This document shows, piece by piece, positions 1-64,000 of a stretch of DNA of 64,000 nt. Location of the stretch: contig NZ_JASFYE010000001.1 in assembly GCF_030055425.1 (NCBI RefSeq), forward strand, positions 240,901-304,900. The letters run 5' to 3'. Within the stretch, counting starts at the first letter, position 1, and each line of letters opens with the position of its first letter. Both the position numbers and the translations under genes were made by a program. Origin of the DNA: Methanothermobacter sp. Its GTDB lineage: Archaea > Methanobacteriota > Methanobacteria > Methanobacteriales > Methanothermobacteraceae. The notes under the pieces are model-generated. The model made no database searches, was not told the DNA's origin, and saw only the letters and a list, made by a program, of their open reading frames with translations.

Positions 1-732
1 CTGGACCTCATCACAGAACCCGATCCCATCAAATATGCCCCCCACCGTAACGAAGGTGTCCATGAAGAACTTTCTCCCTGCATCAATACCTGCCCTCATG
101 AGGATCCTGGGGGTTTCAACTGCCCCTGCTGCCAGGACAACGGTTTCATCATGGAAACTGCCTGCTGAGGTTTCAATACCCCTGACCTTCCCCCCCTCCA
201 GAATCAGATCCCTTGCCTCTGTCTCCTCAACCAGTACAGCGCCATGTTCAATTGCCTCATCCATGAATTCCCTTGCAGACCACTTGGCACTTTTGGGGCA
301 GCCAAAGGAGCATTTACCGCATGGTCTGCATTTTTCGGCCCTTATGAACTTTGGCATCCTCCTTATTTCAAGCCCGAGGGACTCTGCCGCATCCATGAGG
401 AGTGCGGTCCCCCTCCCGATGTGTGTATCAGGGAGTTCCCGCACATCAAGTTCCCTTTCAATGGCATCAAGATCATCTGTTATATCAACACCATAATCCT
501 TCAGCGTGTCCTCAAGGACCCTTACGGCGTTACCTGCTGCCACCAGCGTCGATCCGCCAACGCAGCTTGTTTTGAGGATGTCAGGGTCATCTGAACTCTC
601 ATCGTAGCACAGAAATGCATCCCCATCCTGAACGTAGGGGCCCCTTTCTATTACGGTAACATCAAATCCTCCCACTGCAAGTTCCCTTGCAAGGGTTGCC
701 CCTGAGGCCCCTGAACCGACTATGAGAACCAT
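1..732 (-). CDS. FAD-dependent GMC-type oxidoreductase, 3' end cut by the window
   Basis: The first 244 codons of a flavoprotein, read on the minus strand and running off the left edge. The N-terminus MVLIVGSGASGATLARELA is a Rossmann dinucleotide-binding motif (GxGxxG), followed by an acidic strand end (VIERG) typical of FAD binding. Near residue 135 is a cysteine cluster (CRPCGKCSFGCPKSA) seen in bacterial and archaeal GMC/COG2303 oxidoreductases, possibly a redox or metal site. The ATG is preceded by AAAGGTGAATTG, a good ribosome site. It lies 41 bases after the NIL-ferredoxin gene on the same strand, so it is probably the third gene of the homocysteine operon. The substrate is unknown. 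Confidence 0.8.
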   Translation of the reverse strand, partial: MVLIVGSGASGATLARELAVGGFDVTVIERGPYVQDGDAFLCYDESSDDPDILKTSCVGGSTLVAAGNAVRVLEDTLKDYGVDITDDLDAIERELDVRELPDTHIGRGTALLMDAAESLGLEIRRMPKFIRAEKCRPCGKCSFGCPKSAKWSAREFMDEAIEHGAVLVEETEARDLILEGGKVRGIETSAGSFHDETVVLAAGAVETPRILMRAGIDAGRKFFMDTFVTVGGIFDGIGFCDEVQ

Positions 733-773
733 CAATTCACCTTTTCTTCAGGATCTGAAAACCGGATCTGGTT

Positions 774-1160
774 TCATTCAAATAGCATTATGGCCCTTGT
801 AGGGCATGAGTTCACACAGAAGCTGCATCCTATGCACTTCTGGTCGTCAATCCTGATCTCCCAGTCGTCCTCGATGCATATGGCGCTTACAGGACAGAGT
901 GAGACGCAGGCCCCGCAGTCCACGCACTTCTCCCTGTCCTTTTTTACCACCCTCATTGCGGGGTGAACCTCAATTCCAGCGTCCTCTATGAACTCTATTC
1001 CCTTCCTCTCCTCCGGACCGCTTATCTCAACGAGCATCTTACCCCCACGGGGGGTGATGTTGGCACGGAGTATGTTGAAGTCAATGTCGTACCGCTTTAT
1101 TGCCTCTGAGATTATGGATTTGTTAACGATGTTAGGTGAGAATTTAAGCCAGGCCTTCAT
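774..1160 (-). CDS. NIL-domain 2x[4Fe-4S] ferredoxin, homocysteine biosynthesis partner
   Basis: 128 residues. The first 75 or so form a NIL domain (small alpha/beta ligand-binding fold). The C-terminal half has two Cx2Cx2Cx3C clusters ([12 protein letters not shown] and [12 protein letters not shown]) that would hold two [4Fe-4S] centres. The order NIL plus ferredoxin, next to a DUF39-CBS gene, matches the MA1821-MA1822 pair shown genetically in Methanosarcina to make homocysteine from aspartate semialdehyde. Its start overlaps the stop of the upstream DUF39 gene by 4 bases (ATGA), a sign of translational coupling. The likely role is electron delivery to the sulfur-inserting enzyme. Confidence 0.88.
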
Positions 1161-2704
1161 ATTGACTCTCCCCTATTCTCCAGTTTTCCTATCAGCCTTG
1201 AAATATCCTCTGCTGTGATTATACCCTTCACCCGGTTTTCCTCATCCACTATCGGTAAACCAGATATGTTATATTTATCTATACGTCTTGCAACAACGTC
1301 AACTGGTTCATTTTCCCGTGCTACGATTACCCTACGGGTCATTACATCCTTAAGGCTTTTCTTGCCCCTTGCAACTGCATCTGCGATGTCCCATGATGTC
1401 ACAATACCCCTGAGGATACCCTGGCTGTCAACAACAGGTATATGGTTTATGCTGTTATCAACCATCTTCCTTGCCACCTCCCTGAGGTCGTCATCCTCAT
1501 GGGTCATTATGACGGGTTTGCTCTCGAGTTCCCTCACCATTATTGAGGGTCTCCTTATTTCCAGTGGCCTTGTGGAATGCCCCCTTGATGGTAGGGGTTT
1601 CACCGGCTCTGTGAGGAGGAAATCTCCCATTTCAATCCATGATTTCAGTTCCTCTGCAATCTCCCTCGCCTTTTTAAGTGATGAAAGTGGAGATGTCGGG
1701 ACCTCAACACCATTTATTTCAATTTTACCTGATCTCAGCTCCTTATAGTTTGTTTCCATGACAACTGGCCTTGATCTTCTTGGAACACCGTAGTCTATCA
1801 CCCTGCAGACTATTTCCTCATCTGATATTCCTGTTGCCGCCGCTATATCCTCATTGAGCACTGGGATGGGTATCCCCGCCCCAACATAGAGTGTAGGGCC
1901 GTACCTTGGCATGGTCGCCCCCCTCACGTATTCAGGGTCCATCTCCTTCATATCACCCCTTACCATGAGGGTCCCTGCAGCTGAAACAGGAACACCATTA
2001 TTTCTATCCACATCCGTTGAGTGCTGTGTACCCTCCCCGATTATATGGCCCTCTGCACCGCAGAGGAATATCTTTGTGCCCACCCCTATCGTCTGGAAGT
2101 AGGGGTCGTTGAGGAGGGGGCTCAGTTCCCCTGCACTTGAATATGTCACATTACCGTAATTTGGGAGGAGTGTTCCCATGTAGGTGTAGAGGGTCTCCTG
2201 GGTTGAATTGACGGCAACTGCATAGTTCTGGTAGCAGTTTCTGGGGTTCACCATTACCGCCTGGTTTATTGTATCAAGGCTTATGAGGGTCTCCACACTT
2301 TTTAATGGGTAGCAGTCGGTACCGTAGGCCTCTGCAACCAGTTCTATCTCCTTTCCCCTTATGAGGTCCTCTATGACATGTGAACCTCCATAACTGAGGC
2401 CTATCTCAGGGTCCCTGTTTGGCTGTGTTGCCCCTATGTAGGCGTCCACAGCTGCAAGTCCAGAATATGCCTCCACACCATTCAGGTACGTCTTCGACAT
2501 CTTTATTGGTGGATCAGAGTGACCGAAGTTGATGAAAGCGCCTGATGAACACATAGCACCAAATGTACCGGTTGTAACAACATCAACTTCCCTTGCAGCA
2601 TCTTCTGGTCCGGTTTCAGCCACGATTGCTGTCATCTCAGCTGCGGTTACGACGACAGCATCCCCATCCCTGATCTTCTGGTTTATTTCCTCAATTGTTT
2701 TCAA
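1157..2704 (-). CDS. L-aspartate semialdehyde sulfurtransferase family (HcyBio/DUF39 plus two CBS domains)
   Basis: 515 residues. Residues 1-370 are the HcyBio (DUF39) domain and residues 390-510 form a tandem CBS pair ([15 protein letters not shown], then [15 protein letters not shown]). The family reductively sulfurates aspartate semialdehyde to homocysteine in methanogens and other anaerobes. Two cysteines that matter in the family appear present: C52 in AMCSSGAF and C131 in GTDCYPLKS. The CBS pair may sense an adenosyl ligand such as SAM or ATP (inference). The start codon is TTG, preceded by GGATGTGAT. An upstream TATA-like AAATATTTAAAT is centred near 2769, about 25 bases before a plausible transcript start. 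It heads the operon with the NIL-ferredoxin and flavin oxidoreductase genes. Confidence 0.88.
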
Positions 2705-2999
2705 TATATCACATCCGGTGCTATCTGTAAAATGAACTGATTAGTTGGTATATGGGTGTTCATTTAAATATTTATCTAATCCACTGAATAATCCCGATCT
2801 AAAGAATTACCCCTCCCTAAAACCCAATCCATCAAGGCCACACACAGCAATAACTTCCTCATGCAAGTATATGCAAACCATAAGGCCCCGCTGACCACAT
2901 CCTCATAGACTGCAAAGGCAAGAACCGCCAACATGCAAAAGAATCATAAGGCTCCACCAACAGATAAACCTAAAGAAACTTCTTGAAGGCTGATGGGAA
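2705..2999. other. Intergenic region with divergent promoters and an imperfect repeat
   Basis: A 295-base gap between divergent genes. The minus-strand promoter (TATA near 2765-2775) is recognisable. The part from about 2815 to 2960 is not AT-rich like a promoter. It contains two imperfect copies of a motif beginning ATGCAA, with CATAAGGC and CC following, at about 2871 and 2935. Both copies can be read as coding for NHKAP in one frame, with stops soon after, so this may be gene debris. No RNA gene was recognised. Confidence 0.4.
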
Positions 3000-4364
3000 A
3001 TGGATATCGATATGGATCATCTGGAGAGGGTAATCAGCGGTATAGCTGAAAAGGTAGAATACGCGGACATAAGGGCAGGGACCTCATCTTCAAGTTCAAT
3101 TATACTCAAGGACGGCAATGTACAGGAGGTCAAGTCAGGAGAGGCTGCAGGGTTCAGGATAAGGGTGCTTAAAAATGGTTCATGGGGATTTGCCTTCACC
3201 GACGAACCAGAGGAACTGGAGGGAATGGCACTCCATGCTGTTAAGATGACTGAATCCCTCAGGGGTGATGTTGAGGTCGGTTCACTGCAGCCCCAAAACG
3301 ATAAGACAACCATTAAATCATCAAGGATGCCCTCAGATGTTCCAGCAGATGAGAAACGGGAGCTTGTATTTGAGGCCCACCATGCGGCATCGGTTGATGG
3401 GGTTGTGAGCACCACCGTGAGCTACGTTGATATGGAGAGTTCAACCGTTTTCCTCAACTCTGAGGGATCCTGCATAGAGATGAACGATTCAAAGGTTGCT
3501 CTGTTCCTCAATGCCGTTGCATCCGACGGTACCAGCATCCAGTTTGGCCATGGTAGCTGCGGCGGTACAGGAGGATTTGAGATACTTGAAAGAGAGGACA
3601 TCGAAGAATTCGGGCGCAGAACAGGTGAGAAAGCGGTGAGACTCCTATCAGCAGATTCACCACCCTCAGGGCGCTTCCATGTAATAACAGACCCTGAACT
3701 TACAGGTGTCTTCATACATGAGGCCCTGGGGCATGCAGCAGAGGCTGACCTCATACTTCAGGGTGACTCAATCCTTGAGGGCAGGCTCGGTGAGAGGATC
3801 GCCTCAGAGTCAGTGACAATAGTTGACGATCCCACCATTGATGGTTTTGGTAGCTACAGCTACGATGCAGAGGGTGTGGAGGCATCAAGGACAGTTCTTG
3901 TGGAGGACGGCACCCTCAGATCACTCCTGAATTCCAGGGAAACAGCCTTCAAGCTTGGACTTGAACCATCAGGAAATGCACGTTCAGCCATAGGGGACCA
4001 GCCCATTGTCAGGATGAGCAACACATTCCTTGAACCAGGAGACCTATCATTTGATGAACTCCTTGAGGATGTGCGTGACGGCATTTACCTGCGGGGTTCA
4101 AGGGGAGGTCAGGTTGATACAGGCAAGGGAATATTCCAGTTCAATGCGGCTGAATCATTCAGGATAAGGGATGGTGAGATATGTGAGCCCCTCAGGGACG
4201 TTTCACTCTCAGGAAACGTTCTTGAGACCCTCATGAACGTTGATGGTGTTGGGTCAGACTTCAAGCTTGGGATTGGCTTCTGCGGCAAATCCGGACAGAG
4301 CGTCCCTGTGGGTGATGGGGGGCCCCATGTGAGGACACTGAATGCAATGGTTGGTGGAACATGA
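3000..4364 (+). CDS. tldD: TldD-type metalloprotease
   Basis: 454 residues, the normal length for TldD/PmbA. The HExxxH zinc motif is complete in FIHEALGHAAEAD (H240, E241, H245), which identifies the catalytic TldD subunit rather than the inactive TldE/PmbA partner. In bacteria TldD/TldE degrade unfolded peptides and mature microcin B17 and CcdA; the archaeal substrate is unknown. No TldE gene lies in this window. The ATG is preceded by AAGGCTGATG. The stop overlaps the next gene by 4 bases (ATGA), so the two are translationally coupled. Confidence 0.92.
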   Translation: MDIDMDHLERVISGIAEKVEYADIRAGTSSSSSIILKDGNVQEVKSGEAAGFRIRVLKNGSWGFAFTDEPEELEGMALHAVKMTESLRGDVEVGSLQPQNDKTTIKSSRMPSDVPADEKRELVFEAHHAASVDGVVSTTVSYVDMESSTVFLNSEGSCIEMNDSKVALFLNAVASDGTSIQFGHGSCGGTGGFEILEREDIEEFGRRTGEKAVRLLSADSPPSGRFHVITDPELTGVFIHEALGHAAEADLILQGDSILEGRLGERIASESVTIVDDPTIDGFGSYSYDAEGVEASRTVLVEDGTLRSLLNSRETAFKLGLEPSGNARSAIGDQPIVRMSNTFLEPGDLSFDELLEDVRDGIYLRGSRGGQVDTGKGIFQFNAAESFRIRDGEICEPLRDVSLSGNVLETLMNVDGVGSDFKLGIGFCGKSGQSVPVGDGGPHVRTLNAMVGGT

Positions 4365-4939
4365 AATCCATATCAAGAGAGGAGGGAAAGCTGCTTATTG
4401 AAATTGCAAGGAGTGTTATTGAGGAGCACCTGCGCGGCTCCGAAACCTTCAGATTACCAGGAGATCTTCCTGATAAATTCAGGGAGAAAAGGGGAGTATT
4501 CGTTACACTGGAGAAGAATGGTGAGCTCAGGGGATGCATAGGTTACCCTGAACCTGTAATGACCCTCATAGATGCCCTCATCGACGCCGCCATATCCGCG
4601 GCCACACGTGACCCCCGGTTCCCGCCTGTTGAGCCTGAGGAACTTGATGAGATAGAGGTTGAGGTCAGCGTCCTCACACCACCCACCCCCATCAGGGTTG
4701 AGAATCCTTCTGAGTATCCCCAGAGAATAAGGGTTGGTGTTGATGGCCTCATCGTTGAGAGGGGATGGGCTAGGGGCCTTCTCCTGCCACAGGTTGCAAC
4801 AGAGTGGGGATGGGACGCTGAGGAGTTCCTCTGCAACACCTGCATGAAGGCCGGACTCCCACCTGACTGCTTCTATGACCCCCAGACAAGGGTTTACAGG
4901 TTTCAGGCCCAGATATTCAGTGAAAAGGACTACAGATAA
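4361..4939 (+). CDS. AMMECR1 domain protein
   Basis: 192 residues covering one full AMMECR1 domain (TIGR00296 type). The signature LRGCIGYPEP lies near residue 60, followed by AAISAATRDPRFPPVEPEEL and the C-terminal GLLLPQVATEWGWDAEEFL block, all strongly conserved from archaea to humans. The biochemical role is not established; human AMMECR1 is linked to a contiguous-gene syndrome. The start codon overlaps the tldD stop, so co-expression is likely. No catalytic motif is recognised beyond the conserved cysteine in LRGCIG. Confidence 0.92.
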   Translation: MKSISREEGKLLIEIARSVIEEHLRGSETFRLPGDLPDKFREKRGVFVTLEKNGELRGCIGYPEPVMTLIDALIDAAISAATRDPRFPPVEPEELDEIEVEVSVLTPPTPIRVENPSEYPQRIRVGVDGLIVERGWARGLLLPQVATEWGWDAEEFLCNTCMKAGLPPDCFYDPQTRVYRFQAQIFSEKDYR

Positions 4940-5014
4940 ATCCAGAATCATACCCCTGAGGTTCACCACACATAGATACATATCCAGAGTTATTAATAGA
5001 GAAGAGTGATTTTC

Positions 5015-6025
5015 ATGATAATACCAACAGTTCCAACAGCAGATGAACTCCTTGATAAGGGATTCAGGAGGGCTAGAAAGGCCGCATCCCTCAAGAGGAG
5101 TTCAAAGATCCCTGGACAGAAAAAGGCCAAGATCATTGAATCCACACGCATCCAGACAGCATGCCAGGTTATAAGGGACCGTCTGAAGATGATCATCCAG
5201 CGCATACCCGATATAGAGTCACTGCCGGAATTCTATCAGGACTACATCGATGTAACAGTGGGTGTGGACGACCTCAAAAAGTCCCTTGGAGCACTTAATT
5301 GGGCTGTCGGAATACTCAATCAGCTTGAATCAGATTACATGAAAAAAATCAAACGTTCAAAGCCATCGGATGCATCAAATCTGAGAAGAGAGGCCTTTGG
5401 TAGGATATCATCAGTTGTAAGAAGAATTGAAGGGGACCTTGACTTCCTTGACTTTGCAAAGAACAGACTCAGAAACATGCCCACTGTGGACTTCGATGCA
5501 TTCACGGTTGTTATAGCGGGCTTCCCAAATGTGGGGAAATCCACACTCCTCAGGACACTGACAGGTGCAGAACCAGAGGTTGCTGATTACCCCTTCACCA
5601 CCAAGGGTATACAGATAGGCCACCTTGAACGTAAATGGCGGAAAATTCAGGTAATAGATACACCGGGGCTTCTTGACCGGCCGGTTGAGGATATGAACAA
5701 CATTGAACTCCAGGCCATGGTTGCCCTTGAGAACATAGCCGATGTCATACTCTTCATATTTGACGCTTCAGAAACCTGCGGATACACGCTCGAAAACCAG
5801 TACAGCCTCTACCTTGGCATAAAGGGTATCTTTGAAACACCCATCATCACGGTTTTCAACAAGATGGACCTTGCAGAAAATGTTAAGTATCTGGAAGAAT
5901 ATATTAATATGGTTGAGGAACCACTGATGGTGTCTGCATTCCAGGGCAGAGGGGTCTCCGAGATAGTAAAAAAACTGGAGGGTTTATATGAAAAAGAAAC
6001 TGGAAAAACCCATGACAATGTTTGA
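5015..6025 (+). CDS. NOG1-like GTPase
   Basis: 336 residues. An N-terminal helical domain (residues 1-150) is followed by a GTPase domain with G1 GFPNVGKST, a switch segment DYPFTTKG, G3 DTPGLLDRP and G4 NKMD. This order is that of the NOG1/COG1084 branch of Obg-related GTPases, which act in large-subunit ribosome assembly. I take the ATG at 5015, with GAGTGAT just upstream, rather than the in-frame GTG at 5006 that overlaps that ribosome site. The last 38 bases overlap the Hsp20 gene in another frame, suggesting coupled expression. It has its own promoter region after a 66-base gap. Confidence 0.9.
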
Positions 6026-6455
6026 GAAAAGAAGATTGATGGCTGAGAAGATGATGGAGGATATGATAAAGAACATGAGGGAGATGCAGAAGGAGTTCGA
6101 GAAGAAGATATCAGAGTACACCGAGAACATACCTGAAAAGCTGAACATGGACGTCATAGAGACAGATGATCAGATAATCATAAAGACGGACCTTCCCGGT
6201 GTTAAGAAGGAAGATATAAACATAGAACTCACAGAAAACACTATATCCATCTCTGCAGTCTTTGAAGAGGAAGTTGAGGTCCAGGAGGCCAATTTCGTCA
6301 AAAAGGAAAGGAAGTATGGTGAGGCAAGAAGGGAGATGAGGCTCCCTGAAAAGATAAAGGTTGAAGAGGCCAAGGCCAAATTTGAAAATGGTGTCCTTAC
6401 AGTTGAACTCCCAAAGGTGGAGGTCAAAAAGAAACAGGTCCTCAAGGTGGAATGA
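5988..6455 (+). CDS. Small heat-shock protein, Hsp20/alpha-crystallin family
   Basis: 155 residues. A charged, methionine-rich helical N-terminus (residues 1-45) precedes an alpha-crystallin domain (about 50-145) with [16 protein letters not shown] and the diagnostic A[13 protein letters not shown] block. The C-terminal VLKV resembles the I-x-I motif used for oligomer assembly. The protein should act as an ATP-independent holdase for unfolding proteins. The start inside the end of the GTPase gene is supported by GGAGGG seven bases before the ATG. Two later in-frame ATGs (6012, 6018) lack such a site. Confidence 0.93.
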
Positions 6456-6522
6456 ACCACCTACTATTTTTTTGTTGCCACTGAAACTTAGGACTGATTT
6501 TGCTGGCCAACTAAAGAAAAAC

Positions 6523-6558
6523 CAGTTCACATTACTTTAACAGTTCACATTACTTTAA
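6523..6558. repeat. Tandem 18-bp direct repeat (two copies)
   Basis: The 18-mer CAGTTCACATTACTTTAA occurs twice back to back in the 119-base gap between the converging Hsp20 and SIS genes. It is a simple local duplication in the 3' untranslated region of both genes. No hairpin or coding potential was seen. Confidence 0.95.
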
Positions 6559-6574
6559 AGAAAGGAATAATTCA

Positions 6575-7579
6575 TTAGTATCTGACCTTGCCGATATGCC
6601 TCGTGCTTCCAGGATCCTCACCATTGAAGTGGGCAAGGTAGTATACAAACCACTCAAGGGGAACTGCAAGCACAAATGGTGAAAGCAGTGAATTGAGGTC
6701 AGAGTAATCAGACATCCTGAATACTATATTCAGTGCTCCAAGACTTTCACAGAACCTCAAAGCCCTCTCTGTAAGCTTATCACCCGGGAAGCCTGACTCA
6801 AGGAATATCACCGGCACCCCCTTCTCCACCCTCTCAATGAGTCCATGCCTGAATTCGCCTGAATACAGGGGACAGGCATGCTTCAGGGCGCCCTCCATGA
6901 GCATGGTCATGGCAAGCTTGTATGCCAGTCCATAGTTTGGGCCGCTCCCCATACAGTAGAATATATCCTCCCCTGCATGCTCCTCTGCAAGACCCCTGCA
7001 GTCATCCTCGGTGTCCCTGAGGAGCCTCCCGATCTCATCAGGTAGCTCCTCAAGTTCTGAGAGTAGCTCCTCAGATAACTCATCGGTGTGCATCTCAAAT
7101 AATATCCTGTAGAGGGCCAGAAGCTGTGTCATGTAGGTCTTGGTGCCAAGTATGGCCTCCTCTCTGCCGCAGCGGGTTATTATGGTATTCTGGGACTCAG
7201 AGGCCATGGTACTTTCAGGTTCATTTGTGATAGTCACCGTTTTAAGTCCAAGTTCAGTGGCCCTTCTAAGTGCCGCGAGGGTATCTGCTGTCTCCCCGGA
7301 CTGGGATGTGAATATAACCACAGAGTCCCTTTCCTCAATCTTTCTGTGGTAGTAGAATTCATAGCCGGTCATGACATCAATGTTAAGATCATAGTTCATT
7401 GCAACTGCATCCCTTGCACTGTAGCATGTTGATAGTGAACTTCCACAACCAACAAGGTATATGCGTCTGCAATCAGCAATATCATCCGATATCCGGGACA
7501 TCCTGCCCCCCTCAGCCTTAAGGGTCCTTTTAAGTGATCCTGGCTGTTCCATGAGTTCTGTGTACATCCGGTACTTCAT
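6575..7579 (-). CDS. SIS-domain sugar-phosphate isomerase (GlmS isomerase-like)
   Basis: 334 residues with two SIS domains. The first has [17 protein letters not shown] and [18 protein letters not shown], the sugar-phosphate loop and the SQSGET motif of the GlmS/AgaS/FrlB group. The second has [28 protein letters not shown] and the C-terminal GEFRHGLIE segment. There is no N-terminal glutaminase domain, so it is not a complete GlmS; an aldose-ketose isomerase or deaminase acting on an amino-sugar phosphate is likely. I choose the ATG at 7579, directly after GGGGAGATGA, over an upstream ATG at 7603 inside the preceding gene. It is co-transcribed with the ThiN gene. Confidence 0.85.
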
Positions 7580-7580
7580 T

Positions 7581-8138
7581 TCATCTCCCCAAAAGTTTTT
7601 CATAATCCTCTGCTATTCCAAGGGCCGCCTCTGCAACTTCAACTGCATCCTCCCCTGTGAGGACAACCATTGGCTCCTTGCCCCATGTTCCCCTGTGGTA
7701 TATGACATCAGGGGGTGATTCTGAATTCCTTATGGCCTCCTCAACACCCCAGGGTATGGTGCCACCCTCGACCTCCCGCACCTCTGGGGGCTCCCGGCTA
7801 CGGTCATATGCTGAGACCACCATTCCATGGTCCTCACAGATATCAATTATACTTTCATCAAATTTAATATTAAGTGCGCTTCTCTTCCAGGAAAAGTGCC
7901 TGTTGAGGGCTATTATGAAACGGGCCATGTGAGAAGATGCCCCGAATTCAGGTTCCCTGCATGCGAAGGCCCTCCCACGGAACTCGGTGATTCTGCCAGG
8001 TACCGCCACAACATCCTCGATGCCGCGGGGATTTTCCCTAGCCATTACAAGGTTAGACCTCACCTCAGGTACGAGAATCCCGAAGCATTCAGAGGATGAT
8101 AGCATCTCAAGGGCCAACTTAACGTTCTCTATTTCCAT
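7581..8138 (-). CDS. ThiN-domain protein (thiamine-phosphate synthase family), stand-alone
   Basis: 185 residues matching the ThiN domain: [10 protein letters not shown] near the start, [34 protein letters not shown] and [12 protein letters not shown]. ThiN joins HMP-PP and HET-P to make thiamine phosphate and is usually fused to ThiD or to a helix-turn-helix. Here it has neither, so it may be a free-standing enzyme or a ligand-binding relative. The ATG at 8138, with GAGTGAT three bases upstream, is preferred to a TTG 12 bases earlier. Its stop (TGA) is part of the ribosome site of the following SIS gene. Confidence 0.8.
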
Positions 8139-8219
8139 GATATCACTCAAAGAGAATATTCCAGTAAAATAGTTATAGGGAGACCATTAATTTATAACTA
8201 TAAGTTTCGAGGTGTCAGT

Positions 8220-9364
<1,145 letters not shown>

Positions 9365-9408
9365 CCAGTCACTGATACCTTCAGAACAGAAAACCAGGGC
9401 CCCAACAA

Positions 9409-11022
9409 TCACCCAACAATAACATCTACGAACCGGAATTCATCCACACTGAAGAGACCCCTATCACTTATTTTCAGTTCAGGGATAACAAGAAGCGAGA
9501 GGAACGACATTGTCATGAACGGCGCGCTCAGAGTGCAGCCAAGTTCATGAACAAAATCATTGAGGTCCTCCATCAGGGATGCAACCTCCACTGCATCTCC
9601 ATCTGACATTAAACCTGCAACTGGTAGTTCAAGGATCCTTTGATCATCATCTGAAACAGCCACGAGCCCCCCACCTGTTTTTCTGAGCATATCTACCGCC
9701 CTCTTCATGAGTTCTGAACCCGTGCCCACTGTGATGACGTTGTGTGAGTCATGGGCCACAGTTGATGCAATGGCCCCCTCCTTAAGTCCAAAGCCATGAA
9801 CGAATCCATTGGAGATGTTACCCTTACCATAACGATCCATAACCGATACCTTAAGTACATCCATGGAGGGGTCAGGGGCTACGAAACCATCATTTACCCC
9901 AAGTCTCTTCTGTAACTCCCCTGTCACTATCTGGCCATCGAATACATCAATTACCCTGACAGTGACCTCATCATCATCTGATTTCACCTCAAGATCCTCT
10001 GCAGTGAAGTCAACGATGTCAAGGCGGTTCATCTTCCTGTGACTGGTTTTAGGGGCTCCCCGGTATCTTCCATTCTCTGCAACGACCCTTCCATCAATGT
10101 AGACCCTCTTAACATTGAAGTCCCTTAGGTTATCAACCACCACCATGTCAGCTGCCCTTCCAGGTGCTATAGCCCCTGTGTTGAGGTTGTAGTGATCTGC
10201 AGGGTTCAGGGTAGCCATCTGCACGGCTTTAACAGGGTCAACACCGTATTCAACAGCCCTTCGGAGTATCCTGTCCATGTGACCCCCCAGGAGGTCTGCT
10301 GGGTGGATATCATCTGATACGAGGAAGTCACAGTCGACGGCTGCAAGATCCCTGAGGTTCCTTGCACTGGAGCCCTCCCGCGCCATTATCTTCATTCCAA
10401 GTCCCCTCTTCTCAAGGGCCTCTGCGGGACTCACACATTCATGTTCTGTGGATATACCGGCCCCTATGTATGCACACAGTTCATCACCTGATAGGAGGGG
10501 TGCGTGGCCATCCACCGGCTTATTGAGTTTCTTTGCAGCATCTATCTTCTCCAGTACCTCCACATCGCCTGCTATAACACCAGGAAAGTTCATCATTTCG
10601 CCCAGTGCCACCACAGAGTCCCTTGAAAGGAGATCCTCTATCTCCCTGGCTGAGAGCTCTGCGCCTGATGTCTCAAAGGGTGTTGCAGGTACGCAGGATG
10701 GTGCAGTGAAGTAAAATTTTAGGGGTGTTTGCGAAGCATCCTCCAGCATGAATTCAACACCCTCAACACCCATAACATTGGCTATCTCGTGTGGATCAGA
10801 AACAACAGCAGTGGTGCCATGGGGGATTGCAGCGACTGCAAAGGATGATGGGGTGAGCATTGAGCTTTCGATGTGGACATGGGCATCCACAAAACCCGGG
10901 AGGATTATATCGGTGAAGTTCCCCTCCACCCTCCGGACACATTTTATCACACCACCTGAAAATTCAACCTCAGCAGGGTATATATCCCCTGTGAAGACGT
11001 TGAGGATGTTTCCCCTTATCAT
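9409..11022 (-). CDS. ade: Adenine deaminase
   Basis: 537 residues of the Ade-type amidohydrolase family, which deaminates adenine to hypoxanthine using a binuclear metal site. Metal-ligand motifs are present: DAHVHIESS (near residue 47), a conserved glutamate in ALGEMMNFPG, GHAPLLSG and STEHECVS. The C-terminal third (after NGFVHGFGLKEGAIASTVAHDSHN) is the Ade-specific region. The ATG is preceded by CTGGAGGCTTAA, a strong site. The upstream ornithine cyclodeaminase gene ends 48 bases earlier in the same frame, with a 15-codon open frame exactly filling the gap. Confidence 0.93.
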   Translation of the reverse strand: MIRGNILNVFTGDIYPAEVEFSGGVIKCVRRVEGNFTDIILPGFVDAHVHIESSMLTPSSFAVAAIPHGTTAVVSDPHEIANVMGVEGVEFMLEDASQTPLKFYFTAPSCVPATPFETSGAELSAREIEDLLSRDSVVALGEMMNFPGVIAGDVEVLEKIDAAKKLNKPVDGHAPLLSGDELCAYIGAGISTEHECVSPAEALEKRGLGMKIMAREGSSARNLRDLAAVDCDFLVSDDIHPADLLGGHMDRILRRAVEYGVDPVKAVQMATLNPADHYNLNTGAIAPGRAADMVVVDNLRDFNVKRVYIDGRVVAENGRYRGAPKTSHRKMNRLDIVDFTAEDLEVKSDDDEVTVRVIDVFDGQIVTGELQKRLGVNDGFVAPDPSMDVLKVSVMDRYGKGNISNGFVHGFGLKEGAIASTVAHDSHNVITVGTGSELMKRAVDMLRKTGGGLVAVSDDDQRILELPVAGLMSDGDAVEVASLMEDLNDFVHELGCTLSAPFMTMSFLSLLVIPELKISDRGLFSVDEFRFVDVIVG

Positions 11023-11070
11023 TTAAGCCTCCAGGATGTTCATCTTAGCGTTGAGGAAGTTCTCCATCAT

Positions 11071-12303
11071 CTAATCCAGGTTGTTCATCTTTTTTAGTTC
11101 ATGAAGGAGTATGGGGATGAACGCACCCACATCTGTAACCACGCTCACAGCCTGTGAACTGCCCCTGTCAGAGAGCTTCGTGACGGTTGCCGGGTTTATA
11201 TCAACGCATATTGTCTTTACACGTGATGGGAGTATGTTGCCAGTGGCTATTGAGTGGAGCATGGTGGCTATCATAATGACCATGTCGAGGTCCTGCACGT
11301 ACTTCCTCATCTCATTCTGGGCCTCCATGACATCGGTTATGACGTCAGGAAGCGGCCCGTCATCCCTTATTGAACCTGCAAGGACAAATGGCACATCATT
11401 CTTTATGCACTCATACATTATCCCTGAAGTGAGGACTCCCTTTTCCACCGCATCCCTTATTGAACCTGCACGGTTTATCTCGTTTATTGCGTTGATGTGG
11501 TGCCTGTGACCCCTGCTCACGGCCTCACCCCTCTCAAGGTTAACCCCGAGTGAAGTGCCGTAGAGGGCTGACTCTATATCATGTGTGGCAAGGGCATTGC
11601 CTGCAAAGAGCACATCTATAAAGCCCTTGCGTATCATCTCTGCAATCACAGGTGCAGAACCCGTGTGCACGATTGCTGGACCCCCAACCAGACCTATCTT
11701 ACCCCCTCTCCTTTTAATATCGGTTATCTCAGAGGCTATCTTCTTTATGGTGGTAACAAGGGGTTTTTCACTTGAAACATCGCTGCCCATGAATTCAAAT
11801 ACCCCCTGCTTTCCCCTGGGCCTCTCGGGTGGTACCACCTTTATTCCTTCCCTTCCAACAACAACCAGGTCCCCCTCCCTTATGTCCCTGATGGGTTTGC
11901 ACCGGGCAGTTTTTGACTTGGGGTCAACGACTATCATGCAGTCCATCTCTATCCCCTCAACCTCCAGCCATTGGCCTCCATGGTAAATGAAGGTCTGATG
12001 GTTGGTTGTAGAGTAGAAGTCATCAGGGAGAACCCTGTCCATCGGGGCCCTTTTCAGCTCAACCTCCCTTATCTCTGCTATGGAGGCCCCTATCTCGCTG
12101 AGTTCATCCAGGATCTGGTTGAGGAGTGACGGTGTCTTCGCCTCAACCAGTATCCTTGCATGGCTTGGATCAGATTTTCTCTTTCCTATTTCGATTTCAA
12201 GTATCTGGAAATCCCCGCCCATATCCATTATTATATCAAGGGCCCTGGGGAGTATGAGACTGTCAATTATGTGACCCCTGAGTTCCACCTCTCGAGTATT
12301 CAT
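11071..12303 (-). CDS. Archaeal ornithine cyclodeaminase (TIGR00300/AgrE-ArgZ C-terminal family)
   Basis: 410 residues. The N-terminal 100 or so match the LOR/SDH bifunctional conserved domain ([23 protein letters not shown]), followed by a Rossmann-like catalytic part with [18 protein letters not shown] and [21 protein letters not shown]. Members from Methanococcus and the cyanobacterial AgrE/ArgZ C-terminal domain convert ornithine to proline and ammonia with NAD; the same reaction is inferred here. The ATG at 12303, preceded by GGTGGTGTTAATC, is preferred to an ATG at 12321 without a ribosome site. TATA at 12344-12357. It sits beside agmatinase, so both use arginine-derived metabolites. 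Confidence 0.78.
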
Positions 12304-12334
12304 GATTAACACCACCGGCATTGATAATTAAATG

Positions 12335-12357
12335 GTTGGCCAACAAAGTATATAAAA
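12335..12357 (-). promoter_or_regulatory. TATA box with adjoining GTTGGCCAAC palindrome
   Basis: Reading towards the ornithine cyclodeaminase gene, TTTTATATACTTTG (12344-12357) is a good TATA element. It abuts the perfect 10-bp palindrome GTTGGCCAAC at 12335-12344. The palindrome lies between the TATA box and the expected start site near 12324, where a bound protein would block transcription. The operator role is inferred. Confidence 0.55.
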
Positions 12358-12405
12358 TCTGCTGGGATCAGAAAGGGAATCCTGTCTTTTAGATGCTTTA
12401 AAGAA

Positions 12406-13269
12406 TTATAAAATTGTCAGAAGGTCATAGATTATCTTGGCCGCATTCACAGATGTCTGATCCCCAAAACCAGTTGAGGCAACCTCCACCACATCAAAAC
12501 CAACCACTTCCTTCCTGGAGAGAACTTCAGCAATATCCTCGAGAACCCATGGCGTGAGACCGCAGGGTGTGGGGTTACCAACGGCTGGTGCATATGCAGG
12601 ATCAAGTACATCCATGTCAACTGAGATATATACAGGGTCTCTGATACCCTTGAGGGCTTCAGATACAGCCTCAGGGTTTCGCATTACCTCATGGGCCATT
12701 ATGCATATTATACCGTTCTCCCTTACAAATGCAGCCTCATGAGCTGATGCCGACCGGACTCCGATCTGTATGACCTCTGCCCCGATTTCATGAACGCGCC
12801 TCATGACTGTTGCATGTGAGTACCTCTCGCCTGCATAGCGATCTGCCATATCCATATGTGCATCGAGGTGGATAACCACTGGGGCTCCATCCCGGGATGT
12901 GAGTTCCTCGACCACAGGGAGTGTAACTGTGTGCTCACCGCCGAGGGTGATGGGTTTGAGGCCCAGATCCAGCACCCCACCTATGGAGTCACCTATGAAC
13001 TCTGCGGTTCTCTGGAAATTACCCGGCACCACATCCACGTCACCGAAGTCGAAGCATTTAACGCCTGGCTCTCCTGAAAACCTGAGGTTATATGATTCAA
13101 AGCTGTAGGATGCCTCCCTCACCGCCAGGGGGCCGAAGCGTGTCCCTGGAACATAGGTGGTTGTGGAATCAAAGGGGACCCCCAGTATTCCAAATGAAAG
13201 TTCAGGTATCCTCTCAGGGTCCGTTGTTGAAAAAGCAAATTTTAGGGGGTCTTCTGTATGTAAAAGCAT
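12406..13269 (-). CDS. speB: Agmatinase (ureohydrolase family)
   Basis: 287 residues of the arginase/agmatinase fold. Binuclear manganese motifs appear in order: LGGEHTVT (E in place of the more usual D), HLDAHMDMADRY, YSHATVMRR and SVDMDVLDPAYAPAVGNPTP. It should hydrolyse agmatine to putrescine and urea. The arginine decarboxylase that makes agmatine lies about 1 kb away, and aIF5A, which receives its hypusine or deoxyhypusine from spermidine, is immediately upstream on the same strand. The 50-base gap to aIF5A contains a T-run and a CTGAT/ATCAG hairpin, so partial termination between the two genes is possible. Confidence 0.92.
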   Translation of the reverse strand: MLLHTEDPLKFAFSTTDPERIPELSFGILGVPFDSTTTYVPGTRFGPLAVREASYSFESYNLRFSGEPGVKCFDFGDVDVVPGNFQRTAEFIGDSIGGVLDLGLKPITLGGEHTVTLPVVEELTSRDGAPVVIHLDAHMDMADRYAGERYSHATVMRRVHEIGAEVIQIGVRSASAHEAAFVRENGIICIMAHEVMRNPEAVSEALKGIRDPVYISVDMDVLDPAYAPAVGNPTPCGLTPWVLEDIAEVLSRKEVVGFDVVEVASTGFGDQTSVNAAKIIYDLLTIL

Positions 13270-13319
13270 TCAGATCAAAAACCTGATTTTATCAGATTGT
13301 AAAAAAGGAGTTTGTGGGA

Positions 13320-13712
13320 TTATCCCTTGGTCCTCATGAGTTTCCTCTGACCGAGGGCCTCTATGTATTCCACCTCAATACCCTCAACCAGCTGGTCGCT
13401 CAGTTCATCAGGTATGGGTGTTTCAAAGGTCTCATAGGTTTCAAGGTCCATCAGCTGGACATCTCCCCCCATTATGGCAAGGACCTGAGCTGTCCTCTTG
13501 TCGATTATTGGTATGTCAACCTTTGAGTCAACAGGCTTAACAAAGCTCCTCTTCTGGTTGTCAAAGATCCCAACAGCCTCAACACGGGCCTTTGCTGATC
13601 CATGCTTGCCCGGAGATGATGTTGAGATGTTTGTAATCTTTGATGCCTCACCATCAATGATCACGTACTTTCCAACCTTAAGTGTCTTAACTTCAACCAC
13701 TTTCTTTGACAT
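13320..13712 (-). CDS. eif5a: Translation initiation factor aIF5A
   Basis: 130 residues with the two-domain eIF5A fold. The hypusination loop [14 protein letters not shown] places the modified lysine at K36. The factor relieves stalling at difficult peptide bonds once the lysine carries (deoxy)hypusine made from spermidine. The ATG follows AGGAGGTAAGATT, and a TATA-like AGATATACATC lies near 13751-13760. Its position between agmatinase and the divergent arginine decarboxylase links the factor to polyamine supply. Confidence 0.96.
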
Positions 13713-13849
13713 TAATCTTACCTCCTGTTAGAATGAGTGATATGAGACAGATGTATATCTATTAATCTGGTGCACATATATAAAAGCTTTATAGGAATCA
13801 GTACCTTTGAATTGTGTGATTGAATTGAATCTGATAAGAAGTGATTGAG
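13713..13849. promoter_or_regulatory. Divergent promoter between aIF5A and arginine decarboxylase
   Basis: Plus strand: ACATATATAAAAG at 13774-13786 is a near-consensus TATA box, giving a start near 13810 and a leader of about 40 bases ending in AGTGATTGAG before the ATG at 13850. Minus strand: AGATATACATC near 13751-13760 and AGGAGGTAAG before the aIF5A ATG. The two TATA boxes are about 25 bases apart, so the two transcription complexes may interfere (inference). Confidence 0.65.
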
Positions 13850-14293
13850 ATGAAGGTTGCTATAACATCAGGTAGCTCTGAAGGGCCCACCAGGCTCAAT
13901 GCCTTTGACAATGCACTCCTTGAAGCTGGAATAGGTGACGTGAACCTCATAAAGGTTTCAAGCATACTCCCCCATGCCACGAAAATAGTTGAACTTCCAC
14001 CCCTTGAACCAGGGTCCATGGTGAACTGTGTGCTCTCATATAAAATATCAGATACTCCCGGTGACCTCATATCCGCCGCCATAGCAGCTGCAACTTCAGA
14101 TGAGTTCGGATGTGTCGTTGAGAACTCTGCGGTTAACAGAAAACCTGAGGATGTGAGGGAAGAGGCCATCTCAATGGTCAGATACATGATGTCTGTGAGG
14201 GGACTTGAAATAAATGAATTAATAGTAGAAGAAACAAACCATGTTGTTGAAGAGTGTGGGGCTGCTGTATCAGCGCTCATCTACCTTGATTGA
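13850..14293 (+). CDS. pdaD: Pyruvoyl-dependent arginine decarboxylase
   Basis: 147 residues, close to the 150-165 of the PvlArgDC family. The proenzyme cleaves itself at a serine in [11 protein letters not shown] (near residue 40) to leave a pyruvoyl group. Further family blocks are [37 protein letters not shown] and the C-terminal [20 protein letters not shown]. It converts arginine to agmatine, the substrate of the nearby agmatinase. The ATG at 13850 is chosen because AGTGATTGAG precedes it; a GTG nine bases upstream is part of that site. Confidence 0.92.
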
Positions 14294-14311
14294 ACTCAAG
14301 AAGGGGGTTGA

Positions 14312-15157
14312 ATGGAAGAATCAGACATCTACTACTGGAAGAGCATCGCAGTTAAAATGGCCGAGCAGGTTGAAAAGGCTGTTGCTCCCCTTGTAGGAAC
14401 TCCAGATGCCGGGGAGATAATCAAGATGGGGGCCGATGGAACACCCACAAAACTCATAGACCTGGTGGCGGAGGATGAGGCCATAGGTGTGCTTGAGAAC
14501 ACCGATCGGCCAGTCACCATAATAAGTGAGGAGATCGGTATTCTCCACATAAACCAGGAGCCCCCTGATGAACCCAGAATAATCTTCGTTGTGGACCCCC
14601 TTGATGGTACAAGCAATGCCATAAGAAACATACCCTTCTACGGGATCTCTGTGGCTGTTGCGGAATATATCCCTGGAGGCGACCTCCCCTCCCTCAACAA
14701 TGTCGTTATGGGTTTCGTGAAGAACTTTGCAACTGGAGACCTTTACTGGGCAATAAGGGGTCACGGAGCCTTTTTGAATGATAAAAAAATCTGCGCATCA
14801 AGCCAGAGCTCCCTGAATCGGACTTCACTGGGGGCATTCATCTACGGCACGAGATTCCGGAGGGTTGATAGCATCTGCAGGGTGATCCGCCGGATGCGCA
14901 TTCTGGGCTCCGTGGCCCTAGAACTCGCATATGTTGCAAGCGGATCATATGATGCCTTCATGGACCTGAGGGAGAATCTGCGAATAGTCGACATAGCCGC
15001 ATCCAAGCTCATCGTGGAGGAGGCAGGTGGTGTGGTGACAAATGAGAGGGGTGAATCAATAGACGGTCTCCTAAATGTCAAGGCAAGGACCTCACTTATC
15101 GCTGCAGGGAACATGGAACTCCACAAAAAGATAATGCAGACCCTGGAGGTCATATGA
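14312..15157 (+). CDS. suhB: IMPase-family phosphatase (fructose-1,6-bisphosphatase/inositol-1-phosphatase, possibly NADP phosphatase)
   Basis: 281 residues of the inositol monophosphatase fold. Metal motifs: SEEIG (near residue 70), VVDPLDGTSNAIRNIPFYG and RIVDIAASKLIVEEAGG. Archaeal members are often bifunctional FBPase/IMPase enzymes. The gene overlaps the NAD kinase gene by 4 bases. In Methanocaldococcus jannaschii an IMPase-like domain is fused to NAD kinase and acts as an NADP phosphatase, so that activity is also possible. The ATG follows AAGGGGGTTGA. Confidence 0.85.
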   Translation: MEESDIYYWKSIAVKMAEQVEKAVAPLVGTPDAGEIIKMGADGTPTKLIDLVAEDEAIGVLENTDRPVTIISEEIGILHINQEPPDEPRIIFVVDPLDGTSNAIRNIPFYGISVAVAEYIPGGDLPSLNNVVMGFVKNFATGDLYWAIRGHGAFLNDKKICASSQSSLNRTSLGAFIYGTRFRRVDSICRVIRRMRILGSVALELAYVASGSYDAFMDLRENLRIVDIAASKLIVEEAGGVVTNERGESIDGLLNVKARTSLIAAGNMELHKKIMQTLEVI

Positions 15158-16005
15158 TGCGTATAGGTATAATAGCCCGCTTTGATGTGCCTGAAGCCGT
15201 TGAACTTGCAGGTAAGGTGGCCTCATTCCTTCTGAACAGGGGTGTTGAGCTTAGCGTTGACCTCAAGATCACAGAGGAACTTCCTGAGCTCCGTGAATAC
15301 GGAAAGGACATCAGGGACATGGAGGTCGACATGATACTGACCATTGGGGGGGACGGGACAATACTCCGCACCCAGAGCCTCATAGAGGGTAAGGAGATAC
15401 CGATACTTGGAATAAACATGGGCACGGTCGGTTTCCTCACGGAGGTCGACCCTGAAAATGTCTTCTCGGCCCTGGAGGATGTTCTTATTGGCAACTATGC
15501 TGTTGAGAGGAGAACCCTCCTCAGCGTGTACCATAACGGTGAACTTCCATCAGCCCTCAATGAGGTTGTTATGATGACAAGGAAGCCCGCCAAGATGCTC
15601 CATATAGAGATATCTGTTGACGATGAGGTGGTCGAGGAGCTCAGGGCGGATGGTATAATCATAGCAACACCCAGCGGTTCAACAGCCTATTCCATGTCCG
15701 CTGGGGGTCCGATAGTGGATCCCCGTGTGGAGGCCTTTCTTATAGTCCCTATCTGCCCCTTCAAGCTCAGCGCCAGGCCACTGGTTGTCTCCAATAAAAG
15801 CGTCATCAGGGTCAAGCTCCTGAGGAAGGGCAAAAAGGCCATCGCGGTGATTGATGGGCAGTACGAGGAGGAGATCAACCACATGGAGGAGGTTGTATTC
15901 AAAAAGTCAGATCACTGCGCCCACTTTGTAAGGCTCAGTAAGGACTTCTACAGGAAGGTGCGTGAGAAGCTAATAGAGGGGGGTATAGACTCAATAAAGA
16001 GTTAA
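15154..16005 (+). CDS. nadK: NAD kinase
   Basis: 283 residues with complete NADK motifs: TIGGDGTILRTQ (catalytic GGDG), GINMGTVGFLTEV and TPSGSTAYSMSAGGPIVDP. It phosphorylates NAD to NADP and probably uses ATP or polyphosphate like other archaeal enzymes. Translation is coupled to the upstream phosphatase gene (ATGA overlap). The arrangement of kinase and possible opposing phosphatase could set the NAD/NADP balance (inference). Confidence 0.95.
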   Translation: MMRIGIIARFDVPEAVELAGKVASFLLNRGVELSVDLKITEELPELREYGKDIRDMEVDMILTIGGDGTILRTQSLIEGKEIPILGINMGTVGFLTEVDPENVFSALEDVLIGNYAVERRTLLSVYHNGELPSALNEVVMMTRKPAKMLHIEISVDDEVVEELRADGIIIATPSGSTAYSMSAGGPIVDPRVEAFLIVPICPFKLSARPLVVSNKSVIRVKLLRKGKKAIAVIDGQYEEEINHMEEVVFKKSDHCAHFVRLSKDFYRKVREKLIEGGIDSIKS

Positions 16006-16066
16006 AGCTGATTCTAAAGGCCTTTGTGGTCCCAATAGTTAACCAAAGCCATTTAACTGGACTAAT

Positions 16067-16153
16067 GTTATACAGATGACCAGAGATCTGAAAAACATCT
16101 CAAAACCAAAAGGTTATACAGATGACCAGAGATCTGAAAAACATCTCAAAACC
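16067..16153. repeat. 41-bp perfect direct repeat duplicating the start of the next gene
   Basis: Bases 16067-16107 and 16113-16153 are identical over 41 bases, separated by AAAAG (46-base offset). The second copy carries the start codon and first codons of the Mur-ligase-like gene. The first copy carries an equivalent ATG at 16076 that, because 46 is not a multiple of three, opens a 29-codon frame ending past the true start. The duplication looks recent, as no mismatch has accumulated. Confidence 0.97.
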
Positions 16154-17444
16154 CCTTGTTGTTGACCTCACACATGGTGGAGTTACCATTGCCCGTGAAC
16201 TGAAAAAAATATCGGGCCATGTCCTGGCATGGGACATATACGGGACACTGAAGAGCTCTGACCATGAAATGCTCCTTGAAATGGGCATCGATGAGGTCGA
16301 TGGTCCCGTTACTGGATCCACTGTAATAGCGCCTGTCCACTGCCCGGTTAAAGCGGATATAACCCATCATGAGATAACAGGCTTTCTGCTGGGCCCCTGG
16401 AAGGAAGCACGTGGGATACCCGTGGTTGAGGTTACGGGGGTTAAGGGTAAGACCAACACGGTATGGATACTCAGAAAGATCATGGAGAACCTGAACCCTC
16501 TCATCCTGAGCAGCCTGGGGTCCTATGCGGGTTCTGAACTCCTGAAGAGGGATATAAGTATAACCCCTGCCAGTATGATTGAGACCGTGAAAGTCGCCGG
16601 TCCCCGTGATTATGGTTCAGCCATCTTTGAGGTTTCCCTTGGTGGCACGGGGCTTGCAGATGTGGGTGTGCTGACAAATATAGCCGAGGACTACAACATA
16701 AGAAGGGGCACATCAAGGGCCAGTTCCGCCAAGAGGCAGATATTCAAAAGCAGAATGGTCTGCTGCGACCTTCAGGCATTCAACAGGTACTACCGGAATT
16801 TTGGGGATAAAACAAACACATTCTCGGTTGACGCCGGTGCCAGTGTCCATGCCACCGATATAAGGTACGGCCTTGATTCCACGGTGGCCAGTGTCAGTGT
16901 GGAGGGCCTTAAAACCATTGATGGTGACCGGATCAACACAGAGTTTGGAATTGAAACATTTGCACCTGCAGAGCATCACCTATCAAACGTCCTTGCCGCA
17001 GTCAGCGCCGCACTTACACTTAACCTTGATGTGAATGACATCCAGCAGGGGGTTAAGGACTTCCAGGGGATACCTGGCCGCACATCAATCAGAAAAGTGG
17101 ATGGCACCTGCATAATAGAGGAGGTGAACCCTGGTCTGAATGTGAAGGCCGTCGAGTACACACTGAAAATGGCAGAGAACCTCCCTGACCCTGCAGTGAT
17201 AATAGGTGGAAGATACGGGGTTACCTGTGAGGATATAGATGAGGACAGACTCTCTGGAGTTCTCAGAGAATTCAGTGACCTCAACATCATGTTCACTGAT
17301 GAAGTGGGGTACAGTATAATGAGAAAAACCCATAAAAACAGCCCCTACTTTAAGTCCCCGGATGATGCCCTGAAGGCTGCCCTTGAACATGAAAACGTGA
17401 TCCTGATTTACAGGTCAGAGTACCGTGACCTCTCAAGAAGATGA
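16122..17444 (+). CDS. cfbE: Mur-ligase-like protein, probable coenzyme F430 synthetase CfbE
   Basis: 440 residues. After an N-terminal nucleotide-fold region with VDLTHGGVTIARELK and APVHCPVKADITHHEITG, the Mur-ligase ATP loop reads EVTGVKGKTNT (about 103-113), followed by GVLTNIAEDY and EHHLSNVLAA. CfbE uses ATP to close the propionate-derived ring in the last step to coenzyme F430, the nickel tetrapyrrole of methyl-coenzyme M reductase. I favour that role over a pseudomurein peptide ligase because of the HGG-type N-terminus and the hemC gene just downstream; this is family recognition from memory. The ribosome site is weak. The start lies in the second copy of the 41-bp repeat. Confidence 0.72.
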   Translation: MTRDLKNISKPLVVDLTHGGVTIARELKKISGHVLAWDIYGTLKSSDHEMLLEMGIDEVDGPVTGSTVIAPVHCPVKADITHHEITGFLLGPWKEARGIPVVEVTGVKGKTNTVWILRKIMENLNPLILSSLGSYAGSELLKRDISITPASMIETVKVAGPRDYGSAIFEVSLGGTGLADVGVLTNIAEDYNIRRGTSRASSAKRQIFKSRMVCCDLQAFNRYYRNFGDKTNTFSVDAGASVHATDIRYGLDSTVASVSVEGLKTIDGDRINTEFGIETFAPAEHHLSNVLAAVSAALTLNLDVNDIQQGVKDFQGIPGRTSIRKVDGTCIIEEVNPGLNVKAVEYTLKMAENLPDPAVIIGGRYGVTCEDIDEDRLSGVLREFSDLNIMFTDEVGYSIMRKTHKNSPYFKSPDDALKAALEHENVILIYRSEYRDLSRR

Positions 17445-17564
17445 TAAGTAACGCAGTGTATGTAGTCAGAAATTGGATTTTTTTAATAACCGTGACTTTT
17501 TAAAAACTTATAAATAGGATGCCATAAATTTTTCAAGTGATTAACGTTTACTGGAGATGATTCA

Positions 17565-18434
17565 TTGATAGCTGGAACAAGGGGGAGTCGCCTTGCACTG
17601 GTACAGACGGACCATGTCATTGATATGCTCAGCGAAATCTGCGATGAAAAAATCGAAAGAAGGATCATAAAGACAAAGGGTGACAGGATAAAGGATTCCC
17701 AGCTTTACAGTATAGACTCAAGGGGCCTCTTCACAAGGGAACTTGACATAGCAGTCCTTGAGGAGGAGGTTGACCTTGCTGTCCACAGCCTCAAGGACGT
17801 CCCCAGTGACCTTGACCCTGAACTCGTGATTGCAGCTGTTCCCCCAAGGGAATCCCCCAATGAGGTTCTTGTATCCCGTTTTGACTGGGATGAGCTTCCC
17901 CCCGGTGCTAAACTTGGAACAAGCAGTCTCCGGAGGGAGGCATTCTGCAATCATCACCAAAAAAATTTTAAGATGGAGCCCCTAAGAGGAAATATAGATA
18001 CGAGGATAAGAAAGGTGATGGAAGGGGAGGTCCATGCGACCATAATGGCCGAGGCGGGTTTAAAGCGTCTCGGACTAGAAAATTACATTAAAAAAAGATT
18101 CACGCTGGAATACTTCACGCCCGCCGCTGGGCAGGGGGCCCTGGCGGTTATAACAAGAAGAGACAGTGAATTGAGGAAATCAATTGAGAGGATAACCCAT
18201 TACCCATCCCAGCAGGAGGTCACAGCCGAAAAGGCTCTCCTCCTGGAACTGGGTGCCGGGTGCCAGTGCCCACTTGGGGTTATAGCAAGGGCCTCCAGTG
18301 GAGAGATCAATCTCTACGCTGTTCTTCTAACAAGAGATGGTGAGATACTCAAAAGAGTCAATATTAAAGGATCTCTTGACAAAGCAGAGGATATCGGTAA
18401 AAAAGCTGCCAAAGAAATGGAGGATTATATTTGA
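17565..18434 (+). CDS. hemC: Porphobilinogen deaminase (hydroxymethylbilane synthase)
   Basis: 289 residues. Conserved blocks: GTRGSRLALVQT, KTKGDRI, HSLKDVPSDL, GTSSLRREA, PLRGNIDTRIRK and TPAAGQGALAV. The cysteine that carries the dipyrromethane cofactor is C233 in GAGCQCPLG, with a second cysteine at 235. It joins four porphobilinogens on the way to sirohydrochlorin, cobamides and F430. The start is TTG, with GGAGATGATTCA upstream. TATA at about 17508-17516. The stop overlaps the next gene's TTG. Confidence 0.95.
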   Translation: MIAGTRGSRLALVQTDHVIDMLSEICDEKIERRIIKTKGDRIKDSQLYSIDSRGLFTRELDIAVLEEEVDLAVHSLKDVPSDLDPELVIAAVPPRESPNEVLVSRFDWDELPPGAKLGTSSLRREAFCNHHQKNFKMEPLRGNIDTRIRKVMEGEVHATIMAEAGLKRLGLENYIKKRFTLEYFTPAAGQGALAVITRRDSELRKSIERITHYPSQQEVTAEKALLLELGAGCQCPLGVIARASSGEINLYAVLLTRDGEILKRVNIKGSLDKAEDIGKKAAKEMEDYI

Positions 18435-19387
18435 GAAAGATAAATGTGGGTGTAATCGGCGTTGGAGCCATGGGTTACAACCATGCCAGGGTTTACTACC
18501 GACTTAAAAATGCGAATCTTATGGCCGTATCCGACATAATGAAGGGAACACTCCAGAAGGTTGCCAACAAGTACGATGCTGTCGGGTATGTGGATTACGA
18601 GAACCTCCTTGAGATACCGGAGATAGAGGTAGTCAGTGTCTGCGTGCCAACCACCCACCATTACCGTGTGGTCATGGACGCCCTCGAACACGATAAACAC
18701 GTTCTTGTGGAAAAGCCCATTGCATTCACACTTGAAGAGGCCAAGGAGATGGTGAAAACAGCCCGCAGGAAGGGTTTGAAGCTGGGGACAGGTCATGTTG
18801 AAAGGTTCAACCCTGCTGTCCAGAAGGCGAAGGAGTTAATTGAGAATGATGTGATAGGGGACGTGGTTTCCGCATCTGCAAAGAGGGTAGGGCCATTCCC
18901 CCCAAGGATAAAGGACGTTGGTGTCACCATTGACCTGGCGATACATGACCTTGATGTCATGCACTACCTCTTCAGTGAACCCGTGGCAGAGGTGTACGCG
19001 GTCATGGGGAGCATACTCGAGAAGTGTGAGTATGAGGACCATGCAGAGATAATGACAAAGTTCAGAAGTGGGATCACAGGGATGCTTGAGGTTAACTGGC
19101 TAACCCCCTACAAGAGGAGGAAGCTCGCCATCACAGGAACAGATGGTATAATAAACGTTGACTATATCGATCAGAAACTGGATGTGTACGGAAAGTTCGC
19201 CCAGGACATCCAGATCAAACATGAGGAACCCCTCAGGAATGAAATCAAATCTTTCCTCTCATCGGTTATCAACGATGAGGAGCCTGAGATAAGCGGTGAG
19301 GACGGCATATACGCCCTCAGAACTGTACTTGCAGCCATGAAATCTGCGAGGGAACACAGGCCCGTGAAACTTAACGGTGATATTTGA
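18431..19387 (+). CDS. Gfo/Idh/MocA-family NAD(P)-dependent oxidoreductase
   Basis: 318 residues. The N-terminal Rossmann motif is [19 protein letters not shown] and the family lysine lies in [15 protein letters not shown] (near residue 97). The C-terminal part has [10 protein letters not shown] and [13 protein letters not shown], with the catalytic-type histidine in AIHD. Some methanogen relatives are UDP-GlcNAc 3-dehydrogenases; that is one candidate role and not shown here. The start is TTG overlapping the hemC stop (TTGA). Its connection to tetrapyrroles is probably only operonic. Confidence 0.85.
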
Positions 19388-19397
19388 GGTGCTTGTA

Positions 19398-20006
19398 ATG
19401 GAAAATGAACTTATAAAGAAGGCCAGGGAACTGAGGAAAAGGGGTTTTACGACAGGGGAAATTGCAGATGAACTGAACGTATCAAAGGATACTGCCAGGT
19501 GGCTGACGCTTCAGACCGCCAGTTCAGTTTCCCCGAAAGAGGTCCCTGTGGATTTTGCCATTAACTGGGAGAGCCTCGGCGGCAGTTCATCCCGTATGAG
19601 GTATGTTTCGGCTGCAATGGCAGACATGGCACTAAAGTACGGTGTTGCAGATGTTGTGCTTGGTATAGCTATAAGCGGCATACCATTCGCCACCCTCATG
19701 GCAGATGTTATGGGGGCTGAGACAGGTCTTGAAACATCCCTTGCCGTTTTCCACCCTGTGAAACACCGGAAGGATGAGGGGGCAGAGGGCGCCATAAGCA
19801 GCAACTTTGCAAAGGTGAAGGGCAAGAGGGTTGTGGTTGTCGATGATGTGATAACCAGCGGGAGGACCATAGGTGAGGTTGTAAGGGTCCTCAGGGAGCA
19901 GGGAGCCAAACCCCTGGCGGTCACAGTCCTCATAGATAAGAAGGGGATCTCTGAGGTTGATGGTGTGCCGGTCGAGTCACTCATAAGGGTCAGCAGGCTT
20001 GGCTGA
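19398..20006 (+). CDS. gfcR: GfcR-type transcriptional regulator (HTH plus PRTase domain)
   Basis: 202 residues. An N-terminal helix-turn-helix ([24 protein letters not shown]) is joined to an orotate phosphoribosyltransferase-like domain with the PRPP loop [13 protein letters not shown] near residue 150. The haloarchaeal homologue GfcR regulates glucose and fructose degradation; the HTH argues for regulation rather than pyrimidine synthesis. The ATG at 19398, preceded by GAGGTGCTTGTA, is favoured over a GTG 21 bases upstream that overlaps the previous gene. Confidence 0.87.
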
Positions 20007-20353
20007 TAACCACTCCAATCTCATTTATCCCAAACCTGACCTAATCATCCTGACTTTTCTTATTCTCTGAAAGTCTGAGATTTTATCCTGAAAACCTTTT
20101 CTTGGTTTTTCTGCCCGTTTAACCTTTTAAATGGTTTTAAACCTCAGAATATCATCCCATCCAGTCAAATGTGTCCTTCAGGCACCTGTATACTCAACTC
20201 CATTTTTTAGATGAATTCAGCGATCTCCCTGGCGCTGGCTGGCGGATCAGATGATTGATTAAAAGATTACCACAATATCATCCAATTTTGAATTACCTTT
20301 TCAGATAAAATTGGTAGATATCGATAAGATTTCATTTAAACATAGTTAATACT
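20007..20353. other. 347-base gap without a recognised gene
   Basis: T-rich sequence follows the gfcR stop (TTCTTATTCT, CTTTTCTTGGTTTTTCTG), probably a terminator zone. The middle part (about 20160-20260) has ordinary composition and no long open frame on either strand. Near the UbiA start a TTTAAA element lies at 20335-20340, and CATAGT-TAAT-ACTATG forms a 6-bp-arm dyad at 20341-20356 that includes the UbiA start codon. Confidence 0.5.
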
Positions 20354-21229
20354 ATGTCAGGTCATTTATATGAAACCGGTTTTTTGAAAAATGTCAAAAT
20401 TTTAAGGGAAATTTTTTCTGCCCTGAAAAACCTTTTCGTCCATGGTGGAATTCTTCCGGCGCTCTGGGGGCCATCACTTCTTCTGGCATCCTGCGCCCTT
20501 CTTGAAGGACATTGCAGACCCATAACCGCATTGATATCTTTTACGCTTCCCCTAACAGTGTACGCCTACGACTACCTTGCAGACTCCAGAGTGGATTCCC
20601 TCACAGACCCCCGGAGATCCCGTTTCAGCGAGCGGTGGGGTAAATCGATTATTGCATCATGTGTAGTCACACTTATCGTGCTGCTTGGCATATGCAGGGA
20701 CCCTCTCATGACAGGTCTCACCGTGGTTCTTCTGATAGCGGGGATCCTCTATACAGGATTCTTCAAGAACCTCACAAGAAGAATCACAGGCTTTAAAAAC
20801 ATCTACCTGGGCCTCATATGGAGTTCATGGGCCATTATACCCGTAGCTCCCCATGCCCTCACAGCATCGCACCTCGTGGTGTTCACATTCATTTTTCTGA
20901 AGGTATACGTGAACACCGCCTTCAGTGACTATAAGGACGTTGAATCAGACAGGCTGCAGGGACTCAGAACACTCCCTGCAGTTTACGGTGAAAATGGAAG
21001 TTCAGTTATCCTGCAGGTTATAAACGCCTCTGGAGCGGTTGTTCTGTGTGCAGGTATCATCCTTGGACCTGTGCCTGGTACTGGTGTTGCTGCGGTGATC
21101 CTTGCCATCTACACTGGACTTTACCTGCACCTGAAGGGGGAGATGGATATAAAAAGAGCCACACTCATTGCGGACCTGGAGGGTCCCCTTCACCTGATAC
21201 TTATCCTGGGATCCTTAAGGTTCCATTAA
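20354..21229 (+). CDS. UbiA-family prenyltransferase
   Basis: 291 residues with about eight hydrophobic segments. The two aspartate-rich prenyl-diphosphate/Mg sites are YDYLADSRVDSLTD (near residue 73, a variant of NDxxDxxxD) and SDYKDVESDRLQG (near 197). UbiA enzymes attach isoprenoid chains to aromatic or lipid acceptors; in archaea this includes DGGGP synthase, but other paralogues exist and the acceptor here is unknown. The start lies in a small dyad and lacks a clear ribosome site, so the mRNA may be leaderless or the start may be misplaced. Confidence 0.85.
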   Translation: MSGHLYETGFLKNVKILREIFSALKNLFVHGGILPALWGPSLLLASCALLEGHCRPITALISFTLPLTVYAYDYLADSRVDSLTDPRRSRFSERWGKSIIASCVVTLIVLLGICRDPLMTGLTVVLLIAGILYTGFFKNLTRRITGFKNIYLGLIWSSWAIIPVAPHALTASHLVVFTFIFLKVYVNTAFSDYKDVESDRLQGLRTLPAVYGENGSSVILQVINASGAVVLCAGIILGPVPGTGVAAVILAIYTGLYLHLKGEMDIKRATLIADLEGPLHLILILGSLRFH

Positions 21230-21241
21230 CCCTCTGAATGC

Positions 21242-22465
21242 TCAGGGACGGTATCTCAGTATTGCCCCTATACCCCCAAAGGCCCTCAGGAGCTGCATAC
21301 CCTCCTCTGTCTCTGTTGATATGATCTCAACCTCGGTTCCAACCTCCTCGGCCATCTCAACCAGGTCATCGATCATATCCCTCCTGTCTGAGAGCCTCAT
21401 CTGATCGTTGCAGGATGGACAGGTTTCGGTGTCCGGTAGATCCTTACCTGTCTTCTCCATGCTGTGACCGCATGATGCGCACTCATAGGTTCCCCTCTGG
21501 TATTTAAGGTCCTCTGAGAGAAGGAGAACCTCAACTGCACCCATCTGGAGGTGCTGGCGAACCTCCCTCTCACCATAGGATGCAAGTCCCTCCTCATTTA
21601 TGAGTTCCCTCAGGAAGCGCTGAACCAGTTTCTTCTCCCTCATCACATCAATTTCACTCAGGACGTCCATGGACTTGTCGATGACCTCCCTGATACCGAA
21701 TTCCCCTGTGTATGAGGTGTCCACGGTGGTTATAACCTTCTTTTTGAGTTCATGGTGAAGGTAGTCCCCGTTGAGGAACTCCTCCTTGGTGTGGCCAGGG
21801 CCCCCGAGGATGATGCCCTTGAGGTCCTCTATCTGGAGGAAGGCCTCGTTCATGTGCTCACCTATCCTCTTGAGGAACTCGTGGGCTGCCAGGTCTATGA
21901 GGCGGTCGAACCTCCTCTGGGACTGACCACCTGCCTTGTGCTTACCTGGGACCCCACTTGTGAGGGTCTTGAGGATGTCTATCCTCTTACCCCTGAGGGT
22001 TGCGATGGTCGCCTCCTTCCTGTCAAGTACAGCCAGACCATAGGTTTCCTTCTCCTCAAGCATCTCCCTGAGGGGTTCAAGGTAGAACTCTGAGTTGCAG
22101 TGGTATATGTAGGTCTTTATGGGTTCAGGTGGCTCGAAGACGTAGGTTTCCATCTTCTCTGTACCGGGGCCTCCCCTGGGAACCATTCCCACGAACATCA
22201 CGAGGCCCTTCTCAGGTGGTCTCGGGAAAAGCTTCAGCCTCTGCATTATAACCTCAATTGCTGACTGCACATTCTTCTTGGTCTGCTTGCTCTTGATGTT
22301 GGCGCTCTGGCTCAGCTCCTCCCGCATATGCTTTGCAACGTCACTGATCTGCCTGTCAGGGGGTATGTACACTGATACAAGTTCCGTCCCCCTTCCCCTC
22401 TTATCTGAGAGTTCCTGGAGGGTTCTCTTGAATTCGAAAAGCTCCTTTGATGATGGTTCACTCAC
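21242..22465 (-). CDS. prf1: Peptide chain release factor aRF1
   Basis: 407 residues. The stop-codon recognition motif NIKS is in [12 protein letters not shown] (near residue 56) and the peptidyl-hydrolysis motif GGQ is in [15 protein letters not shown]-terminal zinc-type CxxC pair (CASCGH ... CPSCND) is present as in archaeal RF1. It terminates translation at all three stop codons. The start is GTG with GGAGTGATT upstream. It converges on the UbiA gene with a 12-base gap and diverges from pyrH. Confidence 0.96.
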
Positions 22466-22618
22466 TATGAATCACTCCTCATGAAAATGATAAAATAAAC
22501 TGTAACTGTATATGGGGCGGGGTAATTATAAAGTTTACTGGATATCGGGAGAAAAGATATAAGTGGATTCAGCCATAACTGGAAAGGAAGAGTCAACTAA
22601 TTTTCACGGTGGATCGTT

Positions 22619-23293
22619 ATGAGAATTGTTATTACCATTGGAGGATCAATCCTTATAAGTGAATTCACAGATGAAATGTTCAGGGCATACGCCGATATTC
22701 TGAATTCACTGAGGAATGAACATGAACTTTTCGTGGTTGTGGGTGGTGGAAGGCCTGCCCGTGATTACATAGGGGTTGCAAGGAAACTGGGGGCGGGTGA
22801 GGCCCAGTGCGATGATATAGGAATCGATGTCACAAGGTTGAATGCAAGGATCCTGATAACAGCCCTGGGTGAAAGTGCGTACCCATCTGTACCTGAAAAC
22901 TTCAGGGAGGCCGTCAGGTTTGCAGCGTCGGGCAGAATAGTTGTGATGGGTGGTACAGAGCCTGCCCACAGCACCGACGCAGTTGGGGCGATACTGGCTG
23001 AAACAGTTGGGGCCGACCTCATGATAAACCTCACATCGGTTGACGGTTTCTATGACAGGGACCCCCGGAGGTACCCAGATGCAAGGTTCTACCCCGAGAT
23101 CAGCGCCAGTGATATGCTGGAGCACCTCAGTGAATCCGGTGTTAAGGCCGGTACCTACGAGTTTTTTGACCATACAGCCCTGAAGATGATAAAGAGGTCA
23201 GGGATAAAGACCATCATAGCCAATGGCAGTGACCCTGAGAACCTTCTGAGGGCAATCGATGGTAGGGTAGGAACCACTGTTATCCCTGAATGA
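22619..23293 (+). CDS. pyrH: Uridylate kinase
   Basis: 224 residues of the archaeal UMP kinase branch of the amino-acid kinase fold. Motifs: TIGGSIL at the start, [46 protein letters not shown] and [14 protein letters not shown]. It phosphorylates UMP to UDP. The ATG follows GGTGGATCGTT. A TATA element (AAGATATAAG) sits near 22553-22562. The short zinc-ribbon membrane gene follows by 38 bases. Confidence 0.93.
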
Positions 23294-23331
23294 ATGTTGA
23301 AGATTAAATTCAAAAAATGGAGGTAAAGAGA

Positions 23332-23520
23332 ATGGTTGAACCGCACAAGCACTGTCCTGTATGCAGCACCCCCATACCCATGGATGAGGTAACCTGTTCA
23401 GAGAGGTGCCAGGAGATCCTATCAAAGAATCAGCAGAGGGTGAGAAGAACAAGGACAATCTTCTACCTTGTATTCGCACTTTTCATTGTGGTGTGGGTTG
23501 TGCTCTCCATAAAAAGGTAG
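23332..23520 (+). CDS. DUF2116 small zinc-ribbon membrane protein
   Basis: 62 residues. CPVCSTPIPMDEVTCSERC gives four cysteines in a zinc-ribbon spacing, followed by a basic stretch (QQRVRRTRT) and one C-terminal transmembrane helix (IFYLVFALFIVVWVVLSI). This layout defines DUF2116, a small archaeal family without known function. The ATG at 23332 follows GGAGGTAAAGAGA; the ATG 15 bases earlier precedes that site and is rejected. Confidence 0.82.
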   Translation: MVEPHKHCPVCSTPIPMDEVTCSERCQEILSKNQQRVRRTRTIFYLVFALFIVVWVVLSIKR

Positions 23521-23539
23521 CTGATTTTATTCGGGTGGC

Positions 23540-24022
23540 TCACGGTGACCTCAGCACCGCCACCCCATAAACAACAAGTATAAGACCAACTGCGACACCC
23601 ACGAAGGCAGGGTTGAATGAGAGCGCCCCCATAAGGATGTATATGACCCCCAGGATGGCGCTGATTATACCAGCATTTCTTTTCAGGTAACTCTGGGAGC
23701 CCGCTGCAAGTATCAGTATCGCCGCAACAAGCAGGAGGATGCCTGTAACGTAAAGCCAGACCCCGGCAAGCTGATTTATGAGGAAGACCCTGAATACAAG
23801 CATGAGGCCGACTGCAAGGGTTATAACTGCAAATATCATCCAGAGTATCCCCACCTCCATGTACCTCCTGGCCATGATGGCATTTGCAAGCATCCACACA
23901 CCAAGGCCCGAGAGCACAAGACCCGTAAGTATGCTTATGGCTGTTACACCTGAGATCGGAGATACAAGAAATACAATACCGAGAATAACCGAGAGGAGAC
24001 CCATCCATTTTTTCAGCATCAT
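23540..24022 (-). CDS. DUF308 (HdeD-like) membrane protein
   Basis: 160 residues, almost entirely hydrophobic, forming about six transmembrane helices in pairs, as in the HdeD/DUF308 family. The internal repeat of LGIVFLVSP/LGVIYILMG is typical. In enteric bacteria HdeD relates to acid stress; no function is known in methanogens. The start is ATGATG after GGTGAG. It has its own promoter in an AT-rich stretch near 24045-24065. Confidence 0.8.
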   Translation of the reverse strand: MMLKKWMGLLSVILGIVFLVSPISGVTAISILTGLVLSGLGVWMLANAIMARRYMEVGILWMIFAVITLAVGLMLVFRVFLINQLAGVWLYVTGILLLVAAILILAAGSQSYLKRNAGIISAILGVIYILMGALSFNPAFVGVAVGLILVVYGVAVLRSP

Positions 24023-24139
24023 CTCACCGGTCTGTTATTATGTTCATCTGATTTTATATATTTTATGAAATTTTGCCGGATTTTTACATAAACCTCAGGA
24101 TCATCCTGAATTCCGTAGCAAGTAGAAAGCCATGTAAAC

Positions 24140-24916
24140 CTAAAGGATCATCCTGAAGCCCGTGATAAGAAGCAGGACTATAAAAAGGTACCTTATGTAC
24201 CTCACGTCAATCCTGTGGGCCGCCATAACACCAAGACGTGAGGCCGGGACACTCATGAATGCAATGGCCGTGAACTGGACCAGGTTAACATATCCCACAG
24301 AAAACTGGCCCCCCGGTCCGCTCAGGAGATAGGAGAGTGTACCCGATGCTGCGGTCATCGCAATCACAACCGAGGATGTCCCGACAGCTTCAAGAACATC
24401 GAAACCTCCAACCAGCACGAGGAGTGGTACGAGAACAACCCCTCCACCGATGCCAAGGAGACCTGAGAGGAAACCGGCGATGAAGCCCAGTGAAATGGCG
24501 GCATTCCTCTTCCCATGGGAGGGTGAAATCCTGGACGAGAGGAGGAGCTGCAGTGAAACAAGGATCAGGAGCAAACCGAATACCGCCCTTAGAACCCCCG
24601 CAGGTGATGAGGTGGCAGTCAGAACCCCCAGGATGCTCCCGCATACACCGAGAGCCCCCATGGGTATGGCCATGCCTGCATCAACACAGCCCCTCCTGTA
24701 ATGTGAGTAAGCCCCTGTGAGGGCAGCTGGGAGAATAACTGCAAGGCTGGTTGCAAAGGCCGTTCTTATTGCTATATCCTCTGGTGTGCCTGAGGACTCC
24801 ATTAAAAAGAAGAGCACCGGCGCTATTATGAAGCCTCCCCCGACACCCAGAAGGCCCGTTGCAAGTCCTGCCACGATACCTGTGAGAAGAAGTGCCGCAA
24901 TATAGACTGGATCCAT
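24140..24916 (-). CDS. TauE/SafE (TSUP) family permease
   Basis: 258 residues with about eight transmembrane helices in two related halves, each beginning with the TSUP glycine motif (GLATGLLGVGGGFIIAPVL and GLLGIGGGVVLVPLLV). The family exports sulfite, sulfoacetate and other small organic anions; the substrate here is unknown. The ATG at 24916 is preferred to a TTG at 24937. The gene diverges from the next one and may share a palindromic TTATAA element near 24960. Confidence 0.85.
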   Translation of the reverse strand: MDPVYIAALLLTGIVAGLATGLLGVGGGFIIAPVLFFLMESSGTPEDIAIRTAFATSLAVILPAALTGAYSHYRRGCVDAGMAIPMGALGVCGSILGVLTATSSPAGVLRAVFGLLLILVSLQLLLSSRISPSHGKRNAAISLGFIAGFLSGLLGIGGGVVLVPLLVLVGGFDVLEAVGTSSVVIAMTAASGTLSYLLSGPGGQFSVGYVNLVQFTAIAFMSVPASRLGVMAAHRIDVRYIRYLFIVLLLITGFRMIL

Positions 24917-25024
24917 CTTATAACCTGAGGTGTTCAATCATCAATCATTACCACGATTAATTTATAAGTGACAAGATCCATATCTCTCCCTGCTAATTAA
25001 ATTAATTTCTTCTGGTGAGTAACT

Positions 25025-26008
25025 TTGAGATCAGACAGGTTCATGGCAGCCGGCATAATCTTCATTGCACTGGCAATCACACTCTTCACCACAGACATCC
25101 TCGACCCCATAATAACACCATTCACACACGTATTCCTCATGGGCTCCTCAGAGGGCAAGGATGTGATATTCTTCACCATAATGGGTACCATGTTCCTCCT
25201 TGCACCCCTCTTCAGGGAGGGTGGAATTTTTGGCCCTGAATGCCTCGATAAGAACACCTACCTCTACATCTCGGCGATCTTTGCATTTGCAACATACCTA
25301 ACGGGCCTTGCAGTCGAATTGGCACTCCGCCTTCAAATGGGGGTATCACCATTCACGACCTTCATATCAATGAGTCCGGCTGCCTCAACGAGCCTGACCC
25401 ATTCCCATGTATTCAAGGCAAGCCTCAGTCCCCTCACCGGGCTTGTGGTGCCTGCCTCATCAGGCATCCATACGGGTTCATCACTGGCAGGTCACATCCC
25501 ATTCCTTCTGCCGGTTACAATCATCTCAATCACACTGATATACATCCTTGGGCTTCTCTCAACTGGGGACAGAAGGGATTTCCATGTGGCGATAGTCATA
25601 TTCGCCACAGCATCAACAATAATAGGTATAATAGACGGGGGACTCCTCTCAACCCCCGCACTTGTCGGGCTATCCGGGATTATAGGTATGAGCGCCCTCA
25701 GGGTTCCCTTCAGCCCAGGGAACCTTAAAATCCCGGCCCTCATAATAGCCTCACTGGTGGTTCTGAGGGTGCTCCTTGGAATCATGGGGTCAGTGACCGG
25801 GTACTATGAGGTCACCATCCTTGAGCCATCAGGTACCCCCAGCTTTGAGGGGCTTCATGTTCTCTCAGAGGAGAGAAAGGGTGATAGGCTGGTACTGAAA
25901 CTTTCACCGGATCAGAACGAGATGGTGCTCCTTGATAGGTTAACCCGCCGCCTTGATGGCAGATGCAGCGGGTTCTTCATGACATGGAACTTCTTTTCAT
26001 TCTTCTGA
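25025..26008 (+). CDS. Polytopic membrane protein of unknown function
   Basis: 327 residues with about eight to nine hydrophobic helices (first at 8-26, last near 238-258) and a soluble C-terminal tail of about 60 residues. I do not recognise the family. The loop after helix four carries polar, conserved-looking residues (SPAASTSLTHSHVFKASLSP). The start is TTG after GGTGAG. Thirteen bases separate it from the fused glycosyltransferase gene, so it may take part in handling the same lipid or surface sugar (inference). Confidence 0.6.
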   Translation: MRSDRFMAAGIIFIALAITLFTTDILDPIITPFTHVFLMGSSEGKDVIFFTIMGTMFLLAPLFREGGIFGPECLDKNTYLYISAIFAFATYLTGLAVELALRLQMGVSPFTTFISMSPAASTSLTHSHVFKASLSPLTGLVVPASSGIHTGSSLAGHIPFLLPVTIISITLIYILGLLSTGDRRDFHVAIVIFATASTIIGIIDGGLLSTPALVGLSGIIGMSALRVPFSPGNLKIPALIIASLVVLRVLLGIMGSVTGYYEVTILEPSGTPSFEGLHVLSEERKGDRLVLKLSPDQNEMVLLDRLTRRLDGRCSGFFMTWNFFSFF

Positions 26009-26020
26009 AGGAGGATAAGG

Positions 26021-27775
26021 ATGAAGCTCAGTATAATCATACCGACATACAATGAGGAGGAATATCTGCCGGCTCTGCTTGAGAGCATAAGTGAACAGGA
26101 CTTCACAGACTACGAGGTTATAGTTGCAGATGCAGACTCTGAGGATAACACGAGAAAAATTGCAGAGAAGTACGGCTGCAGGGTGGTTGAGGGGGGTATG
26201 CCCGCGGTCGGTAGAAACCGGGGGGCTGAGGTCGCCAGGGGAGAACTCCTCCTCTTTCTGGACGCCGACCTTGTCCTCACCGACGGGTACCTCAGGGATG
26301 CTGTGGAGGAATTCGAATCAGAGGACCTGGGAATCGCCATAACCCAGATGATACCCCTCTCAACCAGAAGGCGTGACAAGATACTCCACGAATTCGCAAA
26401 CAGATTCATGATACTTGTTGAATCCATTAAACCCCATGGGGCGGGCTGCTATGGAATAATCACCCGTAAGGAACTTCATGAAAAGGTTGGTGGTTTCGAC
26501 GAATCCCTTGACTTTGGGGAGGATACCGACTACATTGAGCGCATAGGTAAGATAAGCAGGTTCAGGGTTCTGAGGAAGCCAAGGGTTCTGGTATCCATAA
26601 GGAGGCTTGAAAAGGAGGGCCTCAGGAACCTGGCATTCAAGTACACAAAGAGCACGATATATGACTTCATGGGAAAGAAGGTGAGTGCAGGTGACCTCAA
26701 ATACGAATTCGGGCACTCCAAGAGGAAGAGGGTTCTCTACTCTGTCTGCGGTGAGGGGATGGGACACGCCATAAGGAGTGGAGTGATCCTGGATAAGCTC
26801 ACAGAGGACCATGATGTCCTCATATTTGCAAGCGACCGTGCCTACAGTTACCTGAGCAGCAAATTCGATAACGTCCATGAAATATACGGCTTCAACACTG
26901 TATATGAGGATAACAGTGTAAATGACATCAAAACATTCGTAAAGGCCATGAAAACATTCCCCAGGGACCTCAAGGAGAACCTCAAACTCCTCTACAGGAT
27001 AGCGAAAGATTTCAGGCCGGATGTTGTTGTGTCTGACTTCGAGTTCTATGCCAGTGTGATAAGCAACATGCTCAGGATACCCCTAATAAGCATAGACAAC
27101 ATGCACGTCATAACCCAGTGCAGGATAGAGTACCCTGAGAAATTCAGGCGGGACAAGATCAAGGCCGCGGCTGTTGTGAGATCATTCATTGTGAGGCCCA
27201 GGCGATATCTAATAACCAGTTACTTCTTCCCTGAGGTTAAAAATCCCGAGAAGGTATCCATGTATCCCCCTGTCCTGAGGGAGGATATAATGAACCTTGA
27301 TCCTTACTATGGGGACCATGTGCTGGTCTACCAGACGAGCAGATCAAACAGGAGGCTCATTGAAATCCTGAAGAGCCTGGACAGGAAATTCATCGTATAC
27401 GGCTTTGACAGGGATGAAGTGGATGGAAACCTCACCTTCAGGAAATTCAATGAGGACCAGTTTTTCAGGGACTTTGAGTCTGCAGCTGCGGTTATAACAA
27501 ACGGGGGCTTCACTCTGATAAGTGAGGCCCTCTACCTGCGAAAGCCAGTCTACAGTGTTCCTGTTAAGGGACAGTTCGAACAGATACTCAACGCGGTGTA
27601 CCTTGAGAAGCTGGGCTACGGCGAATTCCATGAGGAGACAGAAAGGGAGACTCTTGAGGGGTTCCTTGGGCGACTTGACATCTACAGACGGAACCTTGAG
27701 GACTATGATGGGGGTAAAAACGAGATAATAGATGCACTTAAGAGGGCAATAGATGAATGTTCAAGGGGATGTTAA
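26021..27775 (+). CDS. Fusion of GT2 glycosyltransferase with MJ1255-type (GT28-like) glycosyltransferase
   Basis: 584 residues. Residues 1-230 are a GT-A family 2 transferase: SIIIPTYNEEEYLPALLESI, VADADSEDN, LLFLDADLVLT (DxD-type) and FDESLDFGEDTDYIERI. From about 238 (KRVLYSVCGEGMGHAIRSGVIL) to the end is a GT-B module of the MJ1255/TIGR00661 type, with the glycine-rich donor loop ITNGGFTLISEALYLRKPV near 495. There is no transmembrane helix. Two transferases in one chain suggest consecutive sugar additions on a membrane or wall precursor. The ATG follows GAAGGAGGATAAGG. Confidence 0.88.
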   Translation: MKLSIIIPTYNEEEYLPALLESISEQDFTDYEVIVADADSEDNTRKIAEKYGCRVVEGGMPAVGRNRGAEVARGELLLFLDADLVLTDGYLRDAVEEFESEDLGIAITQMIPLSTRRRDKILHEFANRFMILVESIKPHGAGCYGIITRKELHEKVGGFDESLDFGEDTDYIERIGKISRFRVLRKPRVLVSIRRLEKEGLRNLAFKYTKSTIYDFMGKKVSAGDLKYEFGHSKRKRVLYSVCGEGMGHAIRSGVILDKLTEDHDVLIFASDRAYSYLSSKFDNVHEIYGFNTVYEDNSVNDIKTFVKAMKTFPRDLKENLKLLYRIAKDFRPDVVVSDFEFYASVISNMLRIPLISIDNMHVITQCRIEYPEKFRRDKIKAAAVVRSFIVRPRRYLITSYFFPEVKNPEKVSMYPPVLREDIMNLDPYYGDHVLVYQTSRSNRRLIEILKSLDRKFIVYGFDRDEVDGNLTFRKFNEDQFFRDFESAAAVITNGGFTLISEALYLRKPVYSVPVKGQFEQILNAVYLEKLGYGEFHEETERETLEGFLGRLDIYRRNLEDYDGGKNEIIDALKRAIDECSRGC

Positions 27776-27780
27776 ACTGC

Positions 27781-27821
27781 AGAACCGTTCCTGAAGGTTC
27801 TTTAGCCGTTTTTCTTATTTT
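27781..27821 (+). terminator. Hairpin plus T-rich tail after the fused glycosyltransferase
   Basis: AGAACC (27781-27786) pairs with GGTTCT (27796-27801) across a nine-base loop. T-rich sequence (GTTTTTCTTATTTTTAAG) follows. It lies seven bases after the TAA and is a credible archaeal terminator. Confidence 0.6.
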
Positions 27822-27988
27822 TAAGTTCTGAACCGATAAATTTGAAAAAAATAGAATTTTAATGTCTATGAAAATCCATGATTTCAGAACTGGTATGCGG
27901 AATATAAAGAAAATCTATTCTGAATTTCACAAAAAACAACAATAAGAAATATCCTGATAAAACCCATTAAAAATTGTTCCTGGTGTAA

Positions 27989-28921
27989 CTAGAGTGTCAC
28001 ACCAAGATCAAGCTGCTCTGTGAGCTCCTTGTACCTGTTCCTTATTGTCACCTCGGTTACACCTGCAACCTCTGCAACGTCCCTCTGGGTCTTGCGCTCC
28101 CCTAGGAGGACCGATGCGATGTATAGGGCTGCTGCTGCAACACCGGTGGGGCCCCTGCCTGATGTGAGACCGTTCTCCATTGCCATCTCTATGATCTCAA
28201 TGGCCTTGGACTGTACCTCCCCTGAGAGTCCCAGTTCACTTGCGAACCTTGGCACGTAGTCAACAGGGGATGTTGGCGGCAGCTTTATGTTGAGTTCCCT
28301 TGTTAAGAACCTGTAGGTCCTTCCAACCTCCTTCTTGCTGACCCTTGAGACCTCTGCAATCTCATCAAGTGTTCTGGGGACATTGCAGCTTCTGCATGCC
28401 GCGTATAGTGACGCTGCAACCACCCCTTCAATGCTTCTTCCCCTGATGAGTTTGTTCTCAACGGCTCTCCTGTAGACCATTGATGCGGCTTCCCTGACGC
28501 TTCTTGGTAGCCCCAGCCTTGAGGAGTCACGGTCGAGTTCGCTCAGGGCAAATGCGAGGTTTCTCTCTGTGGCCCCTGAGATCCTTATCTTCCTCTGCCA
28601 TTTCCTGAGGCGGTACCACTGGGCCCTGTTCCTTGCTGGGATGTCCCTTCCGTATATGTCCTTGTTTCTCCAGTCTATCATGGTTGATAGACCCTTGTCG
28701 TGTATGGTGTAGGTTATGGGTGCCCCCACCCTTGTCCTCTTGTCACGCTGTTCATGGTCAAAGGCCCTCCATTCTGGACCCATGTCAACCAGGTTATCGT
28801 CTATGACAAGACCGCACTTTCCACATACTATTTCAGCCCTTTCGTAGTCGCCCCTGAGATCCTCGGAGCCGCACTCAGGGCATTTTGTTTCCTTCTCTAT
28901 TTCAGAAACATCAGACCTCAT
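27989..28921 (-). CDS. tfb: Transcription initiation factor B (TFB)
   Basis: 310 residues. The N-terminal zinc ribbon [26 protein letters not shown] is followed by the B-finger/linker ([14 protein letters not shown]) and two cyclin-like repeats ending in a helix-turn-helix ([22 protein letters not shown]). TFB binds the TBP-TATA complex and the BRE and recruits RNA polymerase. I place the start at the ATG overlapping the gar1 stop (ATGA), preceded by AAGGAGAAA. A longer frame starting at 28948 would lie inside gar1. Confidence 0.96.
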
Positions 28922-29196
28922 TTTCTCCTTCGTTTCCTTCGCCCCCATTTTTTCACATTCTTTATACCCACGTATAAAGTCTCTCCAGCTCGGTTCTCAA
29001 ACTTTTCAGGTTTTATTGCACGAACTGGTTTTACTGATATGTATGGGTTTCGTGTTGGACCGAAGATGTCGTGCACTTTCCCTATCATTCTCCCTTCAGA
29101 AGTAAAAACGGGTGCTCCAAGCTGCGGTGTTCTGGTGGAACGTACTATGATTCTTCCCTTGCTGGAGACATGTGAAATATTCCCTAAACTCTTCAT
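28918..29196 (-). CDS. gar1: H/ACA ribonucleoprotein subunit Gar1
   Basis: 92 residues with the Gar1 barrel signature ([23 protein letters not shown]) and a strongly basic tail ([11 protein letters not shown]). Gar1 helps Cbf5 in H/ACA guide-RNA-directed pseudouridylation. The ATG follows GGTGAATT, and TATA elements lie at 29205-29219 and 29230-29245; the farther one fits a leadered start. Coupling to tfb by a 4-base overlap is seen here. Confidence 0.92.
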
Positions 29197-29309
29197 AATT
29201 CACCGAAAATTTTATATAGTGTACTCTTTACCTACTACTATATAAATGTTTCGATAATTTTATATTAAAATAGTGCTTGATGTACAGGGATGTGCATGGT
29301 TTTCTGGAG

Positions 29310-30365
29310 TCAATCCCCAGGGGCTATTATGTATTTCCCGTAGTACAGCGCCGCAAGAAAACCTATAATGGTGGGTGCAAAGTAACTTGCGATTCTATCA
29401 ACCACACTGGCAGCCATGACATAATCAGCCCCTATCCCTGCAACAGCAAATAGGCCCACAAGTATGCCCTCCCTTAGTCCAAGGGATCCAGGTAGGAGTG
29501 GTAAAAGTGATATCAGGATCCCCACTGTGTAGATTATTATAAGGGGCACTGCAGGTGGTGAAACCCCAACCGCCAGGAAGCAAACATAGAGGCGGCAAAC
29601 GTCAAGGGCCCACATTCCAAGCGAAACAAAAAAACCGGCTATAAAGACCCTCTTATCAGTTATCGCTGTTGAAAAGCCCTCACTGAACCTGTTTATATAG
29701 AATATGACCCTCTCATGTATTCTGGAGAATCTGATATCACCCTTCCTGAACCTGGAAACCCACTCCACAGCTCTTCTCACAACAGATAGCGCAAGCCTCT
29801 GGGCAATATCGCGGTTCATTCCAGCATAGATTGCAGCTGAGAAAAATGCAATTGTGAAAAAGATCAGAATACTAACAACAACCCTTGTCCAGATGGATAT
29901 GCTCCAGGTCATTATGAGGACCGCTGAGAGAATGGATATAACCGCAAAGGGTATGAACTCAAAGACCCTGTCTGCCGTTGAAGACGCAAAGCCTATCTCA
30001 AATGGGATCCCCTCAACCTCCCGCAGGAGGTATGCCCTCAGTGGCTCGCCACCTGCGGCCCCTGGGGTTATGTTGTTACCGAAGATGCTTGCAAAAAGAA
30101 GCATCATGAGCCTGGAAAATGAGGGGGCATCATCAACCAGGTTCAGTATAAGCCGCCATCTCACCGTCCACAGCACAAGTATAAGTGCTTGCAGGAGAAA
30201 GTTCAGTGCAAGAAAATATGGGCTGGTCCTCTCAAGGGCCCTCAGAATATCCCCAAAGCCTGCAAATAATCCTATAATAAATATCAGGACAGCAACAGCA
30301 ATGAAGGAGAGAATTATGGTACGCTTATTCTCCCCTATGTAAGCAAAAACATCCCTCTCTCCCAT
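29310..30365 (-). CDS. UPF0104/flippase-like integral membrane protein (AglD/MprF-type)
   Basis: 351 residues with about eight transmembrane helices. The conserved motif FASIFGNNITPGAAGGEPLRAYLLRE (about 88-113) and LLPLLPGSLGLREG near the C-terminus mark the lysylphosphatidylglycerol-synthase TM/UPF0104 superfamily. Relatives act with glycosyltransferases or as lipid flippases; the substrate here is unknown. The start lies nine bases after the RraA-like gene, so the two genes and DUF211 form an operon. Confidence 0.85.
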   Translation of the reverse strand: MGERDVFAYIGENKRTIILSFIAVAVLIFIIGLFAGFGDILRALERTSPYFLALNFLLQALILVLWTVRWRLILNLVDDAPSFSRLMMLLFASIFGNNITPGAAGGEPLRAYLLREVEGIPFEIGFASSTADRVFEFIPFAVISILSAVLIMTWSISIWTRVVVSILIFFTIAFFSAAIYAGMNRDIAQRLALSVVRRAVEWVSRFRKGDIRFSRIHERVIFYINRFSEGFSTAITDKRVFIAGFFVSLGMWALDVCRLYVCFLAVGVSPPAVPLIIIYTVGILISLLPLLPGSLGLREGILVGLFAVAGIGADYVMAASVVDRIASYFAPTIIGFLAALYYGKYIIAPGD

Positions 30366-30374
30366 GGAAACCCA

Positions 30375-31034
30375 CTACTTCAATCCAAGAATCTCAGAAA
30401 GGGTGAAGCCCTCGGCAAGTTTCTCCTTGATGGATGATTCCTTCTTTTTGATCTCCATTGCTGCACGAACAACTTCAGGTACAATTTCAGCGGGAACAGC
30501 GACCACTCCAGATTCATCTCCAAATATGAGGTCTCCACTCTCAACTCTGACACCATCGCACTCGAGGGTCACTTTGAGCCCTCCCTCTGCGAGGGGTTCG
30601 CCGGCGCATGGGACATAATTCCTGGAGAATACCGGGAAATCAAGTTCAAGAAGTGCATCCCTATCCCTGCAGGACCCGTAGATCACAGCACCCGCTATAC
30701 CCTTAGCCATGGCGGTTTTTGATGTGAGCTCTCCCCAGACAGCCATATCATCGCCATCAGTCCCTATGAAAACAACATCACCTTTACCTGCAGCGTCTAT
30801 GGCCATTACAGAGGTCCCCCAGTCACTGCTTGATGTGCTTGCGGTCACAGCCCATCCGCAGAGCCTGAGGTTGTTAATGGGCTTTATGGAAGGTATAACC
30901 CCATTTATACCGGCCGCCGCCTTAAGTGCATCTGAAACCTGGGGGGCCGATATGTCAGAAAGAAGCCTCAGGGGATCCCCTGGGCTGCGGAAACTTCTCA
31001 GGCGTTCAATGGGCTTTATGCCTTTCATGGCCAT
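30375..31034 (-). CDS. RraA-like/HMG aldolase-family protein
   Basis: 219 residues of the RraA/demethylmenaquinone methyltransferase-like fold. Seen: ISAPQVSDALKAAAGINGVIPSI, the WGELTSKTAMAKGIAGAVIYGSCRDRDAL block (substrate-binding GxxxxxxA and RD residues) and GDLIFGDESGVVAVP. Family members include HMG/CHA aldolases and RNase E inhibitors; in some methanogens the domain is fused to hexulose-phosphate synthase. The exact reaction is unknown. It follows DUF211 by four bases. Confidence 0.82.
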   Translation of the reverse strand: MAMKGIKPIERLRSFRSPGDPLRLLSDISAPQVSDALKAAAGINGVIPSIKPINNLRLCGWAVTASTSSSDWGTSVMAIDAAGKGDVVFIGTDGDDMAVWGELTSKTAMAKGIAGAVIYGSCRDRDALLELDFPVFSRNYVPCAGEPLAEGGLKVTLECDGVRVESGDLIFGDESGVVAVPAEIVPEVVRAAMEIKKKESSIKEKLAEGFTLSEILGLK

Positions 31035-31038
31035 ATAA

Positions 31039-31332
31039 TCAATCCTGGGGAGTTGTAACTTCTTCTACCATGGTTTTTCCAGCTACAACTTCGTCAACGC
31101 TGTGAATGGAGCCCCCATAACTCTCAATGGCCCTTGTTATCTCATCAAAATCCAGGTCGTTTCCCTGAATCGTGACCTTGATGTTCTCTGTCTCCTTATC
31201 GATTTCCATGAGGGTTATGTTAACACCCTCAACGCCCCTGAGTTCACTCAGGTACTTGGCATATTCAGGTATTATGGGTTCGTGTGGTTTTAGTATATCC
31301 AGAACAATTCTTATAAGGCCCTTAGCCACCAT
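31039..31332 (-). CDS. DUF211 protein (MTH889-like)
   Basis: 97 residues of DUF211, a ferredoxin-like-fold archaeal family whose M. thermautotrophicus member MTH889 has, as I recall, a crystal structure but no known role. Visible: IRIVLDILKPHEPIIPEYAKYLSEL and DEITRAIESYGGSIHSVDEVVAG. I choose the ATG at 31332 after GGAGGAAAG; upstream frame extension to 31467 has no ribosome site. TATA (ACTATATTTAAATA) near 31380-31393 gives a leader of about 30 bases. Confidence 0.88.
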   Translation of the reverse strand: MVAKGLIRIVLDILKPHEPIIPEYAKYLSELRGVEGVNITLMEIDKETENIKVTIQGNDLDFDEITRAIESYGGSIHSVDEVVAGKTMVEEVTTPQD

Positions 31333-31486
31333 CTTTCCTCCATGATTCTTTAAAATGATATGGGTATTATGATAGAAAGGATATTTAAATATAGTCCCAT
31401 TCCAGAGCGGGGCATCTGTGATTATTTTATATATCAGTATCTCCATATAAAATATAGATATTATCAAGCTACTGAAAGGGCTTAAT

Positions 31487-31903
31487 ATGTCTCTTATAAA
31501 GCTTCAGCAGATAACCCATGAAATAGATGAACTTAAATACCAGGGAGAACTTGGAGTACCCATTCTCATCGAGGGCCGGAAGGACGAGGAGGCCCTGCGG
31601 GAACTGGGTGTCGAGGGACCCTTCATAAAGGTTTCAGGTTCCATGATGGGACTTTCTGAAATCGCCCTCCGGGCAGCAAGTGCCTCGAGGGTCATCATAC
31701 TTACAGATTTTGACAGGAAGGGCAGTGAACTTGCAAAAAGATTGTACACCGATATACAGAGCCTTGGAGCGAATCCAGACCTCAGAATACGGCGAAGACT
31801 TATGGGAATGACCAGAAAATACATCAAGGACATACAGAGCCTTCCATCATACATCGAAAGGCTGAAGCTGGAGGTATGCCCGTACCCCCTTGATAATATC
31901 TGA
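31487..31903 (+). CDS. Toprim-domain protein (UPF0292/RNase M5-like)
   Basis: 138 residues. The Toprim core is [18 protein letters not shown] (catalytic glutamate) and [15 protein letters not shown] (DxD). The size and lone Toprim resemble RNase M5 and the small archaeal UPF0292 family. The location directly before dnaG, another Toprim protein, suggests a shared nucleic-acid function. TATA at 31444-31455 (CCATATAAAATA). A nuclease or primase-accessory role is inference. Confidence 0.85.
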
Positions 31904-31963
31904 AACTGTTATCATCATATTTTTCAATTTGATAACCAGTTCATTCCTCAAAGGAGGGTTTAC

Positions 31964-33109
31964 ATGGGAAAAGAAGAAATAAGTACAACCAAATACCTCA
32001 TTCACGCTCAAATTAATGCTAACGGAATCGTTGAGAAACCTGATGTTGTTGGGGCAATATTTGGACAGACTGAAGGTCTTCTCAGCAATGACCTGGATCT
32101 CAGGGAACTCCAGAAAACAGGTAGAATCGGGAGGATCAAGGTCAACATCACATCAAGGGGTGGTAAATCAAAGGGGGAGATAATCATCCCCTCAAGCCTT
32201 GACCGCGTTGAAACCGCCATCCTTGCAGCTTCCCTTGAAACAATAAACCGTGTCGGGCCATGTGAAGCCTACATTCAGGTCACAAAGGTTGAGGATGTCC
32301 GTGCGGTTAAACGTAAAAGGGTGGTTGAGAGGGCCAAGGAGATATACGCCAGTATGATGGAGGAGGTTACCCCTGAAAGCCTCAGAATGATTGAAGAGGT
32401 CAAGGAGGCCATGAGGGTCCATGAAATCACAGAGTACGGCGAGGAAAAGCTTCCAGCAGGGCCCAACGTTGAGACCTCAGACGCCATACTTGTTGTGGAG
32501 GGAAGATCCGACGTCCTCAACCTCCTCAAGTACGGTATAAAGAACGCCATTGCAGTTGAGGGAGTAAGTGTACCCCGAACCGTTGCCGAGCTCACAAAGA
32601 AGAAAACTGTAACGGCCTTTGTCGATGGTGACCGGGGGGGTGAACTCATCCTCAAGGAGCTCCTCCAGGTGGGGGACATAGACTACGTCACAAGGGCCCC
32701 CAAGGGCAAGGAGGTGGAGGACCTTGAGAAGGATGAGATCATGATGGCCCTCCGAAACAAGGTGCCGGTTGAGCAGTTCTACCATGACCTGGGGATGCAG
32801 AAGGAGAAGAAGAAATCAGAGGACAAGATGGTGCTCCTCCGGAACATCCTAAAGGAACTTGAGGGGACCGGAAATGCTGAGATACTGGATGACGCCCTCA
32901 ACATACTGAAGGAGGTCAAGGTTGAGAACCTCTACGATGAACTCAGCCGCGTCAACAACCACCCCTACGCAGTGGTCTTTGATGGCGTGATAACACAGCG
33001 CCTTGTTGACCTCTCATTTGAGAAGGGACTCAGATACCTTGTGGCTGTGAGGAGCGGGGACATTGTCAAGAAGCCCCACAACCTCAAACTCATAACAGGC
33101 CACACCTGA
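31964..33109 (+). CDS. dnaG: Archaeal DnaG primase-like protein
   Basis: 381 residues. An N-terminal archaeal-specific region (1-165) precedes a Toprim domain with [25 protein letters not shown] and [17 protein letters not shown]. Archaeal DnaG can synthesise short RNA in vitro but mainly acts as a poly(A)-binding subunit of the exosome. The C-terminal helices ([16 protein letters not shown]) correspond to the exosome-contact region (inference). The ATG follows AAAGGAGGGTTTAC, an excellent site. It lies 60 bases after the other Toprim gene. Confidence 0.93.
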
Positions 33110-33128
33110 ACCCATAGAAGGCATCAAA

Positions 33129-34634
33129 ATGTATGTCGACATGAACCGTGAGTACCTGAAGGATATAAACACAACAGAAGACGTTAAGATACCTGAAGAC
33201 CCCCTTGAGAGGGTCATAGGTCATGAGGACGTCATGCCCATGATAAAGATAGCTGCAAAGCAGAGGCGGCACCTGCTTCTCGTGGGGCCACCAGGTATAG
33301 GGAAGTCCCTGCTTGCACAGGCAATATCATTTCACCTCCCTGAACCATCAGAGGAGATAACAGTTGTTCACAACCCTGAAAGGCCTGAAAGGCCATTCGT
33401 TGAGGTTAAAAGCCGTAAGGAAATAGAGGATGAAATTCTTGAGATTGAAAGAGCTGAGGGTGAACTCATAGATCCCCACAGTGTCCCTGAGGCTGTTGCG
33501 GAACGCCTGGGATTCAAGTGCATACACTGCGGCGAGTACAGCAGCGCCTACAACAGCATCTGCCCAAAGTGTGGCGGTGATAAGTTCTCCCACATTAAGG
33601 CGAGGAGGAAACACATAGGAGACCTCCTAGGGATGTTCGAGATGAGTTCAGGAAGCCTCAACGTGCCCCAGAAGAGGGTCACAACCACCAGGATCATGGA
33701 TGGTGTTGAGGAGGTTGTGATATACGAGAGGGTTGGCGGAGACAGCATCAAGGTCCTTGATCAGAGGGCCCTTGAAAAGAGGAGGCAGATGGTTGAAGAG
33801 AAACCCCGGAACGTCATAGTCCCCCTTGAGAGGAAAACCTTCATTCAGGCCACGGGGGCGAGTGAAACCGAACTCCTGGGTGATGTCCGCCACGACCCCT
33901 ACGGGGGACACCCTGACCTGGGTTCCCATCCCTATGAACGTGTTGTTCCTGGTGCAATCCATGAGGCCCACGAGGGCGTGCTCTTCATAGACGAGATAGT
34001 CCACATAGCAGGCCTTCAGAGGTTCATATTCACTGCCATGCAGGATAAGACATTCCCAATAGTCGGAAGGAACCCCCAGAGCGCCGGGAGTTCAGTTAAG
34101 GTTGATGAGGTCCCCTGTGACTTCATATTCGTGGGAGCCTGTAACATCGCTGATCTCCAGTACATACTCCCCCCTCTTCGCTCAAGGGTTCAGGGGGAGG
34201 GCTATGAGCTTCTCCTGAATACCACCATGCCTGATACCGATGAAAACAGGGCAAAGATCGCGCAGTTTGTTGCACAGGAGATAGAACTTGATGGGAAGAT
34301 ACCCCATGCACGGGCTGCTGCAGTGGAGCTCCTTATTGAGGAGGCAAGGAGAAGGGCAAGGGTAATTGATGACATGGATGATGCCCTCACACTCCGCCTC
34401 AGGGACCTCGGTGGTGTTGTGAGGATGGCAGGGGACCTTGCGGTGATGGATGGCAGCGAATACATCGAGACCAAGCACATGGAGGTTGCAATAAGGAAGG
34501 CTGTTTCCATTGAGGACCAGATCCTCAGGAGGTACAAGAGCTATGAGAAGGCCCTTGAAAAGGACCTCTCAAGTTCACAGAGGATGTCACATCAAAGTTA
34601 TAACAGTGAGAACATAGACCGGAGCTACATGTGA
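33129..34634 (+). CDS. Lon-like AAA+ ATPase with zinc-ribbon insertion and no protease domain
   Basis: 501 residues. Walker A GPPGIGKS (53-60), Walker B GVLFIDEIVHI, a sensor-like VGACN and the arginine-finger region LPPLRSRVQ match the ATPase part of archaeal LonB. Between them is an inserted zinc ribbon: C131, C134, C145 and C148 (CIHCGEYSSAYNSICPKC). After the helical domain the chain ends in a polar tail; the transmembrane segment and Ser-Lys protease domain of LonB are missing. It may be an unfoldase, or a partner for nucleic acids, as the DnaG and XerA neighbours hint. The ribosome site is weak. Confidence 0.85.
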   Translation: MYVDMNREYLKDINTTEDVKIPEDPLERVIGHEDVMPMIKIAAKQRRHLLLVGPPGIGKSLLAQAISFHLPEPSEEITVVHNPERPERPFVEVKSRKEIEDEILEIERAEGELIDPHSVPEAVAERLGFKCIHCGEYSSAYNSICPKCGGDKFSHIKARRKHIGDLLGMFEMSSGSLNVPQKRVTTTRIMDGVEEVVIYERVGGDSIKVLDQRALEKRRQMVEEKPRNVIVPLERKTFIQATGASETELLGDVRHDPYGGHPDLGSHPYERVVPGAIHEAHEGVLFIDEIVHIAGLQRFIFTAMQDKTFPIVGRNPQSAGSSVKVDEVPCDFIFVGACNIADLQYILPPLRSRVQGEGYELLLNTTMPDTDENRAKIAQFVAQEIELDGKIPHARAAAVELLIEEARRRARVIDDMDDALTLRLRDLGGVVRMAGDLAVMDGSEYIETKHMEVAIRKAVSIEDQILRRYKSYEKALEKDLSSSQRMSHQSYNSENIDRSYM

Positions 34635-34681
34635 TACCCCACTGATCCGCAAGATTTAAGTGGACATTTAGGGTAGATACC

Positions 34682-35605
34682 ATGAACATGAAGAGAGAGT
34701 CAGAGGAAAAACAGGGTCTTCTTGAACGCTACAATTTCCCGGAACTCATTGAGGACTACCTTGTGGAACTTGAAATCAGGAACTACTCCCCCAACACCAT
34801 CAAAACCTACAGGTCAATTGTTAAAAATTTCTATGAATTTCTGATGGAGGAGGATAACCTCTACGATGATAGAAGGGTTCTGAGGTCCTTCAAGAGGTAC
34901 ATACAGTACCTTAAGAGGGAGAAGAACGTCACCCAGAACTATATTTATCTCGTTACCGTTGTTATCAAGAAGTTCTTTGAGTTCAGTGAAATAGATTGCC
35001 TCCAGGAGGTCAAGGCTCCCAAGAGGACGAAGTCCCTGCCCAAGTCCCTCAATGAGGATGAGGTTATGAGGCTCATAAATGCCGTTGAACTCTCAGATGA
35101 TGGTTCGGCCATTAAGAGGTTCATAAAGACCAGGGACAGACTGATACTCTCGCTTCTTTATTCTTCAGGTCTCAGGGTCTCTGAGCTTGTTTCACTCAGG
35201 GTCAATGATATTGACATAGGTGAGCGGACAATAAGGATAAGGGGTAAGGGTGATAAGGACCGTATAGTCCTGTTTGATGAGAGCACAAGGGACCTCCTTG
35301 TGGAGTACCTCCTGGGGAGGATTCATGAAAGTGAGTACCTCTTCCTAAACCGCTTCGGGGATCCCCTCACACCGAGGTACGTCCAGATGATGATAAAGAA
35401 ATACGCCCAGAAGGCAGGTATAAACAAGAAGGTGACCCCCCACATCCTCAGGCACTCCTTTGCAACCCACCTCCTCAAGAATGGTGTGGACATAAGGGCC
35501 ATACAGCAGCTTCTGGGACATTCAAATCTTTCAACCACCCAGATCTACACCAGTGTGGACATGCAGACGCTTAAAAATGTTTATGATCGTGCAAAGCTTC
35601 TTTAG
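34682..35605 (+). CDS. xerA: Tyrosine recombinase XerA
   Basis: 307 residues. An N-terminal SAM-like core-binding domain ([20 protein letters not shown]) is followed by the catalytic domain with the complete set: R in [13 protein letters not shown] in GKGDKDR, HxxR in [13 protein letters not shown] in QQLLGHSN and Y in TTQIYTSVD. XerA resolves chromosome dimers at dif in archaea. No mobile-element context is present, which supports the housekeeping role. A dif-like site was not identified nearby. Confidence 0.93.
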
Positions 35606-35659
35606 ATTCAATCTTATTTTTACAGTGGGTTATCCTCCGTGAGTGCTATTTGTACCGAA

Positions 35660-35709
35660 AGTTATATAAGTTGCAACATCAATGTATCCATAGATTTGAA
35701 TATATTGAT
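35660..35709 (+). promoter_or_regulatory. TATA box and inverted repeat upstream of the permease operon
   Basis: AGTTATATAAGTTG (35660-35673) is a TATA box. ATCAATGTAT (35678-35687) and ATATATTGAT (35700-35709) form a dyad with 9 of 10 matching positions and a 12-base centre, covering the expected transcription start near 35693. An ArsR-type regulator is encoded in the same cluster, so this is a candidate operator for it (inference). Confidence 0.6.
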
Positions 35710-35723
35710 CTGGAGGTTAAAGG

Positions 35724-36692
35724 TTGTTACAGGAATTTGCCGATTATGTAACCTACAATCTCATTGGGCTTGAACCTGCATCACACCTGGGAAGTGCCGT
35801 TAACTTCTTCATATACGACACCATAAAAATATTCATCCTCCTTGCAACACTCATATTCGTCATATCATTCATAAGGACATACATACCACCCAACAGGGTC
35901 AGGGAGATCCTTGAAAAAAGGCACAAGTATACAGGGAACTTCATTGCAGCCCTTGTAGGTATAATAACACCATTCTGCTCATGTTCTGCGGTCCCACTAT
36001 TCATAGGGTTCGTTGAGGCTGGCGTGCCCCTGGGAGCCACATTCTCATTCCTCATATCATCACCCATGATAAACGAAATAGCAATAGTGCTCCTACTGGG
36101 ACTCTTCGGATGGCAGATAACCACATTCTACATCATATCAGGGTACATAATAGCGGTAATCGGCGGTGTGCTCATAGGAAAACTCAAAATGGAAAGCCAG
36201 CTTGAGGACTACGTCTATGAGACACTTGAGAAGATGAAGGCGCTGGGCACAGCAGATGTTGAGCTCCCTAAACCAACCCTCAGGGAAAGGTACATCATAG
36301 CCAAAAACGAAATGAAGGATATACTCCGCAGGGTCTCACCCTACATAATAGTCGCGATAGCCATAGGGGGATGGATACACGGCTATCTACCATCCGATTT
36401 CCTGCTGCAATATGCCGGTTCAGAAAACATCCTCGCAGTCCCCATGGCCGTACTCATAGGTGTCCCCCTCTATTCAAATGCAGCAGGGACCATACCCCTC
36501 ATATCAGCACTCATAGAGAAGGGAATGGCCGCAGGAACCGCCCTGGCACTTATGATGTCAATAACAGCCCTATCCCTTCCTGAAATGATAATCCTCAGGA
36601 AGGTTATGAAGCCCAGGCTCCTCGGAACATTCATAGCAATACTCGCAGTCTCCATAACACTTACAGGTTACCTATTCAACCTGATAATATGA
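35724..36692 (+). CDS. ArsP/DUF318-type permease
   Basis: 322 residues with eight or more transmembrane helices. The signature TPFCSCSAVPLFIGFVEAGVP (about 79-99) and LIGVPLYSNAAGTIPLI identify the permease_2/ArsP family (PF03773), some of which export organoarsenicals through cysteine coordination. The start is TTG with GGAGGTTAAAGG upstream; no ATG is available. It is followed closely by a mini-thioredoxin with a CxxC, a common pairing for this family, and an ArsR regulator lies downstream. Confidence 0.87.
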   Translation: MLQEFADYVTYNLIGLEPASHLGSAVNFFIYDTIKIFILLATLIFVISFIRTYIPPNRVREILEKRHKYTGNFIAALVGIITPFCSCSAVPLFIGFVEAGVPLGATFSFLISSPMINEIAIVLLLGLFGWQITTFYIISGYIIAVIGGVLIGKLKMESQLEDYVYETLEKMKALGTADVELPKPTLRERYIIAKNEMKDILRRVSPYIIVAIAIGGWIHGYLPSDFLLQYAGSENILAVPMAVLIGVPLYSNAAGTIPLISALIEKGMAAGTALALMMSITALSLPEMIILRKVMKPRLLGTFIAILAVSITLTGYLFNLII

Positions 36693-36705
36693 TTGAGGTG
36701 ATAAG

Positions 36706-36936
36706 ATGAAGATACAGATATACGGTACAGGATGTGCAAACTGCCAGATGCTTGAGAAAAATGCAAGGGAAGCCGTTAAGGAACTGGGAATAGATGCAGA
36801 GTTCGAGAAGGTAAAGGACATGGACGAGATACTTGAAGCGGGACTCACAGCCCTCCCTGGACTTGCAGTTGACGGTGAACTCAAAATCATGGGAAGGGTC
36901 GCCTCAAAGGAAGAGATAATGAAGATCCTCTCCTGA
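36706..36936 (+). CDS. Small thioredoxin/glutaredoxin-like redox protein (MTH895-like)
   Basis: 76 residues: a minimal thioredoxin fold with active site C10-A-N-C13 (GTGCANCQML) and the cis-proline in TALPGLAVDGELK. It closely resembles M. thermautotrophicus MTH895, whose NMR structure I recall as thioredoxin-like. It probably reduces or carries thiols for the adjacent cysteine-motif permease. The ATG follows GAGGTGATAAG, 13 bases after the permease stop. Confidence 0.9.
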   Translation: MKIQIYGTGCANCQMLEKNAREAVKELGIDAEFEKVKDMDEILEAGLTALPGLAVDGELKIMGRVASKEEIMKILS

Positions 36937-36958
36937 TCCACTTTTTATGGTGAATTCA

Positions 36959-37153
36959 ATGGTCAAGGAAGAAAAGGGTTTTGAGGGTAAAATAAAGGCC
37001 ATGATCTCCTCAAGGGCCTGTGCATGCCAGACAGGTATCCTTGAAAAGAAAAAATCAGGACTCAGATATGTTAACTGTAAGGGATGCGGCAAACTATTCA
37101 AAACCGACAGGGACACAGATTACTGTATGGACTGTGAAAGAAAAATGAAATGA
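36959..37153 (+). CDS. Small cysteine-rich, probably zinc-binding protein
   Basis: 64 residues. Seven cysteines: CACQ near residue 23, CKGC near 42 and CMDC near 57, the last two pairs in zinc-ribbon-like spacing. Lysine-rich. The family is not recognised. The ATG at 36959 is preferred, with GGTGAATTCA upstream; an ATG at 36947 overlaps that site. It follows the thioredoxin gene by 22 bases and probably belongs to the same operon, which is rich in thiol or metal proteins. Confidence 0.65.
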   Translation: MVKEEKGFEGKIKAMISSRACACQTGILEKKKSGLRYVNCKGCGKLFKTDRDTDYCMDCERKMK

Positions 37154-37181
37154 AAAATCATCAAGGGAACTGGCTTTTTTA

Positions 37182-37343
37182 ATGTCCTTCTGGATTTCAG
37201 AGACTAATAAAATTATATATGTGACACCAGATGAGGTTCTTACGACCCTTGAAACCAGGGAGCAGCCCATGAACATCCCCTTTCAGCACCAAGATCCCGT
37301 AATAACCATCATAGCAAACTCAAACACTTTAATGATAAATTAA
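37182..37343 (+). CDS. Possible 53-residue small protein
   Basis: An open frame from ATG to TAA between the zinc protein and the Usp gene. Its codon use looks like the neighbours (ACC, CTT, GAA, AGG) and the protein has the segment KIIYVTPDEVLTTLETREQP. No family was recognised and the ribosome site is poor: AGGG lies about 15 bases upstream, separated by a T-run that may be a terminator. A TATA-like AATTATATAT at 37211-37220 falls inside the frame and could instead be the Usp promoter. Confidence 0.3.
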   Translation: MSFWISETNKIIYVTPDEVLTTLETREQPMNIPFQHQDPVITIIANSNTLMIN

Positions 37344-37375
37344 AGGCCTATCCCGAAAAAATCTGGAGGTAAAAG

Positions 37376-37819
37376 ATGTATAAAAGGATACTGCTTGCAA
37401 CAGATGGATCCGAATGCTCAATGAAGGCTGCGGAATACGCCATTGAAACCGCCAGGCAGAACCAGGCAGAACTCATAGCACTCTCAGTTACTGAAACAAA
37501 GGCGCTCCAGAATCTCCCGGTTGAAGAACTAACAAGGAAGGTTACAGAACTCTTCAGAAGGGAATCCGAGGAAGCTCTGGAGAAGGTCGAGGAACTCGCA
37601 AGCTCCATGGAGGGTCCTGTTAAGGTTCGGAAGATGGTTCTTGAGGGCCAGGCAGCAGACACCATCCTCAGGGTAGCTGATGATGAAGATGTCGATCTCA
37701 TAGTCGTTGGTGCATCAGGAAAGCACGCCCTTGAAAGGTTCATTCTGGGGAGTGTCTCAGAGAAGGTTGTAAGGCACGCTGCCGTCCCTGTACTGGTTGT
37801 TCACAGCAAAAAAGATTGA
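37376..37819 (+). CDS. Universal stress protein (ATP-binding type)
   Basis: 147 residues of the UspA fold. It starts YKRILLATDGSECSMKAAEYAI and contains the ATP-binding signature G-x2-G-x9-GS in GASGKHALERFILGSVSEKV. The C-terminus VRHAAVPVLVVH is canonical. Usp proteins bind ATP and help in stress survival through poorly known mechanisms. The ATG follows GGAGGTAAAAG. It is adjacent to the ArsR gene, 15 bases apart. Confidence 0.92.
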   Translation: MYKRILLATDGSECSMKAAEYAIETARQNQAELIALSVTETKALQNLPVEELTRKVTELFRRESEEALEKVEELASSMEGPVKVRKMVLEGQAADTILRVADDEDVDLIVVGASGKHALERFILGSVSEKVVRHAAVPVLVVHSKKD

Positions 37820-37834
37820 AGACAGGTAATCGTT

Positions 37835-38188
37835 ATGATGACATGTTCAGCAGATAAACCAAGCCCTGAACAGCTTGAGAGACTTAAGGAAAGGCTTGAA
37901 AGGTTGCCTGATGATGACAAAATAGAAAGGGATGTAAATGCCATTAAGGCCCTCGCAGACCCAACGAGGCTCAAGATAATCCATCTTTTATCTGATGGTG
38001 AGCTCTGTGTCTGTGAAATTATGGCAGCCCTTGAAAAGCCCCAGCCAACGGTCTCACATCACCTCAACATACTTAAAAGGGCTGGTTTCCTTAAATCAAA
38101 GAAGATAGGGGTGTGGGTCCACTACATGCTATCAGATGATAGCCTCCCATCAAAGGTTGAATACCTCCTGAATGACCTGGAATACTGA
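37835..38188 (+). CDS. ArsR/SmtB-family transcriptional regulator
   Basis: 117 residues. Winged helix with DPTRLKIIHLLSDGELCVCEIMAAL and QPTVSHHLNILKRAGFLKSKKIG. The metal-sensing motif ELCVCE (C58, C60) is that of the alpha-3 type As(III)/Sb(III) and Cd/Pb sensors, so it should release DNA on binding a thiophilic metal or metalloid. An additional cysteine at position 4 could complete the site. Likely targets are the Usp-ArsR genes and the permease operon upstream. Start after ACAGGTAATCGTT. Confidence 0.92.
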   Translation: MMTCSADKPSPEQLERLKERLERLPDDDKIERDVNAIKALADPTRLKIIHLLSDGELCVCEIMAALEKPQPTVSHHLNILKRAGFLKSKKIGVWVHYMLSDDSLPSKVEYLLNDLEY

Positions 38189-38221
38189 GATGATCTTTAA
38201 GAATCAGGGATTTCTTTTATA

Positions 38222-39280
38222 TCAGGACATCCTGTCACTGTAGACCTGTTCAGTGAATTCAAATGTAAATTTAACTCCCCTTTCAGGTTTTTCCATCCTT
38301 ATATTGCCCCCAAGCTGAATGGAAAGGTTTTGAATCATCCTGAACCCAAAGGACCCCCCTTCAGGGAATTTTATTCCCTCAGGGAGCCCCCTTCCATCAT
38401 CAGTGTATACCAGCAGGTAGGAGCCATTCATTTTTTCGATGGAAATCTTTATCCTCCCATCACCCTCAAATGCATGTTTCAGTGAATTTGATATCAGCTC
38501 CGATATTATGAGTGCCAGGGGGACCGCAGTGTCCATATTCAGGCGTACATAATCGGTCCTTATATCTATAAGGACATATGATGATGCGCCATATGATTCT
38601 AGAAGCTGGGAGGAGATGCTTCTGAGGTAATCGCCAAAATCAATAATGTAGCTGCCACCTGATGGGTACGCCCTCTCATGTATAACCGCAATTGACCTCA
38701 GCTGGTTAACGTAATCCCTGAAGAAGTGCTCCATTGCAGGATCCTCGGCATACCTTATCTGAAGCGAAAGGAGGCTTATGATAAGCTGAAGGTTATTCTT
38801 GACCCTGTGGTGAAGTTCCCGTAGAAGCGCCTCCTTCTCAGCTATTGACCTCTTAAGGTATTCATTCAGGGTTCTTTCACGAATGAGTTTAAGTCTGTTC
38901 CTCTTTGCCTCATGCTTGTGGATTGCCATCTCAAGGTTCACCCTGAGGTCCCTCTCATGGAATGGCTTCAGCAGGTATGCGTAGGGCTCTGTTTCACCGG
39001 CCCTCTTGAGGATATCGTTGCTGCTGTAGGCTGTAAGGTATATTATGGGTACGTCCATCTTCTCTGTTATGATCCTCGCAGCCTCTATCCCATCCATTTC
39101 ACCAGCAAGCATGATGTCCATTATTATGGAGTCTGGCTGGAGGTCCTCAATTCCCTCAAGGAGATCCTCAGCCGAATGGAATATCGCAGGCACCTCATAG
39201 CCGGCATCCTCCAGGATAGCCCTGATATCCTGGGCCACCAGCTCCTCGTCCTCTACAATGACAACCCTTCTCCTCATCAT
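38222..39280 (-). CDS. Histidine kinase with N-terminal receiver domain (REC-HisKA_2-HATPase)
   Basis: 352 residues. Receiver domain 1-125 (VVIVEDEELVAQD, phospho-acceptor in IIMDIMLAGEMDG, KPF), a coiled linker, HisKA_2 dimerisation helix ELHHRVKNNLQLIISLLSLQ with the histidine in HHRVKNN, and HATPase with ELISNSLKHAF and TDDGRGLPEG. No transmembrane helix and no output domain. The start overlaps the preceding kinase stop (TGATG). It can in principle be phosphorylated on its receiver by the partner kinase and signal onwards. Confidence 0.9.
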   Translation of the reverse strand: MMRRRVVIVEDEELVAQDIRAILEDAGYEVPAIFHSAEDLLEGIEDLQPDSIIMDIMLAGEMDGIEAARIITEKMDVPIIYLTAYSSNDILKRAGETEPYAYLLKPFHERDLRVNLEMAIHKHEAKRNRLKLIRERTLNEYLKRSIAEKEALLRELHHRVKNNLQLIISLLSLQIRYAEDPAMEHFFRDYVNQLRSIAVIHERAYPSGGSYIIDFGDYLRSISSQLLESYGASSYVLIDIRTDYVRLNMDTAVPLALIISELISNSLKHAFEGDGRIKISIEKMNGSYLLVYTDDGRGLPEGIKFPEGGSFGFRMIQNLSIQLGGNIRMEKPERGVKFTFEFTEQVYSDRMS

Positions 39281-40662
39281 CAATCACCAAGATGAAATGT
39301 GATCCTGAATACCGCGCCATTTTGATTCTCTGCCGAAATTGAGCCCCTGATTCTGCTTAACATGAAATTAACCAGCCTGAGACCGAAACCTGGAGGATCT
39401 GAAAGATCAAGATCCTCGGGTAATCCAGGGCCATCATCGGCAACCATCAGGACCCCTGAGCCTTTGAATGAGTCAATTTCAACTTTTATCTCCCCTGAAT
39501 CCCCGGCACCGTGCTTTATGGCATTTGTTACAAGTTCATTGACTATCAGACCAAGGGAAACCGCAGTGTTGATCCCTGCCTCAATTTCAGCCAGGTTCAC
39601 CCTGAACACCACATCCCTGCCACGGCACATACCCTTAAGTTCACCCAGGAGTTCTTCAATGTAGTCAGATAGGTTCACGGCCATCCCGTTTCTGGAGCCA
39701 TAGAGCCTCTCATGTACGAGGGCTATCGACCGCACCCTGTTCTGGCACTCGGTGAATATTTCAAGGGATTTCTCATCATCTATGTACCTGGACTGAAGCC
39801 TCAGGAGGCTTATGATAAGCTGAAGGTTATTCTTGACCCTGTGGTGTATCTCAGACATCAAGAATTCCTTCTCCCTCAGGGAAGCCTCCAGGGATTTTCT
39901 GATATTTTTGTCCTCTGTTATATCCTGCTTTATTCCTATCATGGATGTGGGGTTTCCCTGGGAGTCAGAGAGTACCTTTGCCCTGAAGAGTACATATGCC
40001 ACTGAATCATCCCTCACTACCCTGTACTCCCCCTCAAACGGCTCCTTTTTTGTGACTGAATCAATGAATGACTCCCTGTCTTCAGGTTGGATCCTTGATA
40101 CCATCTCATCAAGGGTGCCCCCAAAATCATCCTTTCTGATTCCAAGTATCCTCAGGGCCTCATCGGAACATGAAAGTGTTTCTGACTCAAAATTCCACTG
40201 CCAGCTCCCTATCTTACCTATCCTCTGCGCCTCCTTCAGCTGCCAGTGACTTTCTGCAAGGTACCTTCTTGTCCTCTCAAGTTCCCTTTCCTTTTCAACC
40301 TCTCTGAGGGCTCTTCTTATTGCCACAGGAACCTTTGAGAAGTTGCTCTTAAGAACATAATCCGTGGCCCCACTCTTAAGTGCCTTCACAGCGAATTCCT
40401 CACCTATCTTTCCACTCACGAATATGAAAGGCACATCTGGACACAGCTTGCGTGCTATTGCCAGGGCAGAGAGGCCATCGAAGGATGGTAGTGAATGGTC
40501 AGCCAGTATAACATCCGGCCTGAATTCATGAAGTGCCCTTACAAAGTCCTCCTCACTTTCAACAGTTTCTGATGTGAAATCAATTCCTGAGCGCCTTATC
40601 TCCCTCTCCATAAGTTCAACGTCAAGGGGGACATCCTCAAGTATGAGAATCCTGCATGTCAT
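39280..40662 (-). CDS. Histidine kinase with receiver and PAS domains (REC-PAS-HisKA_2-HATPase)
   Basis: 460 residues. Receiver 1-120 (ILILEDVPLDVEL, ILADHSLPSFDG, KSNFSKVPV), PAS/PAC domain about 145-260 (GSWQWNFESETLSCSDEALRILG ... MIGIKQDITE), HisKA_2 MSEIHHRVKNNLQLIISLLRLQ and HATPase ELVTNAIKHGAG ... DDGPGLPED. Soluble, so an intracellular signal is sensed. The ATG follows AGAGGATAGG. Upstream, ATTCATAAATGAAT (40685-40698) is a near-perfect dyad lying where the TATA box should be. Confidence 0.9.
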   Translation of the reverse strand: MTCRILILEDVPLDVELMEREIRRSGIDFTSETVESEEDFVRALHEFRPDVILADHSLPSFDGLSALAIARKLCPDVPFIFVSGKIGEEFAVKALKSGATDYVLKSNFSKVPVAIRRALREVEKERELERTRRYLAESHWQLKEAQRIGKIGSWQWNFESETLSCSDEALRILGIRKDDFGGTLDEMVSRIQPEDRESFIDSVTKKEPFEGEYRVVRDDSVAYVLFRAKVLSDSQGNPTSMIGIKQDITEDKNIRKSLEASLREKEFLMSEIHHRVKNNLQLIISLLRLQSRYIDDEKSLEIFTECQNRVRSIALVHERLYGSRNGMAVNLSDYIEELLGELKGMCRGRDVVFRVNLAEIEAGINTAVSLGLIVNELVTNAIKHGAGDSGEIKVEIDSFKGSGVLMVADDGPGLPEDLDLSDPPGFGLRLVNFMLSRIRGSISAENQNGAVFRITFHLGD

Positions 40663-40703
40663 CCTATCCTCTTTATGGGCTATGATTCATAAATGAATGT
40701 GCT

Positions 40704-40890
40704 GGGCAACTCTTATTTATCTCTCACCACAGCATGATCTATAACACCTAAATCTGCCGGGCAAGTCTTATTTATCTCTCACCACAGCATGATCTATAAC
40801 ACCTAAATCTGCCGGGCAAGTCTTATTTATCTCTCACCACAGCATGATCTATAACACCTAAATCTGCCGGGCAAGTCTTATTTATCTCTC
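40704..40890. repeat. Tandem 55-bp repeat, 3.4 copies, in a divergent promoter region
   Basis: Units start at 40704, 40759 and 40814, with a partial unit of 22 bases at 40869. Units two and three are identical over 55 bases; unit one differs at position 7 (C for G). Each unit begins GGGCAAGTCTTATTTATCTC and contains the TATA-like TCTTATTTATCTC. In the last, partial unit this element lies about 25 bases before the ATG of the DUF523 gene, where a promoter for a leaderless mRNA would be. There are no variable spacers, so it is not a CRISPR array. Confidence 0.97.
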
Positions 40891-40906
40891 GCCCTATAAT
40901 ATACTT

Positions 40907-41842
40907 ATGAGAAAATTCAGAAGACCCCTCGTTGTACTCAGCCGCTGCATCGAACATGATCACTGCCGATATGACGGCTCAATGATATCCAGCCCCTTTG
41001 TGAGGCAGTTCTCTGATTACGCGGATTTCATCACAGTCTGCCCCGAGGTTGAGATGGGTCTGGGTGTTCCAAGACCTCCAATACATATAACCATGGATAA
41101 CGGCGAATTCAGACTTTTTCAACCCGAAACCGGCAGAGATCTGACAGAGGAGATGAATTCATTCATAAACTCCTTCCTGGATTCCCTGGACAGAGTCGAT
41201 GGGTTCATATTAAAGAACAAGTCCCCCTCATGCGGTATAAGGAACGTTAAGGTCTACATGGGCGGTGGTAGAAGACCCGGCAGCCATGGGGTGGGGTTCT
41301 TTGGAAGGGCTGTGATGGAAAGGTTCCCCCACCTTCCCCTTGAGGATGAGGGGCGCCTCAGGAACCTGCAGATAAGGGAGGATTTCCTCATAAAGCTCTA
41401 CCTGGTGAGGGACTTCCGTGCAGTGAGAGACCTGGGTGACCTCATAGAGTTCCACACATCAAACAAGCTGCTCCTAATGTCCTACAGTCCAGAGGGGCAG
41501 AGAACACTCGGGAGGATAATAGCAGATCAGAAGGATCATGATGACACCCTCAGGAGATACTCTGAAACCCTCTGCAGCGTTATAAAAGATCCTCTGAAAC
41601 CTGAAAGAATCATAAACAGCCTCCTGCATGCCTTCGGCCACTTCTCATCAGAGTTAAATGGGAGGGAGAAGAGTTATTTCCTCGAATCAGTTGGGGGGTA
41701 CCGTAAGGGAATTATGCCGCTTCTTGTGCCCCTCAGCATACTGAGGTCATGGGTCGTGAGGTTCGGGGATGAGTACCTCGAGGGCCAGACCATCTTTGAA
41801 CCATACCCCCGTGAACTTGTGCCTGTAACCCTCATCGTTTGA
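40907..41842 (+). CDS. DUF523 (TudS-like) plus DUF1722 fusion, YbgA type
   Basis: 311 residues. Residues 1-150 are DUF523, with cysteines C14 ([10 protein letters not shown]), C45 ([10 protein letters not shown]) and C109 ([12 protein letters not shown]) that in the thiouracil desulfidase TudS hold a [4Fe-4S] cluster. Residues 180-305 are DUF1722 ([23 protein letters not shown]). E. coli YbgA has the same fusion and also lies next to the photolyase gene phr, as here. A role in removing sulfur from, or repairing, modified pyrimidines is inference. The mRNA is probably leaderless: no ribosome site is seen, and TATTTAT lies about 25 bases upstream. Confidence 0.85.
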
Positions 41843-41852
41843 GGTGGTGGTG

Positions 41853-43187
41853 ATGATACATGCCGAAAGAATAAGGAGCCTCAACACTGAAAAACCAGCT
41901 AGGGATGGTAAGTATGTCATCTACTGGATGCAGGCCTCGGTGAGGGCACACTGGAATCATGCCCTTGAGTATGCAATTGAAACTGCCAACAGCCTCCATA
42001 AACAGCTGATTGTCATATTTGGACTCACAGATGAATTCCCCAATGCCAACTCCCGCCACTACAGATTCCTCATAGAGGGCTTAAGGGATGTTGGGGATGC
42101 TCTCCTTAAGAGGGGTGTGAGGCTCGTGGTTGAAAATGAAAGACCCCCCTCAGCTGTTATTAAGTACGCTGATGAGGCATCTGCAGTGGTGGTGGACAGG
42201 GGATACCTTGACATTCAGAGGGAATGGGTGGATGAAGTCGCTGAATCACTCCACATCCCCCTGATGCAGGTTGAAAGCAACGTTATAGTACCTGTTGAAA
42301 CAGCCTCCCCCAAGGAGGAATATTCTGCAGGCACCTTCAGGCCAAAGATAACAGGGGAGCTTGAAAGGTTCATGGTCCCCCTCCAGGAGCGAAGACTGGC
42401 TTTGGATTCCCTTGACCTTGACCCTGGCCCTGATCTTAATGGTGTCACCGCAAAATTCAGTGCCCCTGCGAAACTGGAGCCCTCCATCTTCAGGGGCGGG
42501 ACCTCTGAGGCGATAAGGCTATTTGATGAGTTTATTTCAGAGAAACTTTCATGCTTTGAGAAGTACAGGAATGACCCTGTGAAGAACTGCCTATCAAATA
42601 TGAGCCCGTACCTTCACTTCGGACATATATCACCGCTTTACCTTGCCCTGAAAGCCTCAAAGGTAGGTGAATGCCCTGAATTCCTTGAGGAACTCATTGT
42701 GAGAAGGGAACTCAGCATGAACTTCGTGCACTACAGTGAAAATTACAGCAGCATAAGTTGCCTTCCCGGGTGGGCCCTTAACACCCTCATGGAGCATGCA
42801 GGAGACCCCAGGGAATACGAGTACACCCTCAGGGAATTTGAGGAGGCCAGAACCCATGACCCCTACTGGAACGCCGCCCAGAAGGAGATGGTTATCACCG
42901 GGAAGATGCACGGTTACATGAGGATGTACTGGGGTAAAAAAATCCTGGAATGGACCGATCACCCTGAAAGGGCCTACGACATAGCACTTTACCTCAATGA
43001 TAAGTATGAGATAGATGGCAGGGACCCCAATGGCTTCACAGGGGTTGCCTGGTGTTTCGGTAAACATGACCGGGCCTGGGCCGAAAGGGAGATATTCGGA
43101 AAGGTCAGGTACATGAATGACCGTGGACTTGAACGGAAATTCCGGATAGGTGAATATGTGAGGAGAGTTCAGGAGCTGGAAGAGTAG
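41853..43187 (+). CDS. phr: Class II CPD DNA photolyase
   Basis: 444 residues. N-terminal Rossmann domain ([22 protein letters not shown]) and FAD-binding helical domain with [56 protein letters not shown] and [19 protein letters not shown], all class II hallmarks. It repairs cyclobutane pyrimidine dimers using light and reduced FAD. The ATG at 41853 follows GAGGTGGTGGTG; GTG codons upstream are part of that site. Only ten bases separate it from the DUF523-DUF1722 gene. Confidence 0.95.
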
Positions 43188-43318
43188 TATACCAGACCAT
43201 CTTCCATCAACACATCACACCAGGACCCCAGGGAAACCTCCACAACAAAACTTTTTTATCATCCTACACCCAACTATCTAAGGGATTCCAATTATTCTCA
43301 CTCCATGGAGGTTATGAT

Positions 43319-43981
43319 ATGAACATTGACCTTGAAGGATACTACAGGATGCGTTACAGTCTGTTCAGATGGAGACACAATCAGACATGGATCAGCAAGA
43401 CAGTTATGGCATTTTTCATGGCCTGTGTAACAGGTATAATGGCCCAGGTTGTGATTCCGCTACCATGGACCCCGGTACCCATCACAGCCCAGACACTGGC
43501 AGTCCTCATGTCAGGTGTTGTCCTTGGAAGGTACTGGGGTGGGCTGAGCCAGGTCATATACGTCCTCATTGGTGCCGCAGGGGTGCCCTGGTTTGCAGGT
43601 ATGACCGGTGGGGCCTCTGTGCTGATGGGTGCAACAGGAGGATATCTCATTGGATTCGTCCTTGCAGCGCTGCTGCTGGGCCACTTCGTTGACAGACACA
43701 TTAGATCAAGGAAGTTCACTCCAATGATGGCCCTGATGCTTGTTGCAAACTTTGGCCTTATCTACATCCCCGGACTTCTTGTTCTGGGCCTCTGGACCCT
43801 GCAGACAACAGGGCAAATGCCATCAGCATGGGAACTTCTTGTCATGGGGCTTTTACCGTTCATACCCGGCGATCTGCTTAAGATAACAGGGGCTGCGGCA
43901 CTTACAAGGGCCATAACACCAAAGGAGCCCTACGGTGAAGAGGTTGACGTCCATAAATTCCCTGGATGGAGGCTGCCCTGA
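43319..43981 (+). CDS. bioY: BioY biotin transporter S component
   Basis: 220 residues with about six transmembrane helices. Family blocks: IPLPWTPVPITAQTLAVLMSG, GRYWGGLSQVIYVLIGAAGVPWFAG, ATGGYLIGFVLAA and FIPGDLLKITGAAAL. BioY is the substrate-binding component of the biotin ECF transporter and can work alone in some organisms. No EcfA/EcfT genes are near, so it is solitary here. The ATG follows ATGGAGGTTATGAT. A TATA-like TTTTTTATC lies near 43253-43261. Confidence 0.9.
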   Translation: MNIDLEGYYRMRYSLFRWRHNQTWISKTVMAFFMACVTGIMAQVVIPLPWTPVPITAQTLAVLMSGVVLGRYWGGLSQVIYVLIGAAGVPWFAGMTGGASVLMGATGGYLIGFVLAALLLGHFVDRHIRSRKFTPMMALMLVANFGLIYIPGLLVLGLWTLQTTGQMPSAWELLVMGLLPFIPGDLLKITGAAALTRAITPKEPYGEEVDVHKFPGWRLP

Positions 43982-44363
43982 GCTGATAATCAGGGCACAT
44001 CACCTCCTCTGTATGAGGGGGTTTCAGGGATATGGCTACAGCATGGAATTCGTTGATAATATGAAGAGGATCCTCAAGTGGATCCATGATAATCCCAAGA
44101 AGCCCATGACGATTGTTGATTTTCCAGATGATATCTGTGCCGCATGTCCATTCCTTGATGAATCCGCCTGCCTGAGGGCCGGAGACACCTTGAGGCTCAT
44201 GGATCAGATGCTCATGGATTTACTGGGTATAAAGAGCGGGGATGAACTGACATCCACAGAAATCGATGCCCTAATCTCCCCACTCATAGATTCCCCTGAA
44301 TTAACTGAGATATGCGGTGAATGTTCCTGGATTGACGTCTGCCTGGTACACAGAAATCCCTGA
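43944..44363 (+). CDS. DUF1284 cysteine-rich protein
   Basis: About 139 residues. The DUF1284 core runs IIRAHHLLCMRGFQGYGYS and continues with cysteines in DICAACPFLDESACLR and EICGECSWIDVC, a set able to bind an Fe-S cluster. The start is uncertain. A TTG at 43944 follows GGTGAAGAGG, a GTG at 43935 is possible, and the first ATG is too late because it would remove the HHLLC motif. All options overlap the end of bioY. Function unknown. Confidence 0.78.
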   Translation: MTSINSLDGGCPELIIRAHHLLCMRGFQGYGYSMEFVDNMKRILKWIHDNPKKPMTIVDFPDDICAACPFLDESACLRAGDTLRLMDQMLMDLLGIKSGDELTSTEIDALISPLIDSPELTEICGECSWIDVCLVHRNP

Positions 44364-44370
44364 GGTGAAA

Positions 44371-45483
44371 ATGATGATCCGGCGAAAACTCGGTTCAACG
44401 GGCATATCTGCTTCGATACTGGGGATTGGGGTCATGCGGTTCCCTGAGGTGAACGGGAAACTTGAGAGAGGATCTGCAGCGAAAATTATGGAGTTTGCCC
44501 TTGAGAGCGGCATAAACTACATTGACACCGGTTACACCTACCATGGCGGTGAAAGCGAGGTCTTCGTTGGGGAATTTCTCTCAGAAAATGATGACTACAG
44601 GGACGATGCGATAGTGGCAACCAAGCTTCCCACCTGGCTCGTTAACAGAAGAGAGGACATGTATATGTATTTTGAGGAGCAGATGAAGCGCCTCAGAGGC
44701 AAAATTGATATATACCTCCTTCACAACCTCAAAAAGGATTCCTGGCTGGTCCTCAAGGATATGGGGGTCCTTGATTTTCTTGACTCACTCAGGGATGATG
44801 GAATCTATGTTGGATTCTCATTCCATGATACAGCCGATGTATTCTTTGAGATAGCCGACTCATACACCTGGGATGTCATTCAGGTCCAGCACAATATAGT
44901 GGATGACCACCAGGCAAACTCCGCCACCCTTGCATATGCCCGTGGGCTTGGTGCCGGTAATGTGATAATGGAGCCGCTGAGGGGAGGCTCACTTGTACGT
45001 AACATCCCACAGGAGGTTCAGGAGATATATGAAATGGCCAGGACTCCCCGAAAGCCTGTGGAGTGGTGTCTTAAGTATCTATGGGATATGGATGATGTTG
45101 ACGTGGTTCTAAGCGGTATGGGCAGTGTATCCGAGATCAGGGAAAATGTTGAAATTGCATTGAACTCACAGGAGCTCACAGAAGACGACTACGAAATTTT
45201 GAGGGAAGTTAAAAGGGCCTACCGCATGAGGAAGAGTATCCCCTGTTCAGAATGCGGATACTGCATGCCCTGCCCTGAGGGTGTTGACATACCCCGCAAC
45301 TTCAGGCTTCTGAATGACGTATACCGGTTCATGAGCACTGGGGGAGTGGAAACTGAGTACAGGAAAATCATGGATGCCATGGAGCGGGCATCAAACTGTT
45401 CAGAATGCGGCTCCTGCATGCCCTGCCCCCAGATGATCGATATACCCTCTGAACTCAGGAGGGTCCATGAAAAACTTGGGTAG
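44371..45483 (+). CDS. Aldo/keto reductase with C-terminal [4Fe-4S] clusters
   Basis: 370 residues. TIM-barrel AKR: RRKLGSTGISASILGIGVMRFP, the catalytic aspartate/tyrosine region DTGYTYHGGESEVFVGEFL, lysine in VATKLPTW and YLLHNL. After residue 290 come two cysteine clusters, CSECGYCMPCPEGVDIP and CSECGSCMPCPQMIDIP, of the kind found in ferredoxin-coupled AKRs. The ATG at 44371 follows TGAGGTGAAA and is preferred to a 5' extension into DUF1284. The substrate is unknown; use of ferredoxin or another low-potential donor is likely. Confidence 0.9.
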   Translation: MMIRRKLGSTGISASILGIGVMRFPEVNGKLERGSAAKIMEFALESGINYIDTGYTYHGGESEVFVGEFLSENDDYRDDAIVATKLPTWLVNRREDMYMYFEEQMKRLRGKIDIYLLHNLKKDSWLVLKDMGVLDFLDSLRDDGIYVGFSFHDTADVFFEIADSYTWDVIQVQHNIVDDHQANSATLAYARGLGAGNVIMEPLRGGSLVRNIPQEVQEIYEMARTPRKPVEWCLKYLWDMDDVDVVLSGMGSVSEIRENVEIALNSQELTEDDYEILREVKRAYRMRKSIPCSECGYCMPCPEGVDIPRNFRLLNDVYRFMSTGGVETEYRKIMDAMERASNCSECGSCMPCPQMIDIPSELRRVHEKLG

Positions 45484-45492
45484 GTGAACCCC

Positions 45493-45690
45493 TTGATTGA
45501 AAGGATCAGATACTCAATCAGGATTGCGGTGATACTGGCGGTGCTTGGCTCAGCCGTCCTCTTTATATGGGGGATGATCGGGAGGATGGCTGTGGACTGG
45601 GACGTTCTGAGGTCAGCCCTTGAAGGTTTTGTTGCATTTGGAATATTTGGATTCATACTGGGATTTCTGATATATGACCTTGAACCCTAG
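45493..45690 (+). CDS. Small two-helix membrane protein
   Basis: 65 residues with two hydrophobic helices (YSIRIAVILAVLGSAVLFIWGMI and FVAFGIFGFILGFLIY). Not recognised. The start is probably TTG at 45493, with TAGGTGA nine bases upstream; the GTG at 45484 lies inside that site. It follows the AKR stop immediately, so it is part of the same transcript. Confidence 0.65.
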   Translation: MIERIRYSIRIAVILAVLGSAVLFIWGMIGRMAVDWDVLRSALEGFVAFGIFGFILGFLIYDLEP

Positions 45691-45816
45691 ATTTAAATGG
45701 AGTTGCAGAAGGGCAAAATGGGGGGCTAAAATCTCTGATACATGACCCCTTAATCATAGCTACATGGATAATGACTTATATATCCCCCAACATAGTATGA
45801 TAGGGGGTGTGATTTC

Positions 45817-46347
45817 TTGAAGGTTCCTGAAAGTTTCAACCTCATCGTGACCCTCAGCGGTCAGAAGGGTGGCCCTGCAGGTGAGGAGATAGTTGGCATT
45901 GAAGAGATCGAGATGGCGCTTTCAAGGTACGAAGGCGAACTCAGGGTCAGGGATTCTGATTTTCCAAATGTCCTGAAATTTGATCTTGATATGGACCCAT
46001 TTGAGGCTGTTAATATAATCAGAAATTCTCCAACCACTGTAATATCCAAGGTCGTCCCTGTTGAGGCTGTTGTGAGAACAAGGCTGGACAGTATAATCGA
46101 AAGGGTTGCTAGCCTCGTATCTGAGAAGGTTAAGGCAGGGGAGAGTTTCAGGGTCATCTGTGACCTCAGGGGGAGGAGGTACATAAAGTCTCCAGAGGAG
46201 GTCGTTGAAGCAGTTTCAGATTTTTTAATGGAGAGATTTCCAATCAAGGAGTCCGAGGATCCCAACTGGATTATACAGATAGAGGTTGTGGGTGAGGCAA
46301 CCGGTGTTAGCGTACTCAAGCCCCATGATGTTCTGAAGAAGGGGTGA
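45817..46347 (+). CDS. THUMP-domain protein (Tan1-like)
   Basis: 176 residues forming a Tan1-like THUMP protein: FNLIVTLSGQKGGPAGEEIVGIEEIEMAL at the start, EAVNIIRNSPTTVISKVVPVE in the middle and the THUMP tail SFRVICDLRGRRYIKSPEEVVEAVSDFL. THUMP domains bind the tRNA acceptor stem; eukaryotic TAN1 supports N4-acetylcytidine-12 formation. There is no modifying domain, so a separate enzyme is needed. TTG start after GGGGGTGTGATTTC. TATA (ACTTATATATCC) at 45774-45785. Confidence 0.85.
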   Translation: MKVPESFNLIVTLSGQKGGPAGEEIVGIEEIEMALSRYEGELRVRDSDFPNVLKFDLDMDPFEAVNIIRNSPTTVISKVVPVEAVVRTRLDSIIERVASLVSEKVKAGESFRVICDLRGRRYIKSPEEVVEAVSDFLMERFPIKESEDPNWIIQIEVVGEATGVSVLKPHDVLKKG

Positions 46348-46387
46348 AATTCTCATTAGATACTAGAATATAGAAGGAGGTTTTTTC

Positions 46388-46998
46388 ATGAAAATGAATG
46401 CTGGCGTCGTCATGGTTCTTTTTGCTGTGGCTGTCCTGGCTGGAACGGGTTGTGCTGCAGCTGCTAATGCACCCTTAAAAGTTGCTGTGGCTGGAAATAC
46501 AACTATAGATGATGGTGTTTACTACACCATCAACGGTGCCATGCCCACTGTAAAAAGTACAAGGTACACAGCCCCAATTGTCCTCAACAGGACAATGAAC
46601 ATAAAGTACATGATAATCAAAAACGGCACCGTGAAATACGGCATAATAAACCACGCCCTAACAGGAAACATCACCAACAGGACATACCCCAAACTGATAT
46701 TCAACCAGACACCCATCATAGAACTCGAAAACGGCACATACTACAGGATCAAAAACGGCAACATGACACTCTACAGCGGACCAATCGCCCTGACAGGAAA
46801 CACGATCCTGAAATACTTCAAAAACAGCACAAACACGACAATGATGGGCATAATCAAAAACACACCTGCAATAGCTGTCAAAAAGGCCAAATGGATCAAG
46901 GTCAAGGTTAAGAAATGTACAGAAGAGGCGGTAAGTGGAGATACTACTGGACCTACAGATGGGTAAAGAGGATTTACAGGGAACTCCAGCCAATCTAG
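46388..46998 (+). pseudogene. Secreted chitobiase-C-like surface protein, frameshifted near the 3' end
   Basis: Starts with a signal peptide (MNAGVVMVLFAVAVLAGTGCAAAA), then a CHB_HEX_C-like segment (GVYYTINGAMPTVKSTRYTAP) and many N-x-S/T sites, so it is exported and probably glycosylated. The current frame stops at 46966 after KCTEEAVSGD. If one G is restored after 46917 (AAATGTAC to AAATGGTAC), the frame reads YRRGGKWRYYWTYRWVKRIY and ends at the TAG at 46996-46998. That aligns with the tail of the paralogue downstream (RGGKWRYTWKYKWTYRQVKQTY). The ribosome site is GGAGGTTTTTTC. A genuine mutation or a sequencing error is possible. Confidence 0.75.
46563..46864 (+). repeat. Copy 1 of a ~300-bp nearly identical block shared by two paralogues
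   Basis: This block and 47583-47884 (offset 1,020 bases) are almost identical at the nucleotide level, with only scattered differences, while the flanking gene ends have diverged strongly. Such a pattern points to recent duplication or gene conversion confined to the middle domain. Confidence 0.9.
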
Positions 46999-47384
46999 CT
47001 TTCAAACTTTAACCGCCCACTTTCCTTTTTTTATATGTAAAAAAAATCTTAAACTGGATGATTTGGAGCTTATATGCTTCATATTGTGGTTTTAAAATAA
47101 ATATCGATCTCTTTTAGCATTCTATAACTGAATGATGTTTTGATTTATGAAAGCTTAGATGAGGTCTTCTGATTTTCACCAGCTCAGTGAAGTTTGCAGA
47201 GGCACAGGTTATTGCCAAAATGTGTTAGGTTTAAATATAGATTAATTCAAATTAATTTTATAATATTTAAACTTGATTTTATTTTAGTATTTAATAGTTT
47301 CTAATTATGATTAAATAAAAAATTTTATATATAATTTATGATTAATGTATCCGAATGTACTACATACTAAAAGGGAGGTTTGGT
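46999..47384. other. AT-rich gap with the promoter of the second paralogue
   Basis: 386 bases, strongly AT-rich. CTTTTTTTATATG and TAAAAAAAATC near 47028-47048 may end the upstream transcript. TTTTATATATAATT at 47322-47335 is a TATA box about 55 bases before the start at 47385. No gene was recognised in between. Confidence 0.55.
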
Positions 47385-48047
47385 ATGAAAAGAACAGCTG
47401 GTTTAATTATGGCTGTCTTTGTCGCAATGGTTATTGCTGGAATGGGACAGGCAGCTGCAACCGATGATATAAGTGTTGGAGAACTGCCAAGAGGGGGTTC
47501 CGGGGATTTTGTCGTAACCTCAGCACCCGCCGAAGGTGTTTACTACACCATTGATGGTTCCATCCCGACAGTTAATAGTACACGGTACACAGCCCCAATT
47601 GTCCTCAACAGGACACTCAACATAAAGTACATGATAATCAAAAACGGCACCGTGAAATACGGCATAATAAACCACGCCCTAACAGGAAACATCACCAACA
47701 GAACATACCCTAAACTGATATTCAACCAGACACCAATCATAGAACTCGAAAACGGCACATACTACCAGATAGGCAACGGCAACATCACACTCTACAACGG
47801 AACAATCGCCCTAACAGGAAACACGATCCTGAAATACTTCAAAAACAGCACAAACACGACAATGATGGGCATAATCAAAAACACGCCCGCAAAACTGGTC
47901 AACAAGGTCAGGATATCAAATGTTAAGGTCAAGAAATGGTACAAAAAATGGTACAAGAGAGGCGGTAAGTGGAGATACACTTGGAAATACAAATGGACCT
48001 ACAGGCAGGTGAAACAGACCTACCAGGAACTTCAGGCCACAGCCTGA
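47385..48047 (+). CDS. Secreted chitobiase-C-like surface protein (intact paralogue)
   Basis: 220 residues: signal peptide (MKRTAGLIMAVFVAMVIAGMG), a CHB_HEX_C_1-like domain (GVYYTIDGSIPTVNSTRYTAPIVLN, with further NGTVKYGI/NGTYYQIG modules), many potential N-glycosylation sites, and a tail rich in Lys, Trp and Tyr (KKWYKKWYKRGGKWRYTWKY). Such domains occur in extracellular sugar-binding or adhesive proteins. The tail is cationic and aromatic and could bind wall polymer, acting as an anchor (inference). The ATG at 47385 follows GGGAGGTTTGGT; an ATG 30 bases earlier is rejected. Confidence 0.75.
   Translation: MKRTAGLIMAVFVAMVIAGMGQAAATDDISVGELPRGGSGDFVVTSAPAEGVYYTIDGSIPTVNSTRYTAPIVLNRTLNIKYMIIKNGTVKYGIINHALTGNITNRTYPKLIFNQTPIIELENGTYYQIGNGNITLYNGTIALTGNTILKYFKNSTNTTMMGIIKNTPAKLVNKVRISNVKVKKWYKKWYKRGGKWRYTWKYKWTYRQVKQTYQELQATA
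47583..47884 (+). repeat. Copy 2 of the ~300-bp block shared by the two paralogues
   Basis: Partner of the block at 46563-46864. It encodes the segment from RYTAPIVLNRT to MMGIIKNTPA in both proteins. The near identity at silent positions shows that exchange or duplication was recent. Confidence 0.9.
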
Positions 48048-48147
48048 GTTCCGCACAAATCTCTTTTTTAGTTAATACTGGATTCTGAAAATTTATATTC
48101 AGGATCCAAGATAATATACATTCACAGATGATAAAGGAGGTTTAATT

Positions 48148-50253
48148 ATTAAAAAACTAAGAACACTACCCCTTATTCTCCTCATATCATTCATAATGAC
48201 AGGCTGCAGCTGCGGTGCAGATTACACCGTGGATAACACAACCTACCTGCAGATATTCACAGCCACCGGCGTCTCAGAGAACTTCACCCTCAACGGCACA
48301 GATTACACCCTCCAGGATGGAGATACCATCATATTTCTTGAGGGAATATATGAAAACGTTAACATCCTCATTAACAGGGCCATTAACCTGGTGGCATCTG
48401 GCATTGTGCAGCTCAACGGGTTCATTGACGTAAGTTCCTCAGCAAACATAACCGGTTTCAGTGTTAATGGATCCATTGAGTTAAACGGTAACAAAAGCTT
48501 CCTTAACAGGACAAACATCACAGGCACACTGGTTGTAAACGGCAACTCGTGTGCAGTCAATGGTTCAGGGATATTCAGCTCCCCCACATCACTTACCGTG
48601 AGGGGTGATAATGTAACCATAAGCAACAGTCTCATAAACGCTTCAGCATCACATGGTATCCTTGTGACCGGGAAAAACGCAACAATCACAGGTAACACCA
48701 TAACGAACAGCAACGGAAGCGGAATTTTAATAAGGGGGAATGACTGTGTGGCCAGCGGTAACACCATCTACCTCTCAAAGGGGGATGGGATAAGCTCAAA
48801 TGCATCCGATGTTTCAATAGCAGGCAACAGCATATCCTTCAACTCAGGGCACGGTATAAATTCCTCAGGTAATGGTACAAGGATCACCAACAACACGGTG
48901 CTCCGTAACAACCTCACGGGAATCCATTCGACAGGCGGATGGGCAAATATAACCCAGAATACCGTCAAGTACTCAGGTGCCGACGGTATCTATGTTTCAG
49001 GAAACGGATCCACTGTGCAGGGATCCTATGCACAGAACAACACCCGCAACGGCATACATGTGGCTGGCCCCGGCTGCTCTGTTATCAGTTCATACTCATA
49101 TTACAACGGTGAAAATGGGGTTTACTCCACAGGTCCAAATGCCTCATTCAGGTATGTGGATGCAAGTTTCAACAGAAAAAATGGAATATATTCCAGAGGA
49201 AGCAATGCTAGCTTCTTCTATATAACCAGCGCATCCTACAATGGCGAGAACGGTATACTCTCAGCTGGACAGAATTCAAGCATGCAGATAATACTGGACG
49301 TCTCCTTAAATTCCAAAAACGGGATCTCAAGCCTCGGTGATAACGCATACATATGGTTCGTTGAGGTTAAGAATAATGGTCTCAACGGTATTTACTCCGC
49401 AGGTAAGGACCTTTACCTTTCATATGTGAGGAACTCCACCAACAACACCCTCAGCGGTATCAACTCAACAGGGATCAATGCAAGGATATTTGACGTCACA
49501 GTGAAACTCAACAGGCTACATGGGATCTACGCTTCAGGATACAACACCACGGTGGCATACTTCGAAGCACTGGAAAACCTCAAAAACGGCATATACCTTA
49601 CAGGTGCCCGCAGCTACATCGTATCAGGGAACAGCAGTTCAAACCATCAGAACGGTGTCCAGGTAAACGGTGCAGATACAATCGTGAGATCCGTGAACGC
49701 AACAGACAATGCTGCCGCAGGAATAGCTGTCTATGGTAAGAACTCAATCGTATACAACTGCACATCCCTCAGGAACACCGACGGGGTATACACCGCAACA
49801 AATTCCAGGATAATCCTGACCAGGGTCTCTGGAAACAGAAACTGCGGTGTAAACGCCAGGGGAACAACAGGTGTGGAGGAGAGCACGGTGACAGGTAACA
49901 GGTATGGTGTTTATGTCGCCGGTGCCGGTTCAGTTATCTATTCATCCACCATAGGCAGCAACAGGGGCTACGGCATATACGTTGGGGGCTCATCTGTAAC
50001 CATCTACCGTAACACCCTGCAGTACAATGGTGGCGACGGCATAACTGCAAGGGGAGGCTATGCAAAGATATACTACAACACTGCAAACAGAAATAAGGGT
50101 TCAGGTATAAACTCAGCCTCATACAGGGCAGTCATAGCATACAACCGGGCTTCATACAACAGTTACTACGGCATATACTCCTCAGGCAAGCGTTCAACCC
50201 TTGCAAAGAACACAGCATCAGGAAATAAAAAGGGGAATATAAGGAGACTTTAA
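48148..50253 (+). CDS. Secreted parallel beta-helix surface protein, apparent ATT start
   Basis: About 701 residues. The signal peptide (KKLRTLPLILLISFIMTGCSCG) is only complete if translation begins at ATT 48148, directly after AAAGGAGGTTTAATT; the first ATG (48196) falls inside the signal sequence with no ribosome site. From residue 100 on are more than 20 short repeats of the PbH1 kind (GIYSSGxNATI, N-x-x-NGI), building a right-handed beta-helix rich in N-x-S/T. A cysteine after the hydrophobic core (TGCSCG) resembles a lipoprotein site. No C-terminal anchor is seen. Methanogen adhesin-like proteins and pectate-lyase-like folds share this architecture. Confidence 0.85.
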   Translation: MKKLRTLPLILLISFIMTGCSCGADYTVDNTTYLQIFTATGVSENFTLNGTDYTLQDGDTIIFLEGIYENVNILINRAINLVASGIVQLNGFIDVSSSANITGFSVNGSIELNGNKSFLNRTNITGTLVVNGNSCAVNGSGIFSSPTSLTVRGDNVTISNSLINASASHGILVTGKNATITGNTITNSNGSGILIRGNDCVASGNTIYLSKGDGISSNASDVSIAGNSISFNSGHGINSSGNGTRITNNTVLRNNLTGIHSTGGWANITQNTVKYSGADGIYVSGNGSTVQGSYAQNNTRNGIHVAGPGCSVISSYSYYNGENGVYSTGPNASFRYVDASFNRKNGIYSRGSNASFFYITSASYNGENGILSAGQNSSMQIILDVSLNSKNGISSLGDNAYIWFVEVKNNGLNGIYSAGKDLYLSYVRNSTNNTLSGINSTGINARIFDVTVKLNRLHGIYASGYNTTVAYFEALENLKNGIYLTGARSYIVSGNSSSNHQNGVQVNGADTIVRSVNATDNAAAGIAVYGKNSIVYNCTSLRNTDGVYTATNSRIILTRVSGNRNCGVNARGTTGVEESTVTGNRYGVYVAGAGSVIYSSTIGSNRGYGIYVGGSSVTIYRNTLQYNGGDGITARGGYAKIYYNTANRNKGSGINSASYRAVIAYNRASYNSYYGIYSSGKRSTLAKNTASGNKKGNIRRL

Positions 50254-50323
50254 AATTGACTTTTTTAGGATTAACCTTTCCCCTCATTTTTTAGAGGCTC
50301 TAACCTCATATGAAGATCATCCA
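50254..50323. terminator. Bidirectional terminator zone
   Basis: The gap between the converging beta-helix and RNase J-like genes contains CTTTTTTAGG (from 50266) and CATTTTTTAGAGG (50286-50298). On the opposite strand AAAAAATGAG and AAAATAGTGG offer little U, so the signal mainly serves the plus-strand gene. Confidence 0.45.
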
Positions 50324-51808
50324 CTATTTTTTCATTACGGGATCAAGAACCCTAATACCCTCCTCCTTAAACATCATGAACTCCTCCCTGTTCCTGGTGT
50401 GAATGGGGTATATGGCCTCCGGTTCCACGTCGAGTATCATCTCCACAAGGTCAGATCTCCCTGCATGACCTGAGGAGTGGAACCTCCTGTACTGTGCTAT
50501 GCCAAAGTGCCTGAGCCAGTTGCTCTCCCTCTCTGCATCGATCTCCATCTCCTCATTGAAGGGTTCAGTCTTGGACTTGATGTAGGCCGCGCCCTCGGGT
50601 TTGATGTCTATGAACTCCTTGAAGTCAAAGTAGTCGCACTGGAAGAGGTACTCCCCGGGTTCCTCCTGGAGGTCCCTGTAGGTTATGATGTTGTCCGCTT
50701 CAAGGAATTGCCTTTCCCATCCCCTGTAATCCTGAACGATGTATTCCTCAGGAAGTTCAGCTGCAGGTATCCATTCACCATCAAAGCAGACATACGCATC
50801 TTCGCCGATAAGTCCCCACCCTCTCCTTGGAAGGTACACCGCAAGATCCCTGAGAGACAGGTAGCCCATGTCCTCAAACAGTTTAATGATGTAGGCCTGT
50901 TTCAGGCTCACTGCAAGTGTTCTATCAGAGTTCCTGGCGGCCAGATAAAATGTCAGGAACCTGTCGAGGTCTCTTATGGGGTAATTGACAATGACAAGTC
51001 CCCTGTGGTGTGCAGCTATAGCTGCTGTTCTCCTCTCAATATCCTCCTCGAAGGTACTATTATCCTGGTCTATCCTTGTCCCCTCTGTTATGAGGATGTT
51101 TGGGGAAAACTTCCTTGCCTTTTTAACGAATTTTCTGGATTCATGATCCCTTCGACCCTTAAATCTGATGTCCCCAGTGTATACTATTGCCTCCTCTGAT
51201 TCTATCAGGTACGCGCAGGAGCCTGGGACCGAATGGTCAACTGGTGCTGGTGTAATGCTAAATTCACTCGTGTACTGAGTTTTATAGGGTTTAAGAAGAT
51301 TTATGGGCCTGTTTAATCTGGTATCATCGTCTCTTTTATGTGATGTGTTCCCTAATTTTCGCTTTTTTTCTACGAAATGAAACCTTGGGTTGTATTGAAT
51401 GAGATCATGGTTCCCATTTGAAGTTTCTTCTATGGCCTTAAGGACTAGAAAGCTCTCCTCCGTCATATAGAATGGTATATCGTGGCGTATGTACTTGAGG
51501 CATCCTGCATGGTCAAGGTGGGGGTGGCTCAGAAGCACCCCTGATACCGCCGGCTCCTCCTCAAACTTCATTCCAAGGTACCTCATCTGGTCCTCACGGT
51601 AAACCCCCCTTATCCTTGGGAGGGCCCCAAGCTCCATGAGGTCACCGAGACCATTGAAGCTCCTTGGCTGCAGGAACTCATCAAAGTAGAGTTTCTCAAT
51701 GTTGAACCTCATCCCGAAGTCAAGGAATATCCCATCACCGTTGCAGGATACCTCTATCCTGTTACCACCGATCTCATCAACTCCACCATAAAATTTGAAA
51801 TCCACCAT
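50324..51808 (-). CDS. RNase J-like metallo-beta-lactamase hydrolase
   Basis: 494 residues. MBL motifs: SHPHLDHAG (HxHxDH), PVDHSVPGSCAYLI, YTGDIRFKG and the C-terminal HSSGHAGRSDLVEMI. The split fold with a beta-CASP-like middle and the final SGHA motif match RNase J/aRNase J-like COG1782/COG0595 relatives, but the middle (FDGEWIPAAELPEEY) looks divergent. It may be a nuclease or another phosphodiesterase. The ATG follows GGAGGCGTATC, and a 27-residue membrane peptide gene precedes it by 30 bases. Confidence 0.82.
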   Translation of the reverse strand: MVDFKFYGGVDEIGGNRIEVSCNGDGIFLDFGMRFNIEKLYFDEFLQPRSFNGLGDLMELGALPRIRGVYREDQMRYLGMKFEEEPAVSGVLLSHPHLDHAGCLKYIRHDIPFYMTEESFLVLKAIEETSNGNHDLIQYNPRFHFVEKKRKLGNTSHKRDDDTRLNRPINLLKPYKTQYTSEFSITPAPVDHSVPGSCAYLIESEEAIVYTGDIRFKGRRDHESRKFVKKARKFSPNILITEGTRIDQDNSTFEEDIERRTAAIAAHHRGLVIVNYPIRDLDRFLTFYLAARNSDRTLAVSLKQAYIIKLFEDMGYLSLRDLAVYLPRRGWGLIGEDAYVCFDGEWIPAAELPEEYIVQDYRGWERQFLEADNIITYRDLQEEPGEYLFQCDYFDFKEFIDIKPEGAAYIKSKTEPFNEEMEIDAERESNWLRHFGIAQYRRFHSSGHAGRSDLVEMILDVEPEAIYPIHTRNREEFMMFKEEGIRVLDPVMKK

Positions 51809-51838
51809 GATACGCCTCCAGAGTTATCATAGGGTTAC

Positions 51839-51922
51839 TTATGCGAGTATGCTGAGTATGAAATAAAGCAGAAGTAGGCCAAACACACACCCCAGAACTC
51901 CCCTGCAGCAGTCATCATCCAT
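51839..51922 (-). CDS. 27-residue single-span membrane peptide
   Basis: An ATG-TAA frame of 28 codons after an excellent ribosome site, GGGGGTGATTGT. The peptide has an acidic, cysteine-rich head (MDDDCCRGVLGC) and one hydrophobic helix (VFGLLLLYFILSILA). The combination of ribosome site, membrane-helix composition and its position as first gene of the RNase J-like operon supports a real gene. No family was recognised. Cysteines could bind a metal or form disulfides. Confidence 0.6.
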   Translation of the reverse strand: MDDDCCRGVLGCVFGLLLLYFILSILA

Positions 51923-52207
51923 ACAATCACCCCCTTTTTGTTATCCAGAATATTCAAGGCTGTGATCCCCCATCATGCTGAAACAGCATGAATCAACTGG
52001 TCCTGCATATTAAATATAATTTGTTTATATATTTAAAAATTTCCAATTTTTTATGATTTAAAGTTTAATAGAACAGGTTAAAGGTTGAAACTATGGGTGC
52101 AAAACGAATGGATTATTGCGTTATATTTCCATATTACGAAGAACATGATAGTGAGCCTACCTTTTATAATTAATCTAGATCTATAGACCCATAAGGTCTA
52201 CATTTTA
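51923..52207. other. AT-rich gap with a hairpin in a probable 5' leader
   Basis: CATGCTG-AAA-CAGCATG (51974-51990) is a perfect 7-bp-arm hairpin. Reading towards the membrane peptide, TATA-like ATTATATTTAAT lies near 52005-52017, so the hairpin would be at the start of the leader. The rest to 52207 is low-GC DNA at the end of the HEPN gene with no recognised element. Confidence 0.5.
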
Positions 52208-53107
52208 TCATATACTCCATAAGGCCTCTATTTCATCGTTCCTGAAATCCAATTTTTTCAGGAGACATCGTTTAAGAAAGGTTCTGATTTTATAAGGAAG
52301 TTCAAAATCAGTTTGTAGGTAATTTAATTCATTATTATGATCGTGTTCTATCCTACCATGAGAAAGATAGTTCCTAATCTTAACAATTCTGTCCAGTTCC
52401 CTTGGTGTGATGTTCATGTCGCTATAATCCTTCAATTCCTTTAACCGGGTCCTCAGACTAACTTCACCATTAAAATAGATCTTATGATAAGCCTCCAGTC
52501 CATTAACATAGCTCAAAAACTCTTCTTCAAGCGACTTACGTGTATTATAAAGGTGATCCACGTAGAATCCCAAGACATGCTGAAAGGATGAATCAATGGC
52601 ATTTGAAAGTATATCATGAAACTCACTTTTTATATCAGAAAATTTAATTCTAAAACTTTCAGGTCCACTTGACATAACTTTACCTGGGGTCACATGAGTT
52701 CCGATGTTATTCCATTCTCCATCACTACTTTTTCCCTGAATACATGAAGCATAAAATGGTTTTTCGGTTATGAATGACAGAATATTCTCAAATTTGATTA
52801 AAAAGTCTTTATAATCCCTATAATCTACAGGATCTCCTGAATGTGGGGATATATATGCAAAAAATTTACCTTTTAATTTAAACATTCGTGTGAGCATATC
52901 TGTTTCTAATCTTGTATTGGACTCAATTGAAACATTGAACCCATCTAAAACTGTGAAAAACAGTTTATTATCTGCTAATTTTATTTTAATCTCATCACCA
53001 TCTTTGTTAATTTGAAATGGATGAAAATCTATGAAACCATAAAGTAATGGATAATGGACCCTCAACTCCTCAAACTTCATGTCCTCTGGATTGTAGAGTG
53101 TCAACAT
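52208..53107 (-). CDS. ApeA-like protein with C-terminal HEPN domain
   Basis: 299 residues with clearly lower GC than its neighbours. Residues 1-160 resemble the ApeA N-terminal domain (FFAYISPHSGDPVDYRDYKDF then LSFITEKPFYASCI). Residues 190-299 are an ApeA-type HEPN with VNGLEAYHKIYF and the RNase motif R245-N-Y-L-S-H250 (RxxxxH). ApeA proteins are single-gene anti-phage systems; HEPN enzymes cut RNA after activation. The length is at the low end and the N-terminus may be cut. The ATG follows GGGAGGAAAAATGT. A candidate 35-codon frame overlaps upstream and could be its lost N-terminus. Confidence 0.7.
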   Translation of the reverse strand: MLTLYNPEDMKFEELRVHYPLLYGFIDFHPFQINKDGDEIKIKLADNKLFFTVLDGFNVSIESNTRLETDMLTRMFKLKGKFFAYISPHSGDPVDYRDYKDFLIKFENILSFITEKPFYASCIQGKSSDGEWNNIGTHVTPGKVMSSGPESFRIKFSDIKSEFHDILSNAIDSSFQHVLGFYVDHLYNTRKSLEEEFLSYVNGLEAYHKIYFNGEVSLRTRLKELKDYSDMNITPRELDRIVKIRNYLSHGRIEHDHNNELNYLQTDFELPYKIRTFLKRCLLKKLDFRNDEIEALWSI

Positions 53108-53177
53108 ACATTTTTCCTCCCTCAGATGCCAGATGCTTCAAAACATCGAATAAATGTTCATCGAATCCTTTAATCAT
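53070..53177 (-). CDS. Possible 35-residue protein or displaced N-terminus of the HEPN gene
   Basis: An ATG-TGA frame after AAGGAGGCACTTCTC. It begins MIKGFDEHLFDVLKHLASEG and overlaps the HEPN gene start by 38 bases in another frame. Near 53110-53115 a run of five A would, if one base shorter, join this peptide to the HEPN frame. It is either a small overlapping gene or a frameshifted 5' end. Confidence 0.35.
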   Translation of the reverse strand: MIKGFDEHLFDVLKHLASEGGKMYVDTLQSRGHEV

Positions 53178-53669
53178 GAGAAGTGCCTCCTTCAGGTATG
53201 AGGAAAAGGGATAAAATCATAGCCACCAGTAAGAGAGCCGCCCCCAGTCAAGACTGAACCTCAGGGCGGATAGAATGTTCCCGTCTACCTTGTGTATAAT
53301 CTCAGAGCGGTACTCTGCTTCAATTTAGGTTGATGTTAATGTATCACGTGGGGTGTCAAGGTCGGCGCATATCACCACCTCCCTCTCTGAGAGGCCCTCA
53401 ATGGTTCCAATCACGTTCCTGGATGTTTTAACATCATCTGACCTCAGTGAGTAATATTTGAATTCCCTGACCTCTGTTTTAAGTCCATATTTTCTGAACT
53501 GTGCTGCCAGGTAATCTGCAGCCTCTGCCTCTGCATGGGAGCCTGCTGGCCGCGGCCCTATATCCTTGCTCAGGTACCTCACGTGGCCTGTGAGATTAAC
53601 TGCTTCCGCAGCATTCAGCTGGTAGAGGACAAGGAGGAGTACAAAAAGTGAGATTAGTTCCCTTTTCAT
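53170..53669 (-). pseudogene. Decayed M28-family peptidase
   Basis: Starts with a signal peptide (MKRELISLFVLLLVLYQLNA) and the M28 N-terminal block (GPRPAGSHAEAEAADYLAAQFRKYGLKTEV), then RNVIGTIEGLSEREVVICADLD, after which the frame stops. The metal-binding core is missing. Downstream on the same strand the frame NILSALRFSLDWG is recognisable, and one base shifted from it AALLLVAMILSLFLIPEGG, a C-terminal membrane helix. A shortened G-run at TGGGGGCGG explains the shift. The gene has lost its middle and is frameshifted. Confidence 0.75.
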
Positions 53670-53794
53670 CAATGTTTCTATGTTCCCCTGGAACCTTAAA
53701 TTTTATTCAGGAATTTGCAGGATGGGTGCTGAATTGTCAGAAGATGATGAATGGTATTTATAATTTACAGGATAATATCTATTCAGGTGAAATT

Positions 53795-54306
53795 ATGGAG
53801 ATGACAAGTGTCTCAATGAATGGAATGCGGTGGTGGAGGCCCTGGGTGAGGGTATTCAGACCATCCTTATCAGGAAGTACAGGACGTCGGCTCCGAGGTT
53901 CCTCCTCTACCCCACAAAAAGTTATGCCCTGAAGGATGACTTTCTGGGGGCCTTCAAGGCCGAGTACCATGACTTTGTAAGTGAAAGGAAGCTCCCTGAG
54001 ATGCAGGGTGATATGGCGGCTGTCAGGTACCTTGCAGAGGTTGTCGATGTTATTGAGAGACCCTCAAATCGCCTTGGAAGGTTCAGTGATTATCATATCT
54101 GGAGCCCGGAGCACGTCCGATCCTACCTCGGCTCAAGGGGGTATGTTTGGATTCTCAGGGTCTTCAGACTGCGGGAGCCCGTCTTCACAGGGAGGACGAG
54201 GGGAATGGTCTATGCCAATACCCTGAAACCCGTTGATACATCCGGGGCTGAACCTGTTATCGGTGATGATGAGTTCAGTTCAATCCTTGAGGAACTCAGG
54301 GGTTGA
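53795..54306 (+). pseudogene. DUF1802 protein with a frameshift just after the start codon
   Basis: AGGTGAAATT precedes ATG 53795, but the DUF1802 sequence lies in the next frame from codon 3 on: DDKCLNEWNAVVEALGEGIQ, the conserved EW...EAL..G opening, then LIRKYRTSAPRFLLYPTKSYAL and FVSERKLPEMQGD. Adding one base after ATGGA would give an intact gene of about 170 residues. Without it, translation could only begin at GTG 53830 or 53833, losing the first 11 residues. TATA at 53756-53765. Function of DUF1802 unknown. Confidence 0.72.
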
Positions 54307-54339
54307 ACCATAATTATTACTTAACAACACACTCAGACG

Positions 54340-54354
54340 TACACTTCAAGTGTA
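54340..54354. repeat. TACACTT-C-AAGTGTA palindrome
   Basis: A 15-bp hairpin 33 bases after the DUF1802 stop, followed by AAAAAAG and a second, imperfect dyad AAAAGTACACTTTTT. This probably ends the DUF1802 transcript. Confidence 0.6.
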
Positions 54355-54398
54355 AAAAAGTACACTTTTTAAGAAGTAGTGCTCTTTTTAGTACCTTT

Positions 54399-54461
54399 AA
54401 AAAATAAAAAATAAAAAATAAAAAATAAAAAATAAAAAATAAAAAATAAAAAATAAAAAAT
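54399..54461. terminator. Heptanucleotide microsatellite (AAAAAAT)x9
   Basis: Nine perfect units with no interruption, beginning nine bases beyond the stop of the large CobN-like gene. Read in the direction of that gene it is (ATTTTTT)x9, nine runs of six T, which fits archaeal termination at U-tracts. Copy number should vary between strains. Confidence 0.8.
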
Positions 54462-54470
54462 TAATTAATT

Positions 54471-57400
54471 TTAGTTTCTTCCAGTTCCAAGGAAGTATCC
54501 GACGCCAACAAGGGCTACCAGCGCTATAACACCGATTATGGCGTAGACTGGCATTCCGGTGCTTGAACTCTGTGATGCAGTTGCCCTGCTCACCTCATAG
54601 GCCTTCCCGGCCTCAGCACCAGGTGACTCCTGGGAGGCACTGGTAACCTCAGAATCCACGCCTGCAGCATCACTGGGCCTTGCATCCGGCCTATCTGATG
54701 ATGGGGTTCGCCCGGCTGAACTTGACCCTGTATCTGGCTCGCCCGGGTTAGGGGTTGAGAGGACATCAGGGTTGGATCCACCTGCTGGGGCGAATGCTGA
54801 GCTCTTTGTGGCCGCATACAGTTTCTCCTTAACCCTTGCAAGGAGGTCAGGGTTGAGGTACTGCATGGCCCACTCCATCATTGCAATGTTGCCGCAGCTG
54901 CAGTCACAGCAGGCAACACCATTTTCTGCGATGGCCTCTGCCCATGTGGTGGCTATCAGGCGCCTTGTGGCATCATCAGCATTCCAGTACCCGCGGTGTA
55001 TTGCGGTGAGCATGGTACCTGTCATGCTTATGAGTGCATAGCTGTTCTTACCCCTTGAAAGCCATTCCCTGACACCAATGCCATATCTGTCCTTGAGGTA
55101 GACATCCACAGTTTCCCTCCACATCCACTCGGAAACCGTCTCAGGACTCATAACATTCCATCCCCAGAGGTTGGCAACGAAGTTGTTTGAGATCTCCCTT
55201 GCGCCTGCATACCCGCTCTGCATCATCGCCTGTATCCATCGGGGGTTGTAGTAGCGGGACTGGAGCTCCCTGTAGAGGAACTGTCCAAGGGTCTCTATTC
55301 TGGAAGCCGATGGGTTCACCTGGTTTATTATGTACATCCCTGGAATCCTGCCGCCTGCAGCCTCCACTGCAAGCCTGAAGCCGCCGAGGAACTCGAAGTT
55401 GTGGTCCACGTCCAGAACTCCATAGAGATTCGTTGACCTTGAGTGGTAGACGCCCTCAACGTCCCGTAGCCTCATTGTCAGGACCTCTTCAAGGTCCACT
55501 CCCCAGCCATCCTCGCTCAGCGCATACTTCATGCTGTCAATGTAGAGCTTTCCAAGGTCCAGCCTTTCATCCCACGTCCAGTCCTGCTGAACAGCCTCAG
55601 GGAGCCTGGTGCCATAGTTACCGAGGGATGGTCCAAATAGCCTGGATATTGCGGCGATTCCAGCGTCCTCAGGTTTCATTCCAAGTTTAATGAGCGCCTT
55701 AACGTCTGAGAGCCAGTGCCTTGCAATGGGGTTCTTATCAAGTGGGTCGCTGCCAGGAATGAAGAGACCTGCTTTCTGGATACTTGAAACTGAGGCGTTG
55801 AGTGCAGAGATGAGTTTCGTCCTGTTATCGTTTGTTTCCTGATTTATAGCTGCCATCAGTGTGTTGAAGGATGCTGCAAGTGCCACCCTTGATGCGCGGT
55901 CCAGGAGCACTCCCAGAAGCGGGAAGGTCTCCCTGAATATCCCGGACGTGGTCATCAGGACATCCACCCTTGACCTGTTGAGCTGTGACAGTGGTGTTGC
56001 CCTCACACCCATGACAGAACCCCCATATCCATAGATAGGTTCGAGTCCCATGAGCCTCAGGATGAATGCCACTGTTGCTCCCTTGTCGTTCTGGGTTTCT
56101 GTGGCCCATATGACAACACCCAGCTGTTCAGGGGTTGCATTGTATGATCTAAGGGCTTCATCTGCAAGTTTTGATCCCCTGATCCATGCAGCCTGTGTTG
56201 GAAGGAGTGATGGGTCCTCACCATACAGGTTCCCCCCTGTTGGGACTGCTGATGGGTTTCTGATCGGGTCTCCCCCTGCTGTGGGTGGTATGTATCCTCC
56301 CCCAAGGGCCCTGAGGAGCATCTGCCTCTCCCTTGCACCTGAACCCCTGATGTTCAGGACATCGTTGAGTGTCAGGTTGAGGGCCGTTATCTCTGTGGCT
56401 GTTAGATTTCTTCCAAGTGCCAGCTGAAGTTCAGATATGACCGCCTGAAGTGATTTTCCGCCGTAGAAATCCTTTATGATCATATCCACTCCCCTGTTCA
56501 CCCCTGAAAGTGCCTGTATCACTGATATGAATGTGCTGTTACCGACGGTTATCCTGGGTACTGTTGCCATGGATCTGACCATTGTGGTAACCTGGCTCTC
56601 ATTCCAGTCCCTGCCAAAGACGTAGAGGCCCAACGGCATCATTGTACCCTCAAGTTCCCTTATGTAGTCGTCTATCCTGTCAACCAGTTCATCGGGGTCC
56701 ATGTTGAGGTCCATTACTGTCTCAAGGTGGAGTTTGGCTGCCCTCTCCCTTATCAGTTTTATCTCCTCTGACCTGTCGCCTGTTGCTGCATGGTACTGGT
56801 CTATCAGGGTTTTGAGTGCCGCGATGTCACCGTAGACTCCCGTTGCCTCCATTGGTGGGGTCAGATGACTTATGCTCACAGCCAGCCCCCTCCTCTTGGC
56901 ATGTATGACCTCACCGACACCATCCATGATGTAGATGTATATGCTTGGCACTTTTCCAAGGCATATGTCAGGGTAGTCTGCCCCTGAGAGGGCTGATTCC
57001 TTTCTGGGGAGCCATTCATAGGTTCCGTGTCTTCCGAGGTGTATCATTGCATCGGCACAGAATTCCATCTGAAGGTATGCATAGAATGCCAGGTACTGGT
57101 GGTGTGGCGGGACTATCTGGCTGTGGTAGAGTTTATCTGCATCGCCCTCCCAGCCGCGCTGTGGCTGTGGAGCCACAAAGACGTTTCCATAGAACATCCC
57201 GGGTATCACCATGTATTTCCTGCCGTTTTTCTCAACGGTCATGATGTTTCCGGGAGGAGCGCCCCATCCACACAGCCCAGGGACCCTGAGTGCCAGGAAC
57301 GCTGACTTTACACTGTAGAACTCGTTCCACCTGTTAATGCCGTTTAGGATGTCCTTAAGGGCGCTGTAAGCCCTTAAAACATGTCTCCTGGCCTCTGATG

Positions 57401-59471
57401 CCCTGCTGATCTGCATGTCATCTATGGTTGAGATCAGTGACTTCTGCCACCTCTCCAGTGTATCCAGTAGTCTGGGGTTGTTAACGCTGTATTTAAAGAG
57501 GGCTTCGATGTACCCGAATGGTCCCTCCTCTATCTCCTTTCTTGCAAGTTCAGGGAGCCTGCTGTACCATTCCATGTACCTCTCCACGTCCCAGAGGATG
57601 GTTGCATTGGCAAGTCTCTCGAGTTCCCCTGGAGCCCAGTTTGCAATGTTGAGGCCACGGTTCATCATCTCTGTTAGGAGTTCATCCACTCCCGCAGGCA
57701 CATTCCTAACAGTGTAACCGTTCTCCCTCAGGAGCCCCAGTATCTCAAGTATTGAGGATGGTCCGTCGAGGTAACTTGCACCTGCAAGGTTCTGTTTCCC
57801 TGGAGGGTAGTTGTAGTAGATGAGCGCAACCCTTTTATCCGCGTTCTGTGTGTACCTGAGTTTAATCCAGGCTGCAATCCTGTCTGCAAAGGTTTCGACC
57901 CTCTCATCTATGGGCTGATAGAATTCAACCTCAAGTCCTGTTAATGGATCCAGTGACTTTCTGGTTGAACTTGTTACCATTGTGAGGATCTGACCCTGGA
58001 ATTCAGGCAGGACTATCTGACTTGTTATGCTGGTGAAGTCCATTCCTGCGTCAGAAATGTACCAGGTTTCCTCGGTGTCAGCCACATTGAGGGGTCTGAA
58101 GACAAGGATGCTGTTATCAAGGACCATTTTCTCGGCAATCGCTGCGGTTGCACCCCCCAGTTTGAATGACTGGAGTGTTATGAGGCCCTGAATTCTTGTC
58201 CTGTTCTGTGAGTCCAGGAAGTAGCTTCTCATGGCATTTATGACCGGTGTTCCGTCAACGGGGTTTCCCTGGGCTATTGTGGCTATAACATTTATACCCC
58301 TTGATTCCATTTCACCTATGAGTCTGTCGAGCATCAGGAGGTCCCCGCGTTCCCATGTGAGGGCCATCCATGATGTTATACCCACCGTTGGTCTTCCTGG
58401 AACCAGGAACTGCTCGTAGTCTGTGAAGTTGTAGTAGAGTCTTCCGTTGCGGTAGAGGGCATACTTTGGCACTATAACTGGTTCGCGGAATGTGTATCCC
58501 CTACCCGGGAATGCCAGGGCTATGAGGTACATGAGGCCCTCCTCCCTGTTTTCTGGGGATGCTGTGTCTGATGTCTTGTATTCCTGGAACTTCAGATAGG
58601 ATGCCATGGCCGGGTAGGCTGCCTGGAGTTCCCTTAGAACCATGATTGGTGTCTTGGGGGGTACAGCCCTTGATACTGACTCGAAAATGGCCTGCAGCTG
58701 GCTGTCAGTGAGTTCAGTACCGTTTGCATCCACGAATCGTGTGTTGTTTATGTTTGTAAGCCTTGCAACCGGGAAGCAGTAGTATGGGTTGGGGTAGGCT
58801 GCTATTATTTTACCGTTGAGTTTTCCCTGGTTCTTCATTGACATGAGGAGGTCAGGGACGGGCCCGTTTGGGCCGTTGACGGTCTGGACGTTGCTGATAT
58901 ATATGAGGTCGGCCCATTCAATTAACTGTGCGGTCTCTGTAAGGTTCAGTTTTGCCTGGTCGGTGTTTCTGACCTTCACTGTGATCTCAGGGTGCTTCTG
59001 CATTATGTTCTTAACCGGTTGAAGGAGCTGCCCAGCCTCTGTTGGCCATGAGATTATCAGGAATCTTATCTCCGGAGGGTCAACCACCCTCACACCGGAG
59101 AGTGCCTCATCCCTATCATCAAAGACACTGTTCCTGTTCAGGTCAGCGTAGAGCCTTCCTGTTATGGTTGAATTGATGAAGGATGCCTCAAGTACTACAT
59201 CTCCGGCCCTCAATGATGCATTTGATGATGGGTGCAGTGTCAGTCTCAGTGTTTCGTTGATTCGATACTTAGCCGGTACTGTCAGTGGGTCCACCCACAC
59301 AACATGGTTATTATCAGTGACACCAGTGAATGTGAATCGCCCCTCACTGTCTGTGAGGTTCTCTGGATTTTTAATTTCACCTCCATCAATTTCTGCCGCT
59401 ACAGCTGATCCCTGTAGAATCACTGTAAAAAAAGCTGCAATCAATAGAATAATCAACTGTTTTCTAATCAT
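54471..59471 (-). CDS. Exported, membrane-anchored CobN/BchH-like protein
   Basis: 1,666 residues. A signal peptide (KQLIILLIAAFFTVILQGSA) is followed by an SdrD B-like calcium/adhesin module (ITGRLYADLNRNSVFDDRDEALSGVRV, about 105-130), then the full CobN-type chelatase fold (residues 140-1530) with HLGRHGTYEWLPRKE near 815, and a cysteine cluster GVACCDCSCGN near 1530. The end is a Ser/Pro/Asp-rich linker and a transmembrane helix (YAIIGVIALVALVGVGYFLG) with a short basic tail. CobN inserts cobalt with ATPase partners in the cytoplasm; here it faces outside. ATG 59471 follows GGAGGTGAAA. Confidence 0.88.
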   Translation of the reverse strand: MIRKQLIILLIAAFFTVILQGSAVAAEIDGGEIKNPENLTDSEGRFTFTGVTDNNHVVWVDPLTVPAKYRINETLRLTLHPSSNASLRAGDVVLEASFINSTITGRLYADLNRNSVFDDRDEALSGVRVVDPPEIRFLIISWPTEAGQLLQPVKNIMQKHPEITVKVRNTDQAKLNLTETAQLIEWADLIYISNVQTVNGPNGPVPDLLMSMKNQGKLNGKIIAAYPNPYYCFPVARLTNINNTRFVDANGTELTDSQLQAIFESVSRAVPPKTPIMVLRELQAAYPAMASYLKFQEYKTSDTASPENREEGLMYLIALAFPGRGYTFREPVIVPKYALYRNGRLYYNFTDYEQFLVPGRPTVGITSWMALTWERGDLLMLDRLIGEMESRGINVIATIAQGNPVDGTPVINAMRSYFLDSQNRTRIQGLITLQSFKLGGATAAIAEKMVLDNSILVFRPLNVADTEETWYISDAGMDFTSITSQIVLPEFQGQILTMVTSSTRKSLDPLTGLEVEFYQPIDERVETFADRIAAWIKLRYTQNADKRVALIYYNYPPGKQNLAGASYLDGPSSILEILGLLRENGYTVRNVPAGVDELLTEMMNRGLNIANWAPGELERLANATILWDVERYMEWYSRLPELARKEIEEGPFGYIEALFKYSVNNPRLLDTLERWQKSLISTIDDMQISRASEARRHVLRAYSALKDILNGINRWNEFYSVKSAFLALRVPGLCGWGAPPGNIMTVEKNGRKYMVIPGMFYGNVFVAPQPQRGWEGDADKLYHSQIVPPHHQYLAFYAYLQMEFCADAMIHLGRHGTYEWLPRKESALSGADYPDICLGKVPSIYIYIMDGVGEVIHAKRRGLAVSISHLTPPMEATGVYGDIAALKTLIDQYHAATGDRSEEIKLIRERAAKLHLETVMDLNMDPDELVDRIDDYIRELEGTMMPLGLYVFGRDWNESQVTTMVRSMATVPRITVGNSTFISVIQALSGVNRGVDMIIKDFYGGKSLQAVISELQLALGRNLTATEITALNLTLNDVLNIRGSGARERQMLLRALGGGYIPPTAGGDPIRNPSAVPTGGNLYGEDPSLLPTQAAWIRGSKLADEALRSYNATPEQLGVVIWATETQNDKGATVAFILRLMGLEPIYGYGGSVMGVRATPLSQLNRSRVDVLMTTSGIFRETFPLLGVLLDRASRVALAASFNTLMAAINQETNDNRTKLISALNASVSSIQKAGLFIPGSDPLDKNPIARHWLSDVKALIKLGMKPEDAGIAAISRLFGPSLGNYGTRLPEAVQQDWTWDERLDLGKLYIDSMKYALSEDGWGVDLEEVLTMRLRDVEGVYHSRSTNLYGVLDVDHNFEFLGGFRLAVEAAGGRIPGMYIINQVNPSASRIETLGQFLYRELQSRYYNPRWIQAMMQSGYAGAREISNNFVANLWGWNVMSPETVSEWMWRETVDVYLKDRYGIGVREWLSRGKNSYALISMTGTMLTAIHRGYWNADDATRRLIATTWAEAIAENGVACCDCSCGNIAMMEWAMQYLNPDLLARVKEKLYAATKSSAFAPAGGSNPDVLSTPNPGEPDTGSSSAGRTPSSDRPDARPSDAAGVDSEVTSASQESPGAEAGKAYEVSRATASQSSSTGMPVYAIIGVIALVALVGVGYFLGTGRN

Positions 59472-59978
59472 TTTCACCTCCTTTATTCTTTACAATCAGA
59501 GATCTTTCAGAAATTTTATTTAAGAGTTTTTATTAATTTTTTATTACTATTTTTGAATTGAATCAAATTAATGTAATAATTCAATGGAAAATTAATACAT
59601 ATGATGTGGAAATTTATATGATTTTATAATATTAAATATAATAAAAATATTAATTGAAAATTCAAATAGAAATTAAAAGGATTTTTATTAACATTAAAGC
59701 CTCTTTTGAAGTTTAATATAAGAATAAAAGCAATAAAATCAGTTATTTTTCATATATGAATCATTTACGTTCCCTTTAACTCAAATCTGTGTAATATTAA
59801 ATTTTAATATGGTGTTAATAGTGCTGGTCCAGATCCCTCAGCTCATCTTCCAATCCTGCAAAACTTTATATGCTGCAAAAAGAACTATGTAATATATTAC
59901 CTTAATATGTAATATATTACCATATGAAGTCAGAGGAAACACCACTGAAACCTGTGGTATTAAGAGTGAGGTTCCTTG
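59472..59978. other. AT-rich divergent intergenic region
   Basis: About 500 bases, among the most AT-rich of the window, with many A/T runs (59520-59720) and several TATA-like elements for the CobN-like gene. Toward the MarR gene there are the TATA at 59863-59873 and two palindromes at 59889-59920. An ATG frame of 27 codons (59924) overlaps the marR start but lacks a ribosome site. No RNA gene or origin was recognised. Confidence 0.55.
59863..59921 (+). promoter_or_regulatory. MarR promoter with two GTAATATATTAC palindromes
   Basis: ACTTTATATGC (59863-59873) is a TATA box. The perfect 12-bp palindrome GTAATATATTAC occurs at 59889-59900 and 59909-59920, inside a 16-base direct repeat TATGTAATATATTACC with a 20-base period, covering the expected start site near 59893. 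Two helical turns apart on the same face, they make a strong candidate for cooperative autorepression by the MarR protein. Confidence 0.8.
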
Positions 59979-60476
59979 ATGAAGGATTCAAGAGAAATTG
60001 TAAATGAACACGCCGGTTCCCGGGATGCCATGGAGAGGTACATACTGGTGGCCCTCTTTCTCATTGAGCAGCGCTGGAAATATATAGTGGGACGGGAGTT
60101 TCTCCCAGAGAACATAACACCCAAACAGTGGCTTTTTCTTGTGATCCTCGGAAATGTCTTTGAAAGGCCCCCCTCAATGCAGGAGATGGCTGAGGCCATG
60201 AGTACCACGCACCAGAACGTCAAGCAACTCGCAGTACGCCTTGAGGAGAAGGGTTTCATAAGGATAAAACCGGACAGGGACAGGAGAATACTGCGCCTTG
60301 AGACAACCCCCAGATTCCATGAATTCTGGAGTGGAAGGGATGAAAAGGACAGGGCAGCTGTGGGGTCGCTCTTTGAATCACTGGACGATGATGAGGTGGA
60401 GGACCTCTTCAGGATATTCGCAAAGCTTGAAGGGGCCTCAAAACGAAGGTACATGGAATACCGTAAAAGAAGATGA
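59979..60476 (+). CDS. MarR-family transcriptional regulator
   Basis: 165 residues. Winged helix with ITPKQWLFLVILGN, SMQEMAEAMSTTHQNVKQLAVRLEEKGFIRIKPDRDRRILRLETT (recognition helix plus wing, with the DxRxxR hallmark). MarR dimers bind palindromes and respond to phenolic or other small ligands. Two matching palindromes lie in its own promoter. The ATG at 59979 is preferred to the TTG just before; GAGTGAGGTT lies upstream. It is followed by DUF6544 in the same transcript. Confidence 0.92.
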   Translation: MKDSREIVNEHAGSRDAMERYILVALFLIEQRWKYIVGREFLPENITPKQWLFLVILGNVFERPPSMQEMAEAMSTTHQNVKQLAVRLEEKGFIRIKPDRDRRILRLETTPRFHEFWSGRDEKDRAAVGSLFESLDDDEVEDLFRIFAKLEGASKRRYMEYRKRR

Positions 60477-60480
60477 TAGA

Positions 60481-61200
60481 ATGCTTAAAAAGATGTTTGA
60501 GATGGAAGTTGAAGAAGAACTCAAAAATAATACCTCCCTGAATGAGAGGGAGCTACCCGACCAGATCAGAAGACACCTTGCCCTCTGCAGCCTCCCTGAA
60601 GACGCAGAAAACCTCCTGATAAGGTGGGGGGACTCAAGAATAAGGAGGGGTGAGAGGTGGATGAACATGGACATGTTCCAGTTCAACACCCCCCACACCT
60701 TCAGGTGCGTGTACCTGGCCGGCCGTTTTTTCGGGGTCCCCCTGGAGGGCCTTGACCTCTACTCCAGATGTAAGGGAAGAATGATCATCAGGGCCCTTAA
60801 ATTCCTGGAGGTTGCAGATGAGCACGGACCTGAAATGGGCCGTTCAGCCCTTGTAACCGTACTCTCAGAGGCCCTCCTTCTTCCATCCCTTGCCCTATCA
60901 GAGTGCATTGAATGGTACGCCCTGGATGATACCACAGTTGAGGCCACCATAAGGAATCATGGCGTTGAGGCCAGTGGTGTCTTCAGCTTCGATGACCATG
61001 GAAGGTTTGTGAGGTTCCAGACAGAGGACCGGCACTGTGCAGAGTTCAACATGGAGGCACACCCCTGGAGTGTTGATGTTCTCTCCTACAGGGAACACGA
61101 TGGGTTCATCTACCCCAGGAGTGCACCGCAACATGGCACCTTCCTGATGGTGACCTCAGGTACTTCCAGGGAAGCATTGATGAGGTACACCTCAACATAA
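60481..61200 (+). CDS. DUF6544 protein
   Basis: 239 residues. It resembles the DUF6544/DUF6920 family: WMNMDMFQFNTPHTFRCVYLAGRFFGVPLEGLDLYSRCKGRM, MGRSALVTVLSEALLLPSLAL and EWYALDDTTVEATIRNHG. Soluble, without membrane helix or signal sequence. Function unknown. The start lies four bases after the MarR stop with only a weak ribosome site (AAGATGATAG), so translation is likely to depend on that of marR. Confidence 0.75.
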   Translation: MLKKMFEMEVEEELKNNTSLNERELPDQIRRHLALCSLPEDAENLLIRWGDSRIRRGERWMNMDMFQFNTPHTFRCVYLAGRFFGVPLEGLDLYSRCKGRMIIRALKFLEVADEHGPEMGRSALVTVLSEALLLPSLALSECIEWYALDDTTVEATIRNHGVEASGVFSFDDHGRFVRFQTEDRHCAEFNMEAHPWSVDVLSYREHDGFIYPRSAPQHGTFLMVTSGTSREALMRYTST

Positions 61201-61274
61201 AAACGTTAGGAAAGGACTTGTAGAATGACTGACAGATTATTTATGGAATTTGGGAATGACAATATGGAGTAAAT

Positions 61275-62009
61275 ATGATGAAGAAACTCTACCCTTTCAT
61301 TTTCAGGAGAAAATCCACGAGAAGGTATTCGTCGCCTGTATCAGACGATGCACTCCATGAGATCAGGGATTACCTTGGTGGACTTGAATCACTTCTTCCC
61401 TCCATTCCGTTTGAATTCAGGATAATAGGGGAGAATGATGTCAGTACCAGGATGCAGAAACCCGCCCCCCACTACATTGCGGCCTTCTCAGAGGGACACA
61501 TGGGGCGGCTCAACGTGGGCTTCATGTTGCAGCAGATGGATCTGAAGCTCTCCTCCATGGGGATTGGAAGCTGCTGGCAGGGGATCCCCAGGGTTAAGGG
61601 ACATGTGAAATCTGACCTTGAATTCATCATCCTGCTTGCCTTTGGGGTTGCAGCAGAACCGGTGCACAGGGAGCCATCAGAGTTCAAGAGGAAACCCCTC
61701 TGTGAAATAACAGACATTAGGGGAATGGATGATGTGCTTGAGGCTGTGCGCCTTGCACCATCCGCAGTTAACAACCAGCCCTGGTACCTGAGGGGTGGTG
61801 ATGGGATTGTCCATGCATACTGCCGGGTCCAGAACCCTGTTAAAAGGCGCCTTCTTGGGAGGTGGAACCCCATCGATATGGGGATAGCACTGGCCCACCT
61901 CAAGATTTCACTTGAGCACCACGGCTACGGGGCTGAATTCAGAATCCTTGATAAAACGCCTGAAATTAAAAATTACACCTATAAAGGAACATACATCTAT
62001 GGAGATTAA
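61275..62009 (+). CDS. Nitroreductase-fold protein (TM1586 type)
   Basis: 244 residues: two tandem nitroreductase-like halves in one chain, as in PF14512 (TM1586). Seen: FRRKSTRRYSSPVSDDALHEIRDYL, LQQMDLKLSSMGIGSCWQG, and in the second half LEAVRLAPSAVNNQPWYLRGGDGIVHAYC. The family binds FMN in principle, but the redox partner is unknown. The ATGATG start follows GGAGTAAAT. A 74-base gap separates it from DUF6544. Confidence 0.85.
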   Translation: MMKKLYPFIFRRKSTRRYSSPVSDDALHEIRDYLGGLESLLPSIPFEFRIIGENDVSTRMQKPAPHYIAAFSEGHMGRLNVGFMLQQMDLKLSSMGIGSCWQGIPRVKGHVKSDLEFIILLAFGVAAEPVHREPSEFKRKPLCEITDIRGMDDVLEAVRLAPSAVNNQPWYLRGGDGIVHAYCRVQNPVKRRLLGRWNPIDMGIALAHLKISLEHHGYGAEFRILDKTPEIKNYTYKGTYIYGD

Positions 62010-62012
62010 AAA

Positions 62013-62453
62013 GTGGATAATAATATTCTAAAGGAATTCCTCAGGGACAAGGAACTAAAAAATCAGGAGTTTTTAGTTGGCATCATAGTGAACATCATAC
62101 TCCTCTATATTGTGAACAGTGTCATGAACTGGAACCTATCATTTGTAGAGGAGTCCTTTAGGGAACTGATACCCCTCTTCAATGTTGTGATCGCCGCCAA
62201 TCTCATTGCAAACGCCGCACTTATAATATACAGAAAACAGTGGCTCTGGACCTTCGCCCAGATCATTCTGAGTGCCCTTGGTTACCTTCTGGTCTCATCC
62301 CTTTACAGTGTCTTCCCATTCACCTTCAGGAACATCTATGTGTTCTACTCTGTTAAATCTGGACTCCTTGTTGCCATGGTCGTTATGGCTGTGGCTGTGT
62401 TTCTGCATGGGCTGAAGTTCGTGCTGAAATTCATCCTGAAGGTTGAGCCCTGA
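62013..62453 (+). CDS. Small four-helix membrane protein
   Basis: 146 residues with about four transmembrane helices (FLVGIIVNIILLYIV, LFNVVIAANLIANAALIIY, TFAQIILSALGYLLVSSLY and SGLLVAMVVMAVAVFLHGL) and no recognised family. GTG start, with GGAGATTAAAAA upstream, three bases after the nitroreductase-like gene, so the pair is translated from the same mRNA. Confidence 0.7.
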   Translation: MDNNILKEFLRDKELKNQEFLVGIIVNIILLYIVNSVMNWNLSFVEESFRELIPLFNVVIAANLIANAALIIYRKQWLWTFAQIILSALGYLLVSSLYSVFPFTFRNIYVFYSVKSGLLVAMVVMAVAVFLHGLKFVLKFILKVEP

Positions 62454-62469
62454 GTCCTTAGCAGGGGTT

Positions 62470-62760
62470 TCAGTCCAGAAATATCCTGGAGGCCGTGTTC
62501 ATTGCAGAGCCCGCCCTGATCAGGGCTGCCACCGCAGCTGCCTCTTTGAGTTCATCCTCCCCTATTCCTATTTTCAGGGCCTCTGTGGCGTGTTTCTCTG
62601 TGCAGGCATCGCACCTTACTGCAACGGCACATGCGACCGCTATCAGCATCTTTTCACGCTCTGTGAGTTTACCCTCAGACATTACGGCGTTTCTGAATTT
62701 CATGAATTTTTCGGATATCTCCGGTGATTCTCCAAGGAATTTATCTGCTCCTGACCTCAT
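62470..62760 (-). CDS. Carboxymuconolactone decarboxylase/AhpD-family protein
   Basis: 96 residues. The AhpD-like motif is CDACTEKHATEA: C50, C53 and H57 form the CxxCxxxH thiol-peroxidase site. Surrounding helices (LTEREKMLIAVACAVAVRC and EAAAVAALIRAGSAMNTA) are standard for the CMD family. It probably carries a redox-active disulfide. It converges with the membrane protein gene and lies 34 bases beyond the DtxR regulator stop on the same strand. Confidence 0.9.
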   Translation of the reverse strand: MRSGADKFLGESPEISEKFMKFRNAVMSEGKLTEREKMLIAVACAVAVRCDACTEKHATEALKIGIGEDELKEAAAVAALIRAGSAMNTASRIFLD

Positions 62761-62794
62761 GGTCCTTAACTTGGTATCTTAACTTAAATATTTT

Positions 62795-63190
62795 TCAGGG
62801 TATGGGTATCCCGTGGGGGCACCTTGAGGGGTTCCTGAGGTACCTCCTGAGTGCATCCTCTGTCTCTGTGAAGAGTTCATGCTTCATCCGGGAGGCCTCC
62901 TCATAGGATGAGTCTATGTCCATCCCCAGGACCTCATGGAAGAAGCACTCCAGGAGCATATGTTTTCTGAGGACCTCCTCTGCAAGTTCCCTGCCAGTAT
63001 CTGTGAGTTCAGCCCCGAGGTATGGGTGGTAGACCACAAGTCCCATTTCATGGAGTTTCCTGAGCATCTGGGTCACACTGGCCGGTTTAACCTTGAGGCG
63101 TGCCGATAGATCCGATGTTCTCACAGTACCCCTTTTCCGTATCCTGTATATTGTCTCAAGGTAATTTTCCATGCTCCTTGTAAGTTCCAT
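62795..63190 (-). CDS. DtxR/MntR-family metal-dependent regulator
   Basis: 131 residues. An N-terminal winged helix (ENYLETIYRIRKRGTVRTSDLSARLKVKPASVTQMLRKL) is followed by the dimerisation/metal domain (GRELAEEVLRKHMLLECFFHEVLGM, EEASRMKHEL), including cysteine and histidine residues expected at the Fe/Mn site. No C-terminal SH3 domain, as in MntR. The ATG at 63190 follows GGTGTCTCTT; a TTG 12 bases earlier is rejected. The palindrome directly before it suggests autoregulation. Confidence 0.92.
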   Translation of the reverse strand: MELTRSMENYLETIYRIRKRGTVRTSDLSARLKVKPASVTQMLRKLHEMGLVVYHPYLGAELTDTGRELAEEVLRKHMLLECFFHEVLGMDIDSSYEEASRMKHELFTETEDALRRYLRNPSRCPHGIPIP

Positions 63191-63202
63191 AAGAGACACC
63201 AA

Positions 63203-63218
63203 TTGAATATATATTCAA
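63203..63218 (-). promoter_or_regulatory. 16-bp palindromic operator before the DtxR gene
   Basis: TTGAATATATATTCAA is a perfect palindrome. On the minus strand a TATA-like CTTAAATAGG (63221-63230) lies directly upstream, so the palindrome spans the region from TATA to the expected start near 63201. Size and place fit a DtxR-type operator. Confidence 0.75.
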
Positions 63219-63263
63219 AACCTATTTAAGTTTTACCATCCATAATCCATCACAGGTGGTCGG

Positions 63264-63557
63264 ATGCTTGAGATACGAGTACATGAGATAAGGGGGAACT
63301 GCCCGGTATACAGGGAGGGTGACCGTATCATAATAAATGACCCTGAAATAGACCTTGAAAGAACCGATGCCCTGTGCACACATGCCCTATCAACGATACT
63401 GCACTACACAACCATCCTGGAGAGGAAATGGTGCCCCGTGGAGCTGGGACTCACAGTGGAGGGCGACGATGAGCACGCCTACATGCAGTGCGTTGACCCG
63501 GGTGAACCCTACACAGATGGGGGCACCGTCATATTCAGGGTGCAAAGGATTGAATGA
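63264..63557 (+). CDS. TIGR04076-family protein
   Basis: 97 residues with the family pattern: a C-x(n)-GD opening (RGNCPVYREGDRIIINDPEIDLE), CTHALSTIL and a late CVDPGEPYTDGGTVIFRV. Four conserved cysteines could bind a metal. Function unknown. The ATG follows CAGGTGGTCGG. It diverges from the DtxR gene, and its promoter is near the same palindrome. Confidence 0.82.
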   Translation: MLEIRVHEIRGNCPVYREGDRIIINDPEIDLERTDALCTHALSTILHYTTILERKWCPVELGLTVEGDDEHAYMQCVDPGEPYTDGGTVIFRVQRIE

Positions 63558-63567
63558 GGTGTTCAGT

Positions 63568-63900
63568 ATGTTCTCAGACTGCCGCTTCGGACTTGTGAAG
63601 TACAGGGGGCGTGAATACACATCAGACATTGTAGTCCACGTCGATGGAACCGTAACCCCAAGGAAGAAGGAGATATCAAGGAGGAAGCATGGAACCTCAC
63701 ACCTCATGGCAGAGGAGGAACTAGAGGAACTTAAAACTGAAAACCCTGACTGTATAATCATAGGTTCAGGCATTTACGGTGCCCTTGAAACCGAATTCAA
63801 ATCCGCTGTGGTGCTTCCAACATGTGAGGCTATAGAAAGGTACAATGATGAGAAGAGAAGGGGCAGAAGGGTTGCAGCCATAATCCACGTGACCTGCTAG
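63568..63900 (+). CDS. Mth938-like domain protein
   Basis: 110 residues matching the Mth938 fold family: FGLVKYRGREYTSDIVVHVDGTVTPRKKEISRRKHG, CIIIGSGIYGALE and VVLPTCEAIERYN. The M. thermautotrophicus prototype MTH938 has a known structure and no assigned reaction; mitochondrial relatives (AAMDC, NDUFAF3) are assembly factors. The ATG follows GAGGTGTTCAGT. The stop codon overlaps the stop of the converging gene in a shared CTAG. Confidence 0.9.
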   Translation: MFSDCRFGLVKYRGREYTSDIVVHVDGTVTPRKKEISRRKHGTSHLMAEEELEELKTENPDCIIIGSGIYGALETEFKSAVVLPTCEAIERYNDEKRRGRRVAAIIHVTC

Positions 63901-64000
63901 TCGGCGAACCCCTCAAGGTGCAGCCGCACCCAGTAATACCGCAGCATCTCCCTTCGCTCCCTCCAGTCTGGAATGTAATATTCAAGGATACCCCAGAACC
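63897..64000 (-). CDS. 3' end of an unidentified gene cut by the window
   Basis: The last 33 codons of a minus-strand gene: ILEYYIPDWRERREMLRYYW, then VRLHLEGFAD and TAG. Aromatic and arginine-rich; not recognised. Its TAG and the Mth938-like TAG overlap in the palindrome CTAG, so the two genes converge with no spacer. Confidence 0.5.
   Translation of the reverse strand, partial: FWGILEYYIPDWRERREMLRYYWVRLHLEGFAD

Follow-up and report, generated by a model that had tools for sequence, protein, structure and literature searches.

The stretch of Methanothermobacter DNA analyzed here, 64,000 nucleotides in length and hereafter called the window, contains a gene for a CobN-like protein (the window protein) that most likely demetallates or captures tetrapyrroles of the Fe/Ni type outside the membrane for metal uptake. 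The reading that best joins the evidence, which we hold to be rather probable, is that of a surface protein of the HmuS/BtuS branch, in which metal would be removed at a bis-His site and the ion then imported, with no ChlI/D ATPase taking part. A preliminary description of the DNA, made from the letters alone, had suggested a tetrapyrrole- or metal-scavenging role, which would fit this evidence; it had overlooked the known extracytoplasmic branch (BtuS/HmuS) and the nine exported copies in the genome.

The gene is a single open frame with a GTG start (Table 1). Six of the 8 genomes available for the genus carry an ortholog, with 82 to 98% identity and no internal stop, so that the frame is not a product of chance. 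The Pfam profile PF02514 matches the protein with 908 bits in two stretches, and this full-body match, together with the fold, places it in the class I chelatase superfamily. The layout consists of a hydrophobic N terminus ending in QGSAVAA, the full PF02514 body, a Ser/Pro-rich stalk, a GKAYEV motif, a transmembrane (TM) helix, and a short tail, and agrees with the exported and anchored CobN-like protein of the preliminary description. Both the N-terminal signal and the C-terminal anchor, the marks of export in the HmuS/BtuS branch, are predicted by hydropathy and sequence. The proposed SdrD_B-like adhesin module fared less well; the segment taken alone (residues about 40 to 71) gives a half-domain match below threshold (E value, 0.0089; 16.7 bits against a Pfam cutoff of 29.7), a Pfam scan of the whole protein contains no SdrD_B match, and AlphaFold pLDDT is <50 across residues 28 to 131.

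Next to the gene, at window positions 59478 to 59960, is an AT-rich gap of some 480 bases that contains a perfect inverted repeat of 11 bases. In relatives, a gene of the endonuclease/exonuclease/phosphatase family lies upstream of the ortholog (L082:12661-13362, L078, L080, and L081), at the place of this gap. A short ORF at window positions 53325 to 53672 (-), with a signal peptide, resembles the start of an M28-type peptidase and appears truncated; its relative in L082 has 222 aa.

Table 1. Features of the window protein gene and a nearby regulator gene (window coordinates)
Feature	Coordinates	Strand	Basis
Exported, membrane-anchored CobN/HmuS-like chelatase-superfamily protein, 1668 aa (predicted)	54471..59477	-	ORF; PF02514; HmuS best PDB match by sequence and fold
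Predicted signal peptide, residues 1-28	59394..59477	-	Sequence and hydropathy of window protein and paralogs; putative cleavage near AVAA/EIDG
Degenerate SdrD_B-like halves, residues 46-73 and 105-131	59085..59342	-	Weak Pfam match; second half by eye; low-confidence model
Head and neck domains, about residues 133-640	57558..59081	-	AlphaFold pLDDT about 90 over most; Foldseek to 7c6o, 4zhj, 9d26
Catalytic motif 1 HLGRHGTYEW; His817 = HmuS His538; Glu821 = ChlH E625 position	57012..57047	-	
GVGE motif; Glu856 = HmuS Glu577/ChlH E660	56889..56927	-	
Metal-site motif 2 DVDHNFEFLGG; Asp1358, His1359, Glu1362 = HmuS Asp1208, His1209, Glu1212	55380..55421	-	
GVACCDCSC cysteine motif	54870..54923	-	
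Ser/Ala/Pro/Gly-rich stalk, about residues 1561-1623	54609..54797	-	
Juxtamembrane GKAYEV motif of family-specific C-terminal anchor	54579..54608	-	
C-terminal TM helix, residues 1642-1662, then short cytoplasmic tail	54492..54554	-	
DtxR-type iron-dependent repressor	62795..63202	-	Pfam PF01325 and PF02742

By sequence, the best PDB match of the window protein is HmuS (9d26; E value, 7.8e-109). A structure model of residues 373 to 1571 (43 sequences; pLDDT, 90.2; pTM, 0.92) has the chelatase fold, and HmuS ranks first in the Foldseek search (9d26; E value, 2e-62; TM score, 0.76; 23% identity), with CobN (7c6o) and ChlH (4zhj) after it, and the head and neck domains match the same families (7c6o, 4zhj, and 9d26). 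In the phylogenetic tree, the ATP-dependent subunits (CobN, BchH, and the archaeal cytoplasmic form) lie on one side with 97/91 support, and all the exported archaeal forms, HmuS, and the CobN of a Trichlorobacter lovleyi uptake cluster lie on the other. Moving HmuS to the cytoplasmic side is disfavored, although not firmly rejected (AU test, P = 0.056). In addition, a cysteine motif follows the body in 92 of 107 exported forms and in 0 of 8 ATP-dependent cytoplasmic ones, and HmuS has C-x4-C at the same place. Taken together, the sequences support membership of the window protein in the extracytoplasmic HmuS/BtuS branch, with tree support that is not decisive, rather than a stray export of a cytoplasmic CobN.

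The superfamily His of the HxGxHG motif and the Glu of the GE motif are retained in the window protein as His817 and Glu856, and the HmuS counterpart of the former, His538, is essential for turnover in HmuS (PMC12583661). The first motif (MIHLGRHGTYEWLPRKE) is of the HGTYEWLPxK type, as previously noted, whereas the Arg in place of Gly singled out there is no peculiarity, since PRK is also found in HmuS and several exported paralogs. At the second ligand position, DVDHNFEF of the window protein (His1359) matches LDHxxEF of HmuS (His1209), whereas Asp occupies this position in bacterial CobN and in nearly all of the remaining exported relatives. The tree places the origin of this His inside an Asp-bearing exported clade, with three changes needed in all to explain the labels; the small clade of the window protein has regained the second metal-ligand His. 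The idea that the bis-His pair marks HmuS alone was rejected, as BchH and the cytoplasmic chelatase of archaea carry the pair as well, and the second His thus has no specificity for heme. The accessory site-1 heme ligand of HmuS, His254, is Ser in the window protein, and the HmuS pocket residues Ser1014, Gln1198, Ser1199, and Trp1202 are replaced by Ala, Ser, Thr, and Tyr, respectively, with Ser1067 retained. Judging from these residues, the window protein probably works like HmuS at the central site, yet it is not an HmuS in the strict sense because His254 and four pocket residues differ.

The genome contains ten PF02514 loci, nine exported and one cytoplasmic. A C-terminal TM helix is predicted by hydropathy in all nine exported copies, as is an N-terminal hydrophobic segment in those with an unambiguous start. 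The exported copies carry N-glycosylation sequons at about four times the density (0.9 to 1.75 per 100 aa) of the cytoplasmic homolog (0.25 to 0.34), which fits export. The window protein is one of the best preserved of the nine. Three of them (L012, L010, and L016) have lost a catalytic ligand, and part of the family may therefore only bind. In L012:4978-9651 and L016:4974-8918, GTMGS replaces GxHG and the second motif is gone, and the products are perhaps binding-only receptors. L010:4638-8422 (-) is split into two ORFs with a 4-base overlap and lacks the catalytic His; a similar split copy seems to be present in another genome (L038 of G005), and this type may represent a conserved split, noncatalytic form.

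Such copies, which make it probable that binding-only members exist, bear on the alternative that survives best, in which the window protein would be a hemophore-like surface receptor that captures a tetrapyrrole without changing its metal and hands the cargo to FmdE proteins or to an importer, for instance the ECF transporter whose genes accompany those of the cytoplasmic CobN and its ATPase. The HmuS of Porphyromonas gingivalis has likewise been proposed to be a heme chaperone (PMC13227078). However, the ligands of the window protein are all retained across the orthologs compared, and its clade gained the second His, so that pure capture seems unlikely to us.

No cognate ChlI/D or CobS/T ATPase gene lies near the window gene, in line with the preliminary description, which had found no ATPase partner nearby. 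A Mg_chelatase match inside the window (C1:274104) was considered as a partner and rejected, as its sequence looks like a Lon-type AAA protein and not a chelatase subunit. The genome-wide search for ChlI/ChlD-like genes called for there returned two ChlI/D-type ATPases. One is encoded in an operon with the sole cytoplasmic CobN/ChlH homolog, which has neither a signal nor a TM helix, and the other is located elsewhere, on contig 5; the cell thus has the parts of an ATP-dependent chelatase, but they go together with the cytoplasmic copy. The operon, on contig 8 (L009:453-8462), also encodes a complete ECF transporter (MptD-like S component, CbiQ-like T component, and double ATPase) and is a candidate tetrapyrrole import-and-metallation unit.

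The partners of the exported copies are likely to be DUF2162/ExbB/DUF2149 and FeoB rather than AAA+ ATPases. At the paralog locus L013, genes for an FmdE-like surface protein, an exported CobN-like protein, DUF2162, MotA/TolQ/ExbB, and DUF2149 follow one another in an order conserved in the genus, and this is the order of bacterial hmuSTUV, annotated in Porphyromonas and Prevotella as CobN, hypothetical protein, ExbB, and DUF2149 (PMC10434189). Among exported-relative loci that span 9 kb or more, DUF2162/ExbB/DUF2149 genes are nearby in 37 of 38 from Methanobacteriales and 21 of 28 from bacteria, and a ChlI/D ATPase gene in 0 of 66. DUF2162 occurs in 129 of 152 genomes of the phylum; in the genome studied here, it occurs once, in the single DUF2162/ExbB/DUF2149 set beside the L013 paralog. 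The neighbors of the window gene include neither this operon nor a transporter. FeoB directly follows the exported paralog L015 in all 8 genomes of the genus, CbiM adjoins an exported-chelatase cluster in another genus, and a plasmid stretch of T. lovleyi carries genes for a TonB receptor, DUF2162, ExbB, DUF2149, and CobN among cobalamin and CbiMNQO genes.

These surroundings also bear on the idea of a salvage chelatase at the cell exterior, which would load metal-free tetrapyrroles of foreign origin with Ni, Co, or Fe, with either the ExbB-type proton channel or simply an excess of metal as the driving force. The active site is shared with ChlH and CobN, which insert metal, the reaction can in principle run both ways, and CbiM lies beside related clusters, but the known inserting members use the very ATPases missing near the exported copies, and the pairing with FeoB suggests metal release for uptake; insertion is accordingly given a low probability.

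A DtxR-type regulator gene lies between the window gene and the next paralog (L014) and stays nearby in the other genomes of the genus examined; it may have a regulatory role. Elsewhere, the motif AAGTA[AT]TA, or its reverse, occurs at 17 sites in 13 upstream regions, against 1 site in the whole 64-kb window, and is found upstream of L009:453, L013:4846 and 9980, L168:2981, L169:4035, L014:9414, L012:4978, and L016:4974. In another family of the order, it is about 3-fold enriched (51 sites in 43 targets versus 59 in 169 controls). It may be an operator that links the surface chelatases and FmdE proteins to the cytoplasmic ChlID-ECF-CobN operon. The motif was spotted post hoc, is absent from the 300 bp upstream of the window gene, and is no evidence for that gene.

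When the last 45 residues of the window protein were used as a query against its own genome, 12 matches were obtained, namely, the nine exported CobN-like proteins and three FmdE-like surface proteins, and nothing else. Bacterial exported homologs have a similar element, EGY(K/E)ME (EGYKMEE), followed by a TM helix; a strict regular expression for the anchor captures 66 of 114 sequences, many of the others being variants such as KSIEINP and EGYRMEE. An anchor so specific to the family suggests a common docking partner. The three FmdE-type surface proteins (L013:9980-12898, L168:2981-5800, and L169:4035-6752) have FHGHxC/FHNHxC motifs, and a PDB search with an FmdE-like surface protein returned no match; one of their genes is accompanied, in divergent orientation, by a gene for a small FmdE-like protein of the cytoplasmic type. 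A bolder extension, which we consider doubtful, would have one DUF2162-ExbB-DUF2149 proton channel serve all nine chelatase-like and three FmdE-type proteins through the juxtamembrane Y-E-V/TM anchor in an ATP-free extraction driven by the proton motive force, with the substrate range spread over the paralogs: corrinoids and cobalt for the Asp type, and Fe/Ni tetrapyrroles, possibly F430, for the His type, including the window protein. That the window protein serves as a wall adhesin, as the preliminary description had offered, or as a structural protein of the surface, with a chelatase fold only by chance, is very improbable, since its weak SdrD_B-like half-domain, glycosylatable Ser-rich stalk, and many surface paralogs are outweighed by strictly kept catalytic residues, an anchor absent from general adhesins, and the association of its kin with metal transport.

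For the demetallation reading, the following course can be proposed. The window protein would be anchored at the outside of the cell membrane in the Methanothermobacter-like archaeon, where its central cleft would bind a metallo-tetrapyrrole released by other organisms, presumably an Fe or Ni tetrapyrrole rather than a corrinoid. The bis-His site (His817/His1359), assisted by Asp1358, Glu856, and Glu1362, would remove the metal, and the freed ion would be imported by transporters such as FeoB, or a CbiM-type transporter for Co/Ni. Energy or substrate handling might come from the ExbB/DUF2149 (ExbB/ExbD-like) proton-channel pair and DUF2162 instead of ATP. HmuS removes Fe from heme (PMC12583661), BtuS1/2 are associated with FeoAB in Bacteroides fragilis (PMC6460266), and BtuS levels in Methanosarcina barkeri shift with the Fe/S source (PMC10846266). 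Since Methanobacteriales reportedly have neither heme proteins nor Tat export (PMC3087415), tetrapyrroles would be a source of metal and not a supply of cofactor. Loss of BtuS1/2 in B. fragilis did not abolish PPIX formation, which counts against a de-chelatase (PMC6460266), and the missing His254, the different pocket, a window gene without a partner operon or transporter neighbor, the reported lack of heme proteins in the order, the loss of a catalytic ligand in some paralogs, and the infirm placement of HmuS in the tree also weigh against this reading.

Extracytoplasmic CobN relatives are already known, and heme de-chelation by BtuS/HmuS is proven in Bacteroides. BtuS was distinguished as a third, exported type of CobN relative and proposed for metalloporphyrin salvage (Rodionov 2003, as cited in PMC6460266). 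The 2025 HmuS study offered no explanation for the many "CobN" proteins found in methanogens and described complete hmu operons as missing from Archaea (PMC12583661); contrary to that statement, a set equivalent to S-T-U-V is widespread in Methanobacteriales and tied to iron and cobalt transporters. As far as the literature consulted shows, this set in methanogens, the presence of nine exported paralogs in a single small genome, the replacement of Asp by His in the clade of the window protein, the FmdE partners, and the shared anchor are new. If the proposed role is true, hydrogenotrophic methanogens, whose demand for Fe, Ni, and Co is high, obtain metals by mining the tetrapyrroles of neighboring organisms. 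How chelatases outside the cytoplasm are powered could then be tested in a single organism that has one motor for nine clients.

Among known systems, the CobN cobaltochelatase and ChlH (BchH) share the PF02514 fold and the HG..E and GE motifs with the window protein, but they are cytoplasmic and ATP dependent, working with ChlI/D or CobST, and have no signal peptide, stalk, TM helix, or cysteine motif. The exported CobN of T. lovleyi plasmid pGLOV01, the closest plasmid match by tblastn, has the same partner genes and a similar anchor (GFEMKET, then TM) but differs in its Gram-negative periplasm, corrinoid/cobalt setting, and Asp-Asp second motif. The BtuS family, linked to iron supply, is likewise an exported CobN relative; it was reported without an operon in M. 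barkeri, whereas Methanobacteriales have the DUF2162-ExbB-DUF2149 set, and the clade of the window protein differs by the Asp-to-His change. In contrast to HmuS of Bacteroides thetaiotaomicron (PDB 9d26 and 9p4s), the window protein would reside on an archaeal surface without an outer membrane, TonB receptor, or HmuY, and it has a weakly supported SdrD_B-like N terminus, a Ser-rich stalk, and a nine-member family. Both proteins are exported, membrane-anchored forms of the six-domain class I chelatase fold, as predicted for the window protein, and they share the bis-His and carboxylate site, PRK in motif 1, the C-terminal cysteine motif, and family partners that are alike, namely, DUF2149, ExbB, and a multi-TM protein.
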